In this document: piece after piece, positions 1 to 64,000 of the stretch
How the letters are laid out: each line of letters starts with the position of its first letter
Position numbering within the stretch: position 1 is the stretch's first letter
Assembly (NCBI GenBank): GCA_030690895.1
Contig: JAUYFQ010000013.1
Span: forward strand, 1-64,000
Length of the DNA: 64,000 bases
From: Sulfuricellaceae bacterium
GTDB taxonomy: Bacteria > Pseudomonadota > Gammaproteobacteria > Burkholderiales > Sulfuricellaceae
Reading direction: 5' to 3'
Translations under genes and position numbers: made by a program
Notes under the pieces: model-generated
Seen by the model: the letters and a program-made list of their open reading frames with translations, nothing else
Told to the model about the DNA's origin: nothing
Databases searched by the model: none

Positions 1-49
1 CTTGCAAAACATTCTTTGCCAGATCGATCCCAATTGTCGTAATCTTCAT
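1..49 (-). CDS. IS110-family transposase, N-terminal fragment cut by the window edge
   Basis: Reading leftward from an ATG at 49-47, the frame gives MKITTIGIDLAKNVLQ and runs off the window. This is the characteristic start of IS110-family DEDD transposases, in which the Asp of GIDLAK is the first acidic residue of the RuvC-like active site. A GAGAGG run about 9 bases upstream (minus strand) can serve as ribosome binding site. Only 16 codons are visible, so it cannot be said whether the gene is intact. IS110 enzymes recombine DNA with a guide (bridge) RNA made from the element's non-coding end, which makes the adjacent bases worth noting. The family call rests on the motif alone. Confidence 0.75.
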   Translation of the reverse strand, partial: MKITTIGIDLAKNVLQ

Positions 50-157
50 TTCGGTCGCCTCTCTTCGTCAGTGGAAATATCTCATCTCCACTTTGGCACC
101 TGGATGCCGTTAGGGGAAGGGGCGACCATCCCATTAGTCAACATGGATCGCAAGGGT
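50..157 (-). ncRNA. Possible left end / bridge-RNA region of the IS110 element
   Basis: This is the untranslated stretch just upstream of the IS110 transposase start. It can fold: AGTGGA and TCCACT, about 11 bases apart near 70-92, form a stem. In the IS110 group the non-coding left end encodes the bridge RNA. The region's position and structure fit, but no guide loops could be assigned, because neither the target nor the right end is visible. The outer boundary of the element is unknown and may lie beyond the REP-like pair at 159-206. Confidence 0.3.
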
Positions 158-158
158 A

Positions 159-206
159 TGTGGGTCGGCCTTCAGGCCGTCATGTCGGCCAGTAGGCCGA
201 CCCACA
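159..206. repeat. Inverted pair of REP-like units (REPIN/BIME-like)
   Basis: TGTGGGTCGGCCT at 159-171 is repeated perfectly inverted at 194-206. Each half is itself a REP-like unit, with a GTGG head followed by an imperfect palindrome (GGCCT-TC-AGGCC in the left unit, GGCCT-AC-TGGCC in the right). Two REPs in opposite orientation form a long hairpin. It lies 110-157 bases upstream of the IS110 transposase start. It may be the element's insertion target, since several IS110 elements insert at REPs, or it may be part of the element's structured left end. Confidence 0.7.
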
Positions 207-282
207 CAGTTTCGAGTTTCAACGTCACTGACTACTAGCACCAAATGAGTGAGCCACTTCAAGCGCCAAACCCCATGGCTTT

Positions 283-309
283 CCCCGTGATCCCCGTGTG
301 CCCCGTGGT
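283..309. repeat. Three tandem 9-bp repeats
   Basis: CCCCGTG recurs at 283, 292 and 301 with a period of 9 and variable last two bases. It lies in non-coding sequence between the REP pair and the ccoP terminator. No function is evident. Confidence 0.6.
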
Positions 310-330
310 TCAAATACGGTTTTCAGGATC

Positions 331-354
331 AAAGAGCCCGCTCGTGGCGGGCTC
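331..354 (-). terminator. Rho-independent terminator after ccoP
   Basis: Inverted repeat GAGCCCGC (334-341) and GCGGGCTC (347-354) with a 5-base loop. Read on the minus strand it is followed by TTTG. It begins 27 bases after the ccoP stop codon and would end the ccoNOQP transcript. The U-tract is short, so efficiency is uncertain. Confidence 0.7.
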
Positions 355-380
355 AGGAATACTACAGCAAGAAGAGGGGA

Positions 381-1295
381 TTACTTACCGCCGCCCAGTC
401 CATGCACATAGACGGTCAGCAATTTGATCTGATCCGGCTTGAGGCGAGATTCCCACGCGGGCATCACGCCACGGCTCACGCCATTGGCGATGATCGTGCG
501 AATGGAATCGATCTTGGCTTCGGCTGTACCCGGCGAGCCAACGTCTGCCCACAACCAGATTTTGTCGGTCAGGTTGGCAGAACCCACGTCCTGGCGGCCC
601 TTGCCGTCACCGCCGTGACAATAATAACAAGCCGCCGCTTCGCCATGGAACAGCGCATCGCCCGCCTTGATTTTGGCTGCATCGGCTTTCTCGCCAGCCA
701 GGCTGGCTACGTAATGCGCCAGATTATCCAGTTGATCGGCCTTCAGCACTTCCTTGAAAGAAGGCATGTAGCCGTTGCGACCCTGTGCCAGCGTTTGCTG
801 GATTTTCTCGTGCGAACCGCCATACAGCCAGTCATCATCCGTCAGATTGGGGAAGAAGCCGATCACGCCCTGACCGCCGGTCTGGTGACAAGGCGCGCAG
901 TTATCAGCGAATAGGGCTTTGCCTGCCGAGTTGACGAAGTTAGTCAATTCGGGATCCTTGGCGATCTGCGCGAAAGGCATGGCAGCGATTTTGTCGTAAT
1001 AAGGCTTTTGCATCTTTTCAGCCTCATTCATGTCTTTCATCAGCTGCGCGCGGGTGTTCCAGTGCCAGGATTTCTCCTGCCCCTTGTCGTTCACATAGCT
1101 TACGGTCTTGAAACCGGTGGTAAAAGACTTACCGACCGGCCAGGCGGGATAAATCGTCCAGTAGATCAGCGCCATCACGACAGAGGCGTAAAACCCCCAA
1201 ATCCACCAGGCAGGCAGCGGGTTATTGAGTTCCTGTAGGGTCTCATCCCAGACGTGACCCGTGGTCTGAACAGTATTGGGTTTTTGTTGGCTCAT
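381..1295 (-). CDS. ccoP: cbb3-type cytochrome c oxidase, diheme subunit III (CcoP)
   Basis: 304-residue membrane-anchored diheme cytochrome c that passes electrons from periplasmic donors to the cbb3 oxidase core. The N-terminal segment HVWDETLQELNNPLPAWW is typical of CcoP and leads into one transmembrane helix at about residues 31-50. Two cytochrome c domains follow, with CAPCH at 133-137 and CYYCH at 223-227. Probable methionine axial ligands sit in GYMPSF (177) and GVMPAW (278). The ATG overlaps the ccoQ stop as TAATG, which indicates translational coupling. It is the last gene of ccoN-O-Q-P and a hairpin terminator follows. No ccoG, H, I or S assembly genes lie downstream before the IS110 fragment. 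Confidence 0.96.
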   Translation of the reverse strand: MSQQKPNTVQTTGHVWDETLQELNNPLPAWWIWGFYASVVMALIYWTIYPAWPVGKSFTTGFKTVSYVNDKGQEKSWHWNTRAQLMKDMNEAEKMQKPYYDKIAAMPFAQIAKDPELTNFVNSAGKALFADNCAPCHQTGGQGVIGFFPNLTDDDWLYGGSHEKIQQTLAQGRNGYMPSFKEVLKADQLDNLAHYVASLAGEKADAAKIKAGDALFHGEAAACYYCHGGDGKGRQDVGSANLTDKIWLWADVGSPGTAEAKIDSIRTIIANGVSRGVMPAWESRLKPDQIKLLTVYVHGLGGGK

Positions 1296-1480
1296 TATTT
1301 AATATCCTTTGTATCTCTATCCTCGTCGAGGAATGGAATGTCCTTGTGGGATTCCAGGCGTTCGCCACGCTTCCGATTGCCATACACATACAGCACGATC
1401 AGGCAGAAGGTGACGAAAAATATCAACAAAGCCAGGGGCTTGGTATTTTCGCTGCGTGAAAACCAGTTCAGCCAGTCCAT
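1295..1480 (-). CDS. ccoQ: cbb3-type oxidase small subunit IV (CcoQ/FixQ)
   Basis: 61-residue single-span membrane protein; the hydrophobic helix covers about residues 15-34 and is followed by a charged cytoplasmic tail rich in Arg, Lys, Asp and Glu. CcoQ is a non-catalytic subunit that helps keep CcoP associated with the core. Size, topology and its place between ccoO and ccoP identify it. It starts 8 bases after the ccoO stop and its own stop overlaps the ccoP start. Sequence conservation in this family is low, so the name rests partly on position. Confidence 0.9.
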   Translation of the reverse strand: MDWLNWFSRSENTKPLALLIFFVTFCLIVLYVYGNRKRGERLESHKDIPFLDEDRDTKDIK

Positions 1481-1488
1481 CTCGCGTC

Positions 1489-2226
1489 TTAACGGAATTT
1501 CACAAATTCGTCATTATCATACTTGCTGAAATCCACCATGGTTCCCAGAACCTGCAAGTACGCCACAATGGCATCCATCTCGCTGACATTGCTGCGGTCG
1601 CCATCAAAGTTGCCGGCTTGCGCCTGAGCGATCAGGTTTTTTTGCGCATCGGGAATGTGTAAGGTCTTGGCCACATCAGCGCCGAACTCCTTGACGTTGC
1701 GCTCATATTCGCCCTGAGTCAGCGAATAAGGCACGCCGACCTGACGCTGCGCCTTGAGGCGGTTGGCAATATCCGAATAACCCAGCGCGGTGGTCAGCAG
1801 CCATGGGTAACGCGGCATCACGGAAGCGGGAACCATGGATTTGGGGTCTGCCAGGTGCTGAACATGCCATTCGTTAGAGAACTTCTTGCCGACACGCGCC
1901 AGATCTGGCCCGGTGCGCTTGGAACCCCACTGGAAGGGGTGGTCATATTTGGATTCGGCCGCCAGCGAGTAATGCCCGTAACGCAGGGCTTCATCTCGGA
2001 ACGGACGGATCATCTGGGAGTGGCACAAATAGCATCCCTCGCGCACGAACAGGTCGCGGCCACGCGATTCAAGCGGGGTATAGGGGCGCACGCCGTCCAC
2101 TTTTTCGATGGTGTCCTTGATGAAAAACAGGGGGGCAATTTCCACCAGACCACCGATACTGATGGCCAGCATGGTGGCAATCAGCATCAAGCCGATATTT
2201 TTTTCTATCCATTCATGTTTGAACAT
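1489..2226 (-). CDS. ccoO: cbb3-type cytochrome c oxidase, monoheme subunit II (CcoO)
   Basis: 245-residue membrane-anchored monoheme cytochrome c of the cbb3 oxidase. An N-terminal anchor helix lies at about residues 10-32 ([20 protein letters not shown]). The heme site CYLCH at 65-69 is followed by SQMIRPF, the CcoO signature with a methionine ligand candidate at 72. Length and motif are typical of the family. It is separated from ccoN by 153 bases that hold a palindromic repeat, an unusually wide gap for this operon, and from ccoQ by 8 bases. Confidence 0.96.
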
Positions 2227-2280
2227 ATTCTTTTCTCGATTAAATAGTCGCGAAGCGCCTCTGCGTCCCTCAGATCAAAA

Positions 2281-2338
2281 CCATCGCCCTTCACGTTCGC
2301 CCCCTCTCCCGCTTGCGGGGGAGGGTTGGGGAGGGGGC
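2281..2338 (-). repeat. GC-rich palindromic repeat between ccoN and ccoO, related to inserts in the MmeI-like gene
   Basis: Read on the minus strand, it starts with GCCCCCTCCCCAACCCTC, has an inner palindrome CCCGCaaGCGGG, and ends GGGGGCGAACGTGAAGGGCG. The same start and the same GGGGGC(A)AACGTGAAA end occur in frame at 19563-19634, and a shortened version at 20931-20979. The copy sits in the ccoN-ccoO gap and may form a stem in the mRNA between the two genes. Confidence 0.8.
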
Positions 2339-2379
2339 TTCTGGGAGAGCGTTAGGAGAGAGGGCCTCTCTTTATTTTC

Positions 2380-3828
2380 TTATGCCGCAGCCTTGGCCGG
2401 ATTCACGCCCAGACCAACCGGCTGACTCCCAGCCTGACGGATCGTCATGAAGGCATTGAACACCATCAGCAACATGCCGGTCAGGAAGAGCATCCCGCCA
2501 ATGGCTCGCATCGCATAGTAGGGATGCATGGCGGCGACGGACTCGGCAAAGGAGTATTGCAAGTTGCCGAAGTCATCGAAAGCACGCCACATCAAACCTT
2601 GCATGACGCCGGAAATCCACATTGCAGTGATATACAGCAGCGTACCGATAGTTGCCAGCCAGAAGTGCAGGCCGATCAGCTTCTCGCTGTACATTTTGGT
2701 GTCCCACAATCTAGGAATCATGTGGTACAGCGAGGCGACGGAGATCATCGCCACCCAGCCCAGCGCGCCGGAATGAACGTGACCGACCGTCCAGTCGGTG
2801 TAATGCGAAAGCGCGTTGACATCCTTCAGGGACATCATCGGACCCTCAAAGGTGGACATGCCGTAGAACGACAGCGCCACGATCATGAAACGCATGATTG
2901 GGTCAGTACGCAGTTTGTCCCACGCGCCCGACAGTGTCATGATGCCGTTGATCATCCCGCCCCAGGAAGGCAGCAGCAGCATGATGGAGAAGGTGGCCGC
3001 CAAAGTCGATGTCCAGTCCGGCAATGCCGTCCAGTGCAGATGGTGCGCGCCCACCCACATGTACAGGAAGGACAGCGCCCAGAAGTGGACGATGGACAGG
3101 CGGTAGGAATAAACCGGACGCCCCGCCTGCTTGGGCACGAAGTAGTACATCATTCCCAGAAAAGCGGCAGTCAGGAAGAAGCCCACCGCGTTGTGACCGT
3201 ACCACCACTGCGTCATCGCGTCCTGCGTGCCGGCAAACAGGCTGTAGGATTTCAGGCTGAACAGATCGACCGGCACGGCCAGATTATTGAAGGTGTGCAG
3301 TAGCGCAGTGGCCAGAATGAACGACAGGTAGAACCAGTTCGCGACATAGATGTGCGGCTGCTTGCGCTTCATGATAGTGGCGACATACACGATCAGGTAA
3401 GTGACCCAGACCACTTCGATCAGCAAGTCGATCGGCCATTCCATTTCGGCATATTCACGGCCTTGCGAGTAGCCCATGACATAACTCAAGGCCGCCAGCA
3501 CAATCACCGCCTGCCAGCCCCAGAAGGTGAAACTGGCCATGCCGTCACCAAACAGGCGGGTCTGGCAGGTGCGTTGCACGACATAATAGGAAGTCGCGAA
3601 CAGCGCGCTGCCGCCAAAGCCGAAAATCACCGCGCCGGTATGGACTGGGCGCAGGCGGCCAAACGAGATATAAGGGGAATCAAAGTTCAGGAAAGGCCAG
3701 GCCAGTTCGGAGGCGATATACACCCCAACAAACATGCCAACCGCGCCCCAGACCAGGGCCATGACTGTAAATTTCCGAACAATATCGTAGTTATATTGCT
3801 CGTCTACCGCGACGCCAACAGCCGCCAT
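2380..3828 (-). CDS. ccoN: cbb3-type cytochrome c oxidase catalytic subunit I (CcoN)
   Basis: 482-residue polytopic heme-copper oxidase core that reduces O2 at a heme b3-CuB centre with high affinity. Visible landmarks are [13 protein letters not shown] with a heme-b histidine, [13 protein letters not shown] with a CuB histidine, [13 protein letters not shown] with further metal histidines, and [17 protein letters not shown] with the heme ligand histidines. It starts at an ATG preceded by AAGGAG. It is first in ccoN-O-Q-P and lies 162 bases downstream of an Rrf2-type regulator on the same strand. That gap contains a perfect 17-bp palindrome. No clear FNR-type box was found, so regulation may run through the Rrf2 protein. 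Confidence 0.97.
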
Positions 3829-3955
3829 AAACTTCTCCTTGAACGATTTTTCTGATGCGATTCAAACCAGCCGGACGACTGCCGACCTGCGACATAAGGC
3901 CGCAAAGGCCGCGATTATCGCTTGAAACCGTCAAAAAATCACGGAGAAATTGAAC

Positions 3956-3972
3956 TTCTTAATTATTAAGAA
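3956..3972. promoter_or_regulatory. Perfect 17-bp AT-rich palindrome, candidate operator upstream of ccoN
   Basis: TTCTTAATTATTAAGAA is perfectly symmetric around one central T. It lies between the rrf2-type gene and ccoN, 128 bases upstream of the ccoN start. Rrf2-family proteins bind AT-rich dyads as dimers, so this is a plausible site for the neighbouring regulator. It lacks the GC stem of a terminator. Its function is inferred. Confidence 0.45.
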
Positions 3973-3990
3973 CAGGCAAGTAGCAGCAGA

Positions 3991-4440
3991 TTAGAGGATC
4001 GCGTGAGGCAGGTCAGTGATGCGGTACTTTCCGCTTTGCACGGAAAGCGCGAGTTTTTCTAGCGTTTGCTCCTTCAGCAAGGAAACCACTTTTTCCTTGA
4101 TAGGTTTCCAGCGGGTATGCATTGGACATGCAGTCTCATCACTGCACACCTTCAAGCCAAGCACACAATCATCGGTAAAACCTGCGCCTTCGGTCAGCAA
4201 CAGCACTTGCATGATGTCGGTCTTTTCCGCGCCATCCCGCAAACAGAAGCCGCCAAGGCGGCCACGAAAGGAATTCAGCAGATTGCCCTTGCACAAATTT
4301 TGCATGATCTTGGCCAGATAAGCCGTTGGAACGCCCAAATGCTCAGCGACCTCACGATTAAGAATAGGTTCGCCGCGAGGACGCGTCGCGATGTAAATCA
4401 AGGCTTGAATGGCATACTGGCTGGTGCGTGACAGGATCAT
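3991..4440 (-). CDS. Rrf2-family transcriptional regulator with three-cysteine cluster motif
   Basis: 149-residue winged-helix regulator. The ATG at 4440 gives MILSRTSQYAIQALIYIAT, the usual Rrf2 beginning; the open frame extends further upstream but without family similarity. The helix-turn-helix covers about residues 27-47 and the GGFCLRD wing follows at 63-69. Cys92, Cys99 and Cys105 form a C-X6-C-X5-C arrangement, close to the C-X5-C-X5-C that holds the Fe-S cluster in IscR, so it probably binds a cluster and senses iron, O2, NO or redox state. It lies upstream of ccoNOQP on the same strand and is divergent from the tandem DsrC gene. The specific subfamily (NsrR, IscR, RsrR or other) cannot be settled here. 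Confidence 0.88.
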   Translation of the reverse strand: MILSRTSQYAIQALIYIATRPRGEPILNREVAEHLGVPTAYLAKIMQNLCKGNLLNSFRGRLGGFCLRDGAEKTDIMQVLLLTEGAGFTDDCVLGLKVCSDETACPMHTRWKPIKEKVVSLLKEQTLEKLALSVQSGKYRITDLPHAIL

Positions 4441-4506
4441 GACCGGCATTATTGAAGTAAATGGAAATTTTGTAAAGGATGAAACGATCCTGAATTCGAT
4501 AATTGC

Positions 4507-4550
4507 GCCATATGGGATGTGCGGCAAAATGTCGGCCATCCCAATATGGC
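4507..4550. promoter_or_regulatory. Inverted repeat in the divergent rrf2 / dsrC-like intergenic region
   Basis: GCCATATGGGATG (4507-4519) and CATCCCAATATGGC (4537-4550) form a 13-bp stem with a single bulged base and a 17-base loop. It lies 67 bases upstream of the rrf2 start and 98 bases upstream of the dsrC-like start, where an operator or leader structure would act on either gene. No U-run follows, so it is not an obvious terminator. Confidence 0.45.
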
Positions 4551-4647
4551 TGGCCAAACTCGTAAACAGCGACTAATTTCATGCGATGATTGCACAGAAT
4601 TTTGTTACGCTTCACCTACTCAATACCGATATCAAGGAGATCAAGAA

Positions 4648-5379
4648 ATGGGCAGCTATGAACTGACCTCGGACGGCCGTCTGAAAAATCTGGAAGACTG
4701 GAGCGAAGATGCTGCGCGCTGGCTTGCGCAGCAGGACGGGCTCACCCTGACCGATGAACATTGGGAGATCATTCGCCTGATCCGTATCCACTACCAGACG
4801 TATAACATCCCCCCTGTACGCAAATTGCTCAAAAAAGAAATCAGCAAGCAGCTTGGTGCAGACAAGGCAGAAGATGCACGGCTGGACAGCCTTTTCCCAA
4901 AAGGGCTGCTGGTCCAGGGAAGTCGCCTGGCTGGCGTTCCGATTCCCATGCTGGACGCCGAGATTGAAGCCATTCATTCGACCCCGGTCAAACAGGCAAC
5001 GCCCCAGGCCAACGCTGCTCCACTGGCCACGTTCAAGGCTGAGCCCATCCAGTTTCAGGGAAAAATGATCGCGGTTCACGAAAAAGGCAATCTGGTCGAT
5101 CTTAGCGAATGGAGCGAGGATCTTGCGCGTGCCATGGCGCAAAAAGAGGGTGTCACGCTGACACCGGAACACTGGGAAGTGATTAACTACATGCGCAAGT
5201 TCTATTTCAAATATGGCATTACACCGATGGTACGTCTGCTGATGAAAAACATGTGTGATGATCTGTCGGAAACCAAGGCGAGCAGCGAATATCTGTATAA
5301 ACTGTTCCCCGGCGGCCCCTCACGCCAAGGCTCAAGAATTGCCGGGCTGCCAGCGCCACAGGGCTGTATTGACGAGTAA
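4648..5379 (+). CDS. Tandem (two-domain) DsrC/TusE-family sulfur-carrier-like protein
   Basis: 243 residues, about twice the length of DsrC/TusE. The start at 4648 has AAGGAG 7 bases upstream. Two copies of the family fold are visible: residues 10-105, with LEDWSEDAARWLAQQDG and LTDEHWEIIRLIR, and residues 140-243, with LSEWSEDLARAMAQKEG and LTPEHWEVINYMRK. Both end in the family's RQGSR/VQGSR-(I/L)AG-(L/V)P arm. Only the second domain keeps the C-terminal sulfur-carrying cysteine (Cys240 in PAPQGC). The first reads PIPMLDAE there and has no cysteine. The second DsrC cysteine, about ten residues upstream, is also absent, so the active half resembles TusE more than DsrC. No dsr, tusBCD or hdr genes lie nearby. 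The linker (106-139) is Ala/Pro/Gln-rich. The partner protein is unknown. Confidence 0.88.
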   Translation: MGSYELTSDGRLKNLEDWSEDAARWLAQQDGLTLTDEHWEIIRLIRIHYQTYNIPPVRKLLKKEISKQLGADKAEDARLDSLFPKGLLVQGSRLAGVPIPMLDAEIEAIHSTPVKQATPQANAAPLATFKAEPIQFQGKMIAVHEKGNLVDLSEWSEDLARAMAQKEGVTLTPEHWEVINYMRKFYFKYGITPMVRLLMKNMCDDLSETKASSEYLYKLFPGGPSRQGSRIAGLPAPQGCIDE

Positions 5380-5384
5380 ATTTT

Positions 5385-5436
5385 GGTGATGGGTGATGAG
5401 AAATGAGTGATGAAAACCTCCCACTCACCCATCGCC
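5385..5436. terminator. Repeat-containing hairpin between convergent dsrC-like and gshA genes
   Basis: GGTGATGGGTGA (5385-5396) pairs with TCACCCATCGCC (5425-5436) apart from one G-T wobble. The left side is made of TGATGGG/TGATGAG-type heptamers. It lies between two genes that converge and could stop transcription from both sides, but it has a long loop and no U-tract. Confidence 0.4.
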
Positions 5437-5438
5437 TA

Positions 5439-6713
5439 TTACTGTGGCATCGTGTTTTCCAGCTCGATCGCAGCCGCCAGCAAGGCCAGTCTGGCCACCA
5501 CGCCATAGGAATAGAAGCGGTTAGGCGGGGTGTCCGGCCCGGCAGCTCGGTCTGGCAGGGAACATGAGGTATCGAAGGCCAGCGGAACAAAATGCATGCC
5601 GGGTGCATTGAGGTTTTCGTCCTGGCCACGTCCGGTGTGAACGCGGTAAAAACCACCCACCACGTAGTGATCCATCATGTATACCACCGGTTCGGCCACC
5701 GCTTCATTGATGCTCTCGAAGGTGTAAACGCCTTCCTGAATGATGACTTCGCTGACCTGCTGACCTTCCTTGATGACTGACATCTTGTTGCGCTGCTTGC
5801 GATTGAGACCCTTGACCTGGGCAGCATCCTTGACCGTCATGATCCCCATGCCATAGGTGCCCGCGTCAGCCTTGATGATCACGAATGGATCATTCTTCAC
5901 GCCATATTCACGGTATTTTTCGCGAATATCTTCAAGCAAGCCCTCAACTTTTACCGCCAGACACTCCTCGCCGCCGCCTTCCTTGAAATTGATCTCGCGA
6001 CAGTCGTCGAAGTAGGGGGTGATCAGCCACGGATCCATATCGATGATTTTGGAGAATTCCTTGGCCACCTGATCATAAGCGCTGAAGTGATGGGTCTTGC
6101 GACGGGCGTGCCAACCGGCATGTAAAGGCGGGATGACCGGCTGTTTCAGACCCATGAGAATTTCCGGGATGCCCGCAGAAAGGTCATTGTTGAGCACGAT
6201 GGCGCACGGGTCGAAGCCATCCAGCTTGAGCATGTCCCCTTCGCGCCGGATCGGCTCCAGAGTCAGGTGCTGACCATCCGGCAAGTCCAGCCGGGTGGGC
6301 TCGGTAATCTCCGGCAGCAAGCTGCCAATACGCACGTGCAGTCCGGCATGGCGAAGAATGGCCGCAAGCCGCGCCACATTCTGCAGATAGAAGAGGTTAC
6401 GGGTGTGATTTTCAGGAATCAGCAAGAAGCGCAGCGCGTCGGGACAGATTTTTTCCACTGCCGACATGGCTGCCTGCACGCACAATGGAGTGAACTCAGG
6501 ATTCAGGTTATTGAAGCCGCCGGGGAACAGGTTGGTATCCACCGGCGCCAGCTTGAATCCGGCATTGCGCAAGTCCACCGAAGCGTAAAACGGCGTGTCG
6601 TGTTCCTGCCACTGGGAACGGAACCATTGTTCGATACGCGGCATGGCATCGAGAATGTGCTGCTCCAGGGAAAGCAGCGGCCCGGTGAGTGCGGTAGTGA
6701 GATGTGGAACCAT
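5439..6713 (-). CDS. gshA: Glutamate-cysteine ligase, PF08886 type (GshA)
   Basis: 424-residue enzyme for the first, ATP-dependent step of glutathione synthesis: gamma-glutamylcysteine from glutamate and cysteine. It matches the proteobacterial GshA family found in Neisseria and Nitrosomonas rather than the E. coli enzyme. Characteristic segments are NTNLFPGGFNNLNPEF-like text near residue 60, a glycine-rich nucleotide-binding stretch IKADAGTYGMGIMTVKDA around 300, and the C-terminal FYRVHTGRGQDENLN. It stands alone, converging on the tandem DsrC gene. Its promoter would lie next to or within the large palindrome at 6732-6999. Confidence 0.85.
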   Translation of the reverse strand: MVPHLTTALTGPLLSLEQHILDAMPRIEQWFRSQWQEHDTPFYASVDLRNAGFKLAPVDTNLFPGGFNNLNPEFTPLCVQAAMSAVEKICPDALRFLLIPENHTRNLFYLQNVARLAAILRHAGLHVRIGSLLPEITEPTRLDLPDGQHLTLEPIRREGDMLKLDGFDPCAIVLNNDLSAGIPEILMGLKQPVIPPLHAGWHARRKTHHFSAYDQVAKEFSKIIDMDPWLITPYFDDCREINFKEGGGEECLAVKVEGLLEDIREKYREYGVKNDPFVIIKADAGTYGMGIMTVKDAAQVKGLNRKQRNKMSVIKEGQQVSEVIIQEGVYTFESINEAVAEPVVYMMDHYVVGGFYRVHTGRGQDENLNAPGMHFVPLAFDTSCSLPDRAAGPDTPPNRFYSYGVVARLALLAAAIELENTMPQ

Positions 6714-6731
6714 ACGAAGTATCTCTGATTA

Positions 6732-6999
6732 AGGGCTCGTTAATGAATAACTTGGACATACGCTGGGGCTGTTTTGGGCGCAGACCAAGGCGCGAGACGC
6801 GCGGTTGTGTCATTCACAACAAGCGGCTCGCAACACCGGGATGCGCCCAAAACAGCCCCAGCCCGAAGGGTTGCCCCGTATTCGGGCGCCTGCGGCGTTG
6901 CAAGGCTCGCGAATGGAATAACCATTCGCCGCGCCTCGCGCCTTGCATTCATCCCGAATACGGGGCAACGTATGTCCAAGTTATTCATTAACGAGCCCT
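6732..6999. mobile_element. 268-bp nested palindromic element forming a three-way junction (MITE-like)
   Basis: The ends are a 31-bp perfect inverted repeat (6732-6762 and 6969-6999, beginning AGGGCTCGTTAATGAATAAC). Directly inside are two further perfect hairpin stems: 19 bp (6763-6781 / 6843-6861) and 17 bp (6870-6886 / 6953-6969). Each arm carries, in opposite orientation, CAAGGCGCG, a short variable hairpin, then GCAAC(A/G)CCG. Small inner hairpins are at 6804-6820 and 6909-6929. TAA follows the left flank and precedes the right flank around GGGCTC...GAGCCC, which suggests a 3-bp target duplication. There is no transposase, so this is a non-autonomous element or structured repeat. Open frames on both strands are mirror images caused by the palindrome. 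Confidence 0.85.
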
Positions 7000-7049
7000 A
7001 AGTTAAACACGGTCGAGAAGGGAGTGCAGTATTGGCCGCATTCATCCCG

Positions 7050-10000
7050 TCATGGTAGTGGAAGCACGAGGCGACGGCCATCGCGCAACAGTTGCTCCAT
7101 TTGCTCCGACGCCACCGGGCGGCTGAAATAATAGCCCTGGATGGCATCGCAGCCGTGGCTGCACAAGAAACTCAACTGGCTTTCCGTTTCCACCCCTTCC
7201 GCGATCACGTCAAGCTTCATGCCGTGCGCCAGCGCGATGATGGCCATCGAGATGGCGGCATCGTCCGGGTCGGTGATGATATCGCGCACAAAGGACTGGT
7301 CCAGCTTGAGCTTGTTGATGGGGAAGCGCTTGAGGTAGCTGAGGCTGGAATAGCCGGTGCCGAAGTCGTCAATCGACAGCCTGACGCCCATGTCGCGCAA
7401 GCTGGTCAGCGTTTTTTCCGTGCTTTCGGCGTGCTGCATGGCCGCGCTCTCGGTGATTTCCAGTTCCAGATATTGGGGCGGCAGCCCGCTTTCCGCCAAG
7501 GCTTTTTCCACCAACTGCGGGATATTTTCACGGAACTGGCGCGCGGACAGGTTTACCGCCACGCGCACCGGCGGCAGGCCCGCGTCGTGCCATGCCTTGG
7601 TCTGTTGGCAGGCGGTATGCAACACCCAGGCGCCGATGGGAATGATCAGGCCGGTCTCCTCCGCCAAGGGGATAAAATTGGCGGGTGAAATCATGCCCAT
7701 TTCTGGGTGGCGCCAGCGCAGCAGCGCCTCCATGCCGATCATCTGGCCGCTCAGCAAGCTGACCTGGGGCTGGTAGTGGAGGGCAAATTCATTGCGCTCC
7801 AGCGCGACGCGCAGGCTGTTTTCCAGCATCAGGCGCTGGAAAATGCGGCTGTTGATCTCGGCGGTGTAATACTGGATGCCGTTGCGGCCCTGATCCTTGG
7901 CCCGGTACATGGCTGCGTCGGCGTTTTTCAGCAGGGTGGACGCGTCCTCGCCATCGCGCGGAAACAGGCTGATACCGATGCTGCACGTCACGGTCAGGTG
8001 GTGGCTCTCGATCACCACCGACTGGGAAACGGCGGCGAGAACCTGATCCGCGAGATGGGACACGAACGCTTCCTGCACCACGTCAGGCAGAATGATCATG
8101 AAATCGTCGCCTCCCAGCCGGGCCACGGTGTCGCCGCTGCGCACGCAGCCGCTAATGCGCTGTGCCATGACCTGCAATAGCTGGTCGCCCAGGTTGTGCC
8201 CCAGGCTTTCGTTGATCAACTTGAAATTGTCGAGGTTGATGAACAGCAGGGCGAGCTGGCGCCCGGCGCGCCGGGCAAAAATAATGCCCTGAACCAGGCG
8301 ATCCTGCGCCAGATTGCGGTTGGGCAGCTGGGTCAGGGTGTCGTGGGCGGACTGGTAGGCGAGCTGCTCCTCATACTGCTTGCGTTCGGTCACGTCGTTC
8401 TGGATGCCGATGTAGTGGGTGACCTGACCCGCATCGTTGCGCACCGGCGAAATGTAAAGCTCGTTCCAGAACAGGCTGCCATCCTTGCGATAGTTGCGCA
8501 GCAGTGCCTTGCCGTCGCGCTGTTCCTTGACCGCGCGGCGGATGTTTTCCAGTTCGGGCTGGTCGGCATCCTGGTTTTGCAGGAAACGGCCATTTTTCCC
8601 CAGCGCTTCCTCGGCGCTGTAGCCGGTGATGCGCTCAAAGGCGGGGTTGACATAGACGTAGGGGAAATCCGCCTGGGTGGCATCGGTGATGGTGATGGCG
8701 TTAACGCTGGATTCGAGCGCACGCTGCCATAGCCGCAGTTTTTCCTCCGCTTCCTTGCTGCTGGTAATGTCGTGCTTGACGCCCACGAAGTGGGTGATTT
8801 CCCCCTTCTCGTTCTTGACCGGGGAAAGGGTGGCGGTTTCCCAGAACAGTTCGCCGTTCTTTTTGCGGTTGCGCACCTCTCCGCGCCACACTTGGCCGGC
8901 AAGAATGGTCTGCCACATTTCACGATAGGTTTCCACGGGTGTTTCGCCTGATTGCCACACACGCGGATTGTGGCCGATGATTTCTTCTGCAGCATAACCG
9001 GTCAGGGCGTAGAAATAGGGGTTGGCATATTCGATCACGCCATCGCGATCGGTGATGATGATGGTGTCGGCGCTCTGTTCCAGCGCCTGTGACAGCTTGC
9101 GCAGTTCGGCTTCTGCCGCCTTGCGCTCGCTGATGTCGCGCATGATGGAGGAGAAGTAGTCAACCGTGCCATCGTCTGTTTTGTGGGCGAGAATGAGCTG
9201 GGAAATGGGGATCTCCCTGCCGTCGCGGCTCAGCAGGGCGGTTTCGCCCTCCCAGTGCCCGTCCCTTGTCGCGGCGGGGATGCCTTCCTGTTCGACCACC
9301 CTGAGCGCCCATTCGGGATGGACTGAGGCGATATGCTGGCCGCTGAAATCCTCATCGGCGCCAAATCCGAGAATTTTACGCACCGCCTGGTTGGCGTACA
9401 GGATCCTGCCGTCCGGCGTGGCGGTGCCGACGTAATCCGTCGTGGCTTCGAGAATTTCGGCCAGGCGGGAAATCTCGCCGATCTGGTTTTCCATCAGCTC
9501 GGCACCCTGGTTGAAACCGCGCATGAGGTCGCCGATTTCGTCGTAACGGTGGTTTTGCATGCGCACGCTGCGGTCCCCTGCGGCGAAGCGCCTGACCATG
9601 TCGGTGACGGTGACCAGCGGCGTGACGATGCGCCAGCGCGTATAGGCGACGAGAGTGACGAGAAGCGCCAGGTTGAGCGCTACCACAATGGCAATCAGCC
9701 AGTCAATTTGGCGGTGCGTCCGCTGCGCCGCTACCGTGAGTGTGCCCACCACACGGTCGGCACGCTCCAGGATGGCGTCGGTTTCCCCGCTGAGGCGGGG
9801 CAGATCCTCCGGCGCCAGCATGGCGGCGGAACCGGATAGCGATTTTTCCAGCGTCTGGCGGAAAGTGAGCCAGCTTGCGCGCAACGACCCAAGCTCGGCT
9901 GCCAGCGTGCCGCTTTGCCGCAGCAGCAGGGGGTGCAGGTTGCCGCTCTCCTGTTCGACTTGCGCGAGCGTGGCGTCAAAACGCTGCATCAGTGCCGGAA

Positions 10001-10319
10001 TCGCGTCACTGCGGCGTTTCTGCAACGCGGATTCGGCGGTGTAATAGGCCAGTCTCTGGCTCAGGTAGCGCAGTTTGCCACTTTCATTGACCAGGCGGGA
10101 GGCATCCGCCACGCTGTTGTAAAGCGTTTCGACCACAACCAGGCTGGCGGCTGTAACGAGGAAAAAAGCCAGAAAAATCGCCGCCAGTTTCTGCCCGACC
10201 GTGAGCTTCACCAGGGGCGTTGGCCTCGGCTCGATGGGCTCGTGCGGGGTAGGTGGCGGCATGTGTTTTCTTTGCAGGGCGGCAGGGCGGTCAAGATTTC
10301 GAGGCCGCGTTTGCGGCAT
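7050..10319 (-). CDS. Membrane sensor with PilJ/NarX-like, HAMP, three PAS, GGDEF and EAL domains
   Basis: 1089-residue cyclic-di-GMP signalling protein. The ATG at 10319 has GGGAGG about 9 bases upstream; an ATG at 10262 is an alternative. In order: a transmembrane helix (IFLAFFLVTAASLVVV), a periplasmic four-helix region with the P-box-like NESGKLRYLSQRLAYY, a second helix, HAMP, three PAS domains, GGDEF, and EAL. The diguanylate cyclase motif reads GGDDF, a departure from GGDEF. The EAL part has MEALLRWRHP, DDFGTGYSSL and EGVETESQ, so phosphodiesterase activity is more likely. The third PAS has GKNGRFLQNQ, where photosensory LOV domains have GRNCRFLQ, so the flavin-binding cysteine is missing. 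It is divergent from ybiT. The ligand is unknown; the P-box-like element hints at an anion or redox signal. Confidence 0.88.
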   Translation of the reverse strand: MPQTRPRNLDRPAALQRKHMPPPTPHEPIEPRPTPLVKLTVGQKLAAIFLAFFLVTAASLVVVETLYNSVADASRLVNESGKLRYLSQRLAYYTAESALQKRRSDAIPALMQRFDATLAQVEQESGNLHPLLLRQSGTLAAELGSLRASWLTFRQTLEKSLSGSAAMLAPEDLPRLSGETDAILERADRVVGTLTVAAQRTHRQIDWLIAIVVALNLALLVTLVAYTRWRIVTPLVTVTDMVRRFAAGDRSVRMQNHRYDEIGDLMRGFNQGAELMENQIGEISRLAEILEATTDYVGTATPDGRILYANQAVRKILGFGADEDFSGQHIASVHPEWALRVVEQEGIPAATRDGHWEGETALLSRDGREIPISQLILAHKTDDGTVDYFSSIMRDISERKAAEAELRKLSQALEQSADTIIITDRDGVIEYANPYFYALTGYAAEEIIGHNPRVWQSGETPVETYREMWQTILAGQVWRGEVRNRKKNGELFWETATLSPVKNEKGEITHFVGVKHDITSSKEAEEKLRLWQRALESSVNAITITDATQADFPYVYVNPAFERITGYSAEEALGKNGRFLQNQDADQPELENIRRAVKEQRDGKALLRNYRKDGSLFWNELYISPVRNDAGQVTHYIGIQNDVTERKQYEEQLAYQSAHDTLTQLPNRNLAQDRLVQGIIFARRAGRQLALLFINLDNFKLINESLGHNLGDQLLQVMAQRISGCVRSGDTVARLGGDDFMIILPDVVQEAFVSHLADQVLAAVSQSVVIESHHLTVTCSIGISLFPRDGEDASTLLKNADAAMYRAKDQGRNGIQYYTAEINSRIFQRLMLENSLRVALERNEFALHYQPQVSLLSGQMIGMEALLRWRHPEMGMISPANFIPLAEETGLIIPIGAWVLHTACQQTKAWHDAGLPPVRVAVNLSARQFRENIPQLVEKALAESGLPPQYLELEITESAAMQHAESTEKTLTSLRDMGVRLSIDDFGTGYSSLSYLKRFPINKLKLDQSFVRDIITDPDDAAISMAIIALAHGMKLDVIAEGVETESQLSFLCSHGCDAIQGYYFSRPVASEQMEQLLRDGRRLVLPLP

Positions 10320-10349
10320 CCTGCCCCTCCCGCCAGATCGTTGTGAAAT

Positions 10350-10358
10350 TGCTATAAT
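10350..10358 (+). promoter_or_regulatory. Extended -10 promoter candidate for ybiT
   Basis: TGCTATAAT at 10350-10358 is a perfect -10 hexamer with the TGN extension. It would start transcription about 24 bases before the TTG start of ybiT. No good -35 hexamer is seen at the normal spacing, which an extended -10 can tolerate. Confidence 0.55.
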
Positions 10359-10388
10359 AAGCACATTTCTTCGCGAACGGGCTATAAA

Positions 10389-11993
10389 TTGATTTCCACC
10401 TTCAACATCACCATGCAGTTCGGGGCCAAGCCCCTGTTTGAAAACGTCTCGGTCAAATTCGGTGATGGCAACCGTTATGGCCTGATTGGCGCCAACGGTT
10501 GCGGCAAGTCCACTTTCATGAAAATTCTCGGCGGCGACCTTGACGCTACCGGCGGCAATGTCTCCATCGATCAGGGCGAACGCCTCGGCAAGCTGCGGCA
10601 GGATCAATTCGCCTACGAAGACAATGTGGTGCTGGACGTGGTCATGATGGGCAACACCGAGCTGTGGGCGGTGAAAGAAGAAAAAGATCGCATCTACGCC
10701 AATCTGGAAGCCAGCGAAGACGATTACATGCGCGCCGCCGAGCTTGAAACGGTTTTTGGTGAGTTGGATGGTTATACCGCCGAAGCGCGCGCCGGAGAAC
10801 TGCTGCTGGGTGTGGGCATTCCGCTGGAACTGCACAATGGCCAGATGAAGGAAGTGGCGCCCGGCTTCAAACTGCGGGTTTTGCTGGCGCAAGCGCTGTT
10901 TTCAGATCCGGACATCCTGTTGCTGGATGAGCCTACCAACAACCTCGACATCAACACCATCCGCTGGCTGGAGGAGATCATCAACGCCCGCTCCAGCACC
11001 ATGGTGATCATTTCCCACGACCGCCATTTCCTGAACAGCGTCTGTACGCACATGGCCGATCTGGATTACAACACCATCCGCATCTACCCCGGCAACTACG
11101 ACGAGTACATGATCGCCGCAACCCAGGCTCGGCAGAAGATGCTGACTGACAATGCCAAGAAGAAAGATCAGATTACCGAATTGAATGCCTTCGTGGCACG
11201 TTTCTCCGCCAATGCCTCCAAGGCGCGCCAAGCCACCAGTCGCGCCAGACAGGTTGATAAACTCAAGGACGGGCTGGTTGAAGTCAAACCCTCCAGCCGC
11301 CAGAGCCCTTACATCCGCTTTGAAACCGACGACCGGGAAAAGCTCCATCGCAAGGCTGTAGAGTTGCTGGAAGTCGCCAAGGGCTACGATAAAGCACTGT
11401 TCCATAACCTCAACCTGCTGCTCGATGCAGGTCAACGCCTCGCCATCATCGGCCCTAACGGCGCAGGCAAATCTACCTTGCTGAAAGCGCTGGTGGGTGA
11501 AATCGAGCCGGATCATGGCGATATTAAATGGGCAGAAAAGGCCAAAATCGGCTACTTCGCCCAGGATCACCACGCCGAATTTGAAAATGACATGACCCTG
11601 TTCGAATGGATGGAGCGTCACGGACGCAAGAGCGACGACGACCAGATTATCCGCGCGACATTAGGCCGCCTGCTGTTCACCGGCGACGACTCGAAGAAGT
11701 CGGTGCGCGTCCTTTCCGGCGGCGAAAAAGGTCGCATGTTGTACGGCAAATTGTTGCTGGAACGCCCCAACGTGCTGGTCATGGACGAACCCACCAACCA
11801 CATGGACATGGAATCCATCGAGGCGCTCAACATGGCGCTGGAGCAATACAAGGGTACGCTAATTTTCGTCAGCCACGACCGCCAGTTGATCTCCTCACTC
11901 GCCACACAAATTCTCGAACTGGATGGCAAGGGTGGCTTTGTTCATCATACCGGCGACTATGAGGATTACCTGTTGAGCCGGGGATTGGCGTAG
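10389..11993 (+). CDS. ybiT: ABC-F family ATPase, YbiT-like
   Basis: 534-residue soluble protein with two ABC ATPase domains and no membrane segment. ABC-F proteins act on the ribosome. Walker A motifs are GANGCGKS (34-41) and GPNGAGKS in the second domain; Walker B motifs are [11 protein letters not shown] and [11 protein letters not shown], with LSGGEKGR in the second signature. The start is TTG: the resulting [20 protein letters not shown] lines up residue for residue with the known E. coli YbiT beginning, so a later start is unlikely. The region upstream lacks a strong ribosome binding site. It is transcribed alone and followed by a palindrome that could terminate it. Confidence 0.93.
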
Positions 11994-12020
11994 AGGCAGG
12001 AGCGACTCTCGTGCCCTTTG

Positions 12021-12051
12021 GGCTTTAGCCGCGATGATCGCGGCTAAAGCC
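12021..12051. terminator. 15-bp REP-type palindrome after ybiT
   Basis: GGCTTTAGCCGCGAT (12021-12035) is perfectly inverted at 12037-12051. It begins 27 bases after the ybiT stop and is a GC-rich hairpin without a U-tract. A related half (GCGGCTAAAGCCGCTCCTAC) reappears at about 12161-12180, so this is part of a GTAGGAGCGGCTTTAGCCGC repeat family and may only incidentally act as a terminator. Confidence 0.5.
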
Positions 12052-12055
12052 AATA

Positions 12056-12157
12056 CTGTTCACTTATGCCGTTCGTGGTGAGCTTGTCGAACCACATATC
12101 GTTTATCCAAAGCCCTTCGACAGGCTCAGGGCGAACGGTTCAGGGTTAAGTGAACAG
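12056..12157. repeat. 102-bp palindromic element inserted in a REP cluster
   Basis: The ends CTGTTCACTTA (12056-12066) and TAAGTGAACAG (12147-12157) are a perfect 11-bp inverted repeat. The inside holds two further palindromic pieces, GTTCGtGGTGAGCTTGTCGAAC and CCTTCGACAGGCTCAGGGCGAA, both familiar as short dispersed bacterial repeats. The element lies between two REP units of the GGCTTTAGCCGC type, as if it had entered a REP pair. There is no coding capacity. Confidence 0.6.
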
Positions 12158-12177
12158 CATTGCGGCTAAAGCCGCTC

Positions 12178-12858
12178 CTACAATCCGGTAGCGCGCAATC
12201 GGGCAGAATCGCGGGGCGCGACATATTGCAGGACATCCTTGCCTTTGTCGTCCAGCGTGATGCTCAAGCCCTTGTTCGCATAAAACAGTTGCTCGACGGT
12301 CTCCGATAACCTGACCCGCTCATCAGGATTCCCGAAACGGGCCGTGGCGATCTCTGTGTCCAGGCTGGCAGAGGGGATAAAGCTGATGCTGAAAATCGGC
12401 ATCTTGAGGACAAGGTCGATGTCTTCAGCGGCAAGCGCCTGTTTTCTGGCGCCACTTTGCAGTATTTGAGGTTTCTTTGCCCGCTGCTGCAATGCCAGAA
12501 TCTGATCTCCCCCAATCTCGACCACCAGGATCATGCTGCCAGTAAGGATTCCTGCATTGATCCGGCTATAGTAGGCTTCCAGCGAGGCAGGCTTGCCAGA
12601 CTGCTGCATCAGCGCCACTTCCATATCCGAGCCCAGAATCTGGCGTGCGTCGTCCAGCGTGTCAACAGGTAATCGCAGTCCGAAGACGCGGGACTCTCCC
12701 CCAGCCAGGGTCTCTATTTCCCACGGCATGGGTGTCACATCCTGCGGGGCTGATGCGCCGGGTGGCGCATCGGGAAGACTTATGATCGCGAATATTCCCA
12801 GCAGCGCCAGCACTGCGAGAGCAGGTTTGATCAAGCGGGCGGGCGTTATCCGTGACAC
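12178..12858 (-). CDS. Unknown protein with N-terminal membrane anchor
   Basis: 226 residues; I do not recognise the family. A GTG at 12858 gives a basic start followed by a hydrophobic helix at about residues 10-29 ([19 protein letters not shown]), probably an uncleaved anchor or signal peptide. The rest is predicted soluble and periplasmic, with Ala/Leu-rich helices and no cysteines. The start lies inside the last codons of the chemoreceptor-like gene upstream (13-base overlap), so the two are probably co-translated. This suggests a shared process, such as sensing across the membrane, but nothing in the sequence proves it. It is followed by a REP cluster. Confidence 0.7.
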
Positions 12859-13967
12859 AGAATGCCCGCATTGCGTTCGCCATCTTTGGCGATTTTTTCC
12901 AATGCGCTGACGACCTGACGACTGGCTTTTTCCATTAGATCGATGTCACGCACGCCCTGCATCTGGTTTCCGCCATTGAAAGCGTCGAGTGCATCCTTGG
13001 CATGACGATGCACGGCCTGATGGGGTGTTTCCACCTCCCGGTAGCCGGAAAGCCGGGAGAAACAGTCAACCCCTTCGCCCTGGTAATACCATTTGCCCAG
13101 ACGGCAGGTAGTGTGATCAGACAGATCGCCAGCCGTTTTGCGTGAAAGGCCAAAAAAGACGCGATAGATTTCAAATTTGAAGATCAGGAGGTCGATCTTG
13201 GCCAGCTCGACAAAGCTGCGGAGCGCCGAGGCCGCTATCGCCTCTTCCATGCGATTTGAGAGGTTCAGCATATCCTGCATGCTCTGGGTCGCAGTACGGC
13301 CCTCGTTGCTGAATTCCTGTGATTGTTCGGCCAAGCCTTCCATGCTTTGCCGGGTAGCAAGCGTCTCGTCCTGTATGGCTTGCACCAGCGATGAAATCTC
13401 GCTGGTCGCGCGGGCAGTTCTCTCCGCCAGTTTGCGTACCTCATCCGCCACCACGGCGAAACCGCGCCCCTGCTCTCCGGCCCGCGCGGCTTCAATCGCC
13501 GCATTCAGTGCCAGCAGGTTGGTCTGATCCGCAATTTCCTTGATCAGGTTGACGATACCGCCGATCTGCGTGGCGCGTTGGTTGAGGTTATCGACCCTGC
13601 TTGCCGCCTCATGCGAATCCGAGGATAGGCTGCCCAGGCTGGTGGAAATATTCTGGATGGCGCTGCGGGTGATGGTCGAAACACCTGCTGCTGCAATGGC
13701 GCTCTGCTTCTCCGCTTTCATGTCTTCAGCCAGCTTGGCCAGGCTTTCCTGCGTTTCCTTGAACGAAATACTGAACTGCTCAAGGTTCTGGCCAATACCC
13801 GCATACATGTCTAGCTGTGACTGGGCAGTGACAAGCCGTTCCGACTGGGACGCCAGTCCCGATTCAGCCACATCAAGCCGAGACTGAAGATTCCGCACGG
13901 TTGACTCGGCTTGCGCCAATTGCATTTCAAGCTCTGCTACTCTGGCTTTTGCCGAAAATCCGAACAT
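12846..13967 (-). CDS. Soluble methyl-accepting chemotaxis-type protein with C-terminal CZB domain
   Basis: 373 residues from the ATG at 13967 (a GTG four codons earlier is possible). There is no transmembrane helix; the N-terminus is a coiled coil (residues about 5-60). The MCP signalling hairpin is clear, with [20 protein letters not shown] and [15 protein letters not shown], so it should contact CheA/CheW. The C-terminus is a chemoreceptor zinc-binding (CZB) domain with CRLGKWYY and [12 protein letters not shown]. The usual first zinc ligand in the K-x-D-H motif reads [10 protein letters not shown], with Leu in place of His. CZB proteins respond to zinc or hypochlorite-type oxidants, and a missing ligand may weaken metal binding. 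It overlaps the unknown membrane protein downstream. Confidence 0.88.
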
Positions 13968-14064
13968 GCACTTTCTCACTCGTCATTATCACGACCGGAA
14001 TTGTAATCGAGTTTCCATATGTAAGGCGTATTTCTGGCCCAGCCATCAGGTTTTCCCTGATGAC

Positions 14065-14385
14065 TCACTCAGGCGGAAAAACCCTGACACTCAGGCCCAC
14101 CTTGCTCTGCTGAATTTCAGCAAGGCGGTCGATATTCGGGTGCTTGCCGGGATGGGAAAGTGCGTCTTCCGTGTGCTCTGCATACAATGCCAATCCCTCT
14201 GCCGCCGCTTCCGCATTCAGGCTTCCCCACTTTTTGGCCAAGTGGTAATAAAGCTTCAGGGAACCCTGACTGCCGGGTTTGTTTTCGATGCTGGCCACAA
14301 CGGCGCCGTGCGCATCGAACAATGCCAGACTGGCGAGATGATCCACACTTTCAAGCGTGGCCAGATTTTCTGCGAAAGTTTTCAT
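14065..14385 (-). CDS. Small conserved protein, possibly DUF2322 family
   Basis: 106-residue predicted cytosolic protein starting MKTFAENLATLESVDHL. It contains the segments ASIENKPGSQGSLKLYYHLA and HTEDALSHPGKHPNIDRL. The pattern recalls the small uncharacterised DUF2322 family of betaproteobacteria, but this is from memory of the sequence style and is tentative. No catalytic motif or membrane segment is seen. It is upstream of the CZB chemoreceptor gene on the same strand (97-base gap), and a palindromic element lies on its other side. Confidence 0.65.
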   Translation of the reverse strand: MKTFAENLATLESVDHLASLALFDAHGAVVASIENKPGSQGSLKLYYHLAKKWGSLNAEAAAEGLALYAEHTEDALSHPGKHPNIDRLAEIQQSKVGLSVRVFPPE

Positions 14386-14400
14386 TCCAGGTGCCCTTAA

Positions 14401-14594
14401 GGGTGCTTCTAAAATTCAGAGTTCGCTCAAATGCCCCACAAGGGGACACCGATCCGCTATGGGCTAAAGCCCATGCGGAATCGTATGCAAGGCGCGGGGA
14501 AAATTTTGCAGCGCCGCATATGCTTGAGATGTAAGCAATAAATTTTTTCCGCAACGCCGCAGTTGAGATGAAATCTGGATTTATAGAAGCGCCC
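14401..14594. mobile_element. MITE-like palindromic element, copy 1 (with an inner insertion)
   Basis: The imperfect terminal repeats are GGGTGCTTCTAAAATTCAGA at the left and, on the other strand from the right end, GGGCGCTTCTATAAATCCAG. TAA flanks both ends, a probable 3-bp target duplication. Inside are CAAGGCGCG (14488-14496), a GGGGAAAATTTT / AAATTTTTTCC-type palindrome, and GCAACGCCG (14551-14559). The copy at 31083-31222 has the same order and about the same sequence but lacks a 54-bp insertion present here at 14434-14487. The right end touches the coq7 stop codon. Confidence 0.8.
14434..14487. repeat. 54-bp palindromic insertion inside the MITE-like element
   Basis: The segment is missing from the related element at 31083-31222, where the flanking bases are continuous. 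It is bounded by ATG on both sides. It contains CCCC-ACAA-GGGG and a longer imperfect hairpin at 14451-14482 built around ATGGGCT-AA-AGCCCAT. It looks like a small REP-type unit that entered the older element. Confidence 0.65.
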
Positions 14595-15214
14595 TAAATC
14601 CAGTACACGGTTTTGGTCATGACCTTGGAAGACAGCTTCATCGCTGCCTTGACCGGCAATGGCAGTGGCGCCCCGCCATGATCCAGCGCAGTTTGCGCAT
14701 GCTGGATTTCATCGGTTCTCATCTGCTCCAGGATGGCGCGACTTTTTTCATCCTGAGCGGGCAGTTTGGCTAGATGTTCGGTCAAATGATGTTCCACTTG
14801 ACGTTCGGTTTCAGCCAGAAAACCCAGATTCCATTTGTCGCCCAGCGCCCCCGCCAGCGCCCCCAACGCCAACGAACCGGTGTACCACAGCGGGTTGAGC
14901 AGGCTGGTGCGCCCGCCCAGTTCTTTGATCCGGGTCTCCGTCCAGTTGAGATGTTCGGTTTCTTCCCAGGCCGCCTGCTCCAGCGCAGCTTTGACTTCAG
15001 CATTGCGCGCCGTCAACGCCTGCCCCTGATACAAGGCCTGGGCGCAAATTTCACCGCAGTGGTTGATCCGCATCAGCGAGGCTGCATGACGTTTTTCCTC
15101 CGCAGCCAGCTCGGCATCCGGCAGGTCCCGGCCCGGCAGCGGACGCAGGGTGGGCGCTTGTGCAAGCAAGGTACGCAAACCTTTGTCGAATTCTATGATG
15201 AACTTATCCAGCAT
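14594..15214 (-). CDS. coq7: Coq7-type demethoxyubiquinone hydroxylase
   Basis: 206-residue di-iron hydroxylase of aerobic ubiquinone synthesis, converting the demethoxy intermediate to the 6-hydroxy form at the membrane surface. The start at 15214 ([19 protein letters not shown]) is chosen over the open frame upstream, which lies in glcF. The two repeated ferritin-like halves show the iron-ligand motifs [30 protein letters not shown] and [15 protein letters not shown]. The start overlaps the end of glcF by 11 bases. The TAG stop begins at the last base of a MITE-like element, so the insertion abuts the gene without changing its length appreciably. Confidence 0.93.
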
Positions 15215-16463
15215 TATTAGGCACCTCAAAATACCCCATTTGTTTGGCCAGCAAGGTAACCGGGTGCATGACCTCAACATCCATGCCTTCCGCCCTGAAT
15301 CCGGCCGCCATATGCAGGGCGCAACCGGGGTTGGAAGTCACAATGATGCGAGTCCGTCCATGGCTGACGGTCCCGGTTTTGACTGCCTCGATTTTATCAC
15401 GCAACAGCAGACCCGCCATTTTCGGCTGGGTCAGGGCATAGCTGCCCGCAGCGCCGCAGCACTGGTCGTTGCCCGCCAAAGCACCAATGACCAGATTCGG
15501 AATACGCGCCAGCAGGCTGTATGCACTTTGCGAGTCATGCAGGACATTGCGGCTGGCACAGGATTCATGAACGGATACGGCAGAATCCAGTGGCGCAATA
15601 CTGACAGAAGGCCAGCCCTCAGCCTGGTCAAGAAAGGTGCTGATGTCCATGATTGGCGCGTTCAAAGGTGGCTGGTATTCCGCCAGGCTGGCCGCACAGC
15701 CCGATGCCGCATGGACAATGGCAGAAAGTATGCGGCCCGCAAATGCATTCAGGTTTACCTGACGCAAAATATCTGCCGTGCCCAGATCGCCATTGTGCTG
15801 GTGGAGTGCGCCGCAGCATCCCTGGTGTGCCGGGATATCAACTGCGTAGCCGAGACGGTTGAGCACGAACAGGGCAGCATTCAGGGTTTGCGCATCAAAT
15901 ATTCTTGCCACGCAGCCCAGGAACAAGCCGACCGTTCCATGCGGCGTACCGGCCGGCAGATGCAAGCCTGTCGTCGGCGCAGCGTGATGATGCGCCGGTA
16001 GCTGCGCCTCAATGGCCGCCAGGCCAAGTCTGTCGAGCAGGCCGGATCGACGCGCCAGCTTTTGCGCCCCGGAACGCTGATAAAAACGCAGCAGGCCGGC
16101 GCCTCCACTGAGCAGCCTGGGGCTGCGCACTGATACAAACAGCACTTTGCGTAAACGCGGCTGTACCGGCGACATCCAGTCCCGCATCCCGTCGGCCAGG
16201 CGCCCATAGGCGACCTTGGAGGGGCACGCCTGTTCGCAAGCCCGGCAACCCAGACACAGATCAAGGTGATGCAGCAGCTCCGGTGAAGACGGCAAACGGC
16301 CTTCCAGCAAGCCGACCATCATGAAGATGCGGCCACGCGGCGAATCAGCTTCGTTGAAAGTCTTGCGGTAAGTCGGACAGTGCGGCACGCACAGGCCGCA
16401 TGCCACGCAACGCGCGGCTTCCTGGCGCAACTGCGTAGCTTGTTGATCGTGGTCAGAGGGCAT
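15204..16463 (-). CDS. glcF: Glycolate oxidase iron-sulfur subunit-like protein (GlcF family)
   Basis: 419 residues. Two 4Fe-4S motifs are [12 protein letters not shown] (Cys19, 22, 25, 29) and [12 protein letters not shown] (Cys70, 73, 76, 80). Two CCG domains follow, with [14 protein letters not shown] and [14 protein letters not shown], which in this family bind another Fe-S centre or take part in electron transfer. The arrangement is that of GlcF or of the iron-sulfur subunit of related lactate dehydrogenases. No glcD or glcE flavin subunit lies next to it, so its partner must be encoded elsewhere. It overlaps coq7 by 11 bases; an electron route to quinone would fit that pairing, but this is inference. 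It diverges from the ferredoxin-reductase gene. Confidence 0.85.
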
Positions 16464-16581
16464 GGCAGGATGTTAGGGGCAATTACCGAAAAGTCAAATC
16501 TGCGTCCCGTCTCTGCAGTATTGTGGAGTTTGGCCATTTGGATCAACATATGCTCAGTGAATTTATGCTCAAGGAGCTGTC

Positions 16582-18078
16582 ATGTCTCAGTTATTAAGCT
16601 TGTCGAGAGCCGCGCGCCTGGTGGGCGTTACCCGAGGCGCCATGCAAAAGAAAATCCAGAATGGTGAAATGCCTTCGTTCGACGGAACCGTCAACGTCGA
16701 CGACCTGCTGGCAGCCTATCCGGGCGCGCAACTGGAGGACAACAGCGAATTCGATCGCGTCAACTACATCAAGCAGCGCGCATTTGGCAAGCGCGTCTTC
16801 GAGCGGGCGCTGCCGGAAGCCGAGGTGCTGGCTGCCCGCCTGAACGAACTGAGCCGTGAACTGGCAACCCAGCAGACTCAGGTCAAACACTTCAATGTCT
16901 TGCTGGATCGCCTGAGAGCCAAGTTAGGCGGATTGGAAGAGCAGTTTCAGGATATTGAAAAAGCCAGGCTGGCGGAATTTCGCACCTGGCTCAAACAGGA
17001 AGTCAGCGCAGCCATGGAGCCAGGCTATCTCAACCCGCTCTCGGTGCGAGACAGCATCCTGCGCGTCATGGCGGCGCATGTCACGGTTCTGCCCAGCGGC
17101 CACGATTTTTTCATCGACGGGCCGGACACCTTGCTGGAAGGTGCATTACGCGCCGGCATCCCGCTCAATTACGGGTGCAGTGGCGGCAACTGCGGGATGT
17201 GCAAGGCACGAGTGGTCTCGGGCCAGATCAAGAAGGTGCGCCAGCACGACTATGTGATTCCGGAAAAAGAGCTCAATCAGGGCTATGTCCTGCTGTGCAG
17301 CAATACGGCGGTATCCGATGTGGAAATCGAGGCGCCGGTTGCTGGCAGCGTGCAGGACATCCCTTTCCAGCAGCTCCCGACCAAGGTGAAGTCTGTTGAG
17401 CCGCTGAACCACGACATGCTGCTGTTGCATCTGCAAACACCGCGCTCGACCCGCCTGCGCTTCCTCGCCGGACAATACGTGACGCTGCAAATCGGCAAAT
17501 CGCTATCGGCAGACCTGCCCATCGCCAGTTGCCCATGTGACGACCGCAATCTGTTGTTCCACGTGAAACGCATGCCCGGCAATCTGTTTTCGGATTACGT
17601 CTTTGACCGCCTCAAACACGGTGACGAAGTGGGCGTGGAAGGCCCGCAGGGCGAATTCATTCTGCACAACAAATCCCCGCGTCCACTGGTTTTCATCGCC
17701 TTCGATAATGGATTTGCCCCTATCCGCAGCGTGATCGAACACGCCATGTCGCTGGAATCCGGGGAGTCCATGCACCTGTACCGCATCGGCTCGGACATGG
17801 ACGGCCTGTACCTGCCCAATGTCGGGCGCGCCTGGGCCGATGCGCTGGACAACTTCCACTACACCACACTGGTGACCGGGTATGATTTGCGAGCCGTGAC
17901 CGGACGCCGGGAAGAAACCCTGAAAGCAATGCTGCAAGGCATGGTCAGCGAACACCCGGAAATGCGGGACAGCGACATTTATCTTGCAGGGCCGGAATCG
18001 GCGCTGAATCAGGCGGAAGCTTTCTTTTTGGGGCTGGGATTGCCCAAGACACGGGTTTTTGCCAGCCTGGTCAAATAA
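16582..18078 (+). CDS. Ferredoxin-reductase with HTH-like N-terminal domain and coiled coil
   Basis: 498 residues; AAGGAG lies 6 bases before the ATG. Residues 5-45 (LSLSRAARLVGVTRGAMQKK followed by VNVDDLLAAYP) resemble a MerR/AlpA-like helix-turn-helix. Residues about 78-140 form a coiled coil. A plant-type 2Fe-2S ferredoxin domain follows with Cys199, Cys204, Cys207 and Cys239 (CSGGNCGMC...LLCSN). Residues about 265-498 are an FAD/NAD(P)H reductase of the FNR class with RFLAGQYVTLQIG near 310. The reductase half resembles electron-transfer components of oxygenases. The extra N-terminal part is unusual and would fit a DNA-bound or dimerising redox protein. It diverges from glcF. The substrate is unknown. 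A parS-like sequence lies in the coding region. Confidence 0.82.
   Translation: MSQLLSLSRAARLVGVTRGAMQKKIQNGEMPSFDGTVNVDDLLAAYPGAQLEDNSEFDRVNYIKQRAFGKRVFERALPEAEVLAARLNELSRELATQQTQVKHFNVLLDRLRAKLGGLEEQFQDIEKARLAEFRTWLKQEVSAAMEPGYLNPLSVRDSILRVMAAHVTVLPSGHDFFIDGPDTLLEGALRAGIPLNYGCSGGNCGMCKARVVSGQIKKVRQHDYVIPEKELNQGYVLLCSNTAVSDVEIEAPVAGSVQDIPFQQLPTKVKSVEPLNHDMLLLHLQTPRSTRLRFLAGQYVTLQIGKSLSADLPIASCPCDDRNLLFHVKRMPGNLFSDYVFDRLKHGDEVGVEGPQGEFILHNKSPRPLVFIAFDNGFAPIRSVIEHAMSLESGESMHLYRIGSDMDGLYLPNVGRAWADALDNFHYTTLVTGYDLRAVTGRREETLKAMLQGMVSEHPEMRDSDIYLAGPESALNQAEAFFLGLGLPKTRVFASLVK
17555..17570. promoter_or_regulatory. parS-like sequence within the ferredoxin-reductase gene
   Basis: TGTTCCACGTGAAACG matches the parS consensus TGTTTCACGTGAAACA at 14 of 16 positions and keeps the central CACGTG. 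It lies about 38 kb from the better site near mnmG. Intragenic parS sites are known in several bacteria, and the ParB gene is in this window. Chance occurrence is not excluded. Confidence 0.4.
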
Positions 18079-18164
18079 GCGCAGGATGCAATGTCAGCAC
18101 AACATGACGCGCCTCGTATCAATCGGGCTTATGATGCGATTTTTCCGCTCAGGGAAGGCTGAAA

Positions 18165-21100
18165 ATGCGCCCGCATGAATTCATCACCACATGGCAAAAC
18201 AACGCCCTCTCTGAACGAGCCGGGGCGCAGGCGCATTTTCTTGATCTGTGCGAACTCCTTGGCATGGAAAAGCCCACCGACCCGGATAATTACTGCTTTG
18301 AGCGTGGCGCCACCCGCACCGGCGCAGGCCACGGCTGGGCGGATGTGTGGAAGCGCGGCTGCTTCGCCTGGGAATACAAAGCGCCGGGTGCAGACCTCTC
18401 CAAGGCGCTGAAGCAACTCATGACCTACGCCCTGGCGCTGGACAACCCGCCATTGCTGGTCGTCTCCGATCGTGGCCTGATCCAGATTCACACCCACTTC
18501 ACCGGCACGCCCTCCGAAATTCACACTATCGCGCTGGCCGACATCGGCCTGCCGGAAAACCTGCAAAAGCTGCGCTGGCTGTTCAGCGAGCCAGACAAAT
18601 TCCGCCCCGCCAAGACCACCTTTGCCGTCACCGAGGAGGCCGCCCAGCGCATGGGCGAAGTCGCCAAACGCCTGACCGGGCGCGGGGAATCGCCGCCGGA
18701 CGTGGCGCATTTCCTGATCCAGTGCGTGTTCTGCATGTTTGCTGAAGATGCCGGGCTACTGCCGCAAAAGCTGTTTGAAACCGTGCTCGATAAATCCAAC
18801 CCGGATGGCAGCAAGGCTCAAACCCGTCTGGCTTCACTGTTCCAGGCCATGCAAGGCGGCGGCGATTTTGCGCTGGAGAGCATCCCTTGGTTCAATGGCG
18901 GACTATTCAAGAAAATCGCCGTTCCCGCCCTGGAAACCGCCGATGTGGTCGCCCTGCTGGAAGCCGCACGCATGAACTGGAACGCCATCGAGCCAGCCAT
19001 CCTCGGCACCCTGTTCGAGCGCGGCCTCAACCCCGATATGCGCAGCCAGCTCGGCGCTCACTACACCGACCCGGCCACCATTCTCAAACTCATCCGCCCG
19101 GTCATTGAAGCGCCGCTGCTGGCCGAATGGCAGGCCGCACAGCAGCGTATCGCTGCCGCCATGGAAAAATTTCAGCAGGGTGGCAAAGGCTCCCAAGCCG
19201 CCCACAAGGAAGCGCAAGCCGCCTTCATCAGCCACTTGGAACGGCTGAAAAACTACCGTGTACTCGATCCAGCATGTGGATCAGGAAACTTCCTCTACCT
19301 CGCCCTGAAAACTCTCAAGGATCTGGAACACCGCGCCAACCTCGAAGCCGAAGCCCTCGGCCTGCAACGCCAGATCGGCATCGAAACCGGCCCCGCCAAC
19401 GTATATGGCATCGAGATCAACCCCTATGCCGCCGAACTGGCAAGGGTCACGGTCTGGATTGGCGAACTGCAATGGATGCTGGGTCACGGCTACCCGGTGC
19501 TGCGCGACCCGATTTTGAGGCCGCTGGATCATATTGAGCAGCGGGATGCGGTTTTGGATCGCCCACGCCCCCTCCCCAACCCTCCCCCGCATACCCTGAA
19601 GGGCACAAGAGCGGGAGAGGGGGCAAACGTGAAAATCGATGATTACTTCGAGCCAGAATGGCCGGAAGTGGATGCTATCGTGGGGAATCCGCCGTTTTTG
19701 GGGGGCAGCAAAAAACGCGGGGAACTGGGCGATGCGTACTTTGAGGCGCTCAACCACGTTTACAAAGGGCGCGTGCCAGGCGGCGCGGATCTGGTGACCT
19801 ACTGGTTCGAGAAAGCCCGCGCACAGATCGAGCAAGGCAAAGCGAAAGCAGCCGGGCTGGTGGCCACCAACAGCATTCGCCAACAGGCGAATCGAACAGT
19901 GCTCGATGCTGTCGTCAGAACCAGCCGAATTTACGAGGCATGGAGTGACGAACCCTGGGTCAACCAGGGCGCCGCCGTGCGCGTGTCGCTGGTCTGTTTT
20001 GGCAATGAAATAGGTGCTCGACTTAACGGCAAGGCCGTGGATCAAATTCATGCCGATTTGCGCACGGGAGACAACCTCACCAGCGCCCTTCGCCTGCCCG
20101 AGAATGAGGGGGCATCGTTCTTCGGACTGGCGCTTGCCGGGGAATTCAACATAGACCAGTTCGTTGCCCTCCAGTGGCTGAAACAACCAAACCCCAACGG
20201 GCGGCCCAACAGCGATGTCTTGCGCCCCTTGTGGAATGGTCAGGATTTGACCGGGCGCTGGGAGGGCCGCTGGGTCATCGACTTTGGCCCGGCGATGGAA
20301 GATAACGCAGCGATGCTTTATGAAGCGCCGTTTGGGTACGTTGTCGAGCATGTCAAGCCGGTGCGGTTGACCAATAACCGCAAATCGCGTGCCGAAAAAT
20401 GGTGGCGGCACGGTGAGGCGCGACCCGCCATGCGTCGAGCTTTGGCTGGATTAGGACGCTATATCGCGACCTCGGAAAAATCCAAGCACCGCTTCTTTAT
20501 CTGGCTTGACGAGCGAATCGCGCCGGACAACCGACTGATCGTTATTCCGCGCAATGATGACGTTACTTTTGGCATTCTCTCCTCGCGCATTCACGTTTGC
20601 TGGGCGCTTGCGGTGGGATCCACACTGGAAGACCGCCCTGCTTATGCCACAACAACCTGTTTCGAGACTTTCCCCTTCCCCGCTGGCTTGACGCCTGACT
20701 TACCCCCTTCCCCAGCCCTTCCCCCGAGGGGAGAAGGGAGCAAAAGCCCCTCCACCTCCGGGGGAGGGGTTGGGGAGGGGGAAAGTTGTGCTGGTGAAAA
20801 CATCACCAAAGCCGCCAAAACCCTGAACCAACTCCGCGAAACCTGGCTCAACCCGCCCGAGTGGGTGGACTGGGTGCGCACCCCAGAGGAAGAAAAAGCC
20901 GGTTTCCCGCTACGCCCCATCGCCAAACCCGGCCCTCTCCCCAACCCTCTCCCAAAGGGCGAGGGGGCAAACGTGAAAGGCGATTTTTCTTATGCGGCAG
21001 AACTGAAAAAACGCACCCTGACCAATCTCTACAACGCCCGCCCCGCCTGGCTCGCCAACGCCCACCGCGAACTGGATCAGGCCGTAGCCGCAGCCTACGG

Positions 21101-21191
21101 CTGGGCGGATTACACCCCGGAGATGTCGGACGAGGAGATTCTGCGGCGCTTGCTGGCGCTGAATCTGGCGCGGAGCCAAGCTGACAGATAA
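18165..21191 (+). CDS. MmeI-like single-chain restriction-modification enzyme (type IIL/IIG) with repeat-derived inserts
   Basis: 1008 residues. The N-terminal nuclease motif is D60-X9-E70-Y-K72 (DVWKRGCFAWEYK), the same spacing as the MmeI catalytic D-X9-E-X-K. A helical connector follows, then an adenine methyltransferase with motif I VLDPACGSGNF (366-376) and motif IV GNPPF (507-511), then a target-recognition and C-terminal region. Such enzymes cut and methylate with one polypeptide and need no partner. Three proline/glycine-rich stretches interrupt the conserved text: about 467-490, 842-874 and 923-938. At the DNA level the first and third match the palindromic repeat found between ccoN and ccoO, and the second resembles it. 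The frame stays open throughout, but folding or activity may be altered. AGGGAAGG precedes the ATG. Confidence 0.88.
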   Translation: MRPHEFITTWQNNALSERAGAQAHFLDLCELLGMEKPTDPDNYCFERGATRTGAGHGWADVWKRGCFAWEYKAPGADLSKALKQLMTYALALDNPPLLVVSDRGLIQIHTHFTGTPSEIHTIALADIGLPENLQKLRWLFSEPDKFRPAKTTFAVTEEAAQRMGEVAKRLTGRGESPPDVAHFLIQCVFCMFAEDAGLLPQKLFETVLDKSNPDGSKAQTRLASLFQAMQGGGDFALESIPWFNGGLFKKIAVPALETADVVALLEAARMNWNAIEPAILGTLFERGLNPDMRSQLGAHYTDPATILKLIRPVIEAPLLAEWQAAQQRIAAAMEKFQQGGKGSQAAHKEAQAAFISHLERLKNYRVLDPACGSGNFLYLALKTLKDLEHRANLEAEALGLQRQIGIETGPANVYGIEINPYAAELARVTVWIGELQWMLGHGYPVLRDPILRPLDHIEQRDAVLDRPRPLPNPPPHTLKGTRAGEGANVKIDDYFEPEWPEVDAIVGNPPFLGGSKKRGELGDAYFEALNHVYKGRVPGGADLVTYWFEKARAQIEQGKAKAAGLVATNSIRQQANRTVLDAVVRTSRIYEAWSDEPWVNQGAAVRVSLVCFGNEIGARLNGKAVDQIHADLRTGDNLTSALRLPENEGASFFGLALAGEFNIDQFVALQWLKQPNPNGRPNSDVLRPLWNGQDLTGRWEGRWVIDFGPAMEDNAAMLYEAPFGYVVEHVKPVRLTNNRKSRAEKWWRHGEARPAMRRALAGLGRYIATSEKSKHRFFIWLDERIAPDNRLIVIPRNDDVTFGILSSRIHVCWALAVGSTLEDRPAYATTTCFETFPFPAGLTPDLPPSPALPPRGEGSKSPSTSGGGVGEGESCAGENITKAAKTLNQLRETWLNPPEWVDWVRTPEEEKAGFPLRPIAKPGPLPNPLPKGEGANVKGDFSYAAELKKRTLTNLYNARPAWLANAHRELDQAVAAAYGWADYTPEMSDEEILRRLLALNLARSQADR
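19563..19634 (+). repeat. In-frame palindromic repeat insertion 1 in the MmeI-like gene
   Basis: It begins GCCCCCTCCCCAACCCTCCC (19568) and ends GAGGGGGCAAACGTGAAA; both ends match the ccoN-ccoO intergenic repeat almost exactly. The centre differs and contains a longer CCCTGAAGGG palindrome. It encodes about 24 residues with the text PLPNPPPH and EGANVK, between methyltransferase motifs I and IV. The length is a multiple of three relative to the surrounding frame. Confidence 0.8.
20691..20786 (+). repeat. In-frame palindromic repeat insertion 2 in the MmeI-like gene
   Basis: It has two opposed GC-rich units: CCCCCTTCCCCAGCCCTTCC with CCGAGGGGAGAAGGG, and CCCCTCCACCTCCGGGGGAG with GGGTTGGGGAGGGGG. 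It encodes about 33 Pro/Gly/Ser-rich residues (LPPSPALPPRGEG, then GGGVGEGE). It sits just after CFETFPFP, a conserved point near the C-terminal region. It resembles the other two inserts but lacks the AACGTGAA tail. Confidence 0.7.
20931..20979 (+). repeat. In-frame palindromic repeat insertion 3 in the MmeI-like gene
   Basis: It runs from GGCCCTCTCCCCAACCCTCTC through CCAAAGGGCGAGG to GGGGCAAACGTGAAAGGCGA. The tail is the same as in insertion 1 and the intergenic copy. It encodes PLPNPLPKGEGANVKGD, nearly the same peptide as insertion 1 (PLPNPPP...GEGANVK), so both were read in the same frame. Confidence 0.8.
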
Positions 21192-21255
21192 GCCGTCTCT
21201 ATGCCTTCAGGATGTCCTATAATTCGCACCCTTTCGACCTGAATCCCGTTTCTCC

Positions 21256-23553
21256 ATGATCAAACCCATCCCCGCCCGACTTGCCGACGAACTCGGCGTT
21301 CGTGAAACCCAGGTTGTCGCCGCAGTCGAGTTGCTCGACGGCGGCGCGACCGTGCCGTTTATTTCGCGCTACCGCAAGGAAGCGACCAACGGACTGGATG
21401 ACACCCAGTTACGCAATCTGGAAGAACGCTTGCGTTATCTGCGCGAACTGGAAGACCGGCGCGGCGCCATCCTTGCCAACATAGGCGAACAGGGCAAGCT
21501 GACCCCCGAACTGGAACGCGCCATCGGGCAGGCAGAAACCAAGGTGCTACTGGAAGACCTGTATCTTCCCTACAAGCTCAAGCGCCGGACCAAGGCGCAG
21601 ATTGCACGGGAAGCCGGGCTGGCATCGCTGGCTGAGGCTTTGTTCAGGAATCCTGCGCTCCAGCCTGAATCGACAGCGGAAGCCTACATTTCGGCAGAAA
21701 AAGGCGTGCCGGATGTCAAAGCCGCCCTCGAAGGCGCGCGCCATATCCTGATGGAACAGTTTGCCGAGGACAGCGGCTTGCTGGGCCGCTTGCGTGAAAC
21801 CTTGTGGAATGAAGCGCAACTCAAATCGACGCTGGAAGAGGGCAAAGCCGAGGCTGGCGCAAAATTCTCGGATTATTTCGATCGCGCCGAACCCTTGCGC
21901 GGCATCCCGTCCCACCGGGCGCTGGCGCTGCTGCGCGGGCGCAACGAGGGGTGTTTGCGACTTGATTTGCAAATGGGCGAGGTCGATCCAAGCGCCCCTC
22001 GCAATACGCCTCATCCTTGTGAAGTCATGGTGGCGCGGCATTTCAGTATCGCCGACCAAGGCCGCGCAGCCGACCGCTGGCTGCTGGAGGTGGTTCGTTT
22101 TACCTGGAAAGTCAAACTTTCGACGCATCTTGAAACCGAGTTGATAACACGCTTGCGGGAAGCCGCCGAGGCCGAGGCCATCAAGGTCTTTGCCCGCAAC
22201 CTGCACGACTTGTTGCTGGCCGCACCGGCGGGGCACAAGGCCGTCATGGGCCTGGATCCCGGCATCCGCACCGGGGTCAAGGTGGCGGCGGTGGACAGTA
22301 CCGGCAAGCTGCTGGAAACGGCCACCATTTATCCGCACGAACCCCGGCGCGAATGGGATCAGTCCGTTGCTACGCTCTCCGCCTTGGCAAAACGACACGC
22401 GGTGGCGCTCATCAGCATTGGCAACGGCACGGCGTCGCGAGAAACCGACCGGCTGGCTGCCGACTTGATGAAACTTCACCCCGAATTCAAGCTGCAAAAA
22501 ATTGTGGTCAGCGAAGCGGGCGCATCGGTCTATTCCGCCTCGGAATTTGCCGCCAATGAATTCCCCAGCCTGGATGTCAGCCTGCGAGGCGCGGTTTCCA
22601 TCGCCCGGCGCTTGCAAGATCCGCTCGCCGAACTGGTCAAGATCGACCCCAAGGCAATTGGGGTTGGCCAATACCAGCATGATGTCAACCAGTCCGAACT
22701 GGCGCGCGCGCTCAATGCCGTGGTCGAGGATTGCGTCAACGCCGTGGGCGTTGACGTCAACACCGCCTCGGAGCCGCTACTGGAGCGGGTCTCCGGGCTA
22801 TCCTGGTCGCTCGCCCGGAACATTGTGGAATACCGCAACCAGTATGGTGTTTTCAAGAATCGGAGCAGCCTCAAGCAGGTGCCTCGCTTGGGCGACAAGG
22901 CTTTCGAGCAGGCCGCCGGCTTTCTGCGCATCTCCGATAGCGAAAACCCGCTCGATTCATCAGGCGTCCACCCGGAAGCCTACCCGGTGGTGCAGCGCAT
23001 TCTGGCTGCCAGCGGGCGCAATATCCGGCAACTGATCGGCGATCCGGCATTTTTGAAAACACTTGATCCGCGCCAGTTTACCGACCAGCAATTCGGCCTG
23101 CCCACCGTCACCGACATCCTGCGCGAACTGGAAAAACCCGGCCGCGACCCGCGCCCGGAGTTCAAGACCGCGACCTTCAAGGAGGGGATCGAGAGCATCA
23201 GAGACCTGCAAGTCGGCATGTTGCTGGAAGGCGTGGTCACCAATGTCACCAACTTCGGCGCTTTCGTCGATATCGGTGTGCATCAGGACGGCCTGGTACA
23301 CATCTCCGCCCTGGCCGAAAAATTTGTCAAGGATCCGCACACAGTCGTCAAGGCAGGCGATGTCATTCGGGTCAAGGTGCTGGAAGTGGATGACAAACGC
23401 CGCCGTATCGCACTCACCATGCGCCTCTCCGACCAGCCAGTGCCCTCAGATTTGCGCACAAACAACCGCCCGGACCACCAGACGGCACGCAATGAAAAGA
23501 CCGTCGCCAAAGGCTCCATGGCAGCGGCATTTGCCAAACTTCAGCGCCCATGA
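21256..23553 (+). CDS. tex: Tex-family RNA-binding transcription accessory protein
   Basis: 765-residue nucleic-acid-binding protein, close to the usual length of about 770. Domains in order: N-terminal helix-turn-helix with [10 protein letters not shown] and LYLPYK, a YqgF/RuvC-like domain with [15 protein letters not shown] near residue 335, helix-hairpin-helix repeats ([16 protein letters not shown]), and an S1 domain at about residues 655-725 ([18 protein letters not shown]). Tex binds RNA and influences transcription and stress or toxin expression in several bacteria; the molecular role is not settled. The ribosome binding site is weak. It is transcribed alone between the MmeI-like gene and gltB. 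Confidence 0.95.
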
Positions 23554-23598
23554 ATCCGTGTTTCTAAACGTGGATCAATGGCCGCAAAAAACTGCTTA

Positions 23599-23627
23599 TT
23601 GCCGCGCACCCTACTTCTGGATAAAAT
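23599..23627 (+). promoter_or_regulatory. Sigma-70-type promoter candidate for gltB
   Basis: TTGCCG (23599-23604), a 17-base spacer and TAAAAT (23622-23627). Transcription would start about 33 bases before the gltB ATG. No other candidate with this spacing was seen in the 113-base gap. Confidence 0.5.
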
Positions 23628-23666
23628 CGAGCCCTTTCACTTGAGTTTTTAGGGTAGGTTTTGGCA

Positions 23667-26600
23667 ATGGACAGACAAGGCTGGTTGGACGGCACGCTTT
23701 ACCGTCCGGATTTTGAGCAGGATAGCTGCGGTTTCGGCCTGATGGCCAACATGGACGACAAGCCCAGTCACTGGCTGGTGCAAACTGCGATCAACTCTCT
23801 CGCCTGCCTGACTCACCGTGGCGCAGTCGCTGCCGATGGCAAATCGGGCGATGGCTGCGGCCTGCTGTTCAAGAAACCAGACAATTTTTTGCGTGAAGTC
23901 GCCACCGAGAATGGTTTCTCGCTCGGCAAACTGTACGCAGCCGCACTGGTTTTTCTCAACCCTGACAGCAATCTGGCCGAAACTGCTCGCACTACACTGA
24001 AAACCGAATTTGCCGCACAGGGTTTGTCGGTTGCCGGTTTCCGAAATGTGCCTACCGACAACAGCGCGCTCGGCAAATATGCGCTGGAGACTTTGCCCAC
24101 CATCGAGCAGATTTTCATCAATGCGCCGGAAGGCCTGGACGAAGCCGCTTTCGAGCGCAAACTGTACATCGCCCGCCGCCGCGCGGAAAAATCGCTGATG
24201 GGCGACAAGACTTTTTACCTGCCGACCCTGTCATCCAAGGTCATGTCCTATAAAGGTCTGGTGACGCCTGAAAACTTGCCGGCGTTTTACCTGGATCTCA
24301 AGGATGAGCGTTTTGCCTCTTCGCTGGCTGTCTATCACCAGCGCTTTTCCACCAACACCTGGCCGGAATGGCGTCTGGCGCAGCCGTTTCGCTATCTTGC
24401 TCACAACGGCGAAATCAACACGCTGCGCGGCAACCGTAGCTGGTCGCGCGCGCGCGAACACACGTTTTCGACCCCGCATATCCCCAACATGGACGACGTA
24501 CGCCCCATCGTCTCGATGAGCGGTTCGGATTCCTTCAGCATGGACAACATGCTGGAAGGCCTGATCATGGGCGGCGTCAGCCTGTTCCGGGCGCTGCGCC
24601 TGATGGTGCCGCCAGCCTGGCAGAACGTGCAGACCATGGATGCCGACCTGCGCGCCTTTTACGAATACAACTCCATGCACATGGAACCGTGGGACGGCCC
24701 GGCAGGCATGGTGCTGACCGATGGACGTTACGGCGTGTGTGCGCTGGATCGCAACGGCCTGCGCCCGGCGCGCTTCGTGGTCACAAAGGACAGACACTTT
24801 ACGGTGGCGTCCGAGATCGGCGTCTGGCCGTACAAGCCTGAGGATGTGGTGCAAAAGGGCCGCGTCAAGCCCGGCCAGATGGTCGCAGTGGACATGCAGG
24901 AAGGCCGCCTGTTGCTGTCCGACGATATCGACAATCAGCTCAAGTGCACCCATCCCTACCGCCAGTGGCTCAAGGAATATGCCACCCATCTGGAAACCGG
25001 CATCAACGAGGATGATGGCCTGCCCCTGCTTGACGCCCATGCAGCCCTGACCGCCCAAAAACTGTTCAATGTCTCGTTCGAGGAACGCGATCAGGTCTTG
25101 CGCGTACTGGCGGAAGAGGGCCAGGAAGCCATTGGCTCCATGGGCGACGACACCCCCATGGCGGTGCTGAGCCAGATCGTGCGCAGCCCATTCGATTATT
25201 TGCGCCAGCAATTTGCCCAGGTAACGAATCCGCCGATCGATCCAATCCGCGAAGCGGTGGTGATGTCGCTGAATACCTGTTTCGGCCCGGAACGCAATCT
25301 GTTCGAAGAAACCGCCGACCATGCCAAACGTCTGGAAATCAGCTCGCCTGTCCTGTCGTATGAGAAATTTGTCAAACTGACCTCGCTCACCGAGCCGGAA
25401 TACAGCAGCGTTACCCTCAGCCTCAACTATGACCCGGCCAAAATCAACCTGGAATCGGCGCTTGGGGCGCTGGCCCGGCAGGCGGTGGATGCCGTCCGTT
25501 CCGGCAAGGTCATTCTGGTCTTGTCCGACCGCGAGGTGAGCCAATCCACCCTGGGCATCCACGCCCTGTTCGCCACCGGCGCGGTACACCATGCCCTGAT
25601 CGATGCCGGTCTGCGCTGCAACTCGAATATCGTTGTGGATACCGGCACGGCCCGCGATCCGCACCATATCGCTTGCCTGATCGGCTACGGCGCCACGGCG
25701 GTGTTCCCATTCATGGCCTACCAGGCCATCAATGAAATGATACGTGCGGGCGAAATCAAGAACCACGCCCTCAACGAAGCGCTCTACAAATATCGCAAGG
25801 GCATCAACAAGGGCCTGCTCAAGATCCTGTCCAAGATGGGCATTTCGACGGTGGCCAGCTACCGTGGCTCGCAACTCTTCGAAGCCGTTGGTCTGGGCGA
25901 GGAAGTCGTCGCACGATGCCTGCCCGGCACAGTCAGCCGCATCAAGGGCGCCGATTTCGAGGACTTCGAAATCGACCAGAAGAAACTGGTGAAATACGCT
26001 TTCAACACCATGGAGCCGATTTCCCAGGGCGGCCTGCTCAAATTCGTGTTTGGCGGCGAATACCACGCCTACAATCCTGATGTGGTGCAGGAGCTGCAAA
26101 AAGCTGTGCAGCAGAGCGACCGCGCTGCCTACGATCGCTACGCCGCGCTGGTCAACGAGCGTCCGGTCGCCATGCTGCGCGATCTGATGAAGCTGAAGCT
26201 GGATCTCAATCCGATTTCTGTCGACGAAGTCGAGCCAATCGAAGCCATACTCAAGCGTTTCGACTCTGCCGCCATCTCCCTCGGCGCGATTTCGCCCGAA
26301 GCCCACGAAGCGCTGGCCGAGGGCATGAACCGCCTGGGCGGTCGCTCCAATTCCGGCGAGGGCGGCGAAGATCCGGCGCGTTACGGCACGGTCAAGATGT
26401 CCAAGATCAAGCAGGTAGCGTCCGGCCGTTTTGGCGTCACCCCGCATTACCTGGTCAATGCCGAGGTCTTGCAGATCAAGGTGGCGCAAGGCGCCAAGCC
26501 GGGTGAGGGCGGGCAACTGCCGGGCGACAAGGTATCGCCGATGATCGCAAAACTGCGCTGCTCCAAACCGGGCATCTCGCTGATTTCACCGCCACCGCAC

Positions 26601-28118
26601 CACGACATCTATTCCATTGAAGACCTGGCGCAACTGATATTCGACCTCAAACAGGTCAACCCCAAGGCGCTGGTTTCGGTCAAACTGGTCGCGGAACCGG
26701 GCGTCGGCACCATCGCCGCCGGGGTCGCCAAGGCCTATGCCGATCTGATCACCATCTCCGGCTACGATGGCGGCACTGGTGCAAGCCCGATCGCTTCCGT
26801 CAAATATGCCGGGACGCCGTGGGAACTCGGCATTACCGAGGCCCAGCAGGTACTGCGCGCCAACGGCTTGCGCTCCAGAGTCCGATTGCAGACCGATGGC
26901 GGGCTAAAAACCGGGCTGGATGTCATCAAGGCCGCCATCATGGGTGCTGAAAGCTTCGGCTTCGGCACTGCGCCCATGATCGCGCTGGGCTGCAAATACC
27001 TGCGTATCTGCCACCTCAATAACTGCGCCACCGGCGTGGCGACCCAGAACGAGCGCTTGCGCAAGGACTACTTCATCGGGATGCCGGAAATGGTGATGAA
27101 TTACTTCACCTTCGTCGCCCAGGAAACCCGTGAGCTGATGGCCCGCTTGGGCGTGCGCAGCATGAACGAACTGATCGGCCGCATGGATCTGCTCGAAGTG
27201 CTGTCCGGCAACACTGCCAAGCAGCACAAACTGGATCTCCGCGTACTGCTGGACCAGGGCAGCATCCCCGATTCCGAGCCACGTTACTGCATGGAAGCCA
27301 CCAACCCTTCCTTCGACAAGGGTGAACTGGCCGAGAAAATGGTCGCCGATGCGCTCCCCGGCATTCTTGCCAAACAGCCACAGTCGCTCAGCTACGAAGT
27401 GCACAACACCTGCCGATCGATCGGGGCGCGCCTGTCTGGCGAGATCGCCCGCGCTCACGGTGCGGACGGTCTGCCCGACAACTGCTTGAACATCAATCTC
27501 TCCGGCAGTGCGGGGCAGAGCTTCGGCGTATGGAATCACAGAGGATTGACTCTCAAGCTGGAAGGCGATGCCAACGATTACGTGGGCAAAGGCATGGCGG
27601 GCGGTCGCATCGTGATTTATCCGCCACGGAATTCGGCGTTCCAGGCGCATCAGACCACCATTATCGGCAACACCTGCCTGTATGGTGCGACCGGCGGCAA
27701 GCTGAATGCTGCAGGCGCGGCTGGCGAGCGCTTCGCGGTGCGGAACTCTGGCGCGCTGGCGGTGGTTGAAGGTGCGGGCGACCACTGCTGCGAATACATG
27801 ACGGGCGGTATCGTAATCGTGCTGGGCGAAACCGGCCTCAATTTCGGCGCCGGCATGACCGGCGGCTTTGCTTTCGTTTACGACGAGCACGACCAGTTCG
27901 GCAACCGCTATAACAACGAGCTGGTGGATATCAACCGCATCAATACCGAGTCCACCGAGCAATACCGCCACTTCCTGCGCGAACGTCTGGAAGAACATGC
28001 CGCACTCACCGGCAGCCAGCGTGCAAGTGATTTACTGGCTCGCTTCTCCGATGTGATCGGCAAATTCTGGCTGGTGAAATCCAAGGCTTTGCACCTTGAT
28101 AGTTTGTTGAAAGATTAA
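23667..28118 (+). CDS. gltB: Glutamate synthase (NADPH) large subunit
   Basis: 1483 residues. The ATG at 23667 is preceded by AGGGTAGG with 8-base spacing; an in-frame TTG two codons earlier is less likely. The N-terminal propeptide of 20 residues ends before Cys21 in [13 protein letters not shown], the nucleophile of the class II glutamine amidotransferase domain. A central domain, the FMN-binding synthase domain (with [11 protein letters not shown] and [19 protein letters not shown]) and the C-terminal GXGXG beta-helix follow. Cysteines in [15 protein letters not shown] hold the 3Fe-4S cluster. It makes two glutamates from glutamine and 2-oxoglutarate, with electrons from GltD. gltD follows after 118 bases. 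Confidence 0.97.
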
Positions 28119-28126
28119 GGGTAGCC

Positions 28127-29634
<1,508 letters not shown>

Positions 29635-29637
29635 TTG

Positions 29638-29670
29638 GTGAGGGGTGAGGCGAAACGCCTCACCCCTCAC
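29638..29670. repeat. 15-bp perfect hairpin between gltD and hemE
   Basis: GTGAGGGGTGAGGCG (29638-29652) and CGCCTCACCCCTCAC (29656-29670) with a 3-base loop, followed by another TCCCCACCCCTCAC. It is made of GTGAGGG heptamers. It begins 3 bases after the gltD stop and ends 23 bases before the hemE ATG. There is no U-tract, so it may stabilise the gltD 3' end or act as a partial terminator. Confidence 0.6.
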
Positions 29671-29693
29671 TCCCCACCCCTCACGGACCCAAA

Positions 29694-30758
29694 ATGACCA
29701 AACTAAAGAACGATACCTTCCTGCGCGCCCTGTTGCGCCAGCCCACCGAATACACCCCGATCTGGATGATGCGCCAGGCGGGGCGTTACTTGCCAGAGTA
29801 CAACAAGACTCGCGAGCGGGCGGGCGATTTCCTGTCCCTTTGCAAGAATCCGGATCTGGCTACAGAAGTCACCCTGCAACCACTGGCGCGCTTCCCGCTC
29901 GACGCCGCCATTCTGTTCTCCGACATTCTGACCATTCCGGACGCGATGGGGCTGGGACTGTATTTTTCCCAGGGCGAAGGCCCGAAATTCGAGCGTCCGC
30001 TACGCAACGAATGGGAAATCCGCGATCTGACCGTACCCGATCCCGGCACTCATCTGCGCTATGTCATCGACGCTGTCACCCAGATCCGCAAAGCACTGGA
30101 TGGCTCCGTGCCGCTGATCGGTTTTTCCGGCAGCCCATGGACGCTGGCGTGCTATATGGTGGAGGGCGGTAGCAGCAGCGACTTCTCCCTGATCAAGACC
30201 ATGCTCTATAGCCGCCCGGAACTGCTGCACCATATTCTCGATGTCAACGCCCGGTCAGTGACGTCCTACCTCAACGCCCAGATTGAAGCAGGCGCCCAGG
30301 CAGTGATGATTTTCGACAGTTGGGGCGGTGCGCTGGCGCATGCGGCCTATCACGAGTTTTCCCTGGCCTACATGAAGCAGATCATGGACGGCCTGATTCG
30401 TGAGCACAACGGCGTCAAGATTCCCTGTGTCGTATTTACCAAGGGTGGCGGATTATGGCTGGAAAGCATTGCCGACACCGGTTGCGACGCAATTGGGCTG
30501 GACTGGACGGTGGATATTGGAGAAGCGCGCCGACGCGTTGGAAACCGGGTTGCCTTGCAGGGTAACCTCGATCCCAATGTGCTGTTCTCCAATCCTGAGG
30601 TGATTCGTGCCGAAACGGGGAAAATCCTGGCTTCCTATGGCGCGGGTTCAGGCCACGTATTCAATCTGGGGCATGGCATTTCGCAGTTCACCTTGCCGGA
30701 AAATGCCGCCGCACTGGTTGATGCTGTGCATGAACAAAGCCGTCAGTACCACAAATAA
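29694..30758 (+). CDS. hemE: Uroporphyrinogen decarboxylase
   Basis: 354-residue cytosolic enzyme that removes four carboxyl groups from uroporphyrinogen III to give coproporphyrinogen III in heme synthesis. The N-terminal signature [19 protein letters not shown] holds the substrate-binding arginines, and the second signature is [17 protein letters not shown]. The Asp in [13 protein letters not shown] and the Tyr in ACYMVEGG match known active-site positions. The length is normal for the family. It starts 23 bases after a strong hairpin and ends before a 473-base region with no gene. Confidence 0.97.
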
Positions 30759-30803
30759 GCCTTAATCGGCGCTTTTTTCTCGTTTTTATTCACAAGCAGA
30801 GAT

Positions 30804-30845
30804 CGTCCGGATTTTGCCGAAAAGAATGGCATAAAATGCCGGACG
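30804..30845. repeat. Imperfect hairpin after hemE
   Basis: CGTCCGGATTTTGCC and GGCATAAAATGCCGGACG pair with small bulges. It is 45 bases after the hemE stop. Just before it, GGCGCTTTTTTCTCG includes a T6 run, a possible weak terminator. The following bases up to about 30900 are AT-rich. No gene is seen from 30759 to 31231. Confidence 0.5.
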
Positions 30846-30951
30846 AAAATATTTAAGCTATTGTTTATTTGTATATAAATCATTTTGCTTATAGCTTGGG
30901 CAATGCAAAAAATGTCTTTGTGCCCAATGAATTGACCTATTTGCCCTACAC

Positions 30952-30982
30952 TTATCCATAGACTTATCCACAGAACCTGTGG
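30952..30982 (+). promoter_or_regulatory. DnaA-box cluster upstream of priA
   Basis: TTATCCATA (30952-30960) and the perfect box TTATCCACA (30964-30972) are 12 bases apart on the same strand. CCACAG-AAC-CTGTGG (30968-30982) makes the second box half of a dyad. An AT-rich stretch lies just before them (about 30846-30890). The sites lie 250 bases upstream of priA and about 29 kb from dnaA. They may bind DnaA, but no origin function is shown. Confidence 0.5.
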
Positions 30983-31082
30983 AGAAGATAAAAATTCATT
31001 TTCAGCACAAGAAGTTGCGTCAATTAGTTAGAGTCTACGTCAGCTCCCAGAGCTAAACCAGCTTGCTTTCTAATCCATTTTG

Positions 31083-31222
31083 GGGATGCTCTAAAAAGTC
31101 AGAGTTCGCCCAAATGCAAGGCGCGGAAAAAATTTTGCCGCGCCGCATATGTTGATATGTAAGCAAGAAATTTTTTCCGCAACGCCGCAGTTGGGATGAA
31201 ATCCGGCTTTTTAGAGATACCC
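31083..31222. mobile_element. MITE-like palindromic element, copy 2, just upstream of priA
   Basis: The ends are GGGATGCTCTAAAAAGTCAG and, from the right on the other strand, GGGTATCTCTAAAAAGCCGG. Inside are CAAGGCGCG (31117-31125), GGAAAAAATTT and AAATTTTTTCC as an inner palindrome, and GCAACGCCG (31179-31187). The order and most bases match 14401-14594 without its 54-bp insertion. It stops 9 bases before the priA ATG, so the element forms the 5' leader of priA and any promoter must be inside it or beyond. Confidence 0.8.
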
Positions 31223-31231
31223 TTTGAGTCC

Positions 31232-33421
31232 ATGTCACTAATTTTCAAAGTCGCCCTGGACATCCCTCTGCCCGGTCTGTTCGATTACCGGACAGAGTCT
31301 GCCAGCCAGCAGGATATTGGCCGTCGGGTGCTGGTCAGTTTTGGCCGGCGAAAAATGGTTGGCATCATCCTTGAAACTGCTCCTTTCTCCGATCTGCCCA
31401 TAGCGAAACTTCAGCCGATTTTGCAGTTTCTGGACGACACGCCCCCATTGCCGCGCGAAATACTGGGTTTGCTGCATTTTTGTACCCATTATTACCACCA
31501 CCCCATCGGCGCGACGGTTTTTACCGCCTTGCCACAGCGCTTCAGGCAGGAACAGGCCTGCCCCCTGCAAACCGGCTACACCCTGACTGACGAAGCGCCA
31601 GATCCAGAACAATTACCGACTCGCGCACTGGTTCGCCGGAAACTCGTCTCGACGCTGAACCAGCATGGCTGGGTTGATAAGAAAACCCTGTTGGCGCTCT
31701 CCCCGAGCGCAGGCAAACATCTCCGTGAAATGACCGAAGCGGGTTGGCTGAGCGCAAGTCAGAAAACCGCCTCTCCGTGCTGTCCCCCAACAAGCCCGGC
31801 GCCAAGCCCCCCGCTGCCTCAATTGACCGGAGAGCAGGCGGATGCAGTCAATGCCATTCTGCATACGCCCGGAATATTTGCGCCATGGCTGTTGCTGGGT
31901 ATTACCGGGAGCGGAAAAACCGAGGTCTACCTTCGCCTTGCCGCGCACATGCTTGAACAGGGCCGACAGGTACTGGTGCTGGTTCCAGAAATCAACCTCA
32001 CGCCACAACTCGAATCACGTTTCAAAATGCGCTTCCCGGGGTTTGCGGTGGTTTCGCTGCATAGCAGCCTCAATGACGCGGAACGCCTCCAGAACTGGAT
32101 GCTGGCCCAATCCGGCCAGGCCAGCATCGTGCTGGGCACCCGGCTGGCGGTGTTTACCCCCATGCCGGATCTGGGGCTGATTCTGGTTGACGAGGAACAC
32201 GACAGCTCGTTCAAGCAACAGGATGGTTTGCGTTACCATGCGCGCGATGTTGCCGTGTTCCGCGCCAGGCAACGGGACATTCCCATCGTTCTCGGCTCGG
32301 CCACACCCGCCCTGGAAACCTGGCACAACACACAAACAGGACGCTACCGCCTGCTGCGTCTGACCCGCCGGGCCGTAGCTGAAGCCGCTCTGCCAAGCAT
32401 CAACTGCATCGATACCCGCAACGACCGTGGTGGAGACGGCCTGTCCCCAACACTCTTGACGGCATTGAAAAAGAATCTGGAAGCTGGCCGCCAAAGCCTG
32501 GTGTTCATCAACCGGCGCGGTTATGCGCCGGTCCTCGCCTGCGGCCAATGCGGCTGGCTGGCGCCGTGTCCGCGCTGCACCAGCCATCTGGTCGTCCACC
32601 TGAAGCAAAAACGCCTGCGCTGCCATCATTGCGGCCACGAATCACGCATCCACACAGCCTGCCCGGACTGCGGCAATATCGATCTGGCGCCGCTGGGGCA
32701 AGGCACACAGCGCCTGGAGGAGCATCTGGCCGAGCATTTTCCCTCGGCACGCATCCTGCGCATCGACCGTGACAGCACCCGTCGCAAACATGCACTGAAA
32801 GAGATGCTGCAAGCGGTCCATGACGAGCAGGTGGACATTCTGGTGGGCACCCAGATTCTCGCCAAAGGGCACGACTTCAAGCGCCTCACCCTGGTTGGCG
32901 CGCTCAACGTGGATGGCGCACTTTACAGCGCCGACTTTCGTGCTGCCGAGCGTCTATTCGCCCAGTTGATGCAGGTAGCCGGTCGCGCCGGTCGCGCCGC
33001 CGAACCCGGCACAGTGCTGATACAAACCAAACTGCCCAATCACCCCTTGTTTGAAGCCCTGCGCCGCCAGGACTATGAAAGCTTCGCCAGCGCGCAACTC
33101 ATCGAACGCAAACAGGCAGGCTTCCCGCCCTTCTGCCATCAGGCTCTGCTACGCGCCGAAGCCACATACTCGGATGCGGCACTGAATTTTCTGCGTCAGG
33201 CCAAAAAACTGGCTCGTGAGATCGATGCGCCGGTCACTATTTATGACCCGGTTCCAGCCTCCATGGCACGTCTGGCTGGACGCGAGCGCGCGCAATTGCT
33301 GTTGCAGGCAGAATCACGGCGCGCGCTACAAGGATTTCTCAGCCACTGGAATGCCGCCTTGTCGGCACTCAAAGCACACCAGATACGCTGGTCCATTGAC
33401 GTTGATCCGCTCGATTTCTAA
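31232..33421 (+). CDS. priA: Primosomal protein N' (PriA helicase)
   Basis: 729-residue replication-restart helicase that recognises stalled forks and loads the primosome. The start at 31232 gives MSLIFKVALDIPLPGLFDY, the expected N-terminal 3'-end-binding domain; an earlier ATG at 31196 lies inside the MITE-like element and adds unrelated residues. Walker A is GITGSGKTEVYLR and the DEAH-type box is VDEEHDSSFKQQ. Zinc-binding pairs are CGQCGWLAPCPRC and CHHCGHES...CPDCG. The C-terminal helicase motifs GTQILAKGHDF and QVAGRAGR are present. The ribosome binding site is weak. Confidence 0.95.
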   Translation: MSLIFKVALDIPLPGLFDYRTESASQQDIGRRVLVSFGRRKMVGIILETAPFSDLPIAKLQPILQFLDDTPPLPREILGLLHFCTHYYHHPIGATVFTALPQRFRQEQACPLQTGYTLTDEAPDPEQLPTRALVRRKLVSTLNQHGWVDKKTLLALSPSAGKHLREMTEAGWLSASQKTASPCCPPTSPAPSPPLPQLTGEQADAVNAILHTPGIFAPWLLLGITGSGKTEVYLRLAAHMLEQGRQVLVLVPEINLTPQLESRFKMRFPGFAVVSLHSSLNDAERLQNWMLAQSGQASIVLGTRLAVFTPMPDLGLILVDEEHDSSFKQQDGLRYHARDVAVFRARQRDIPIVLGSATPALETWHNTQTGRYRLLRLTRRAVAEAALPSINCIDTRNDRGGDGLSPTLLTALKKNLEAGRQSLVFINRRGYAPVLACGQCGWLAPCPRCTSHLVVHLKQKRLRCHHCGHESRIHTACPDCGNIDLAPLGQGTQRLEEHLAEHFPSARILRIDRDSTRRKHALKEMLQAVHDEQVDILVGTQILAKGHDFKRLTLVGALNVDGALYSADFRAAERLFAQLMQVAGRAGRAAEPGTVLIQTKLPNHPLFEALRRQDYESFASAQLIERKQAGFPPFCHQALLRAEATYSDAALNFLRQAKKLAREIDAPVTIYDPVPASMARLAGRERAQLLLQAESRRALQGFLSHWNAALSALKAHQIRWSIDVDPLDF

Positions 33422-33455
33422 GCTATCATTATTCAGATTAATGTCCATTAACACT

Positions 33456-33523
33456 TGTAGGGGCGGTTTTAACCGCCTTTGGCGAATACCCAAAAATCGG
33501 GCACAAGTAAATTCGCCCTTACA
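33456..33523. repeat. REP-like pair between priA and the type IIG gene
   Basis: TGTAGGGGCGG with palindrome GGCGGTT-TT-AACCGCC (33462-33477) on the plus strand, and TGTAAGGGCGAAT on the minus strand (33511-33523), stand head to head. The TGTA(G/A)GGGCG head is the shared element. It fills much of a 186-base non-coding gap; the rest holds nothing I recognise. Confidence 0.55.
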
Positions 33524-33607
33524 TTCCGTCGTTTTGACGAGATCACGTCTAATCTGGGATTATTTTCCACCGCGCATGAACCGCCCACATTCGATCCCCC
33601 ATAAACC

Positions 33608-36600
33608 ATGAACCCCTCGCTTTTCTCGCATCCGTATTTGCTCGCCGTCTGGGCGAAGGAATATGCAGCCTACGTGGAACAAAACGACCAGGCGGTTTTG
33701 CTCAGGCTGAAACACTGGGCGGAAAAGGATTTTCAGAAAGAGACCGTCGCCCAGGGCCAGTTTGAACAGACCTTCTTTTCCGAGCTCTGGGGATACAGCC
33801 TTTCCGGGGCGCAGGCAAAGCAGGACGGCTACACCCTGCAATCGCAATACCCGATTGACAAGGCCGGGCAGGGCGGAGGACAGGGCAAGGCCGATCTGGC
33901 GGCGGGCTGGTTTGGCGACGCCCATTTGCCCAACATCCCCCAGGTACTGTGCGAATTCAAGGATGTCCGGTCAGGGCTGGACGCGCAGCAAAAGCGCAAG
34001 GGCAATGACCGTTCACCGGTCAAGCAGTGCGCCGACTATCTGAAATTCGCCTGCGAACAGCACACGCCCTACGGCAACGAAAAAATCCAGCCAGCTTGGG
34101 GCATCGTCAGCGACATGAACGAATTCCGCCTGTACTGGCGGACGGCCATGCCGCAGCAATATGAGCGATTTGTCATCAGGGACATGCTGGCCGAAAGCGA
34201 AACCGCGCGCCAGCAACGCTTCCTGTTTTCCCGCTTGTTTCAGCGCGAGCAGTTGCTGAACCGGGGCGGCGGCTCGCCTCTGCTGGCCTTGCTGGGCGCG
34301 CAGCGCATTCAGGAAAAGGCGCTTGAAAAGGCCTTCTATTTTGAATACCGCGCCTATCGCGAGCATTTGTTCAAGACCTTGCTGGCGACCAACCCGGCCT
34401 ATCGGGAGTCGCCGCGCAAACTGGTGCGGATTACCCAGAAGCTGCTGGATCGCTTCCTGTTTATCCTGTTTTGCGAGGACATGGGCGCGCACCTCGATTA
34501 CCCCATCAATCTTTTGCGCGATATTCTGATCGAAGCCAGCACAGGCGCCAGTTTTGATCCCGATGCGCCCGACTTGTGGGGCAGCAAGATCAAACGCCTG
34601 TTCGCCTGCATGCGCGACGGCTCGCCATTCAGCGGCAAGCCGATCAACCGTTTTAACGGCGGCCTGTTTGCCGAAGACGAAGCGCTGGACAGCCTGGCCG
34701 TGCCGGATGGTATTTTCTGCGCCAAGGGCCAAGGCGAAAGCAATGACAGTCTGCTCGCGCATAAAAAGACCCTGCTGTATTTCTCCACCGCTTACAACTT
34801 CGGCATTGAAGCGGGCGGCGACCGCGCCATTGGCCTTTACACCCTGGGCAGGATTTTTGAGCAATCCATTACCGACCTCGAAATCATGGAAGCCGAGGCG
34901 ACTGGCGAAGTCTCGCTGATGAAAATCAGCAAGCGCAAGACCGATGGCGTCTATTACACGCCCGAATGGGTGACCGCTTATCTGGTCGAGGAAACGCTCG
35001 GGCTCAGGCTGCGGGAACTGCGCGTGGAAGTCCAACAAGACGCGCCGGAGCGCCCCGACGAAAAACAGGTCGATGACGATCACAGCAAGGCGGGCAAGCT
35101 CAAGGCCGGCACGCCCAGCAAGCGCTATTTCGACTGGCAGGAACGCTACATCCAGGCCATTTCACGCCTGACCGTGCTTGACCCGGCCTGCGGCAGCGGC
35201 GCGTTTCTCATCCAGGCCTTGAAGCGGCTATTGGCCGAACACGAATGGATACATGCGGAAAAATGCCGGGTCAGCTACGAAACCCGGCAAGGCGGCCTGC
35301 TCGACCTGGCCCGCGCCTATCGTGAAATTCTCGCCAACAACCTGTACGGCGTGGACATCAACGCCGAATCCGTCGAAATCACCCGGCTGGCGCTGTGGCT
35401 GCACACCGCCATGCCCGGCAAGCCCCTTTCCACGCTGGACGGCAACATTGTCTGCGGCAACAGCCTGGTGGACGGCACGATCGAGCAAACCATGGGCGCG
35501 CTCACCGGCGAGCAGAAACAGCGCATCAATCCGTTCGATTACCCCGCCGCGTTTCCCGGCGTATTCGCGGCGGGCGGGTTTGACGTGGTGATCGGCAACC
35601 CGCCTTACATCAAGCTGCAAAACATGCGGCAAATCCAGCCCGAAGCCACCGAATACTGGGTCAAGGCCAAAACGCCGGAAGGCGATGCCAAGTTCCCCAG
35701 CGCGCAGACCGGCAATTTCGACATCTACCTGCTATTTATCGAGCAGGGCTTGCGGCTGCTCAAAGCGCGGGGGCGCATGGGGTTTATCGCGCCCAGCGCG
35801 TGGTCGGTCAATGAATATGGACAAGGCTTGCGGGAATTCCTGCATGAAACCCGCCGCCTGGATCGCTGGGTGGATTTCAAGGACTACCAGATTTTCGACG
35901 AAGCCATTACCTATACCGCGCTGCAATTCTTTCAAGGCCGCCCGGCGGACGGCGTCAAGCTGTGTGTTGCCAGCCAGGGCAGCAGCGACCTGTCCGCGCT
36001 GGACTGGAACGCGCTGGTCGCGCGGCCTTATGCCAGCTTGCCCAAGGCTGAAGCGTGGGAATTCATGCCCGAGGACGAGCGACAACTGGTCGAAAAATTG
36101 CGCCGGGGGCGCAAGACGCTGGCGCAATGCAGCGCCGGCATTATGGTGGGCATCCAGACCAGCGCCGACAGCCTTTACCACCTGACCCGCATCGCGCCGG
36201 GGAAATATCGCTCCTATGCCGACAAGGCCAATCCGGTCGAGGTGGAGATTGAGGACGCCCTGATGAAACCGCTGGTGTCCGGCCCCGAAGCCAAGCGCTA
36301 CCAGTCGCCGCTGACGGAGACATACCTGCTGTTCCCCTATGACCTCTCTGGCGGCAAGCCCGGCCTGTATCCGGCGCAGACCCTGGAGGAAAAATTTCCC
36401 CAAGGCTGGGCCTACCTCAAACAGCACGAGGCCGCGCTGCGCGGGCGGGAAAACGGGAAGATGGGCAAGGAGGGCTGGTTTGCTTATGTCTATCCAAAGA
36501 ATCTCGACAAACAGGAGTGCGCCAAGCTGATTGTGCCAAGGCTTGTACAGAATTTGTTTTGTGCCGTTGACCAGGAGGCTTCAATCTATCTCGACAACGT

Positions 36601-37429
36601 GGATGTTGGCGGTATTTTGCCTTCCAGTTCTTTCGGTTTGTACTATCTGGCTGGCGTGTTAAATGCCCCGGTCTGTAATTTCATATGGCATAGAACATCC
36701 AAACCATTTCAGAACGACTATCGCTCTGCCAACAAGCAATTCATCGCGCCGCTGCCCATCCCGGATGCCAGCGCCGGGCAGCAAGCCGATGTGTCTGAAA
36801 AGGCAAAAACCTTGCAGGCCTTGCACAGCCAAAGCCGCGACAAGCAAGCGCAATTGACCCGGCGGCTGTGCGCCGACGCCATGCATGACGACACGGAAAA
36901 ACAGTCATTCATCTGGCTGTTTGGCAAGACCGTGGCGGCGGCGGAAATCAGGGTCAGCGCGGCAGCGAAAGCCGCCGGGCTGAAGGGCGCCGCGTTGACG
37001 CACTGGGCCTGCGAGCAGGCGGAACACGCCCTGGCGGGCAAGCTGGGCGCGCTGTCGGCGCGCCTTTCGCCACGCGCGGCATTTGAAGTGACGCACGAGG
37101 CGGGCGAACTGGCATTAAAAGCGGACGGCATGCCTGTGTTGAGCGCCTGGCTGGATGCCGCCGAAGGTGAATTTGTCGCGGCGCAATGGCGTCAGGCCTT
37201 GCGCGCCACCCGCATTACCCCCGCCATGACGGCGAAAAAACTGGTGGGTGAATTGCTGAAAATCAAGGCGACGGAAAATTCCGCCTTGTCAAAACAGGTC
37301 ATCGAACTGGACCGGGAACTGTCCGCCATTCGTTTTGAGCTTGCGGCCAAGGAGCGCGAAATAAATGCGGCGGTCTATGCGCTGTATGGGCTGAGTGCGG
37401 AAGAGATCGCCCGGATCGAGCGCGGGTAA
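33608..37429 (+). CDS. Single-chain type IIG-like restriction-modification enzyme (Eco57I-type methylase)
   Basis: 1273 residues. The N-terminal region has a PD-(D/E)XK-like nuclease signature, D96 (KADLAAGWF) and E116-F-K118 (QVLCEFKD). A long helical segment precedes an adenine methyltransferase: motif I VLDPACGSGAF (523-533), NLYGVDINAESVEITRLALW as motif II/III, and motif IV GNPPY (663-667). A YYTPEWV motif in front is typical of Eco57I/PglX-like methylases. The C-terminal third would recognise the target. The nuclease motif argues for a restriction enzyme rather than a BREX PglX. No separate endonuclease, specificity or BREX gene lies nearby. It lies between priA and argS, each separated from it by REP-like repeats. 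Confidence 0.85.
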   Translation: MNPSLFSHPYLLAVWAKEYAAYVEQNDQAVLLRLKHWAEKDFQKETVAQGQFEQTFFSELWGYSLSGAQAKQDGYTLQSQYPIDKAGQGGGQGKADLAAGWFGDAHLPNIPQVLCEFKDVRSGLDAQQKRKGNDRSPVKQCADYLKFACEQHTPYGNEKIQPAWGIVSDMNEFRLYWRTAMPQQYERFVIRDMLAESETARQQRFLFSRLFQREQLLNRGGGSPLLALLGAQRIQEKALEKAFYFEYRAYREHLFKTLLATNPAYRESPRKLVRITQKLLDRFLFILFCEDMGAHLDYPINLLRDILIEASTGASFDPDAPDLWGSKIKRLFACMRDGSPFSGKPINRFNGGLFAEDEALDSLAVPDGIFCAKGQGESNDSLLAHKKTLLYFSTAYNFGIEAGGDRAIGLYTLGRIFEQSITDLEIMEAEATGEVSLMKISKRKTDGVYYTPEWVTAYLVEETLGLRLRELRVEVQQDAPERPDEKQVDDDHSKAGKLKAGTPSKRYFDWQERYIQAISRLTVLDPACGSGAFLIQALKRLLAEHEWIHAEKCRVSYETRQGGLLDLARAYREILANNLYGVDINAESVEITRLALWLHTAMPGKPLSTLDGNIVCGNSLVDGTIEQTMGALTGEQKQRINPFDYPAAFPGVFAAGGFDVVIGNPPYIKLQNMRQIQPEATEYWVKAKTPEGDAKFPSAQTGNFDIYLLFIEQGLRLLKARGRMGFIAPSAWSVNEYGQGLREFLHETRRLDRWVDFKDYQIFDEAITYTALQFFQGRPADGVKLCVASQGSSDLSALDWNALVARPYASLPKAEAWEFMPEDERQLVEKLRRGRKTLAQCSAGIMVGIQTSADSLYHLTRIAPGKYRSYADKANPVEVEIEDALMKPLVSGPEAKRYQSPLTETYLLFPYDLSGGKPGLYPAQTLEEKFPQGWAYLKQHEAALRGRENGKMGKEGWFAYVYPKNLDKQECAKLIVPRLVQNLFCAVDQEASIYLDNVDVGGILPSSSFGLYYLAGVLNAPVCNFIWHRTSKPFQNDYRSANKQFIAPLPIPDASAGQQADVSEKAKTLQALHSQSRDKQAQLTRRLCADAMHDDTEKQSFIWLFGKTVAAAEIRVSAAAKAAGLKGAALTHWACEQAEHALAGKLGALSARLSPRAAFEVTHEAGELALKADGMPVLSAWLDAAEGEFVAAQWRQALRATRITPAMTAKKLVGELLKIKATENSALSKQVIELDRELSAIRFELAAKEREINAAVYALYGLSAEEIARIERG

Positions 37430-37460
37430 TCGTAGCGCTTGCGTAAAACCCCATGTTTAT

Positions 37461-37582
37461 CCCAGATTGTCCATTGGAATGCAGGGCATGTAGGAGCGCC
37501 GCCCCGGCGCGAATCCAGTCGCAAATCGCGGCGAGGGCGCCGCTCCCACAGCGGTGTTTTGGCTCTACATGGACAATCTGGG
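37461..37582. repeat. 122-bp nested palindrome between the type IIG gene and argS
   Basis: CCCAGATTGTCCAT (37461-37474) and ATGGACAATCTGGG (37569-37582) are a perfect 14-bp inverted repeat. Inside stand two opposed REP units, GTAGGAGCGCCGCCCCGGCG and, on the minus strand, GTGGGAGCGGCGCCCTCGCC. The 218-base gap holds this element and the argS promoter region and no gene. Confidence 0.7.
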
Positions 37583-37647
37583 TTTAATGGAGAGTTTTCC
37601 ACCAGCCTGCTAGAATAAGCCCCTTTGGCGAATCTCGAGTACCCGTT

Positions 37648-39411
37648 TTGAAACAGCACCTCACCGATCTTTTTTCTCAGGCGCTACGCGCCGTGCTTCC
37701 AGATGCTGCGGATACCGCCATCGTTCTGGAGCGCCCAAAACAAGTGCAGCACGGCGATTACGCCTGCAACCTGGCGATGCAACTGGCACGCCCTCTCAAG
37801 CGCAATCCTCGTGAGATCGCCGTTGCATTGCTGGAGGCGCTGCCTGCCTCACCCTGGGTGGAGAAGACGGAAATCGCCGGCGCCGGTTTTATCAATATAT
37901 TTCTCAGCCCGGCGTCAAAGCAGCGGATCGTGTCCACCATCCTGGAGCAGGGCGAAGCATTTGGTCGGGGTTCGCTGGGCGCGGGCAGGAAGGTGCAGGT
38001 GGAATTTGTTTCCGCCAATCCAACTGGTCCATTGCACGTCGGCCATGGGCGCGGCGCAGCCTTCGGCATGAGCCTTTCCAACGTGCTGGCGGCAGCGGGG
38101 TTCGATGTCAAGCGCGAGTATTACATCAATGACGCCGGTCGCCAGATGGACATTTTGGCGCTTTCCACCTGGTTGCGTTACCTGGAGTTGAACGGGATTA
38201 CCGTGCCCTTCCCGCCTAACGGTTATCAGGGGCAATATGTGCGCACCATGGCGCAGGAAATCAAACATCTCCATCATGACCGCTATATTCACCAACCGTG
38301 GACTTTGCTGGAGGGCGTGCCGCCGCGCTCGACCGAAGAAGAAGTGGAACAGGACGAGAAGTGGGCCAAGCAACAGAATGAGTTGCATCTTGATGGCCTG
38401 ATCGCCAATGCAAAAAAATTGCTGGGCGACGATTACACCTACTTGCATGACTTTGCTCTGACCGAGCAACTGGGCGACGGGCGCAATGACCTGATGGAAT
38501 TCGGCGTTTCATTCGACACTTGGTTTTCCGAGAAATCACTGTTTGACAGCGGACTGGTGGAGCGAGCTGTCGAAACCCTGCGCAAGAACGGGCATCTTTA
38601 CCTTCAGGACGGCGCGTTATGGTTTCGCTCTACTACTTTCGGAGATGAGAAAGACCGCGTGGTGCAGCGCGAAAATGGGCAATACACCTATTTCGCTTCC
38701 GACATCGCCTATCACCTCAACAAATTCGAGCGCGGCTTCGATCAAGTCATCAATATCTGGGGCGCCGACCACCACGGCTACATTCCGCGCGTCAAGGGCG
38801 CGCTGACTGCGCTGGGGCTGGACGAGAGCAAACTGGATATTGCGCTGGTGCAATTCGCGGTGCTCTACCGTGGCGAAGAAAAAGTCTCCATGTCGACCCG
38901 CAGCGGTGATTTCGTCACCTTGCGCGAATTGCGCCAGGAAGTCGGCAACGACGCCTGCCGCTTTTTCTATGTACTGCGAAAGAGCGACCAGCATCTGGAC
39001 TTCGACCTCGAACTGGCCAAATCCCAGAGCAACGACAACCCGGTTTATTACATCCAGTATGCCCACGCCCGCATTTGCAGCGTCCTGTCGCAATGGAATG
39101 GCGACATCGATGATCTGGTGTCCGGCATTGATCTTTCCCTGCTGAGCCAGTCGCATGAACTGGCCTTGCTGCAACGCCTGGAAGGTTATCAGGAGACACT
39201 TGAACTGGCAGCACGAGAATTTGCGCCACACCATATCGCTTACTACCTCAAGGACCTGGCCGGTGATTTGCACAGCTACTACAATGCCCAGCAATTCCTG
39301 GTCGATGACGGCGCACTCAAGCTTGCTCGCCTGGCACTGATTACCGCCACCAGACAGGTTTTGAATAACGGCCTCAGCCTTCTCGGCGTGAGCAGTCCGG
39401 AAAAGATGTAA
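37648..39411 (+). CDS. argS: Arginyl-tRNA synthetase
   Basis: 587-residue class I synthetase that charges tRNA-Arg. The start is TTG at 37648, giving MKQHLTDLFSQALRAVLPD; no ATG near the expected N-terminus was found. The HIGH motif is HVGH (130-133) in SANPTGPLHVGHGRG. The KMSKS loop has the ArgS variant KVSMSTRSG. The C-terminal anticodon-binding helices include YIQYAHARICSVL. Length and motifs are normal. The SPOR-domain gene follows after 6 bases, so the two are likely an operon. Confidence 0.96.
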   Translation: MKQHLTDLFSQALRAVLPDAADTAIVLERPKQVQHGDYACNLAMQLARPLKRNPREIAVALLEALPASPWVEKTEIAGAGFINIFLSPASKQRIVSTILEQGEAFGRGSLGAGRKVQVEFVSANPTGPLHVGHGRGAAFGMSLSNVLAAAGFDVKREYYINDAGRQMDILALSTWLRYLELNGITVPFPPNGYQGQYVRTMAQEIKHLHHDRYIHQPWTLLEGVPPRSTEEEVEQDEKWAKQQNELHLDGLIANAKKLLGDDYTYLHDFALTEQLGDGRNDLMEFGVSFDTWFSEKSLFDSGLVERAVETLRKNGHLYLQDGALWFRSTTFGDEKDRVVQRENGQYTYFASDIAYHLNKFERGFDQVINIWGADHHGYIPRVKGALTALGLDESKLDIALVQFAVLYRGEEKVSMSTRSGDFVTLRELRQEVGNDACRFFYVLRKSDQHLDFDLELAKSQSNDNPVYYIQYAHARICSVLSQWNGDIDDLVSGIDLSLLSQSHELALLQRLEGYQETLELAAREFAPHHIAYYLKDLAGDLHSYYNAQQFLVDDGALKLARLALITATRQVLNNGLSLLGVSSPEKM

Positions 39412-39417
39412 GCCATC

Positions 39418-40014
39418 ATGAGTCGAGACTACAAACCGACAGCCAAGTCCGCACCAAAAAACACGGCTAATCCGATGCTTGCGGGCATCATGATAGGCAT
39501 TTTTATCGGCCTCGCCATTGCGCTTGCGGTCGCCGTATATATCAAGGCGGGCCCCAGTCCCTTTGTGGAACGCAAACAGCAGGACGGACTCCAGGAAACA
39601 CCCGCTGTACAGAGCAAAGGCGAGGCCACTGTAGAGCCCGCCTCAGTACCAAAGCCAGCCGAGAAGCCGCGTTTCGACTTTTACACCATCCTCCCTGGTG
39701 CTGAGGAACCGGTTAATGAGAAAGAGAAGAGCGCAAAACCACAGGAATCTGCGGAATCCCAAAAGAACCAGTATTATCTGCAAGTTGGCGCATTCCAGAA
39801 AGAGGCTGACGCCGACAACCTGAAAGCCAAATTGGCGCTCATGGGCATGGAAGCCAACATTCAGACAGCCACGATTCCCGATAAAGGGGTCTGGCACCGG
39901 GTTCGTGTTGGCCCCTATGCGAATATCGAAGAGCTGAACCGTGTGCGCAGTTCGCTGTCTCAAAACGGTATGAGCGCCAGCCTTGTCAAGGCAGGTGAAC
40001 AGGGCGGACGCTGA
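39418..40014 (+). CDS. SPOR-domain membrane protein
   Basis: 198 residues. One transmembrane helix at about residues 21-42 (MLAGIMIGIFIGLAIALAVA) places the rest in the periplasm. A charged linker rich in Glu, Lys and Pro leads to a C-terminal SPOR domain at about residues 118-195 (YYLQVGAFQKEADADNLKAK, then WHRVRVGPYANIEELN). SPOR domains bind denuded peptidoglycan at the division septum, and this layout is that of FtsN-like proteins. It follows argS closely, an arrangement seen in other betaproteobacteria. Whether it is the essential FtsN cannot be decided from the sequence. Confidence 0.88.
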   Translation: MSRDYKPTAKSAPKNTANPMLAGIMIGIFIGLAIALAVAVYIKAGPSPFVERKQQDGLQETPAVQSKGEATVEPASVPKPAEKPRFDFYTILPGAEEPVNEKEKSAKPQESAESQKNQYYLQVGAFQKEADADNLKAKLALMGMEANIQTATIPDKGVWHRVRVGPYANIEELNRVRSSLSQNGMSASLVKAGEQGGR

Positions 40015-40072
40015 TTACATTCAAGGCGGCGTGTCGCCACACCCGATATGTTGTTTAATAAGGAGTTTTCTG

Positions 40073-40717
40073 ATGCTGTTTCGTTTTAACCGTCTGTTGG
40101 CAAGCGTTTTTCTTTTCGGCCTGATTTCCGCAAACCCGGCACTCGCCGCACTTGAGCAAGGCAAACAGTACACCCTCGTTTCCCCTGCACAGCCTACCGA
40201 AGCAGGGAAAAATATCGAGGTGCTGGAGTTTTTTTCCTATGCTTGCCCCCACTGTTACAACCTCGAACCTGTTCTCTCGCCATGGGCAAAAAAGCAGCCA
40301 TCGGATGTAAGCTTTCGCTACTTGCCCGCTGTTTTCAGTGACAAATGGCTCATCTATTCGCGCATTTACTATGCTGCTGAAGCGCTTTCCCTGCTCGACA
40401 AATTACACCTTGCCATCTTTCGCGCTACTCACGATGAACACCTGGATTTGAGCAATGAGGGCACGCTTAAAACATGGCTGGGCAAACAGGGGGTCGATGC
40501 AAAGAAGTTTCTTGAAACCTATTCTTCATTTGCCGTGATAACCAAGGCCAATCGTGCCAAGCAGTTGACCAAGGCCTATGCGATCACGGGCGTGCCCGCA
40601 GTCGCCATCGATGGCAGGTATTTGACTTCAGCCTCCCAGGCTGGTGGCAATGAGCAATTGCTGCCAGTTTTGGATGAATTAATCAAGAAAGCTCGCACCG
40701 AGCGCTCGGCCAAATAA
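40073..40717 (+). CDS. dsbA: Thiol:disulfide interchange protein DsbA
   Basis: 214-residue periplasmic oxidase that introduces disulfide bonds. The start at 40073 has AAGGAG 9 bases upstream and gives a signal peptide, with probable cleavage after NPALA (25). The active site is Cys58-Pro-His-Cys61 in FFSYACPHCYNLEP. The cis-proline loop is GVPAVAIDGRY. An insert of helices lies between the two halves of the thioredoxin fold, as in DsbA. It follows the SPOR gene in the same direction and may share its transcript. Confidence 0.94.
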   Translation: MLFRFNRLLASVFLFGLISANPALAALEQGKQYTLVSPAQPTEAGKNIEVLEFFSYACPHCYNLEPVLSPWAKKQPSDVSFRYLPAVFSDKWLIYSRIYYAAEALSLLDKLHLAIFRATHDEHLDLSNEGTLKTWLGKQGVDAKKFLETYSSFAVITKANRAKQLTKAYAITGVPAVAIDGRYLTSASQAGGNEQLLPVLDELIKKARTERSAK

Positions 40718-40722
40718 AGACT

Positions 40723-41364
40723 ATGTCCCTATCCATCATTCTGGTCGAAGACCACCCCCTATTCCGCAAGGGCTTGCACCATCTGCTGGAACACCGCCAG
40801 GGATTAGCCGTGGTCAACCAGTTTGCAACAGCGTCTGCGGTGCGCGAATGGCTGGCGCAGGGCGAGCGGGCGGATGTTGCTCTTCTTGATCGCTCTCTGG
40901 GCGATGAAGATGGGCTCTCACTGGTTCCTGAACTCAAGAAGCACGGCATCAAGACCATCATGCTGACCATGGCGGAAGAAGATCACGAGATTCGTGACGC
41001 CATCGAAAAAGGGGTGGACGGGTACTTGCTGAAATCCAGCGAACCCGATCAAATTTTGCAGACTATCAATGCCGTTTCACAGGGCAACAGTGTATTTCCG
41101 GCCCATGTCATGCAAAAGATCGCACGGGGCGAACTTGGCCCCGCCGCAGTCAGCAAGCTTTCCACTCGTGAACTTGAAATTTGCACCTATGTCGCGCGCG
41201 GCATGAGCAATCGGGGAATTGGCGTGGCGCTTAATTTATCCGAAAACACAGTTCGAAATCACTTGCGCAGCATTCTGGACAAACTGGGGTTCAGCAACCG
41301 GGTTCAAGTCGCCACGTTTGCACTCGAGCAGGGCTTGGTGAAGAAATCCGACCCCAACGGATAG
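40723..41364 (+). CDS. NarL/FixJ-family response regulator
   Basis: 213 residues. The receiver domain (1-120) has the phosphoacceptor Asp56 in ALLDRSLGDEDG, the acidic pocket in VEDHP, Thr in MLTMAEED, and Lys in YLLKSSEPD. The C-terminal LuxR-type helix-turn-helix (about 145-205) has LSTRELEICTYVARGMSNR and LSENTVRNHLRSILDKL. It starts 5 bases after the dsbA stop. No histidine kinase is encoded in the window, so the partner is unknown. A strong terminator follows at 41460. Confidence 0.92.
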   Translation: MSLSIILVEDHPLFRKGLHHLLEHRQGLAVVNQFATASAVREWLAQGERADVALLDRSLGDEDGLSLVPELKKHGIKTIMLTMAEEDHEIRDAIEKGVDGYLLKSSEPDQILQTINAVSQGNSVFPAHVMQKIARGELGPAAVSKLSTRELEICTYVARGMSNRGIGVALNLSENTVRNHLRSILDKLGFSNRVQVATFALEQGLVKKSDPNG

Positions 41365-41459
41365 TCTTATTTTTCTTTCTTGGCAGTCCGCAAAGACTAT
41401 TTATGACGGTTCGTGTTAAAATTCGTGCGCAAGTGTGATGCTTGTTTCTGTTTGATTAC

Positions 41460-41484
41460 GGCCCCGTTCGCGGGGCCTTTTTTT
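41460..41484 (+). terminator. Rho-independent terminator after the response regulator
   Basis: GGCCCCG (41460-41466), loop TTCG, CGGGGCC (41471-41477) and seven T residues. It is a textbook stem with a UUCG tetraloop, between the response regulator and the convergent glmS, 95 bases after the regulator's stop. Confidence 0.9.
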
Positions 41485-41491
41485 GTGCTCG

Positions 41492-43327
41492 CTATTCCAC
41501 CGTAACCGATTTGGCCAGATTCCTCGGTTTGTCCACATCCGTTCCCTTGAACAGGGCCGCATGGTAGGCCAGTATCTGCAAGGGTATGGTATGAACAATA
41601 GGACTTAACGGCCCGGCATGAGATGGAAGACGAAGTAGCTGCACGCCATCCTGCGGCGAAAAATGGCTATCCTGGTCGGCAAAAATAAATAGCTCTCCCC
41701 CTCTGGCGCGCACTTCCTGCAAATTCGACTTGAGTTTCTCCAGCAAACTATCATTTGGGGCCACCGCTACCACCGGCATGTCCTTATCGATCAGGGCCAG
41801 CGGGCCATGTTTGAGCTCACCAGCAGGGTAGGCTTCGGCATGAATATAGGAAATTTCCTTGAGTTTGAGTGCGCCTTCGAGCGCAATCGGGTAATGCACG
41901 CCGCGCCCAAGGAACAAGGCATGGTGTTTGTCGGCAAAACGTTCCGCCCAAGCCGCGATTTCCGTTTCCAGCGCCAAAACCCGCTGCACCAGTCCGGGAA
42001 GTTCGCGTAGTTGTCCCAGCCATTCTTTTTCTTGCACCTCGTTTATCCTGCCTTGCTGGCGACCAAGCACCAGTGTCAACATGAACAGCGCCACCAGTTG
42101 GGTGGTAAATGCTTTTGTGGAGGCAACGCCGATTTCCGGACCGGCGCGCGTCAGGAACTTAAGCTCCGAAGCGCGAACCAATGCGCTCTCAGCCACGTTG
42201 CATATCGCCAGGCTGTGCTTGTGTCCAAGGGCTTTGGCTTGTAACAGGGCATCGATGGTATCGCGCGTCTCTCCTGACTGGGAGATTGTAACAATCAGCG
42301 TATCCGGGTCAGCGACGCTTTCGCGGTAGCGGTATTCGCTGGCAATCTCCGCGCGGCAGGGCAGACCTGCCAGTGATTCAATCCAGTATTCCGCCACTTT
42401 TGCGGCATGGAAACTGGTCCCGCAGGCAAGTATGCGCACGCTATTGATGCTCTTGAATACGCTTTCCGCTTCCGATCCGAAAAGGCTGGCGGGAATACTC
42501 CCATGGCTTGCCGCTGCCTCCAGAGTATCGGCTATGGCGCGCGGTTGTTCATGAATCTCCTTCTGCATGAAATGGCGATATTGCCCCAGTTCAACCATTT
42601 CAGCTGAAAGTTCGGAAATGTGCGTGCTACGATCCACGGGTTGGCCCTGTGCATTGAATATCTGGACACTCAGCAGTTTGATTTCCGCGATATCACCCTC
42701 TTCAAGGTAGATCACTTTCTGAGTAACGGGAAGCAATGCCGACACATCCGAGGCGACAAAATTTTCCTCTATCCCCAGTCCGATCAGCAGGGGACTGCCG
42801 CGCCGTGCGGCAATCAGCCGATCTGGTGCGTCTTTGCACACCACACCTATCGCGTAGGCTCCCTGAAGCTCTGCCGTCGCCTTGCGCACGGCGGCAAGCA
42901 AGTCTTGACCGGGAAGCGCGTGGTAATGGTAGTGGACAAGATGAACAATGACTTCGGTGTCGGTCTGTGAGTCGAAAATGTAGCCCAGAGATTGAAGCCG
43001 CTCGCGCAATATCTCGTGATTTTCGATAATCCCATTGTGAACCACGGCAATCTCATTCGCGCTGACATGCGGGTGGGCATTATCCCGGGTAGGCGCGCCA
43101 TGGGTAGCCCAACGCGTATGCGCGATGCCCAGATGGCCGTGAACCTGTTGTCGCCCAGCCTCTTCGGTCAGCTCAACCACTCGGCCGGTACTGCGTACCC
43201 GATGCAGTCCGTCATTGATGATCACCAAACCGGCCGAGTCATAGCCTCGATACTCCAGACGGCGCAAGCCCTCCAGCAGAATAGGTACGACATTACGCTG
43301 CGCAATCGCTCCAACAATACCGCACAT
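41492..43327 (-). CDS. glmS: Glutamine-fructose-6-phosphate aminotransferase (isomerising)
   Basis: 611-residue enzyme that makes glucosamine-6-phosphate, first step of UDP-GlcNAc synthesis. After Met removal Cys2 (MCGIVGAIA) is the glutaminase nucleophile. The N-terminal domain has HTRWATHG, and the two SIS isomerase domains include [24 protein letters not shown] and the C-terminal AKSVTVE end. Length is as expected. It starts 7 bases after the glmU stop, so glmU-glmS is an operon for the same pathway. No glmS ribozyme is expected or seen upstream. Confidence 0.97.
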
Positions 43328-43334
43328 GGGCTTG

Positions 43335-44723
43335 CTACTCCTTGGATGTCTTGTCTAGGGGTGTTTTGACTGGACGCTTCCAGCCTGGAATGCTTACTTG
43401 TTTGCTGCGCGAAAGGGTCAATTCTCCGCCGGGGGCATCCTTGGTAATGGTAGAACCGGCACCGATCGTCGCTCCTTTTCCTACCGTGACTGGCGCGATC
43501 AGTTGGGTGTCTGACCCGATGAAAGCTCCGTCTTCGATGACCGTGCGAAACTTGTTCGCTCCATCATAGTTGCAGGTAATGGCGCCGGCGCCAATATTCA
43601 CTTTTGAACCCACCGTACTGTCGCCAATGTAACTCAGGTGGTTGATTTTGCTGTTGAAACCGATCTGGCTGTTTTTTAACTCCACAAAGTTGCCAATATG
43701 CACCTCGTCGCTCAGGACACTTCCGGGCCTGATTCTGGCGTAGGGGCCAATTTTGCAGTCTCTTCCGACACTTGCCTGCTCAATGTGGGTAAAAGCCTCA
43801 ATTCGGGTGCCGCTGGCGACAGTTACGTCCTTTAGCACGCAATTTGCGCCGACTTGAACCGCATCCCCTAGCGTCACCGTTCCCTCAAACAGGCAATTTA
43901 TGTCGATTTCGACATCATTTCCGCAAGTCAGGGTTCCCCTTACATCGAATCGGCTGGCGTCATTCAGACTCACACCCGCATCCATCAGTTTCTGGGCACG
44001 CTCACGCTGGTACTGCCGCTCAAGCTGCTCCAACTGAGCCCGGCTATTCACACCGGTGACCTCCCAGGCATTATCCGGCATACAGGCAGTGATTTTTACA
44101 CCGTCATTTTTTGCCAGTTCAATCACATCGGTCAGATAATATTCACCCTGTGCATTTTGATTCGTCAGTGAATGCAGCCATTTGGTCAGGTGACGATTAG
44201 GAATTGCCATGATGCCCGTGTTAACTTCCCTGATCCCCAACTCAGCCTGGTTTGCGTCCTTGTGCTCAACAATGCGCAGGATCTCCCCACCCTCACGAAC
44301 AATTCGCCCGTAACCCTGTGGTTCGAATAGTTCTACCGTCAGAAGTCCGACATGACCTTTCTTCGCCAGCGCAACCAACGCTTTAAGCGTTGCATGCTGG
44401 ATAAGCGGCACATCACCATACAAGATCAATGCGACATGACTTTCATCCAGGTACGGAATTGCCTGTTGAACTGCGTGCCCAGTGCCTAACTGGGGTTCCT
44501 GTTTAACGAATTTGATTTCCGGATCTTGAATTGCCGACGGCACTTGCTCACCGCCAAAGCCGTATATCACGCATATTCTGGCAGGTTCAAGCGTGGACGC
44601 CGTATCAACGACGTGCTGAAGCATGCTTTTCCCCGCCAATTTATGCAGAACTTTTGGGCGATCTGAAACCATGCGGGTGCCTTTGCCTGCCGCCAGAATG
44701 ACCACGTCGAGTGCTTCCGTCAT
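43335..44723 (-). CDS. glmU: Bifunctional GlcNAc-1-phosphate uridyltransferase / GlcN-1-phosphate acetyltransferase
   Basis: 462 residues from the ATG at 44723 ([18 protein letters not shown]); the open frame further upstream crosses the terminator and is not used. The N-terminal nucleotidyltransferase has LAAGKGTRM and VLYGDVPLI-like text. The C-terminal left-handed beta-helix acetyltransferase has repeated hexapeptides ([20 protein letters not shown]) and the catalytic region [20 protein letters not shown]. It catalyses the last two steps to UDP-GlcNAc. It lies directly upstream of glmS and downstream of the atp terminator. Confidence 0.96.
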
Positions 44724-44754
44724 GCCTGATCCAGTTGTCGAAATTTGAATTATA

Positions 44755-44790
44755 AAATGAAACAGGCAGCCTAAGCTGCCTGTTTCATTT
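44755..44790 (-). terminator. Strong 16-bp terminator hairpin after atpC
   Basis: AAATGAAACAGGCAGC (44755-44770) and GCTGCCTGTTTCATTT (44775-44790) with a 4-base loop. On the minus strand the stem ends in TTT and continues TATAATT. It begins 27 bases after the atpC stop, closes the atp operon and separates it from glmU. Confidence 0.9.
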
Positions 44791-44816
44791 GCCGATTTTA
44801 CCAATATGGTGCAGGA

Positions 44817-45245
44817 CTAATGACCTCCCTGTTTCCGAATATGCTGAATAGCACGAATCTGAGCTACGGCCTCTGCAAGTTCTGATTCTGCCCGGGCATA
44901 GTCCATCGCAGCCGATCGGTCACGCAAGGCTTCCTCTGCACGCCGCTTGGCGTCCATGGCCTTGGCTTCATCCAGATCCTTGCCTCGCAGCGCCGTGTCT
45001 GCAAGGACAGTGATGACTTGCGGCTGAACCTCCAGGATTCCGCCAGATACGAAGAACAGTTCCTCCTCGTCCTGATCCGGCACCTTGACTCGCACCGTTC
45101 CAGGCTTCATGCGCGTGATGAACGGCGCATGCCGGGGATGAATACCGACCTCGCCACCAGCCGCCGGAGCGGAGATAAACTCCGCCACGCCTGAAAAAAT
45201 GGACTGCTCTGCACTTACTACGTCTACATGTATGGTTATTGCCAT
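44817..45245 (-). CDS. atpC: F1F0 ATP synthase epsilon subunit
   Basis: 142 residues. The N-terminal beta-sandwich has the typical [19 protein letters not shown] start and [18 protein letters not shown], and the C-terminal two-helix hairpin (about 90-140) can inhibit the rotor. It is the central-stalk subunit of F1 and last gene of the operon, 12 bases after atpD. Confidence 0.97.
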
Positions 45246-45257
45246 GATTGCCGCCCC

Positions 45258-46679
<1,422 letters not shown>

Positions 46680-46708
46680 CTATTCTGGTTCATTCTGCGC
46701 AGAGACTG

Positions 46709-47572
46709 CTATACAGCAGCCGCACCAGCGACAATTTCAGACAATTCTTTGGTAATGGCTGCCTGGCGGGTCTTGTTGTAGATCAGCTTGAGTTCGTCAA
46801 TGACATTACCCGCATTGTCCGATGCCGACTTCATCGCCACCATCCGAGAGCTCTGCTCGGATGCCATGTTTTCTGCAACGGCTTGATAGACCAGCGCTTC
46901 AATATAACGAGTCATCAACTCATTGATGACGGTCTTGGCATCCGGCTCATAGATATAGTCCCAGTGACCCTTGGCTGCACCTAACTCTTCACCGGAGAGC
47001 GGCAAAATCTTTTCGAGAACCGGCTCTTGCTTCATGGTATTGATGAAGCGAGTGTAACCCAGATACATCTCGTCGATTTTGCCTTCCATATAGGCGTCAA
47101 GCATGACCTTGACCGGGCCGATCAACTTCTCCAGATGTGGCGTATCGCCCAGTCCCGTCGCATGGGACAGGACGCTGCCACCCATGCGCTGAAGAAATCC
47201 AAACCCCTTGCCGCCAAGCGCACAGGCATCTACCCCAACCCCGGCGCCTTCCCAAACCTTCATCTGGGTGAGCACCATGCGTATCACATTGGTATTCAGA
47301 CCGCCGCACAATCCCTTATCTGACGTCACCATCACGACGCCTACCCGCTTTATACCTTCTCTCTTGATCAAGAACGGGTGCTTATACTCCGCGTGTGCAT
47401 GGCTCAAGTGGGCGGCAACGTTGCGAATTTTTTCGCCGTAGGGGCGGGCAGCACGCATCCTTTCCTGCGCTTTACGCATTTTGGATGCCGCCACCATTTC
47501 CATTGCGCGGGTAATTTTCTGGGTATTCTGGACGCTTTTGATTTTCGTCCGAATCTCTTTTCCGCTTGCCAT
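46709..47572 (-). CDS. atpG: F1F0 ATP synthase gamma subunit
   Basis: 287-residue central rotor shaft. The N-terminal helix [20 protein letters not shown] and the C-terminal helix ending [20 protein letters not shown] are the two strands of the coiled coil that turns within the alpha3beta3 ring. [13 protein letters not shown] is the family signature near residue 85. It lies between atpA and atpD as usual. Confidence 0.97.
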
Positions 47573-47607
47573 TATTTATCCTCAGTCACTCTATCTACCG
47601 TACGCAA

Positions 47608-49149
47608 TTAGTAAACCGAGCTGGCCTTGAACTCTTCAATCGCAGCAGCCAGTGACTTTTCTCCGTCTGCACTGATGTCTCGCTCATTTTCAATCGTGTC
47701 CATCAAGGCATTGTGTTTGCTCTTCATGAAGGCCATCAGCGCGGCCTCAAATGCCAATGCTTTTTTGACTTCCACGTCGTCCATGTAACCCTTGTTCACG
47801 GCAAACAGCGTCAACGCCATCTCGGAAATCGACATCGGAGAGTATTGGTTCTGTTTCATCAGTTCCGTCACCAGCTTGCCGCGCTCCAACTGCTTGCGTG
47901 TTGCTTCGTCCAGATCCGACGCAAACTGGGCAAACGCCGCCAACTCACGATACTGCGCAAGCGCCAGACGAATGCCGCCGCCCAATTTCTTGACCGCCTT
48001 GGTTTGTGCAGCGCCACCTACCCGGGATACCGACAGACCGGCATTGATTGCAGGACGGATACCCGCGTTGAACAGGTCGCTCTCAAGGAAGATTTGACCA
48101 TCGGTAATGGAAATCACGTTGGTCGGCACGAAGGCGGAAACGTCACCTGCCTGTGTTTCAATCACTGGCAGGGCGGTCAGAGAGCCAGTTTTACCCTTGA
48201 CCGCGCCATTAGTGATTTTCTCGACGTGCTCCGCATTCACGCGAGCAGCGCGCTCCAGCAGGCGGGAGTGCAGATAGAACACGTCGCCGGGATAAGCCTC
48301 ACGGCCTGGCGGGCGGCGCAGCAACAGTGAAATCTGGCGATAGGCCCATGCCTGTTTGGTCAAGTCATCGTATACGATCAAGGCATCTTCGCCCTTATCG
48401 CGGAAGTATTCGCCCATGGCGCAACCGGCATAGGGCGCGATGTACTGCATGGCGGCCGGGTCGGATGCCGTCGCTGCCACCACAATGGTATGCCCCATGG
48501 CGCCGTGCTCTTCCAGCTTGCGAACCACGTTGGCAATAGAAGAGGCCTTCTGGCCGATGGCGACATAAATACAGACAACGCCGGTACCCTTCTGGTTGAT
48601 GATGGCGTCGATAGCCACGGCAGTCTTGCCGGTCTGACGGTCGCCAATAATCAGCTCACGCTGACCACGACCAATCGGCACCATGGCGTCAACGGACTTA
48701 AGGCCGGTTTGCAGGGGCTGTGATACTGACTGACGCGAGATCACACCAGGTGCAACCTTTTCAATCGGGGAGCTTTCTGTCGCCGCAATCGGACCCTTGC
48801 CATCGATAGGCTGACCTAGCGAATTGACCACACGACCGATCAGCGCTTCGCCGACAGGCACTTCCAGAATTTTGCTCGTGCATTTGACGGTATCGCCTTC
48901 TGAAATGTGATCGTATTCGCCCAGCACGACGGCGCCGACCGAGTCACGTTCCAGATTCAGCGCAAGGCCGAAGGTGTTACCTGGGAATTCCAGCATTTCA
49001 CCTTGCATGACATCGCTCAAACCATGGACACGAACGATACCGTCTGTCACGGATACGACTGTTCCCTGGTTTCTGGCTTCAGCTGCGGTCGCAAAGTTTT
49101 CGATTTTACTCTTGATCAGATCACTGATTTCTGAGGGATTTAACTGCAT
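47608..49149 (-). CDS. atpA: F1F0 ATP synthase alpha subunit
   Basis: 513-residue non-catalytic nucleotide-binding subunit. The P-loop is [15 protein letters not shown]. The arginine finger is expected in the [17 protein letters not shown] region. The N-terminal [19 protein letters not shown] is the part that contacts the delta subunit. Length is normal. Confidence 0.97.
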
Positions 49150-49161
49150 GTCTTTTTTCTC

Positions 49162-49698
49162 CTAGCGTTTCAGCGCGAAGGCCATATTGTGCAACTGGCC
49201 ACGCACCGAAGCGTCAATCACCACGTCGCCGGCATTGATTTTCACACCGCCAATCAGTTCCGGGTCCACTTTTACTTGCGCCATCACCTTGCGGCCAAAG
49301 CGTTTTTCGAGAAGCCCGACCATTTCCTTGACTTGTTCATCGGTCAGCGGAAATGCGCTGTCGATTTCTGCGTCCAGCTCACCGCTTTGCTCCGCCTTCA
49401 GTTTTTCAAACTGCTCCGCGATTACCGGCAAAACAGCCAGTCTGCCATTTTCAAGCAGCAACCTGACCAGATTTTTGCCGTGCTCATCAAGCTGCTCGCC
49501 CAGCACACCAAAAAAAACCTGCTCAATATTTGAATGCGTAAACTTGGGATTGGCAATGGCTTCTCTCATGCTTGCATCCCCAGCAACAGCAGCCAGAGCT
49601 TCAAGTGTTGAAGACCATTCCTTGAGCGTTTTACCCTGAATGGCGAGGCGATATAAAGCCTCTGCGTAGGGCCTTGCAATCGTTACTGTTTCAGCCAT
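49162..49698 (-). CDS. atpH: F1F0 ATP synthase delta subunit
   Basis: 178-residue peripheral-stalk subunit that joins F1 to the b subunits. It starts MAETVTIARPYAEALYRLAI, and the C-terminal part has GGVKINAGDVVIDASVRGQL, the OSCP/delta signature. It lies 7 bases after atpF and 12 bases before atpA. Confidence 0.96.
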   Translation of the reverse strand: MAETVTIARPYAEALYRLAIQGKTLKEWSSTLEALAAVAGDASMREAIANPKFTHSNIEQVFFGVLGEQLDEHGKNLVRLLLENGRLAVLPVIAEQFEKLKAEQSGELDAEIDSAFPLTDEQVKEMVGLLEKRFGRKVMAQVKVDPELIGGVKINAGDVVIDASVRGQLHNMAFALKR

Positions 49699-49705
49699 GA
49701 TTTAC

Positions 49706-50176
49706 CTAGATCTCGCTCTTCAAAGCCGTCAATAGCTCCGCATGTGCGCTGGCATTGATCTCGCGGCGCAGGATTTTTTCAGCGCCGGCGACAGCCAGAT
49801 CAGCTACCTGTTGACGCAAAGCCTCGCGGGCACGGTTGACTTCCTGGTCTATTTCGGCCTTTGCGCCCGCGATCAGACGATCCGCTTCTTCCTTGGCCGT
49901 GCCTTTTGCTTCTTCGATCACCTGTGTCGCGCGCTTTTCTGCCTGTACGATCAACTCGGCAGCCTTTTGCTTGGCATCATGCATCGAGTCAGTCGCGCGA
50001 CGCGTCGCCAGTTCAAGCTCGTGCTTGCCACGTTCGCCCGCAGCCAAACCGTCAGCAATAAGTTTTTTCCTCTCGGTCAAAGCCTGCATGATGGGTGGCC
50101 AGACGAATTTCATGCTGAACCACACGAACAGAATGAACATGATCGTTTGCGCGAGAAGGGTTGCATTGATATTCAT
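49706..50176 (-). CDS. atpF: F1F0 ATP synthase b subunit
   Basis: 156-residue peripheral-stalk subunit. One N-terminal membrane helix ([20 protein letters not shown]) is followed by a long Ala/Glu/Lys-rich coiled coil that dimerises and reaches the delta subunit. The length of 156 is the same as in E. coli. Confidence 0.96.
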
Positions 50177-50211
50177 GCATAGACCTTTCTTGAGTAATTA
50201 ACTTCCAACGA

Positions 50212-50463
<252 letters not shown>

Positions 50464-50503
50464 CTAAATTTAAGTTTTGAAGTGAATCGGTGAGTAAAAA
50501 ATC

Positions 50504-51367
<864 letters not shown>

Positions 51368-51733
51368 TTATTGTTTCTCTATCCCGTTTATTATCGCCAA
51401 AACCACATGCACCAACTGGCCCAGCACAAAGCCGACCATCAGATAAACAGCCTGCAGCTTCAACCACCCTAGTCCCGCCGCAAGTAACAGCATGACTATG
51501 AAAAATCTCTCCGCGCTGGAGCGCACGAAAATAACCAGATCCAGTCTTGGATCCTGAACTGCCCGTTTTGACATCCGGCCCGCATGCCAAACCAGCAACA
51601 GCGTATTGGACAGAGCGGTCACGGCGCCAAAGCCAAGCGCTTTCGCCGCACCATCACCTGCCAACCCGTATCCGACTGATACAACCAGCGCAGATAACAT
51701 GGCCTGCAGCGTGATTATACTGCCTGTAGGCAT
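51368..51733 (-). CDS. atpI: ATP synthase subunit I (AtpI)
   Basis: 121-residue hydrophobic protein with about four membrane helices. AtpI assists c-ring assembly and is not part of the finished enzyme. Identification rests on position as first gene of the atp operon, size and topology; sequence conservation is weak. The operon promoter lies 30-60 bases upstream. Confidence 0.88.
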   Translation of the reverse strand: MPTGSIITLQAMLSALVVSVGYGLAGDGAAKALGFGAVTALSNTLLLVWHAGRMSKRAVQDPRLDLVIFVRSSAERFFIVMLLLAAGLGWLKLQAVYLMVGFVLGQLVHVVLAIINGIEKQ

Positions 51734-51762
51734 CTCATAAAACCGGCACGTAATATCATAAA

Positions 51763-51791
51763 ATTATAATATGCTATTTCCAAGTCGTCAA
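51763..51791 (-). promoter_or_regulatory. Near-consensus sigma-70 promoter of the atp operon
   Basis: On the minus strand: TTGACG (51791-51786), a 17-base spacer, and TATAAT (51768-51763). It lies 30 bases before the atpI ATG, giving a short leader of about 23 bases. It is the best promoter match in the window, fitting a strongly expressed operon. Confidence 0.85.
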
Positions 51792-51832
51792 ACTTGGTCT
51801 AAATTTTGTGCACAGACCAAAATTGCTCATGC

Positions 51833-52666
51833 CTAAAACTTGCCAATAATACTTTCCAATTGCTCCAGGGAGTCATAATCGATCATCAAGCGACCCCGCC
51901 CGCCCTTTTTATGAGTTACCGTAACCCGCGCGCCAATTTTTTCAGCCAGATCTTCCTGCAGGCGGACCACATCCCGATCAGGTTCCTTACGCTCCATTTG
52001 CTCCGGTTTCAGTAGCCGTTGCGCGAGTTTTTCCGCCTCCCTGACGGACAGTCCCTTGTGAATGATTTCATGTGCAGCGTCAATCTGCTTGATTTGGGTC
52101 AGCCCCAGCAGGGCCCGAGCATGCCCCATGTCGAGTTGGTTCAGCATCAGCATTTCCTGAACTCTCGGCGCCAGATTCAGCAATCGCAGTAAATTGGTGA
52201 CGGCACTGCGGGAGCGCCCCACGGCATCGGCTGCTGACTGGTGGGTAAGCGAAAACTCGTTGACGAGACGCTGGATCCCCTGCGCTTCTTCGAGTGGATT
52301 GAGATTTTCGCGCTGAATATTTTCTATTAGCGCCATGGCAAGTGCGGATTCATCGGCGATTTCCCGCACCAGCGCCGGCACTTCACCAAGGCCCGCCATT
52401 TGAGCGGCCCTCCAGCGCCGCTCCCCGGCAACAATTTCATACCGCTCGCCCGAAATCGGACGAACCAGTATCGGCTGCATGATGCCCTGACCCTTTATTG
52501 AGCTCGCCAGTTGAGTGAGCGAATCTTCGTCCATGTGCGTGCGGGGCTGATATTTCCCTGGCTGCAAGCGATTGACGGCGATATGCCTCAACATTTCGCT
52601 CGCCTCATCATCGCCAGCCAGCAAGGCGTCCAGTCCGCGTCCCAACCCTTTGTGCTTGGCCATCAT
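51833..52666 (-). CDS. parB: Chromosome-partitioning protein ParB
   Basis: 277 residues from the ATG at 52666, which has AGGA 7 bases upstream; ATGs at 52672 and 52663 are alternatives. The N-terminus KHKGLGRGLDALL is typical. The CTP-binding/ParB nuclease-like domain has VAGERRWRAAQMAGL, and the helix-turn-helix that binds parS includes LTHQSAADAVGRSRSAVTNL. The C-terminal part dimerises. It starts right at the parA stop and has its probable parS at 56041, 3.4 kb away. Confidence 0.96.
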   Translation of the reverse strand: MMAKHKGLGRGLDALLAGDDEASEMLRHIAVNRLQPGKYQPRTHMDEDSLTQLASSIKGQGIMQPILVRPISGERYEIVAGERRWRAAQMAGLGEVPALVREIADESALAMALIENIQRENLNPLEEAQGIQRLVNEFSLTHQSAADAVGRSRSAVTNLLRLLNLAPRVQEMLMLNQLDMGHARALLGLTQIKQIDAAHEIIHKGLSVREAEKLAQRLLKPEQMERKEPDRDVVRLQEDLAEKIGARVTVTHKKGGRGRLMIDYDSLEQLESIIGKF

Positions 52667-52668
52667 AT

Positions 52669-53439
52669 TCATTCCTGTGCGCCTTTACTTATCATTTCCC
52701 CTGCCAGCGCCAAATAAGCCTGAGCACCTTTTGATGCCTTATCATGGAACAGAACTGGCACGCCATAGCTAGGCGCCTCCGCAAGGCGAACATTACGCGG
52801 AATCACCGTTCTGTAAACCTTGTCGCCAAAATGTTGCTGTAGTTGCAGCGACACCTGCTGCGCCAGTGCGTTTCGCGGGTCAAACATGGTTCGCAACAGC
52901 CCCTCGATCTCCAGTGACGGATTCAGGTTTGCACGCACTCGCCGTATCGTGTTGACCAGGTCGCTCAGCCCTTCAAGGGCATAATATTCACACTGCATTG
53001 GGATAAGAACGGCCTGAGCCGCACACAAGCCATTCACGGTCAGCAAATTCAGCGCCGGGGGGCAGTCCAGGAGGATGTAATCATACTGGTCTGCCACCGA
53101 TTCCAGTGCACGCTTGAGACGCCGCTCGCGTGCCATTTCCTGCACCAGTTCGATTTCAGCCCCGGCCAATTCCCGGTTGGCGGGAATCAGATCATAGTTA
53201 CCCTGTGGGGCTGAAACGCGCACCTCAGCCAGTGACTTTTGTTCCAGCAGGACGTGATAAACAGAATGAAGCAGTTTGCCTTTTTCAATTCCGCTGCCCA
53301 TGGTTGCATTTCCCTGTGGATCAAGATCCACCATCAACACCCTGCGCTTGGTTGCCGCCAGGCTGGCGGCAAGATTGACGGTCGTGGTCGTTTTTCCGAC
53401 CCCGCCTTTTTGATTGGTAACTGCAATAATCCTGGCCAT
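52669..53439 (-). CDS. parA: Chromosome-partitioning ATPase ParA
   Basis: 256-residue Walker-type ATPase that moves ParB-parS complexes over the nucleoid. The deviant Walker A motif is NQKGGVGKTTTTVNLAASL; Walker A' is RVLMVDLDPQGNATMGSG; Walker B is DYILLDCPPALNLL. It starts 2 bases after the rsmG stop, in the usual mnmG-rsmG-parA-parB order. Confidence 0.96.
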   Translation of the reverse strand: MARIIAVTNQKGGVGKTTTTVNLAASLAATKRRVLMVDLDPQGNATMGSGIEKGKLLHSVYHVLLEQKSLAEVRVSAPQGNYDLIPANRELAGAEIELVQEMARERRLKRALESVADQYDYILLDCPPALNLLTVNGLCAAQAVLIPMQCEYYALEGLSDLVNTIRRVRANLNPSLEIEGLLRTMFDPRNALAQQVSLQLQQHFGDKVYRTVIPRNVRLAEAPSYGVPVLFHDKASKGAQAYLALAGEMISKGAQE

Positions 53440-53441
53440 GC

Positions 53442-54065
53442 CTACACCATCCCGATAATTACCAAATGTCGCTGTGCGTCCAGGCCAGGCACAGCCAGCG
53501 GAATGACCTGAATCTGTTCTGGCTGGAATGAAAGCACCGCCAGCTCTTCACGGGGGAAAACCCCTTTCATGGCAAGCAGCCTACCGCCGGACCGACAATG
53601 TGGCGCGCCCAGTCGAACGAATTCTGACAATTCTGAAAAGGCCCGTGAAATGACCATATCAAAAGGAAGAAGCGGTTTGTAAGCTTCCGCCCTCACGCAC
53701 TCAACCGCCACATTTCCCAGCTTGAGTTCAATGCTAACCTGACGCAGAAACGTGGTTTTTTTTTGGTTGCTGTCCAGCAAGGTAATCTGTAATTCTGGCC
53801 TGGCGATTGCCAGCGGGATACCCGGCAGGCCACCCCCAGCGCCGATATCCAGCAGTCTGCCATCGCCGACATGGGGCAACACGGACAAGCTGTCGAGAAT
53901 ATGCTGGACCAGCATGCTTTCCTGATCCCGGATGGCGGTCAAATTGTAAACCTTGTTCCACTTGTCCATCAGCGCAATGTATTCGAGCAACTTCCGCTGC
54001 TGCTCGGCAGACAATTCCAGATGCAACTGCGCCAGGCCACGAGCCAGGATATCCTGCAACATCAA
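53442..54065 (-). CDS. rsmG: 16S rRNA (guanine-527-N7)-methyltransferase RsmG
   Basis: 207-residue SAM-dependent methyltransferase that modifies G527 of 16S rRNA. The SAM-binding motif is [29 protein letters not shown] in the N-terminal part and [11 protein letters not shown] are family signatures. It overlaps mnmG by 4 bases. Confidence 0.95.
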
Positions 54066-55957
54066 GCGCTCTTTCGATCATTGCGGCCCTGTACCCGTTT
54101 CAGGTACACCAGCAGCAAGGAAATGGCGGCAGGCGTCACGCCAGACAGGCGCGCCGCCTGCCCCAGGGTTTCAGGTCGGTGCTGCGACAACTTCTGCCTG
54201 ACCTCGATTGAAAGACTATGCACCTTGCCATAATCCAGATCCGGGGGGAGCCGTAACGCCTCATAATGGTGATGACGGTCGATCTCCTCTTGCTGACGCT
54301 CAATATACCCCTGATACTTGGCCTGAATTTCAACCTGTTCGGCCACATCCGCCTCATTGACGCCTTCGCCGACACCTGGCAGCGTCATCAGCGACAGATA
54401 GCTGACTTGCGGGCGGCGCAATAAATCCAGCAGGGAATATTCTCGTTCGATCGCCTGACCCAGCACGCGTTCGGCGCTGGCTACATCGAGAATACGCGGA
54501 TTGACCCAGGTTGATTTCAAGCGCTCCTTTTCGCGGGCCACGGCCTCGCGCTTGTGTTCAAAACGACTCCAGCGCAGATCATCCACCAACCCCAACTCCC
54601 GACCGATTTCCGTCAGGCGCATATCGGCGTTATCCTCGCGCAACAAAAGGCGGTACTCTGCTCGACTGGTAAACATCCGGTAGGGCTCTGATACGCCCCG
54701 CGTCGTCAAGTCATCCACCATCACACCCAGGTAGGCCTGGTCGCGACCGGGGTACCATGCATCGCTCCCGCTGGCCCGCAGGGCTGCGTTCAGACCGGCA
54801 AGCAACCCCTGGGCCGCAGCCTCCTCATAGCCTGTCGTGCCATTGATTTGCCCCGCAAAAAACAAGCCGCGTATCGCCTTGGTTTCAAGCGAGGTTCTGA
54901 GTCCGCGCGGGTCAAAATAATCATATTCAATCGCATACCCTGGGCGCGTAATGTGCGCGTTCTCGAATCCTCTGATCGAACGCACCAACAGGTGCTGGAT
55001 ATCAAAAGGCAGGCTGGTGGAAATCCCGTTAGGATAGATTTCGTTGGTATGCAGCCCCTCTGGCTCAACAAAAATCTGGTGGCTATCCTTGTCGGCAAAA
55101 CGCACGATCTTGTCTTCGATGGAGGGGCAATATCGTGGCCCAACGCCCTCAATTACCCCCGTGTAGAGCGGCGAACGATCCAGACCACTGCGGATAATGT
55201 CGTGCGTCTTCTCGTTGGTTTCCGTAATCCAGCATGAAACCTGCTGCGGATGTTGATCAGGAGTCCCGAGGTAGGAAAAGACCGGCACCGGACTATCGCC
55301 AGGCTGTTCCTGCATGACCGAGTAATCCAGGCTACGCCCGTCTATTCGGGGGGGGGTTCCCGTTTTAAGCCGCCCGACCGGCAGATTCAGCTCGCGCAGA
55401 CGATGCGCCAGACTGATCGACGGCGGATCACCCGCCCGCCCGGCTTGGTAATTGGCCTGCCCGACATGAACCAGGCCAGCCAGAAATGTACCTGCCGTCA
55501 ACACGACCGATCGCGCCTCAAAGCGTATACCCAGTTGGGTCACGACGCCGGTAATCTGCTCCCCGCTCAGCGTAAAATCATCAACGGCCTGCTGAAATAG
55601 CCACAGATTGGGCTGGTTTTCTAAGCGCCGCCGAATGGCCTGCCGGTAAAGCAATCGATCAGCTTGCGCGCGCGTTGCGCGCACGGCCGGTCCTTTGCTG
55701 GCATTTAACGTGCGAAACTGTATGCCACCCTCGTCAGTAGCAGCTGCCATCGCCCCACCCAGCGCGTCGATTTCCTTCACCAGATGTCCTTTGCCAATTC
55801 CGCCAATCGCCGGATTGCACGACATCTGTCCAAGGGTTTCAATATTGTGGGTCAACAGCAGCGTCCGTCGCCCCATACGCGCAGAGGCAAGCGCCGCCTC
55901 TGTGCCGGCATGGCCACCACCAACTACGATGACATCAAATGAATCAGGAAAAATCAT
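54062..55957 (-). CDS. mnmG: tRNA uridine-5-carboxymethylaminomethyl modification enzyme MnmG (GidA)
   Basis: 631-residue FAD-dependent enzyme that, with MnmE, modifies U34 of several tRNAs. The dinucleotide fold is [20 protein letters not shown], followed by [20 protein letters not shown] and [12 protein letters not shown]. The C-terminal region binds MnmE. The length is standard. It heads the mnmG-rsmG-parA-parB cluster, and a parS site lies 84 bases upstream. Confidence 0.97.
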
Positions 55958-56040
55958 GGGGAAATATTTGGGCGACTAGGGGTAATCGGGAACGCGATGA
56001 TACGATAAAACCCGGCTTCTTGTCAGTTTTAGGCCGCGCC

Positions 56041-56056
56041 TGTTTCACGTGAAACG
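56041..56056. promoter_or_regulatory. parS centromere site
   Basis: TGTTTCACGTGAAACG matches the consensus TGTTTCACGTGAAACA at 15 of 16 positions. It lies in the gap between mnmE and mnmG, near oriC and 3.4 kb from parB. This is where ParB would load and spread. Confidence 0.92.
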
Positions 56057-56079
56057 TCCGTTGCACCCTGCCAGCAGAC

Positions 56080-57420
56080 TTACTTTCCAATACAGAATCG
56101 GCTGAAAATTTCACCGAGCAGGTCATCGGCGCTGAATTCCCCGGTGATGCTGGAAAGCGCGACCTGGGCCAGTTTTAATTCTTCAGCAAAAAATTCCAGT
56201 TGCTGGCAGTTTTTCCGTGCAGCCCCAATGTGCGTAGCGGCCAACTCCAATGCACGGATATGCCTTTCTCGCGCCATAAACGCGCCTTCCCCTGTTTGCT
56301 GCCATCCGGCCAGATTGAGCAGGCGATCATGAAGGATATCCATCCCATCCCCTCTCTTTGCCGAAACATACACGCTCGCAACCCCTGCCTTTTCTTCCTG
56401 GCCGGAAAAATGAGGGATCAGGTCAGTTTTATTGAATACCTGCAAGACCGGTAGCTGTGGTGGCAAGCGGGAAAGGATGGACTGATCGGATGGCGTGACG
56501 CCTTCCCTGGCATCCAGCAGAAGCAAAGCCAGACTGGCTTTTTCTACTGCTGCCCAGGTACGGTTGATACCAATTTGCTCAACCTCGCAACTGGTCTCGC
56601 GCAGTCCGGCGGTGTCGATGATGTGGAAAGGCACGCCATAAATTTCGATTTCCTCGCGCACAGTGTCGCGCGTCGTCCCGGCGATCGGCGTGACGATCGC
56701 CACCTCGTCACCGGCGAGCTGGTTCAGCAGGCTGGATTTTCCCACGTTGGGCTGCCCCACCAGCACGACGTGGATACCTTCCCGCAACAAACGACCCTGC
56801 CTGGCATTGGCGAGAAGACGCTGATGCAGGGTTTCGATTTTTCCCAACTTTCCCAGCGCATCGGCTGCTTCGAGAAAATCCACATCTTCATCAGGAAAAT
56901 CGATGCAGGCTTCTACCAGCATGCGCAAATTGATCAGGCTGTCTACGATTTCGTGAATGGCGCGGGAAAACTCGCCTTGCAGGGATCGGATCGCGCTTTT
57001 GGCCGCTTCTTCACTGGCAGCATCGATCAGGTCTGCGACGCTTTCCGCTTGAGCAAGATCGAGTTTGTCATTCAGGAAAGCGCGCCGGGTAAACTCGCCG
57101 GGCTCGGCCAGGCGGGCCCCCAATTCGAGACAGCGCTTGAGCAGGCGTTGCATCACAGCGTTTCCACCATGTCCCTGCAACTCCAGGACATCTTCCCCGG
57201 TAAAGGAATGGGGCGCTGGAAAAAACAGGGCTATTCCCTGATCGATAACAGATCCGTCACCCGCTAAAAAATTGCTGAGCGAGGCCTGGCGGGGCAACAG
57301 CGATTTATTGAGCAAGGACAGGGTAATCGCCCCCAACTCCTTTCCTGAAACACGAATGACGCCGATGCCACCACGCCCTGGCGCAGTCGCAACGGCGGCA
57401 ATGGTATCAGCGCTTTGCAT
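56080..57420 (-). CDS. mnmE: tRNA modification GTPase MnmE (TrmE)
   Basis: 446-residue GTPase that works with MnmG on wobble uridine. The N-terminal tetrahydrofolate-binding domain begins [20 protein letters not shown]. The G domain has [34 protein letters not shown] and NKTDLI. The C-terminal catalytic cysteine is in FCIGK at the end. It overlaps yidC by 14 bases. Confidence 0.97.
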
Positions 57421-59047
57421 TTCCTTTGGCAGGAACTGCTTTTTCTGCTGCCCGGGTAATTTGCCATTGCTGAGCGATGGATAGTACGTTGTTTACCACC
57501 CAGTAAAGCACCAGACCAGCAGGGAAGAAGAAGAAGAAGATACTGAAGGCAAACGGCATGATTGCCATAACCTTGGCTTGAATCGGATCGGGTGGCGTCG
57601 GATTGAGTCGGGTCTGAATGATCATGGTCAGCCCCATGATGATGGGCAACACATAATATGGATCAGGCGCAGACAGATCCTGTATCCACAACACGAATGG
57701 CGCATGGCGCATTTCCACGGTGCCAAGCAACACCCAGTACAACGCAATAAACACCGGAATCTGGACAACAACCGGCAGACAACCGCCTAGCGGGTTGATC
57801 TTCTCGGTTTTGTACAAGTTCATCATGGCCTCGTGCAGGCGCTGCCTGTCGTCGCCAAACTGTTCCTTGAGCTTCTGAAGCTTGGGGCCGATGATGCGCA
57901 TTTGCGCCATCGAACGATAACTCTTGGCGGAAAGCGGGTAAAACGCCAGCTTGATCAAAATGGTCAGAAGGATGATCGCGACACCCCAATTACCCACCGC
58001 CTTGTGGATTTTTTCCAATACCCAGTACAAGGGGGCGGCAATCACGGTTAGCCAGCCATAATCGACCGTCAAATCCAGGCCAGGCGCCAGTTTGCTGAGA
58101 TTTTCCTGCTCCTCCGGGCCAGCGTAGAGCGGCACCGACAGCGCTCCGCTGCTGCCGGCCACGATACTACCAACAGGAATGATCACCCCGGCCGCGTAGA
58201 GATTGTTTCCAAGCGACTTGCTATAAAATTCCCGCTCTTTTCCTGCCAGAGGAAGCCAGGCGCTCACAAAATAATGCTGCACCATGGCGACCCAGCCATC
58301 CGTACTGTGTTTGGTAAACTCGGCCTTCCCCTTTTCGATATCAGAAAACTCTATTTTCTGGAATTTATTCTTCTCCGTATAAATCGCCGCACCAGTGAAG
58401 GTGCTGATAAACATGGAGCTTCCGCTGCTTGCCGCCGAACCGTCCCTGACCAACTGGAAATAGGCGCCAGGATTCAAGGTGGTCGCGCTGTTGTTAGTAA
58501 TCTGGTATTCAACATCCACCAGATAACTATCTCGGTGAAAAGTGAATACTTTCTCGACCGAGATGCCTTCGCCTCCCGATGCAGTCAATTTAACTTTCAG
58601 CTCATTCGCGCCGCTCTCCAGCCCAAAATCCTGCCCCGCTGCCGCGTAGCGGGTACGATGATCGGGCAGACCGTTGCCGGTTAAACCACTTTGAGCGATG
58701 TAGGTATGGGGTTTTGCTTCAGACATGAGGACAAAATTCTTGCTTTTATCCTGGTCGTCGTGATGCTCGAGGAGTTCCAGTTGGCGAATATCTCCGCCCA
58801 ATGTGTCTATTTCTACGTAAAGTTTGTCAGTCTTGACGCGAACTTTCTCTCCGCTTGCCAATAGCGCAGTGGCTGGCGCTGCATTGGCTGGCGTTAGCGC
58901 GGGTAAGCTGGTGTCTGAAGTCGTCTGCGTGACCGCACTGGACGGCTGGCTGATTGCTTGAGGGTGTTGATCCTTTTGCCAGGACTCCCAGAGCATCAGG
59001 ATGGAAAATGAAAAAACAACAAATAATATGAGTCTTTGAGTATCCAT
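57407..59047 (-). CDS. yidC: Membrane protein insertase YidC
   Basis: 546-residue inner-membrane protein of the proteobacterial type. It has an N-terminal membrane helix, a large periplasmic beta domain (about residues 40-340) and five conserved C-terminal membrane helices, including [20 protein letters not shown] and [20 protein letters not shown]. It ends in a basic tail (VPAKGNAKR). YidC inserts small membrane proteins, including AtpE encoded in this window. Confidence 0.97.
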
Positions 59048-59054
59048 GCTTTAC

Positions 59055-59264
59055 CTAGGGTAAGGGATCGTATCCGCCATCGTGCCAGGGGTGGCAACGA
59101 CCGATGCGTTTTGCACCTAGCCATAACCCCTTGAACGATCCGTATTTTTTTAATGCTTGCAGCGTATATTCTGAACAGGTTGGCGTAAATCGGCAGGATG
59201 GCCCGATCATCGGGCTGAGCAGATATTGGTAAAGTTTGACCAAAAAGATAAAAATCCGTGTCAT
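59055..59264 (-). CDS. yidD: Membrane protein insertion efficiency factor YidD
   Basis: 69-residue protein with the YidD signature GPSCRFTPTCSEYTLQALKK and CHPWHDGGYDP. It is amphipathic and membrane-associated, and thought to help YidC-dependent insertion. It lies between rnpA (4-base overlap) and yidC, the usual position. Confidence 0.95.
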   Translation of the reverse strand: MTRIFIFLVKLYQYLLSPMIGPSCRFTPTCSEYTLQALKKYGSFKGLWLGAKRIGRCHPWHDGGYDPLP

Positions 59265-59638
59265 TTTTTCTCGCCAAACCCATCCAGTTTCAATCTGGCG
59301 CTTGCTCGATCAAACTGTCCAAGTAATTCGCTAACGATACCTTCGCGATTTTTCTGATCAAATTGTTTTTTTACGCGCACAACGATGTCCATGCCGGAAA
59401 GTTTGTCCTGATGCAAACGGAAGACTTCACGAGAAAGGCGCTTGATGTAATTCCTGCGATTTGCCAGCTTGGCTACTTTCTTGCTGACAATCACCGCCAG
59501 ACGACCATGATCATATAGACCCGGCTTTACAAGAATTTGAAAATGTTCGCTGTTAATTCGCCGGTTAAACGTAAAAACGGATGAAATCTCATCCGTTTTT
59601 ACTAAATGCATGGCTTTAGGAAATCCAAAGCCTGTCAC
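59261..59638 (-). CDS. rnpA: Ribonuclease P protein component
   Basis: 125-residue basic protein that binds the RNase P RNA for 5' maturation of tRNAs. The RNR motif region is KLANRRNYIKRLSREVFRLH. The start at 59638 keeps the MTGFGFPKAM beginning, similar in length to the E. coli protein. It lies 11 bases after rpmH. Confidence 0.95.
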   Translation of the reverse strand: MTGFGFPKAMHLVKTDEISSVFTFNRRINSEHFQILVKPGLYDHGRLAVIVSKKVAKLANRRNYIKRLSREVFRLHQDKLSGMDIVVRVKKQFDQKNREGIVSELLGQFDRASARLKLDGFGEKK

Positions 59639-59649
59639 TCTCGCGCCCT

Positions 59650-59784
59650 CTATACGGCCAGACGAACTCGACCGCTGGCACGGCGCGCGTTGATAATGGC
59701 ACGACCAGCTGGTGTTTTCATTCTTGCGCGAAACCCATGTGTGCGCTTGCGTTTAACAACCGACGGTTGAAAAGTGCGTTTCAT
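59650..59784 (-). CDS. rpmH: 50S ribosomal protein L34
   Basis: 44-residue, highly basic protein, starting at 59784 with [20 protein letters not shown] and ending VRLAV before TAG at 59652-59650. L34 sequence and length are nearly invariant, so identification is secure. It is first in rpmH-rnpA-yidD-yidC-mnmE and divergent from dnaA. Confidence 0.97.
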
Positions 59785-59826
59785 AATTTTTCCCCAAATT
59801 CTTAATACGTATACCGTGAACCCGAA

Positions 59827-59856
59827 ATTAGATCATTCCGTGATATGCCTTGTCAA
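59827..59856 (-). promoter_or_regulatory. Promoter of the rpmH operon
   Basis: On the minus strand: TTGACA (59856-59851), an 18-base spacer, and TCTAAT (59832-59827), 42 bases before the rpmH start. The consensus -35 and near-consensus -10 fit a strong ribosomal-protein promoter. Confidence 0.75.
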
Positions 59857-59887
59857 CAAATATAACGCCTGTACTATTTTCCCATCC

Positions 59888-59976
59888 TGTGGATAAGTCT
59901 CTACAATCGAGCTACAATAGGCGGCTAAAATCCAGTTTTTACTGGATTCAACTGGATAATCTTTTGCTTATCCAGA
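59888..59976. promoter_or_regulatory. DnaA boxes in the rpmH-dnaA intergenic region
   Basis: A perfect DnaA box lies on the minus strand at 59888-59896 (TGTGGATAA on the plus). A one-mismatch box TTATCCAGA is at 59968-59976, near the dnaA start, and TGGATAA at 59953-59959 is a partial one. They suggest autoregulation of dnaA and possibly a second part of the origin. A distinct dnaA promoter is not clear. Confidence 0.65.
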
Positions 59977-59995
59977 TTCAACATCAAGGTTATAA

Positions 59996-61336
59996 ATGGA
60001 CCCTTTCTGGCAAGCCTGTTTAAGCCGTTTCGAACAGGAACTGACCCCACAGCAATTCAAAAACTGGATCAAACCCTTACGTCTGGAAACAAACGAGGAT
60101 GTTCAGAGCATCATTGCACCAAACCGATTCATTCTACAGTGGGTACGAGACAAGTTTCTTTCTCGCTTCATTGAAATAGGTGAGGAGTATTACTCGCGTC
60201 CTGTCCAGTTTACCTTGGTTGTCGCCGATAGTGTGGAACCTCAGGAAAGCAAACGCCACCCAAGCAGTATAAAAATTGCTGCGCCTGCCATTTCTCAAAA
60301 ATCAATACGAAAAGATAAATCCGGGCTTGCAAGCACGCTTAATTTCGATAACTTTATTACTGGAAAAGCAAACCAGCTTGCACGTGCAGCAGCAATACAG
60401 GTCGCTGAAAATCCAGGTACGGCTTATAACCCATTATTCATCTATGGTGGTGTGGGTCTAGGTAAAACTCACCTTATTCAGGCCATTGGCAACCATATCC
60501 GTGAACATAACAGTGATGCCAAAATAAGTTATCTACATGCTGAACGATACGTTTCAGACGTAGTGAAGGCTTACCAGCACAAAGCATTTGATGACTTCAA
60601 ACGGTATTACCATTCACTCGATTTGTTGCTTATCGACGATATTCAGTTTTTCAGCGGCAAAGAAAAAACACAGGAAGAGTTCTTCTACGCCTTCAATGCG
60701 CTGATTGAAAGCAAGAAGCAGGTCATCATTACTTGTGATACCTATCCAAAACAGATATCCAACATGGAGGATAGGCTTATTTCCCGCTTTGGATGGGGCT
60801 TGACCGTCGCCATTGAACCGCCTGAACTGGAAATGCGCGTTGCCATTCTGCTTAAAAAAGCCGAGATCGAATCATTTAAACTGAACGATGACGTTGCATT
60901 TTTTATTGCGAAACAAATTCGCTCCAATGTTCGAGAACTGGAAGGCGCGCTGAAAAAAGTGGTTGCCTACTCCCGCTTTATCGGTTTACCAATCAATCTG
61001 GAGTTAGCCAAGGAAGCGCTGAAGGATTTGCTCGCTGTCCAAAACAGGCAGATTTCCATCGAGAACATTCAGAAAACGGTTGCTGATTATTACAAAATAA
61101 AAGTTGCCGAAATGTACTCCAAAAAGCGCACCCGCAACATTGCCCGGCCTCGCCAGGTTGCAATGGCGCTGGCCAAAGAACTTACCCATTTAAGTTTCCC
61201 GGAAATTGGGGATGCTTTTGGTGGCAGGGATCATACTACCGTGATGCACGCATGCAGAAAAATTGATGAGCTCAAGTCGGGTGAACCGACTATGGCCAGG
61301 GATATCAATGTGTTATTGCAAGTATTAAGAAGTTGA
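59996..61336 (+). CDS. dnaA: Chromosomal replication initiator protein DnaA
   Basis: 446-residue AAA+ initiator. Domain I begins [20 protein letters not shown]. The Walker A motif is [16 protein letters not shown], Walker B is [12 protein letters not shown], and sensor text is [18 protein letters not shown]. Domain IV has the DnaA-box-binding signature [15 protein letters not shown]. DnaA boxes lie on both sides of the gene. dnaN and gyrB follow in the classical order. Confidence 0.98.
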
Positions 61337-61528
61337 ACAATTTCGGGATGATTTGTGGATAACTCTACTATTCAGGAAATCGAAAAATGTTATCCACAAA
61401 CCACCATTGCCACATACAGTTTTTATACAAATTTTATAATGTAACTAACCCATTGGATATTAAGCATTTATAGTAGTTATCTTCAGAAACTCTTCATGCT
61501 TAGCTACTAGTATTATCAGGATATATAT
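61337..61528. other. Probable origin of replication (oriC), dnaA-dnaN intergenic
   Basis: Two perfect DnaA boxes face each other: TGTGGATAA (61354-61362) and TTATCCACA (61390-61398). They are followed by an AT-rich stretch at about 61418-61445 (CAGTTTTTATACAAATTTTA, then TAATGTAAC) that could unwind, and more AT-rich sequence up to dnaN. The boxes, AT-rich tract and dnaA-dnaN position support oriC here, although the rpmH-dnaA gap also holds boxes, so the origin may be bipartite. Strand asymmetry could not be measured. Confidence 0.7.
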
Positions 61529-62632
61529 ATGTTATTAATGAAATCGAACAAGGAAGATTTTTTAAAACCCCTTCAATCCGTCGCGGGTATTGTCGAACGA
61601 CGTCACACATTGCCAATACTGTCCAATGTGCTGATCCAGATAGAGAATACTGAACTGTCTTTTGTCGCAACCGATCTTGAACTGGAAATTACCTGTAAAA
61701 CAGTGTTACCAAATTCATACGAGCGAGCAGCAATTACTGTATCGGCAAAAAAGCTGCAGGACATTGTCAGATCTCTGCCGGATGAATCCGAAGTTTCCTT
61801 TGATTCCAAGGAGAGTCGACTTCAATTAAAAGCTGGAAAAAGTCAGTTCAATCTTCAGACGCTTCCCCCCGAAGATTTTCCAAAGCTATCTTTGTCGGAT
61901 GAGGTCGAATCTGAATTCACCATCCCGCAATCAACCTTGCGTCACTTGTTCAGCCAGGTTCAATATGCCATGGCTCAGCAGGATATTCGTTACTACCTGA
62001 ACGGTTTGTTGATGATTGTTGAACCAGGAATAATCAGGGTTGTTGCGACTGATGGGCATCGATTGAGCCTTGCCAGTGCGGACGTTCCATCCATTCAGCA
62101 CACAGCCGAAGCGATTCTCCCCAGAAAGACGGTGATAGAGCTAATCAAACTTCTCTCAGGCAGTGATGATGAAATCCAGGTTTCTCTGGGTAAAAACAAG
62201 GTGACATTCAGTTTTTCGAATATCAAACTTGTTTCAAAAGTCATAGAAGGCAAATTTCCGGATTACAACAAGGTCATTCCCTTGCATCAAAATCACGTCT
62301 CGCTGGATCGTATGACTTTGTTAAGAGCTACGCAGCGTGCAGCAATTTTATCGAATGAGAAAGTCAGGGGCGTCAGACTGGTTCTGACTCAAAACAGTCT
62401 TCGTATCATATGCAATAACGCCGAGCAAGAAGAAGCTGAAGAAGAAATAGCCATCAACTATTCAAACGAGGCGCTCGACATCGGATTTAACGTAACTTAT
62501 CTGCTGGACGTGCTGAACAATCTGGAAAGCAGTGAAATCAACTGTTCTTTTGGTGGGGCAAACAGTAGTTGCCTGATAACGGTTCCTGGCGACCCGCACT
62601 TTAAATATGTTGTCATGCCTATGCGCATTTGA
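61529..62632 (+). CDS. dnaN: DNA polymerase III beta subunit (sliding clamp)
   Basis: 367-residue clamp of three similar domains. The start is ATG at 61529 with AGGA 7 bases upstream; an ATG three codons later is also possible. LKPLQSVAGIVERRHTLPIL is the usual N-terminal signature. The C-terminal end VVMPMRI closes the protein-binding groove. It tethers polymerase to DNA as a dimer. Confidence 0.97.
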   Translation: MLLMKSNKEDFLKPLQSVAGIVERRHTLPILSNVLIQIENTELSFVATDLELEITCKTVLPNSYERAAITVSAKKLQDIVRSLPDESEVSFDSKESRLQLKAGKSQFNLQTLPPEDFPKLSLSDEVESEFTIPQSTLRHLFSQVQYAMAQQDIRYYLNGLLMIVEPGIIRVVATDGHRLSLASADVPSIQHTAEAILPRKTVIELIKLLSGSDDEIQVSLGKNKVTFSFSNIKLVSKVIEGKFPDYNKVIPLHQNHVSLDRMTLLRATQRAAILSNEKVRGVRLVLTQNSLRIICNNAEQEEAEEEIAINYSNEALDIGFNVTYLLDVLNNLESSEINCSFGGANSSCLITVPGDPHFKYVVMPMRI

Positions 62633-62697
62633 AATGCAAATCTGCTAAATCAGAGATGGACTTCAGTTTGATAATTTAATAAGTCAGATATTCCTGA

Positions 62698-64000
<1,303 letters not shown>

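Follow-up and report, generated by a model that had tools for sequence, protein, structure and literature searches.

A scattered family of two-domain DsrC-like proteins with a single arm cysteine in sulfur-oxidising Gammaproteobacteria

Sulfur oxidation and sulfate reduction both depend on DsrC as their central sulfur carrier. The usual DsrC/TusE protein is a single domain of about 105-115 residues, a length that is customary architecture and lies outside the profile definition of the DsrC/TusE/DsvC superfamily. In the 64,000-nucleotide stretch of DNA analysed here (the window), one gene encodes a protein of 243 residues that a first-pass annotation described as two fused DsrC/TusE domains, only the second of which carries the active cysteine. 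Is this arrangement real and conserved and, if so, what does a carrier gain from a copy of itself that has no cysteine?

Domains, fold and cysteines of the tandem protein

The gene, its parts and its neighbours are as follows (coordinates are those of the window).

3991..4440, minus strand: divergent Rrf2-family regulator (TIGR00738, 94 bits, over its cut-off)
4441..4647, no strand: intergenic region between the regulator and the tandem gene, the common upstream region of both
4635..4639, plus strand: probable ribosome-binding site AGGAG, 8 bases 5' of the ATG, read from the sequence
4648..5379, plus strand: two-domain DsrC-family gene, 243 aa, ATG at 4648 to TAA at 5379; orthologues are known
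4660..4965, plus strand: N-terminal DsrC domain without cysteine, residues 5-106 (PF04358 and AlphaFold2 model)
4813..4854, plus strand: basic helix of the N-half, residues 56-69, PxxKLLKK (charge comparison)
4954..4956, plus strand: Asp103 codon, the N-half position equivalent to the active cysteine
4966..5046, plus strand: variable linker, of low model confidence and of varying length across the family
5047..5376, plus strand: C-terminal DsrC domain with one arm cysteine, residues 134-243 (PF04358 and fold match)
5332..5334, plus strand: Ser229 codon, at the site of the second arm cysteine (CysB) of DsrC proper
5365..5367, plus strand: Cys240 codon TGT, kept in 39/39 aligned rows
5439..6713, minus strand: convergent glutamate-cysteine ligase, gshA (TIGR02049, 643 bits)

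When the halves were scanned separately, PF04358 (cut-off 24.9 bits) matched residues 4-100 with 98.9 bits and residues 136-241 with 134.3 bits. Further, TIGR03342 was above its cut-off for each half alone. A weak PC4 match was below its cut-off and was set aside. AlphaFold2 was run on the whole chain with an input alignment limited to the window and related-locus sequences. The model had a mean pLDDT of 83; the linker (residues 103-128) was predicted to be disordered (pLDDT <50) and the arm tip (residues 240-243) was of low confidence, so that contact between the halves is unreliable in this model. The C-half matched DsrC of A. vinosum (PDB 1yx3) with Z 17.6 over 112 residues. Because the C-half took up the whole-chain list of fold matches, the N-half was modelled alone (pLDDT 86.9), and it matched the DsrC-family structure 7syb with Z 16.3 over 102 residues and an rmsd of 1.6. 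The strong fold matches, eight for each half, were all DsrC-family proteins. Thus, by profile and predicted fold, the tandem protein belongs to the DsrC/TusE/DsvC superfamily in both halves. The first-pass reading of two DsrC domains in tandem stands, and its own reservation, that the first half might not be a DsrC fold, falls away.

The C-half ends with ...SRQGSRIAGLPAPQGCIDE, which contains Cys240; this residue was retained in every one of the 39 rows of the alignment used for residue conservation, in which one gene is represented twice, as L008 and L065. The N-half ends with ...VQGSRLAGVPIPMLDAE, and residues 1-133 contain no Cys. Asp103 aligns with Cys240, and Ser92 aligns with the second arm cysteine of DsrC. 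Across the family, the N-half site equivalent to Cys240 was Asp in 35 of the 39 rows and Cys in none. The active cysteine is therefore confined to the C-terminal copy, as had been proposed. The CysB site of the C-half was Ser in 35 rows, Ala in 3 and Cys in 1. A second C-half cysteine, Cys203, is present but not conserved. Cys240 is followed here by I-D-E and throughout the alignment by at least two more residues, usually Ile-Asp; because of this tail it is not penultimate, unlike the cysteine of DsrC and TusE.

Distribution, origin and maintenance of both halves

Full-length relatives, about 44-60% identical, were found in at least 33 genomes, each counted once, within the class Gammaproteobacteria in the sense of GTDB. 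Since the full-length form is present in many independent genomes, we rejected a chance fusion or an assembly fault. One scan of genome contigs gave two full-length relatives (L007 and L008). In whole-genome searches, confined to Pseudomonadota, the tandem turned up in 2 of the 22 genomes from the window's family, in 4 of 399 from its order and in 16 of 369 from its class, as well as in 6 of 20 genomes from the order of G714 and 10 of 54 from that of G543, and in a phylum sample of 398 genomes the only one was the window's own; these samples overlap and are non-random, so the counts are not frequencies. Two tandem genes were present in each of G506 (side by side), G1168, G1169, G1170 and G1187. 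The second tandem copies L187, L188 and L189 are 41-44% identical to the query and carry, within the AGLPCP of the N-half arm, a cysteine shifted by four residues towards the N-terminus. The tandem form was absent from the viral contigs, phages and plasmids searched; a phage or plasmid origin was rejected, as the matches there were single-domain TusE places of ~320 bases. We concluded that the tandem protein is no one-off and represents a conserved family scattered among sulfur-oxidising bacteria.

The tandem gene lies on contig C171, and a dsr cluster with its own dsrC lies on C126 of the same genome. C126 carries dsrA, a further dsrA-like gene at the position of dsrB, DsrE-family genes and dsrC, together with dsrM-, dsrK- and dsrL-like genes identified by eye. 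Further, a TusE-like single-domain gene whose product ends GGLPKPTGCV is on C98, and the genome contains other DsrC-like genes. Judged by pathway content and genome size, together with PMC6397845, the host is probably a sulfur-oxidising betaproteobacterium close to Sulfuricella and Sulfuriferula. The earlier remark that no dsr or tus genes are nearby thus holds for the flanks of the gene only, and the lack of a sulfur pathway that it implied is wrong at the level of the genome. In the class sample, dsrA was over its cut-off in 14 of 16 tandem carriers versus 98 of 353 non-carriers (odds ratio 18, Fisher p ~2e-6, uncorrected for relatedness; the carriers span 14 genera). Of the dsrA-negative carriers, G592 has a completeness of 81%, and dsrA is present in its congener G452; in G585 the tandem gene is on a 3.9-kb contig, so it may be stray sequence. 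The tandem gene tracks dissimilatory sulfite reductase, and most dsrA genomes do without it.

A maximum-likelihood tree was built from 114 DsrC domains of the searched genomes. In it, the N-halves formed one clade (support 100), the C-halves formed another (99) and the two clades were sisters (97). This topology is explained by one duplication-fusion, which was likely a single old event before the spread of the family. The stem branch was 0.63 for the N-half versus 0.25 for the C-half, so long-branch effects are possible, and the nearest single-domain relative of the tandem halves was weakly placed (support 66). One single-domain protein, L123 (G506:C112:12643-12942), is possibly a relative of the tandem ancestor; its tail, QGCRIAGLPMPNDCIDHS, combines two cysteines in the arm with a CID ending that resembles the tandem C-half.

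Mean pairwise identity across the family was 52% for the N-half and 61% for the C-half, and the linker (positions 108-133) was 16-28 residues long. In five close pairs, dN was 0.03-0.13 in both halves and dS ranged from 0.19 to >3, near saturation in some pairs, with one N-half comparison giving no estimate. Where dS could be estimated, dN was well below it in both halves; the ratios are rough, and the halves look alike. Judged by this pattern, both halves are evidently under purifying selection, and the N-half is thus not decaying. The selection result largely refutes the idea that the first half is a functionless remnant of a chance duplication: its longer stem branch fits such an origin, but it has been kept in at least 33 genomes, at the identity given above, and we consider a vestige hardly credible.

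Carrier, docking domain or regulator

We tentatively regard the tandem protein as a sulfur carrier from the DsrC/TusE superfamily that has one cysteine and that fusion to an inert second copy has made bivalent, and give this reading a little less than an even chance. According to PMC3397948, A. vinosum DsrC binds sulfur or sulfite only through its penultimate cysteine and receives it from DsrEFH, the equivalent of CysB is dispensable for sulfur binding, and the second arm cysteine occurs in organisms with DsrAB. This cysteine pattern allows the C-half to carry sulfur but not to act as a trisulfide-forming DsrC. Cys240 on the C-terminal arm would take up or hand over sulfane sulfur (or sulfite), as Cys111 does in A. 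vinosum DsrC. Since CysB is missing, the tandem protein should not form the DsrC trisulfide used by DsrAB, and it would thus be an accessory carrier or buffer alongside true DsrC and not a replacement for it.

One arm cysteine and Ser at the CysB site are also features of TusE-type proteins (PMC3397948), and the tandem might instead pass sulfur to MnmA for tRNA 2-thiouridine. We consider this improbable: the single-domain TusE-like gene on C98 is already there, the 185.2 bits summed over both halves are under the cut-off of 191 for the TusE equivalog NF008562, and a sparse presence that follows dsrA is unlike tRNA thiolation.

The N-half would be unable to load sulfur and, with its arm tied into the linker, may serve to dock the protein on a surface that binds DsrC. 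The partner could be a symmetric complex that offers two sites for DsrC, for which DsrEFH and DsrAB are candidates; docking of the N-half there would keep the C-half arm close to its donor or acceptor. Docking on such a surface is the simplest use for an inert N-half maintained by selection. A fuller version is a more speculative proposal that we hold to be rather unlikely: the inert domain would anchor the protein to one of the sites in a symmetric sulfur-transfer complex and the cysteine domain would work the other, giving a directed hand-over beside ordinary DsrC. The retained fold of the N-half, with Asp in place of Cys, would also suit a decoy that throttles the pathway by filling the DsrC sites of DsrAB or DsrEFH; however, a pure inhibitor would not need the invariant cysteine of the C-half, and we rate this a shade below the improbable TusE role.

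Several points weigh against the carrier reading, among them the absence of the gene from most dsrA genomes and the unreliable modelled contact between the halves. The acidic Ile-Asp tail behind Cys240 might hinder entry to DsrC-type active sites, and the association with dsrA could reflect lineage habits of DsrC-rich genomes. Further, no conserved neighbour or operon links the tandem gene to any partner: across 20 neighbourhoods no gene was kept next to it, none of these yielded a partner by operon, and the Rrf2, cbb3 oxidase and gshA neighbours were peculiar to the window's genome. The Rrf2-family regulator has a three-cysteine cluster; the cbb3 oxidase genes lie on one side of it and the tandem gene on the other, and it may control either. 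In the intergenic region (4441..4647), no promoter-like site on the plus strand and no Rfam match was found. At L090:9904-11252, 3' of one tandem orthologue and on the same strand, are genes for a short helical protein and for a metallo-beta-lactamase protein of the ODP family.

Cysteine-free DsrC-like domains also occur outside the tandem family. A gene ending GKGGY on C126 (L066:9149-9481, minus strand, G000) is divergent to dsrA, and a GKGGY-tailed gene was seen in many genomes ~5 kb from dsrC in the opposite orientation (L009-L040, near position 1000). In a Rhodoferax MAG (L032:4828-6606), a single frame of 592 aa fuses a DsrN-like amidotransferase of the CobB/CbiA type to a DsrC-like domain that has no cysteine and carries a KGEH tail. 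On contig C24 of G452 (L190:986-2758, minus strand), a 590-aa protein has PAS domains followed by a C-terminal DsrC-like domain without arm cysteines, which suggests that some DsrC-like domains signal.

Regulation through the basic helix of the N-half is a serious possibility and the main rival to docking. Within one chain, the two domains would pair as a pseudo-dimer and bind nucleic acid or a signalling protein; the N-half would make contact through this helix, and Cys240 would report persulfide by its state. P56, K59 and L60 of helix 56-69 are invariant across the family, and its mean net charge is +3.7 versus +0.9 for the equivalent C-half helix; however, the average overall net charge is negative for both halves, and DsrC proper also has lysines in the equivalent region. 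The same genomes hold cysteine-free DsrC-like domains, one fused to PAS and one divergent to dsrA, but no conserved target gene adjoins the tandem gene. The halves have weak fold similarity to winged-helix regulators (Z <6), but such values are common among unrelated helical folds, and we treated the weak Fur, LexA and sigma matches (Z <6) as uninformative. Thus, a regulator or sensor seems to us possible yet on balance unlikely. The first-pass suggestion of a docking or regulatory pseudo-carrier gains from the DsrC fold of the N-half, the family-wide loss of its cysteine and purifying selection, whereas its two alternatives, docking and regulation, are not separated by these data.

Comparison with known DsrC-family proteins

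It had been allowed beforehand that the tandem form might prove widespread and already characterised; it is fairly widespread within one class, and no description of a tandem or fused DsrC was found in the open literature searched, a scope that mostly leaves out subscription papers, so that an earlier account is possible. The two-domain form was likewise not mentioned in the passages of DsrC papers searched. The parts are known, and a fixed pair of a live and a dead DsrC domain in one chain was not found described, although such absence is weak evidence of novelty.

The tandem protein resembles A. vinosum DsrC (1yx3) in the fold of both halves, the C-terminal arm AGLPxPxGC and the carrier cysteine. 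It differs in having two domains, Ser229 in place of CysB and an Ile-Asp tail, and in lying outside the dsr operon; DsrC proper has paired CysA and CysB, with CysA penultimate and the gene in the dsr cluster, whereas the tandem has CysA only. With TusE it shares the superfamily and a single arm cysteine, here in the C-half, but it has two domains, no adjacent tus genes and a separate TusE-like gene in the genome.

The N-half, without an arm cysteine, is like the cysteine-free DsrC-like paralogues (e.g. the GKGGY-tailed ones), called RspA in the literature and classed as regulatory. The lack of an arm cysteine is true of the N-half only, since Cys240 is in the C-half of every member. Further, the N-half differs from these paralogues in its tail AGxPxPMLDAE, in forming a separate clade and in being joined to a cysteine-bearing half. 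DsrC-like paralogues are numerous in sulfur oxidisers; A. vinosum has four beyond dsrC (PMC3368242). A live and a dead carrier domain in one chain provide a built-in comparison within the family, which makes the role of cysteine-free DsrC-like domains directly testable.
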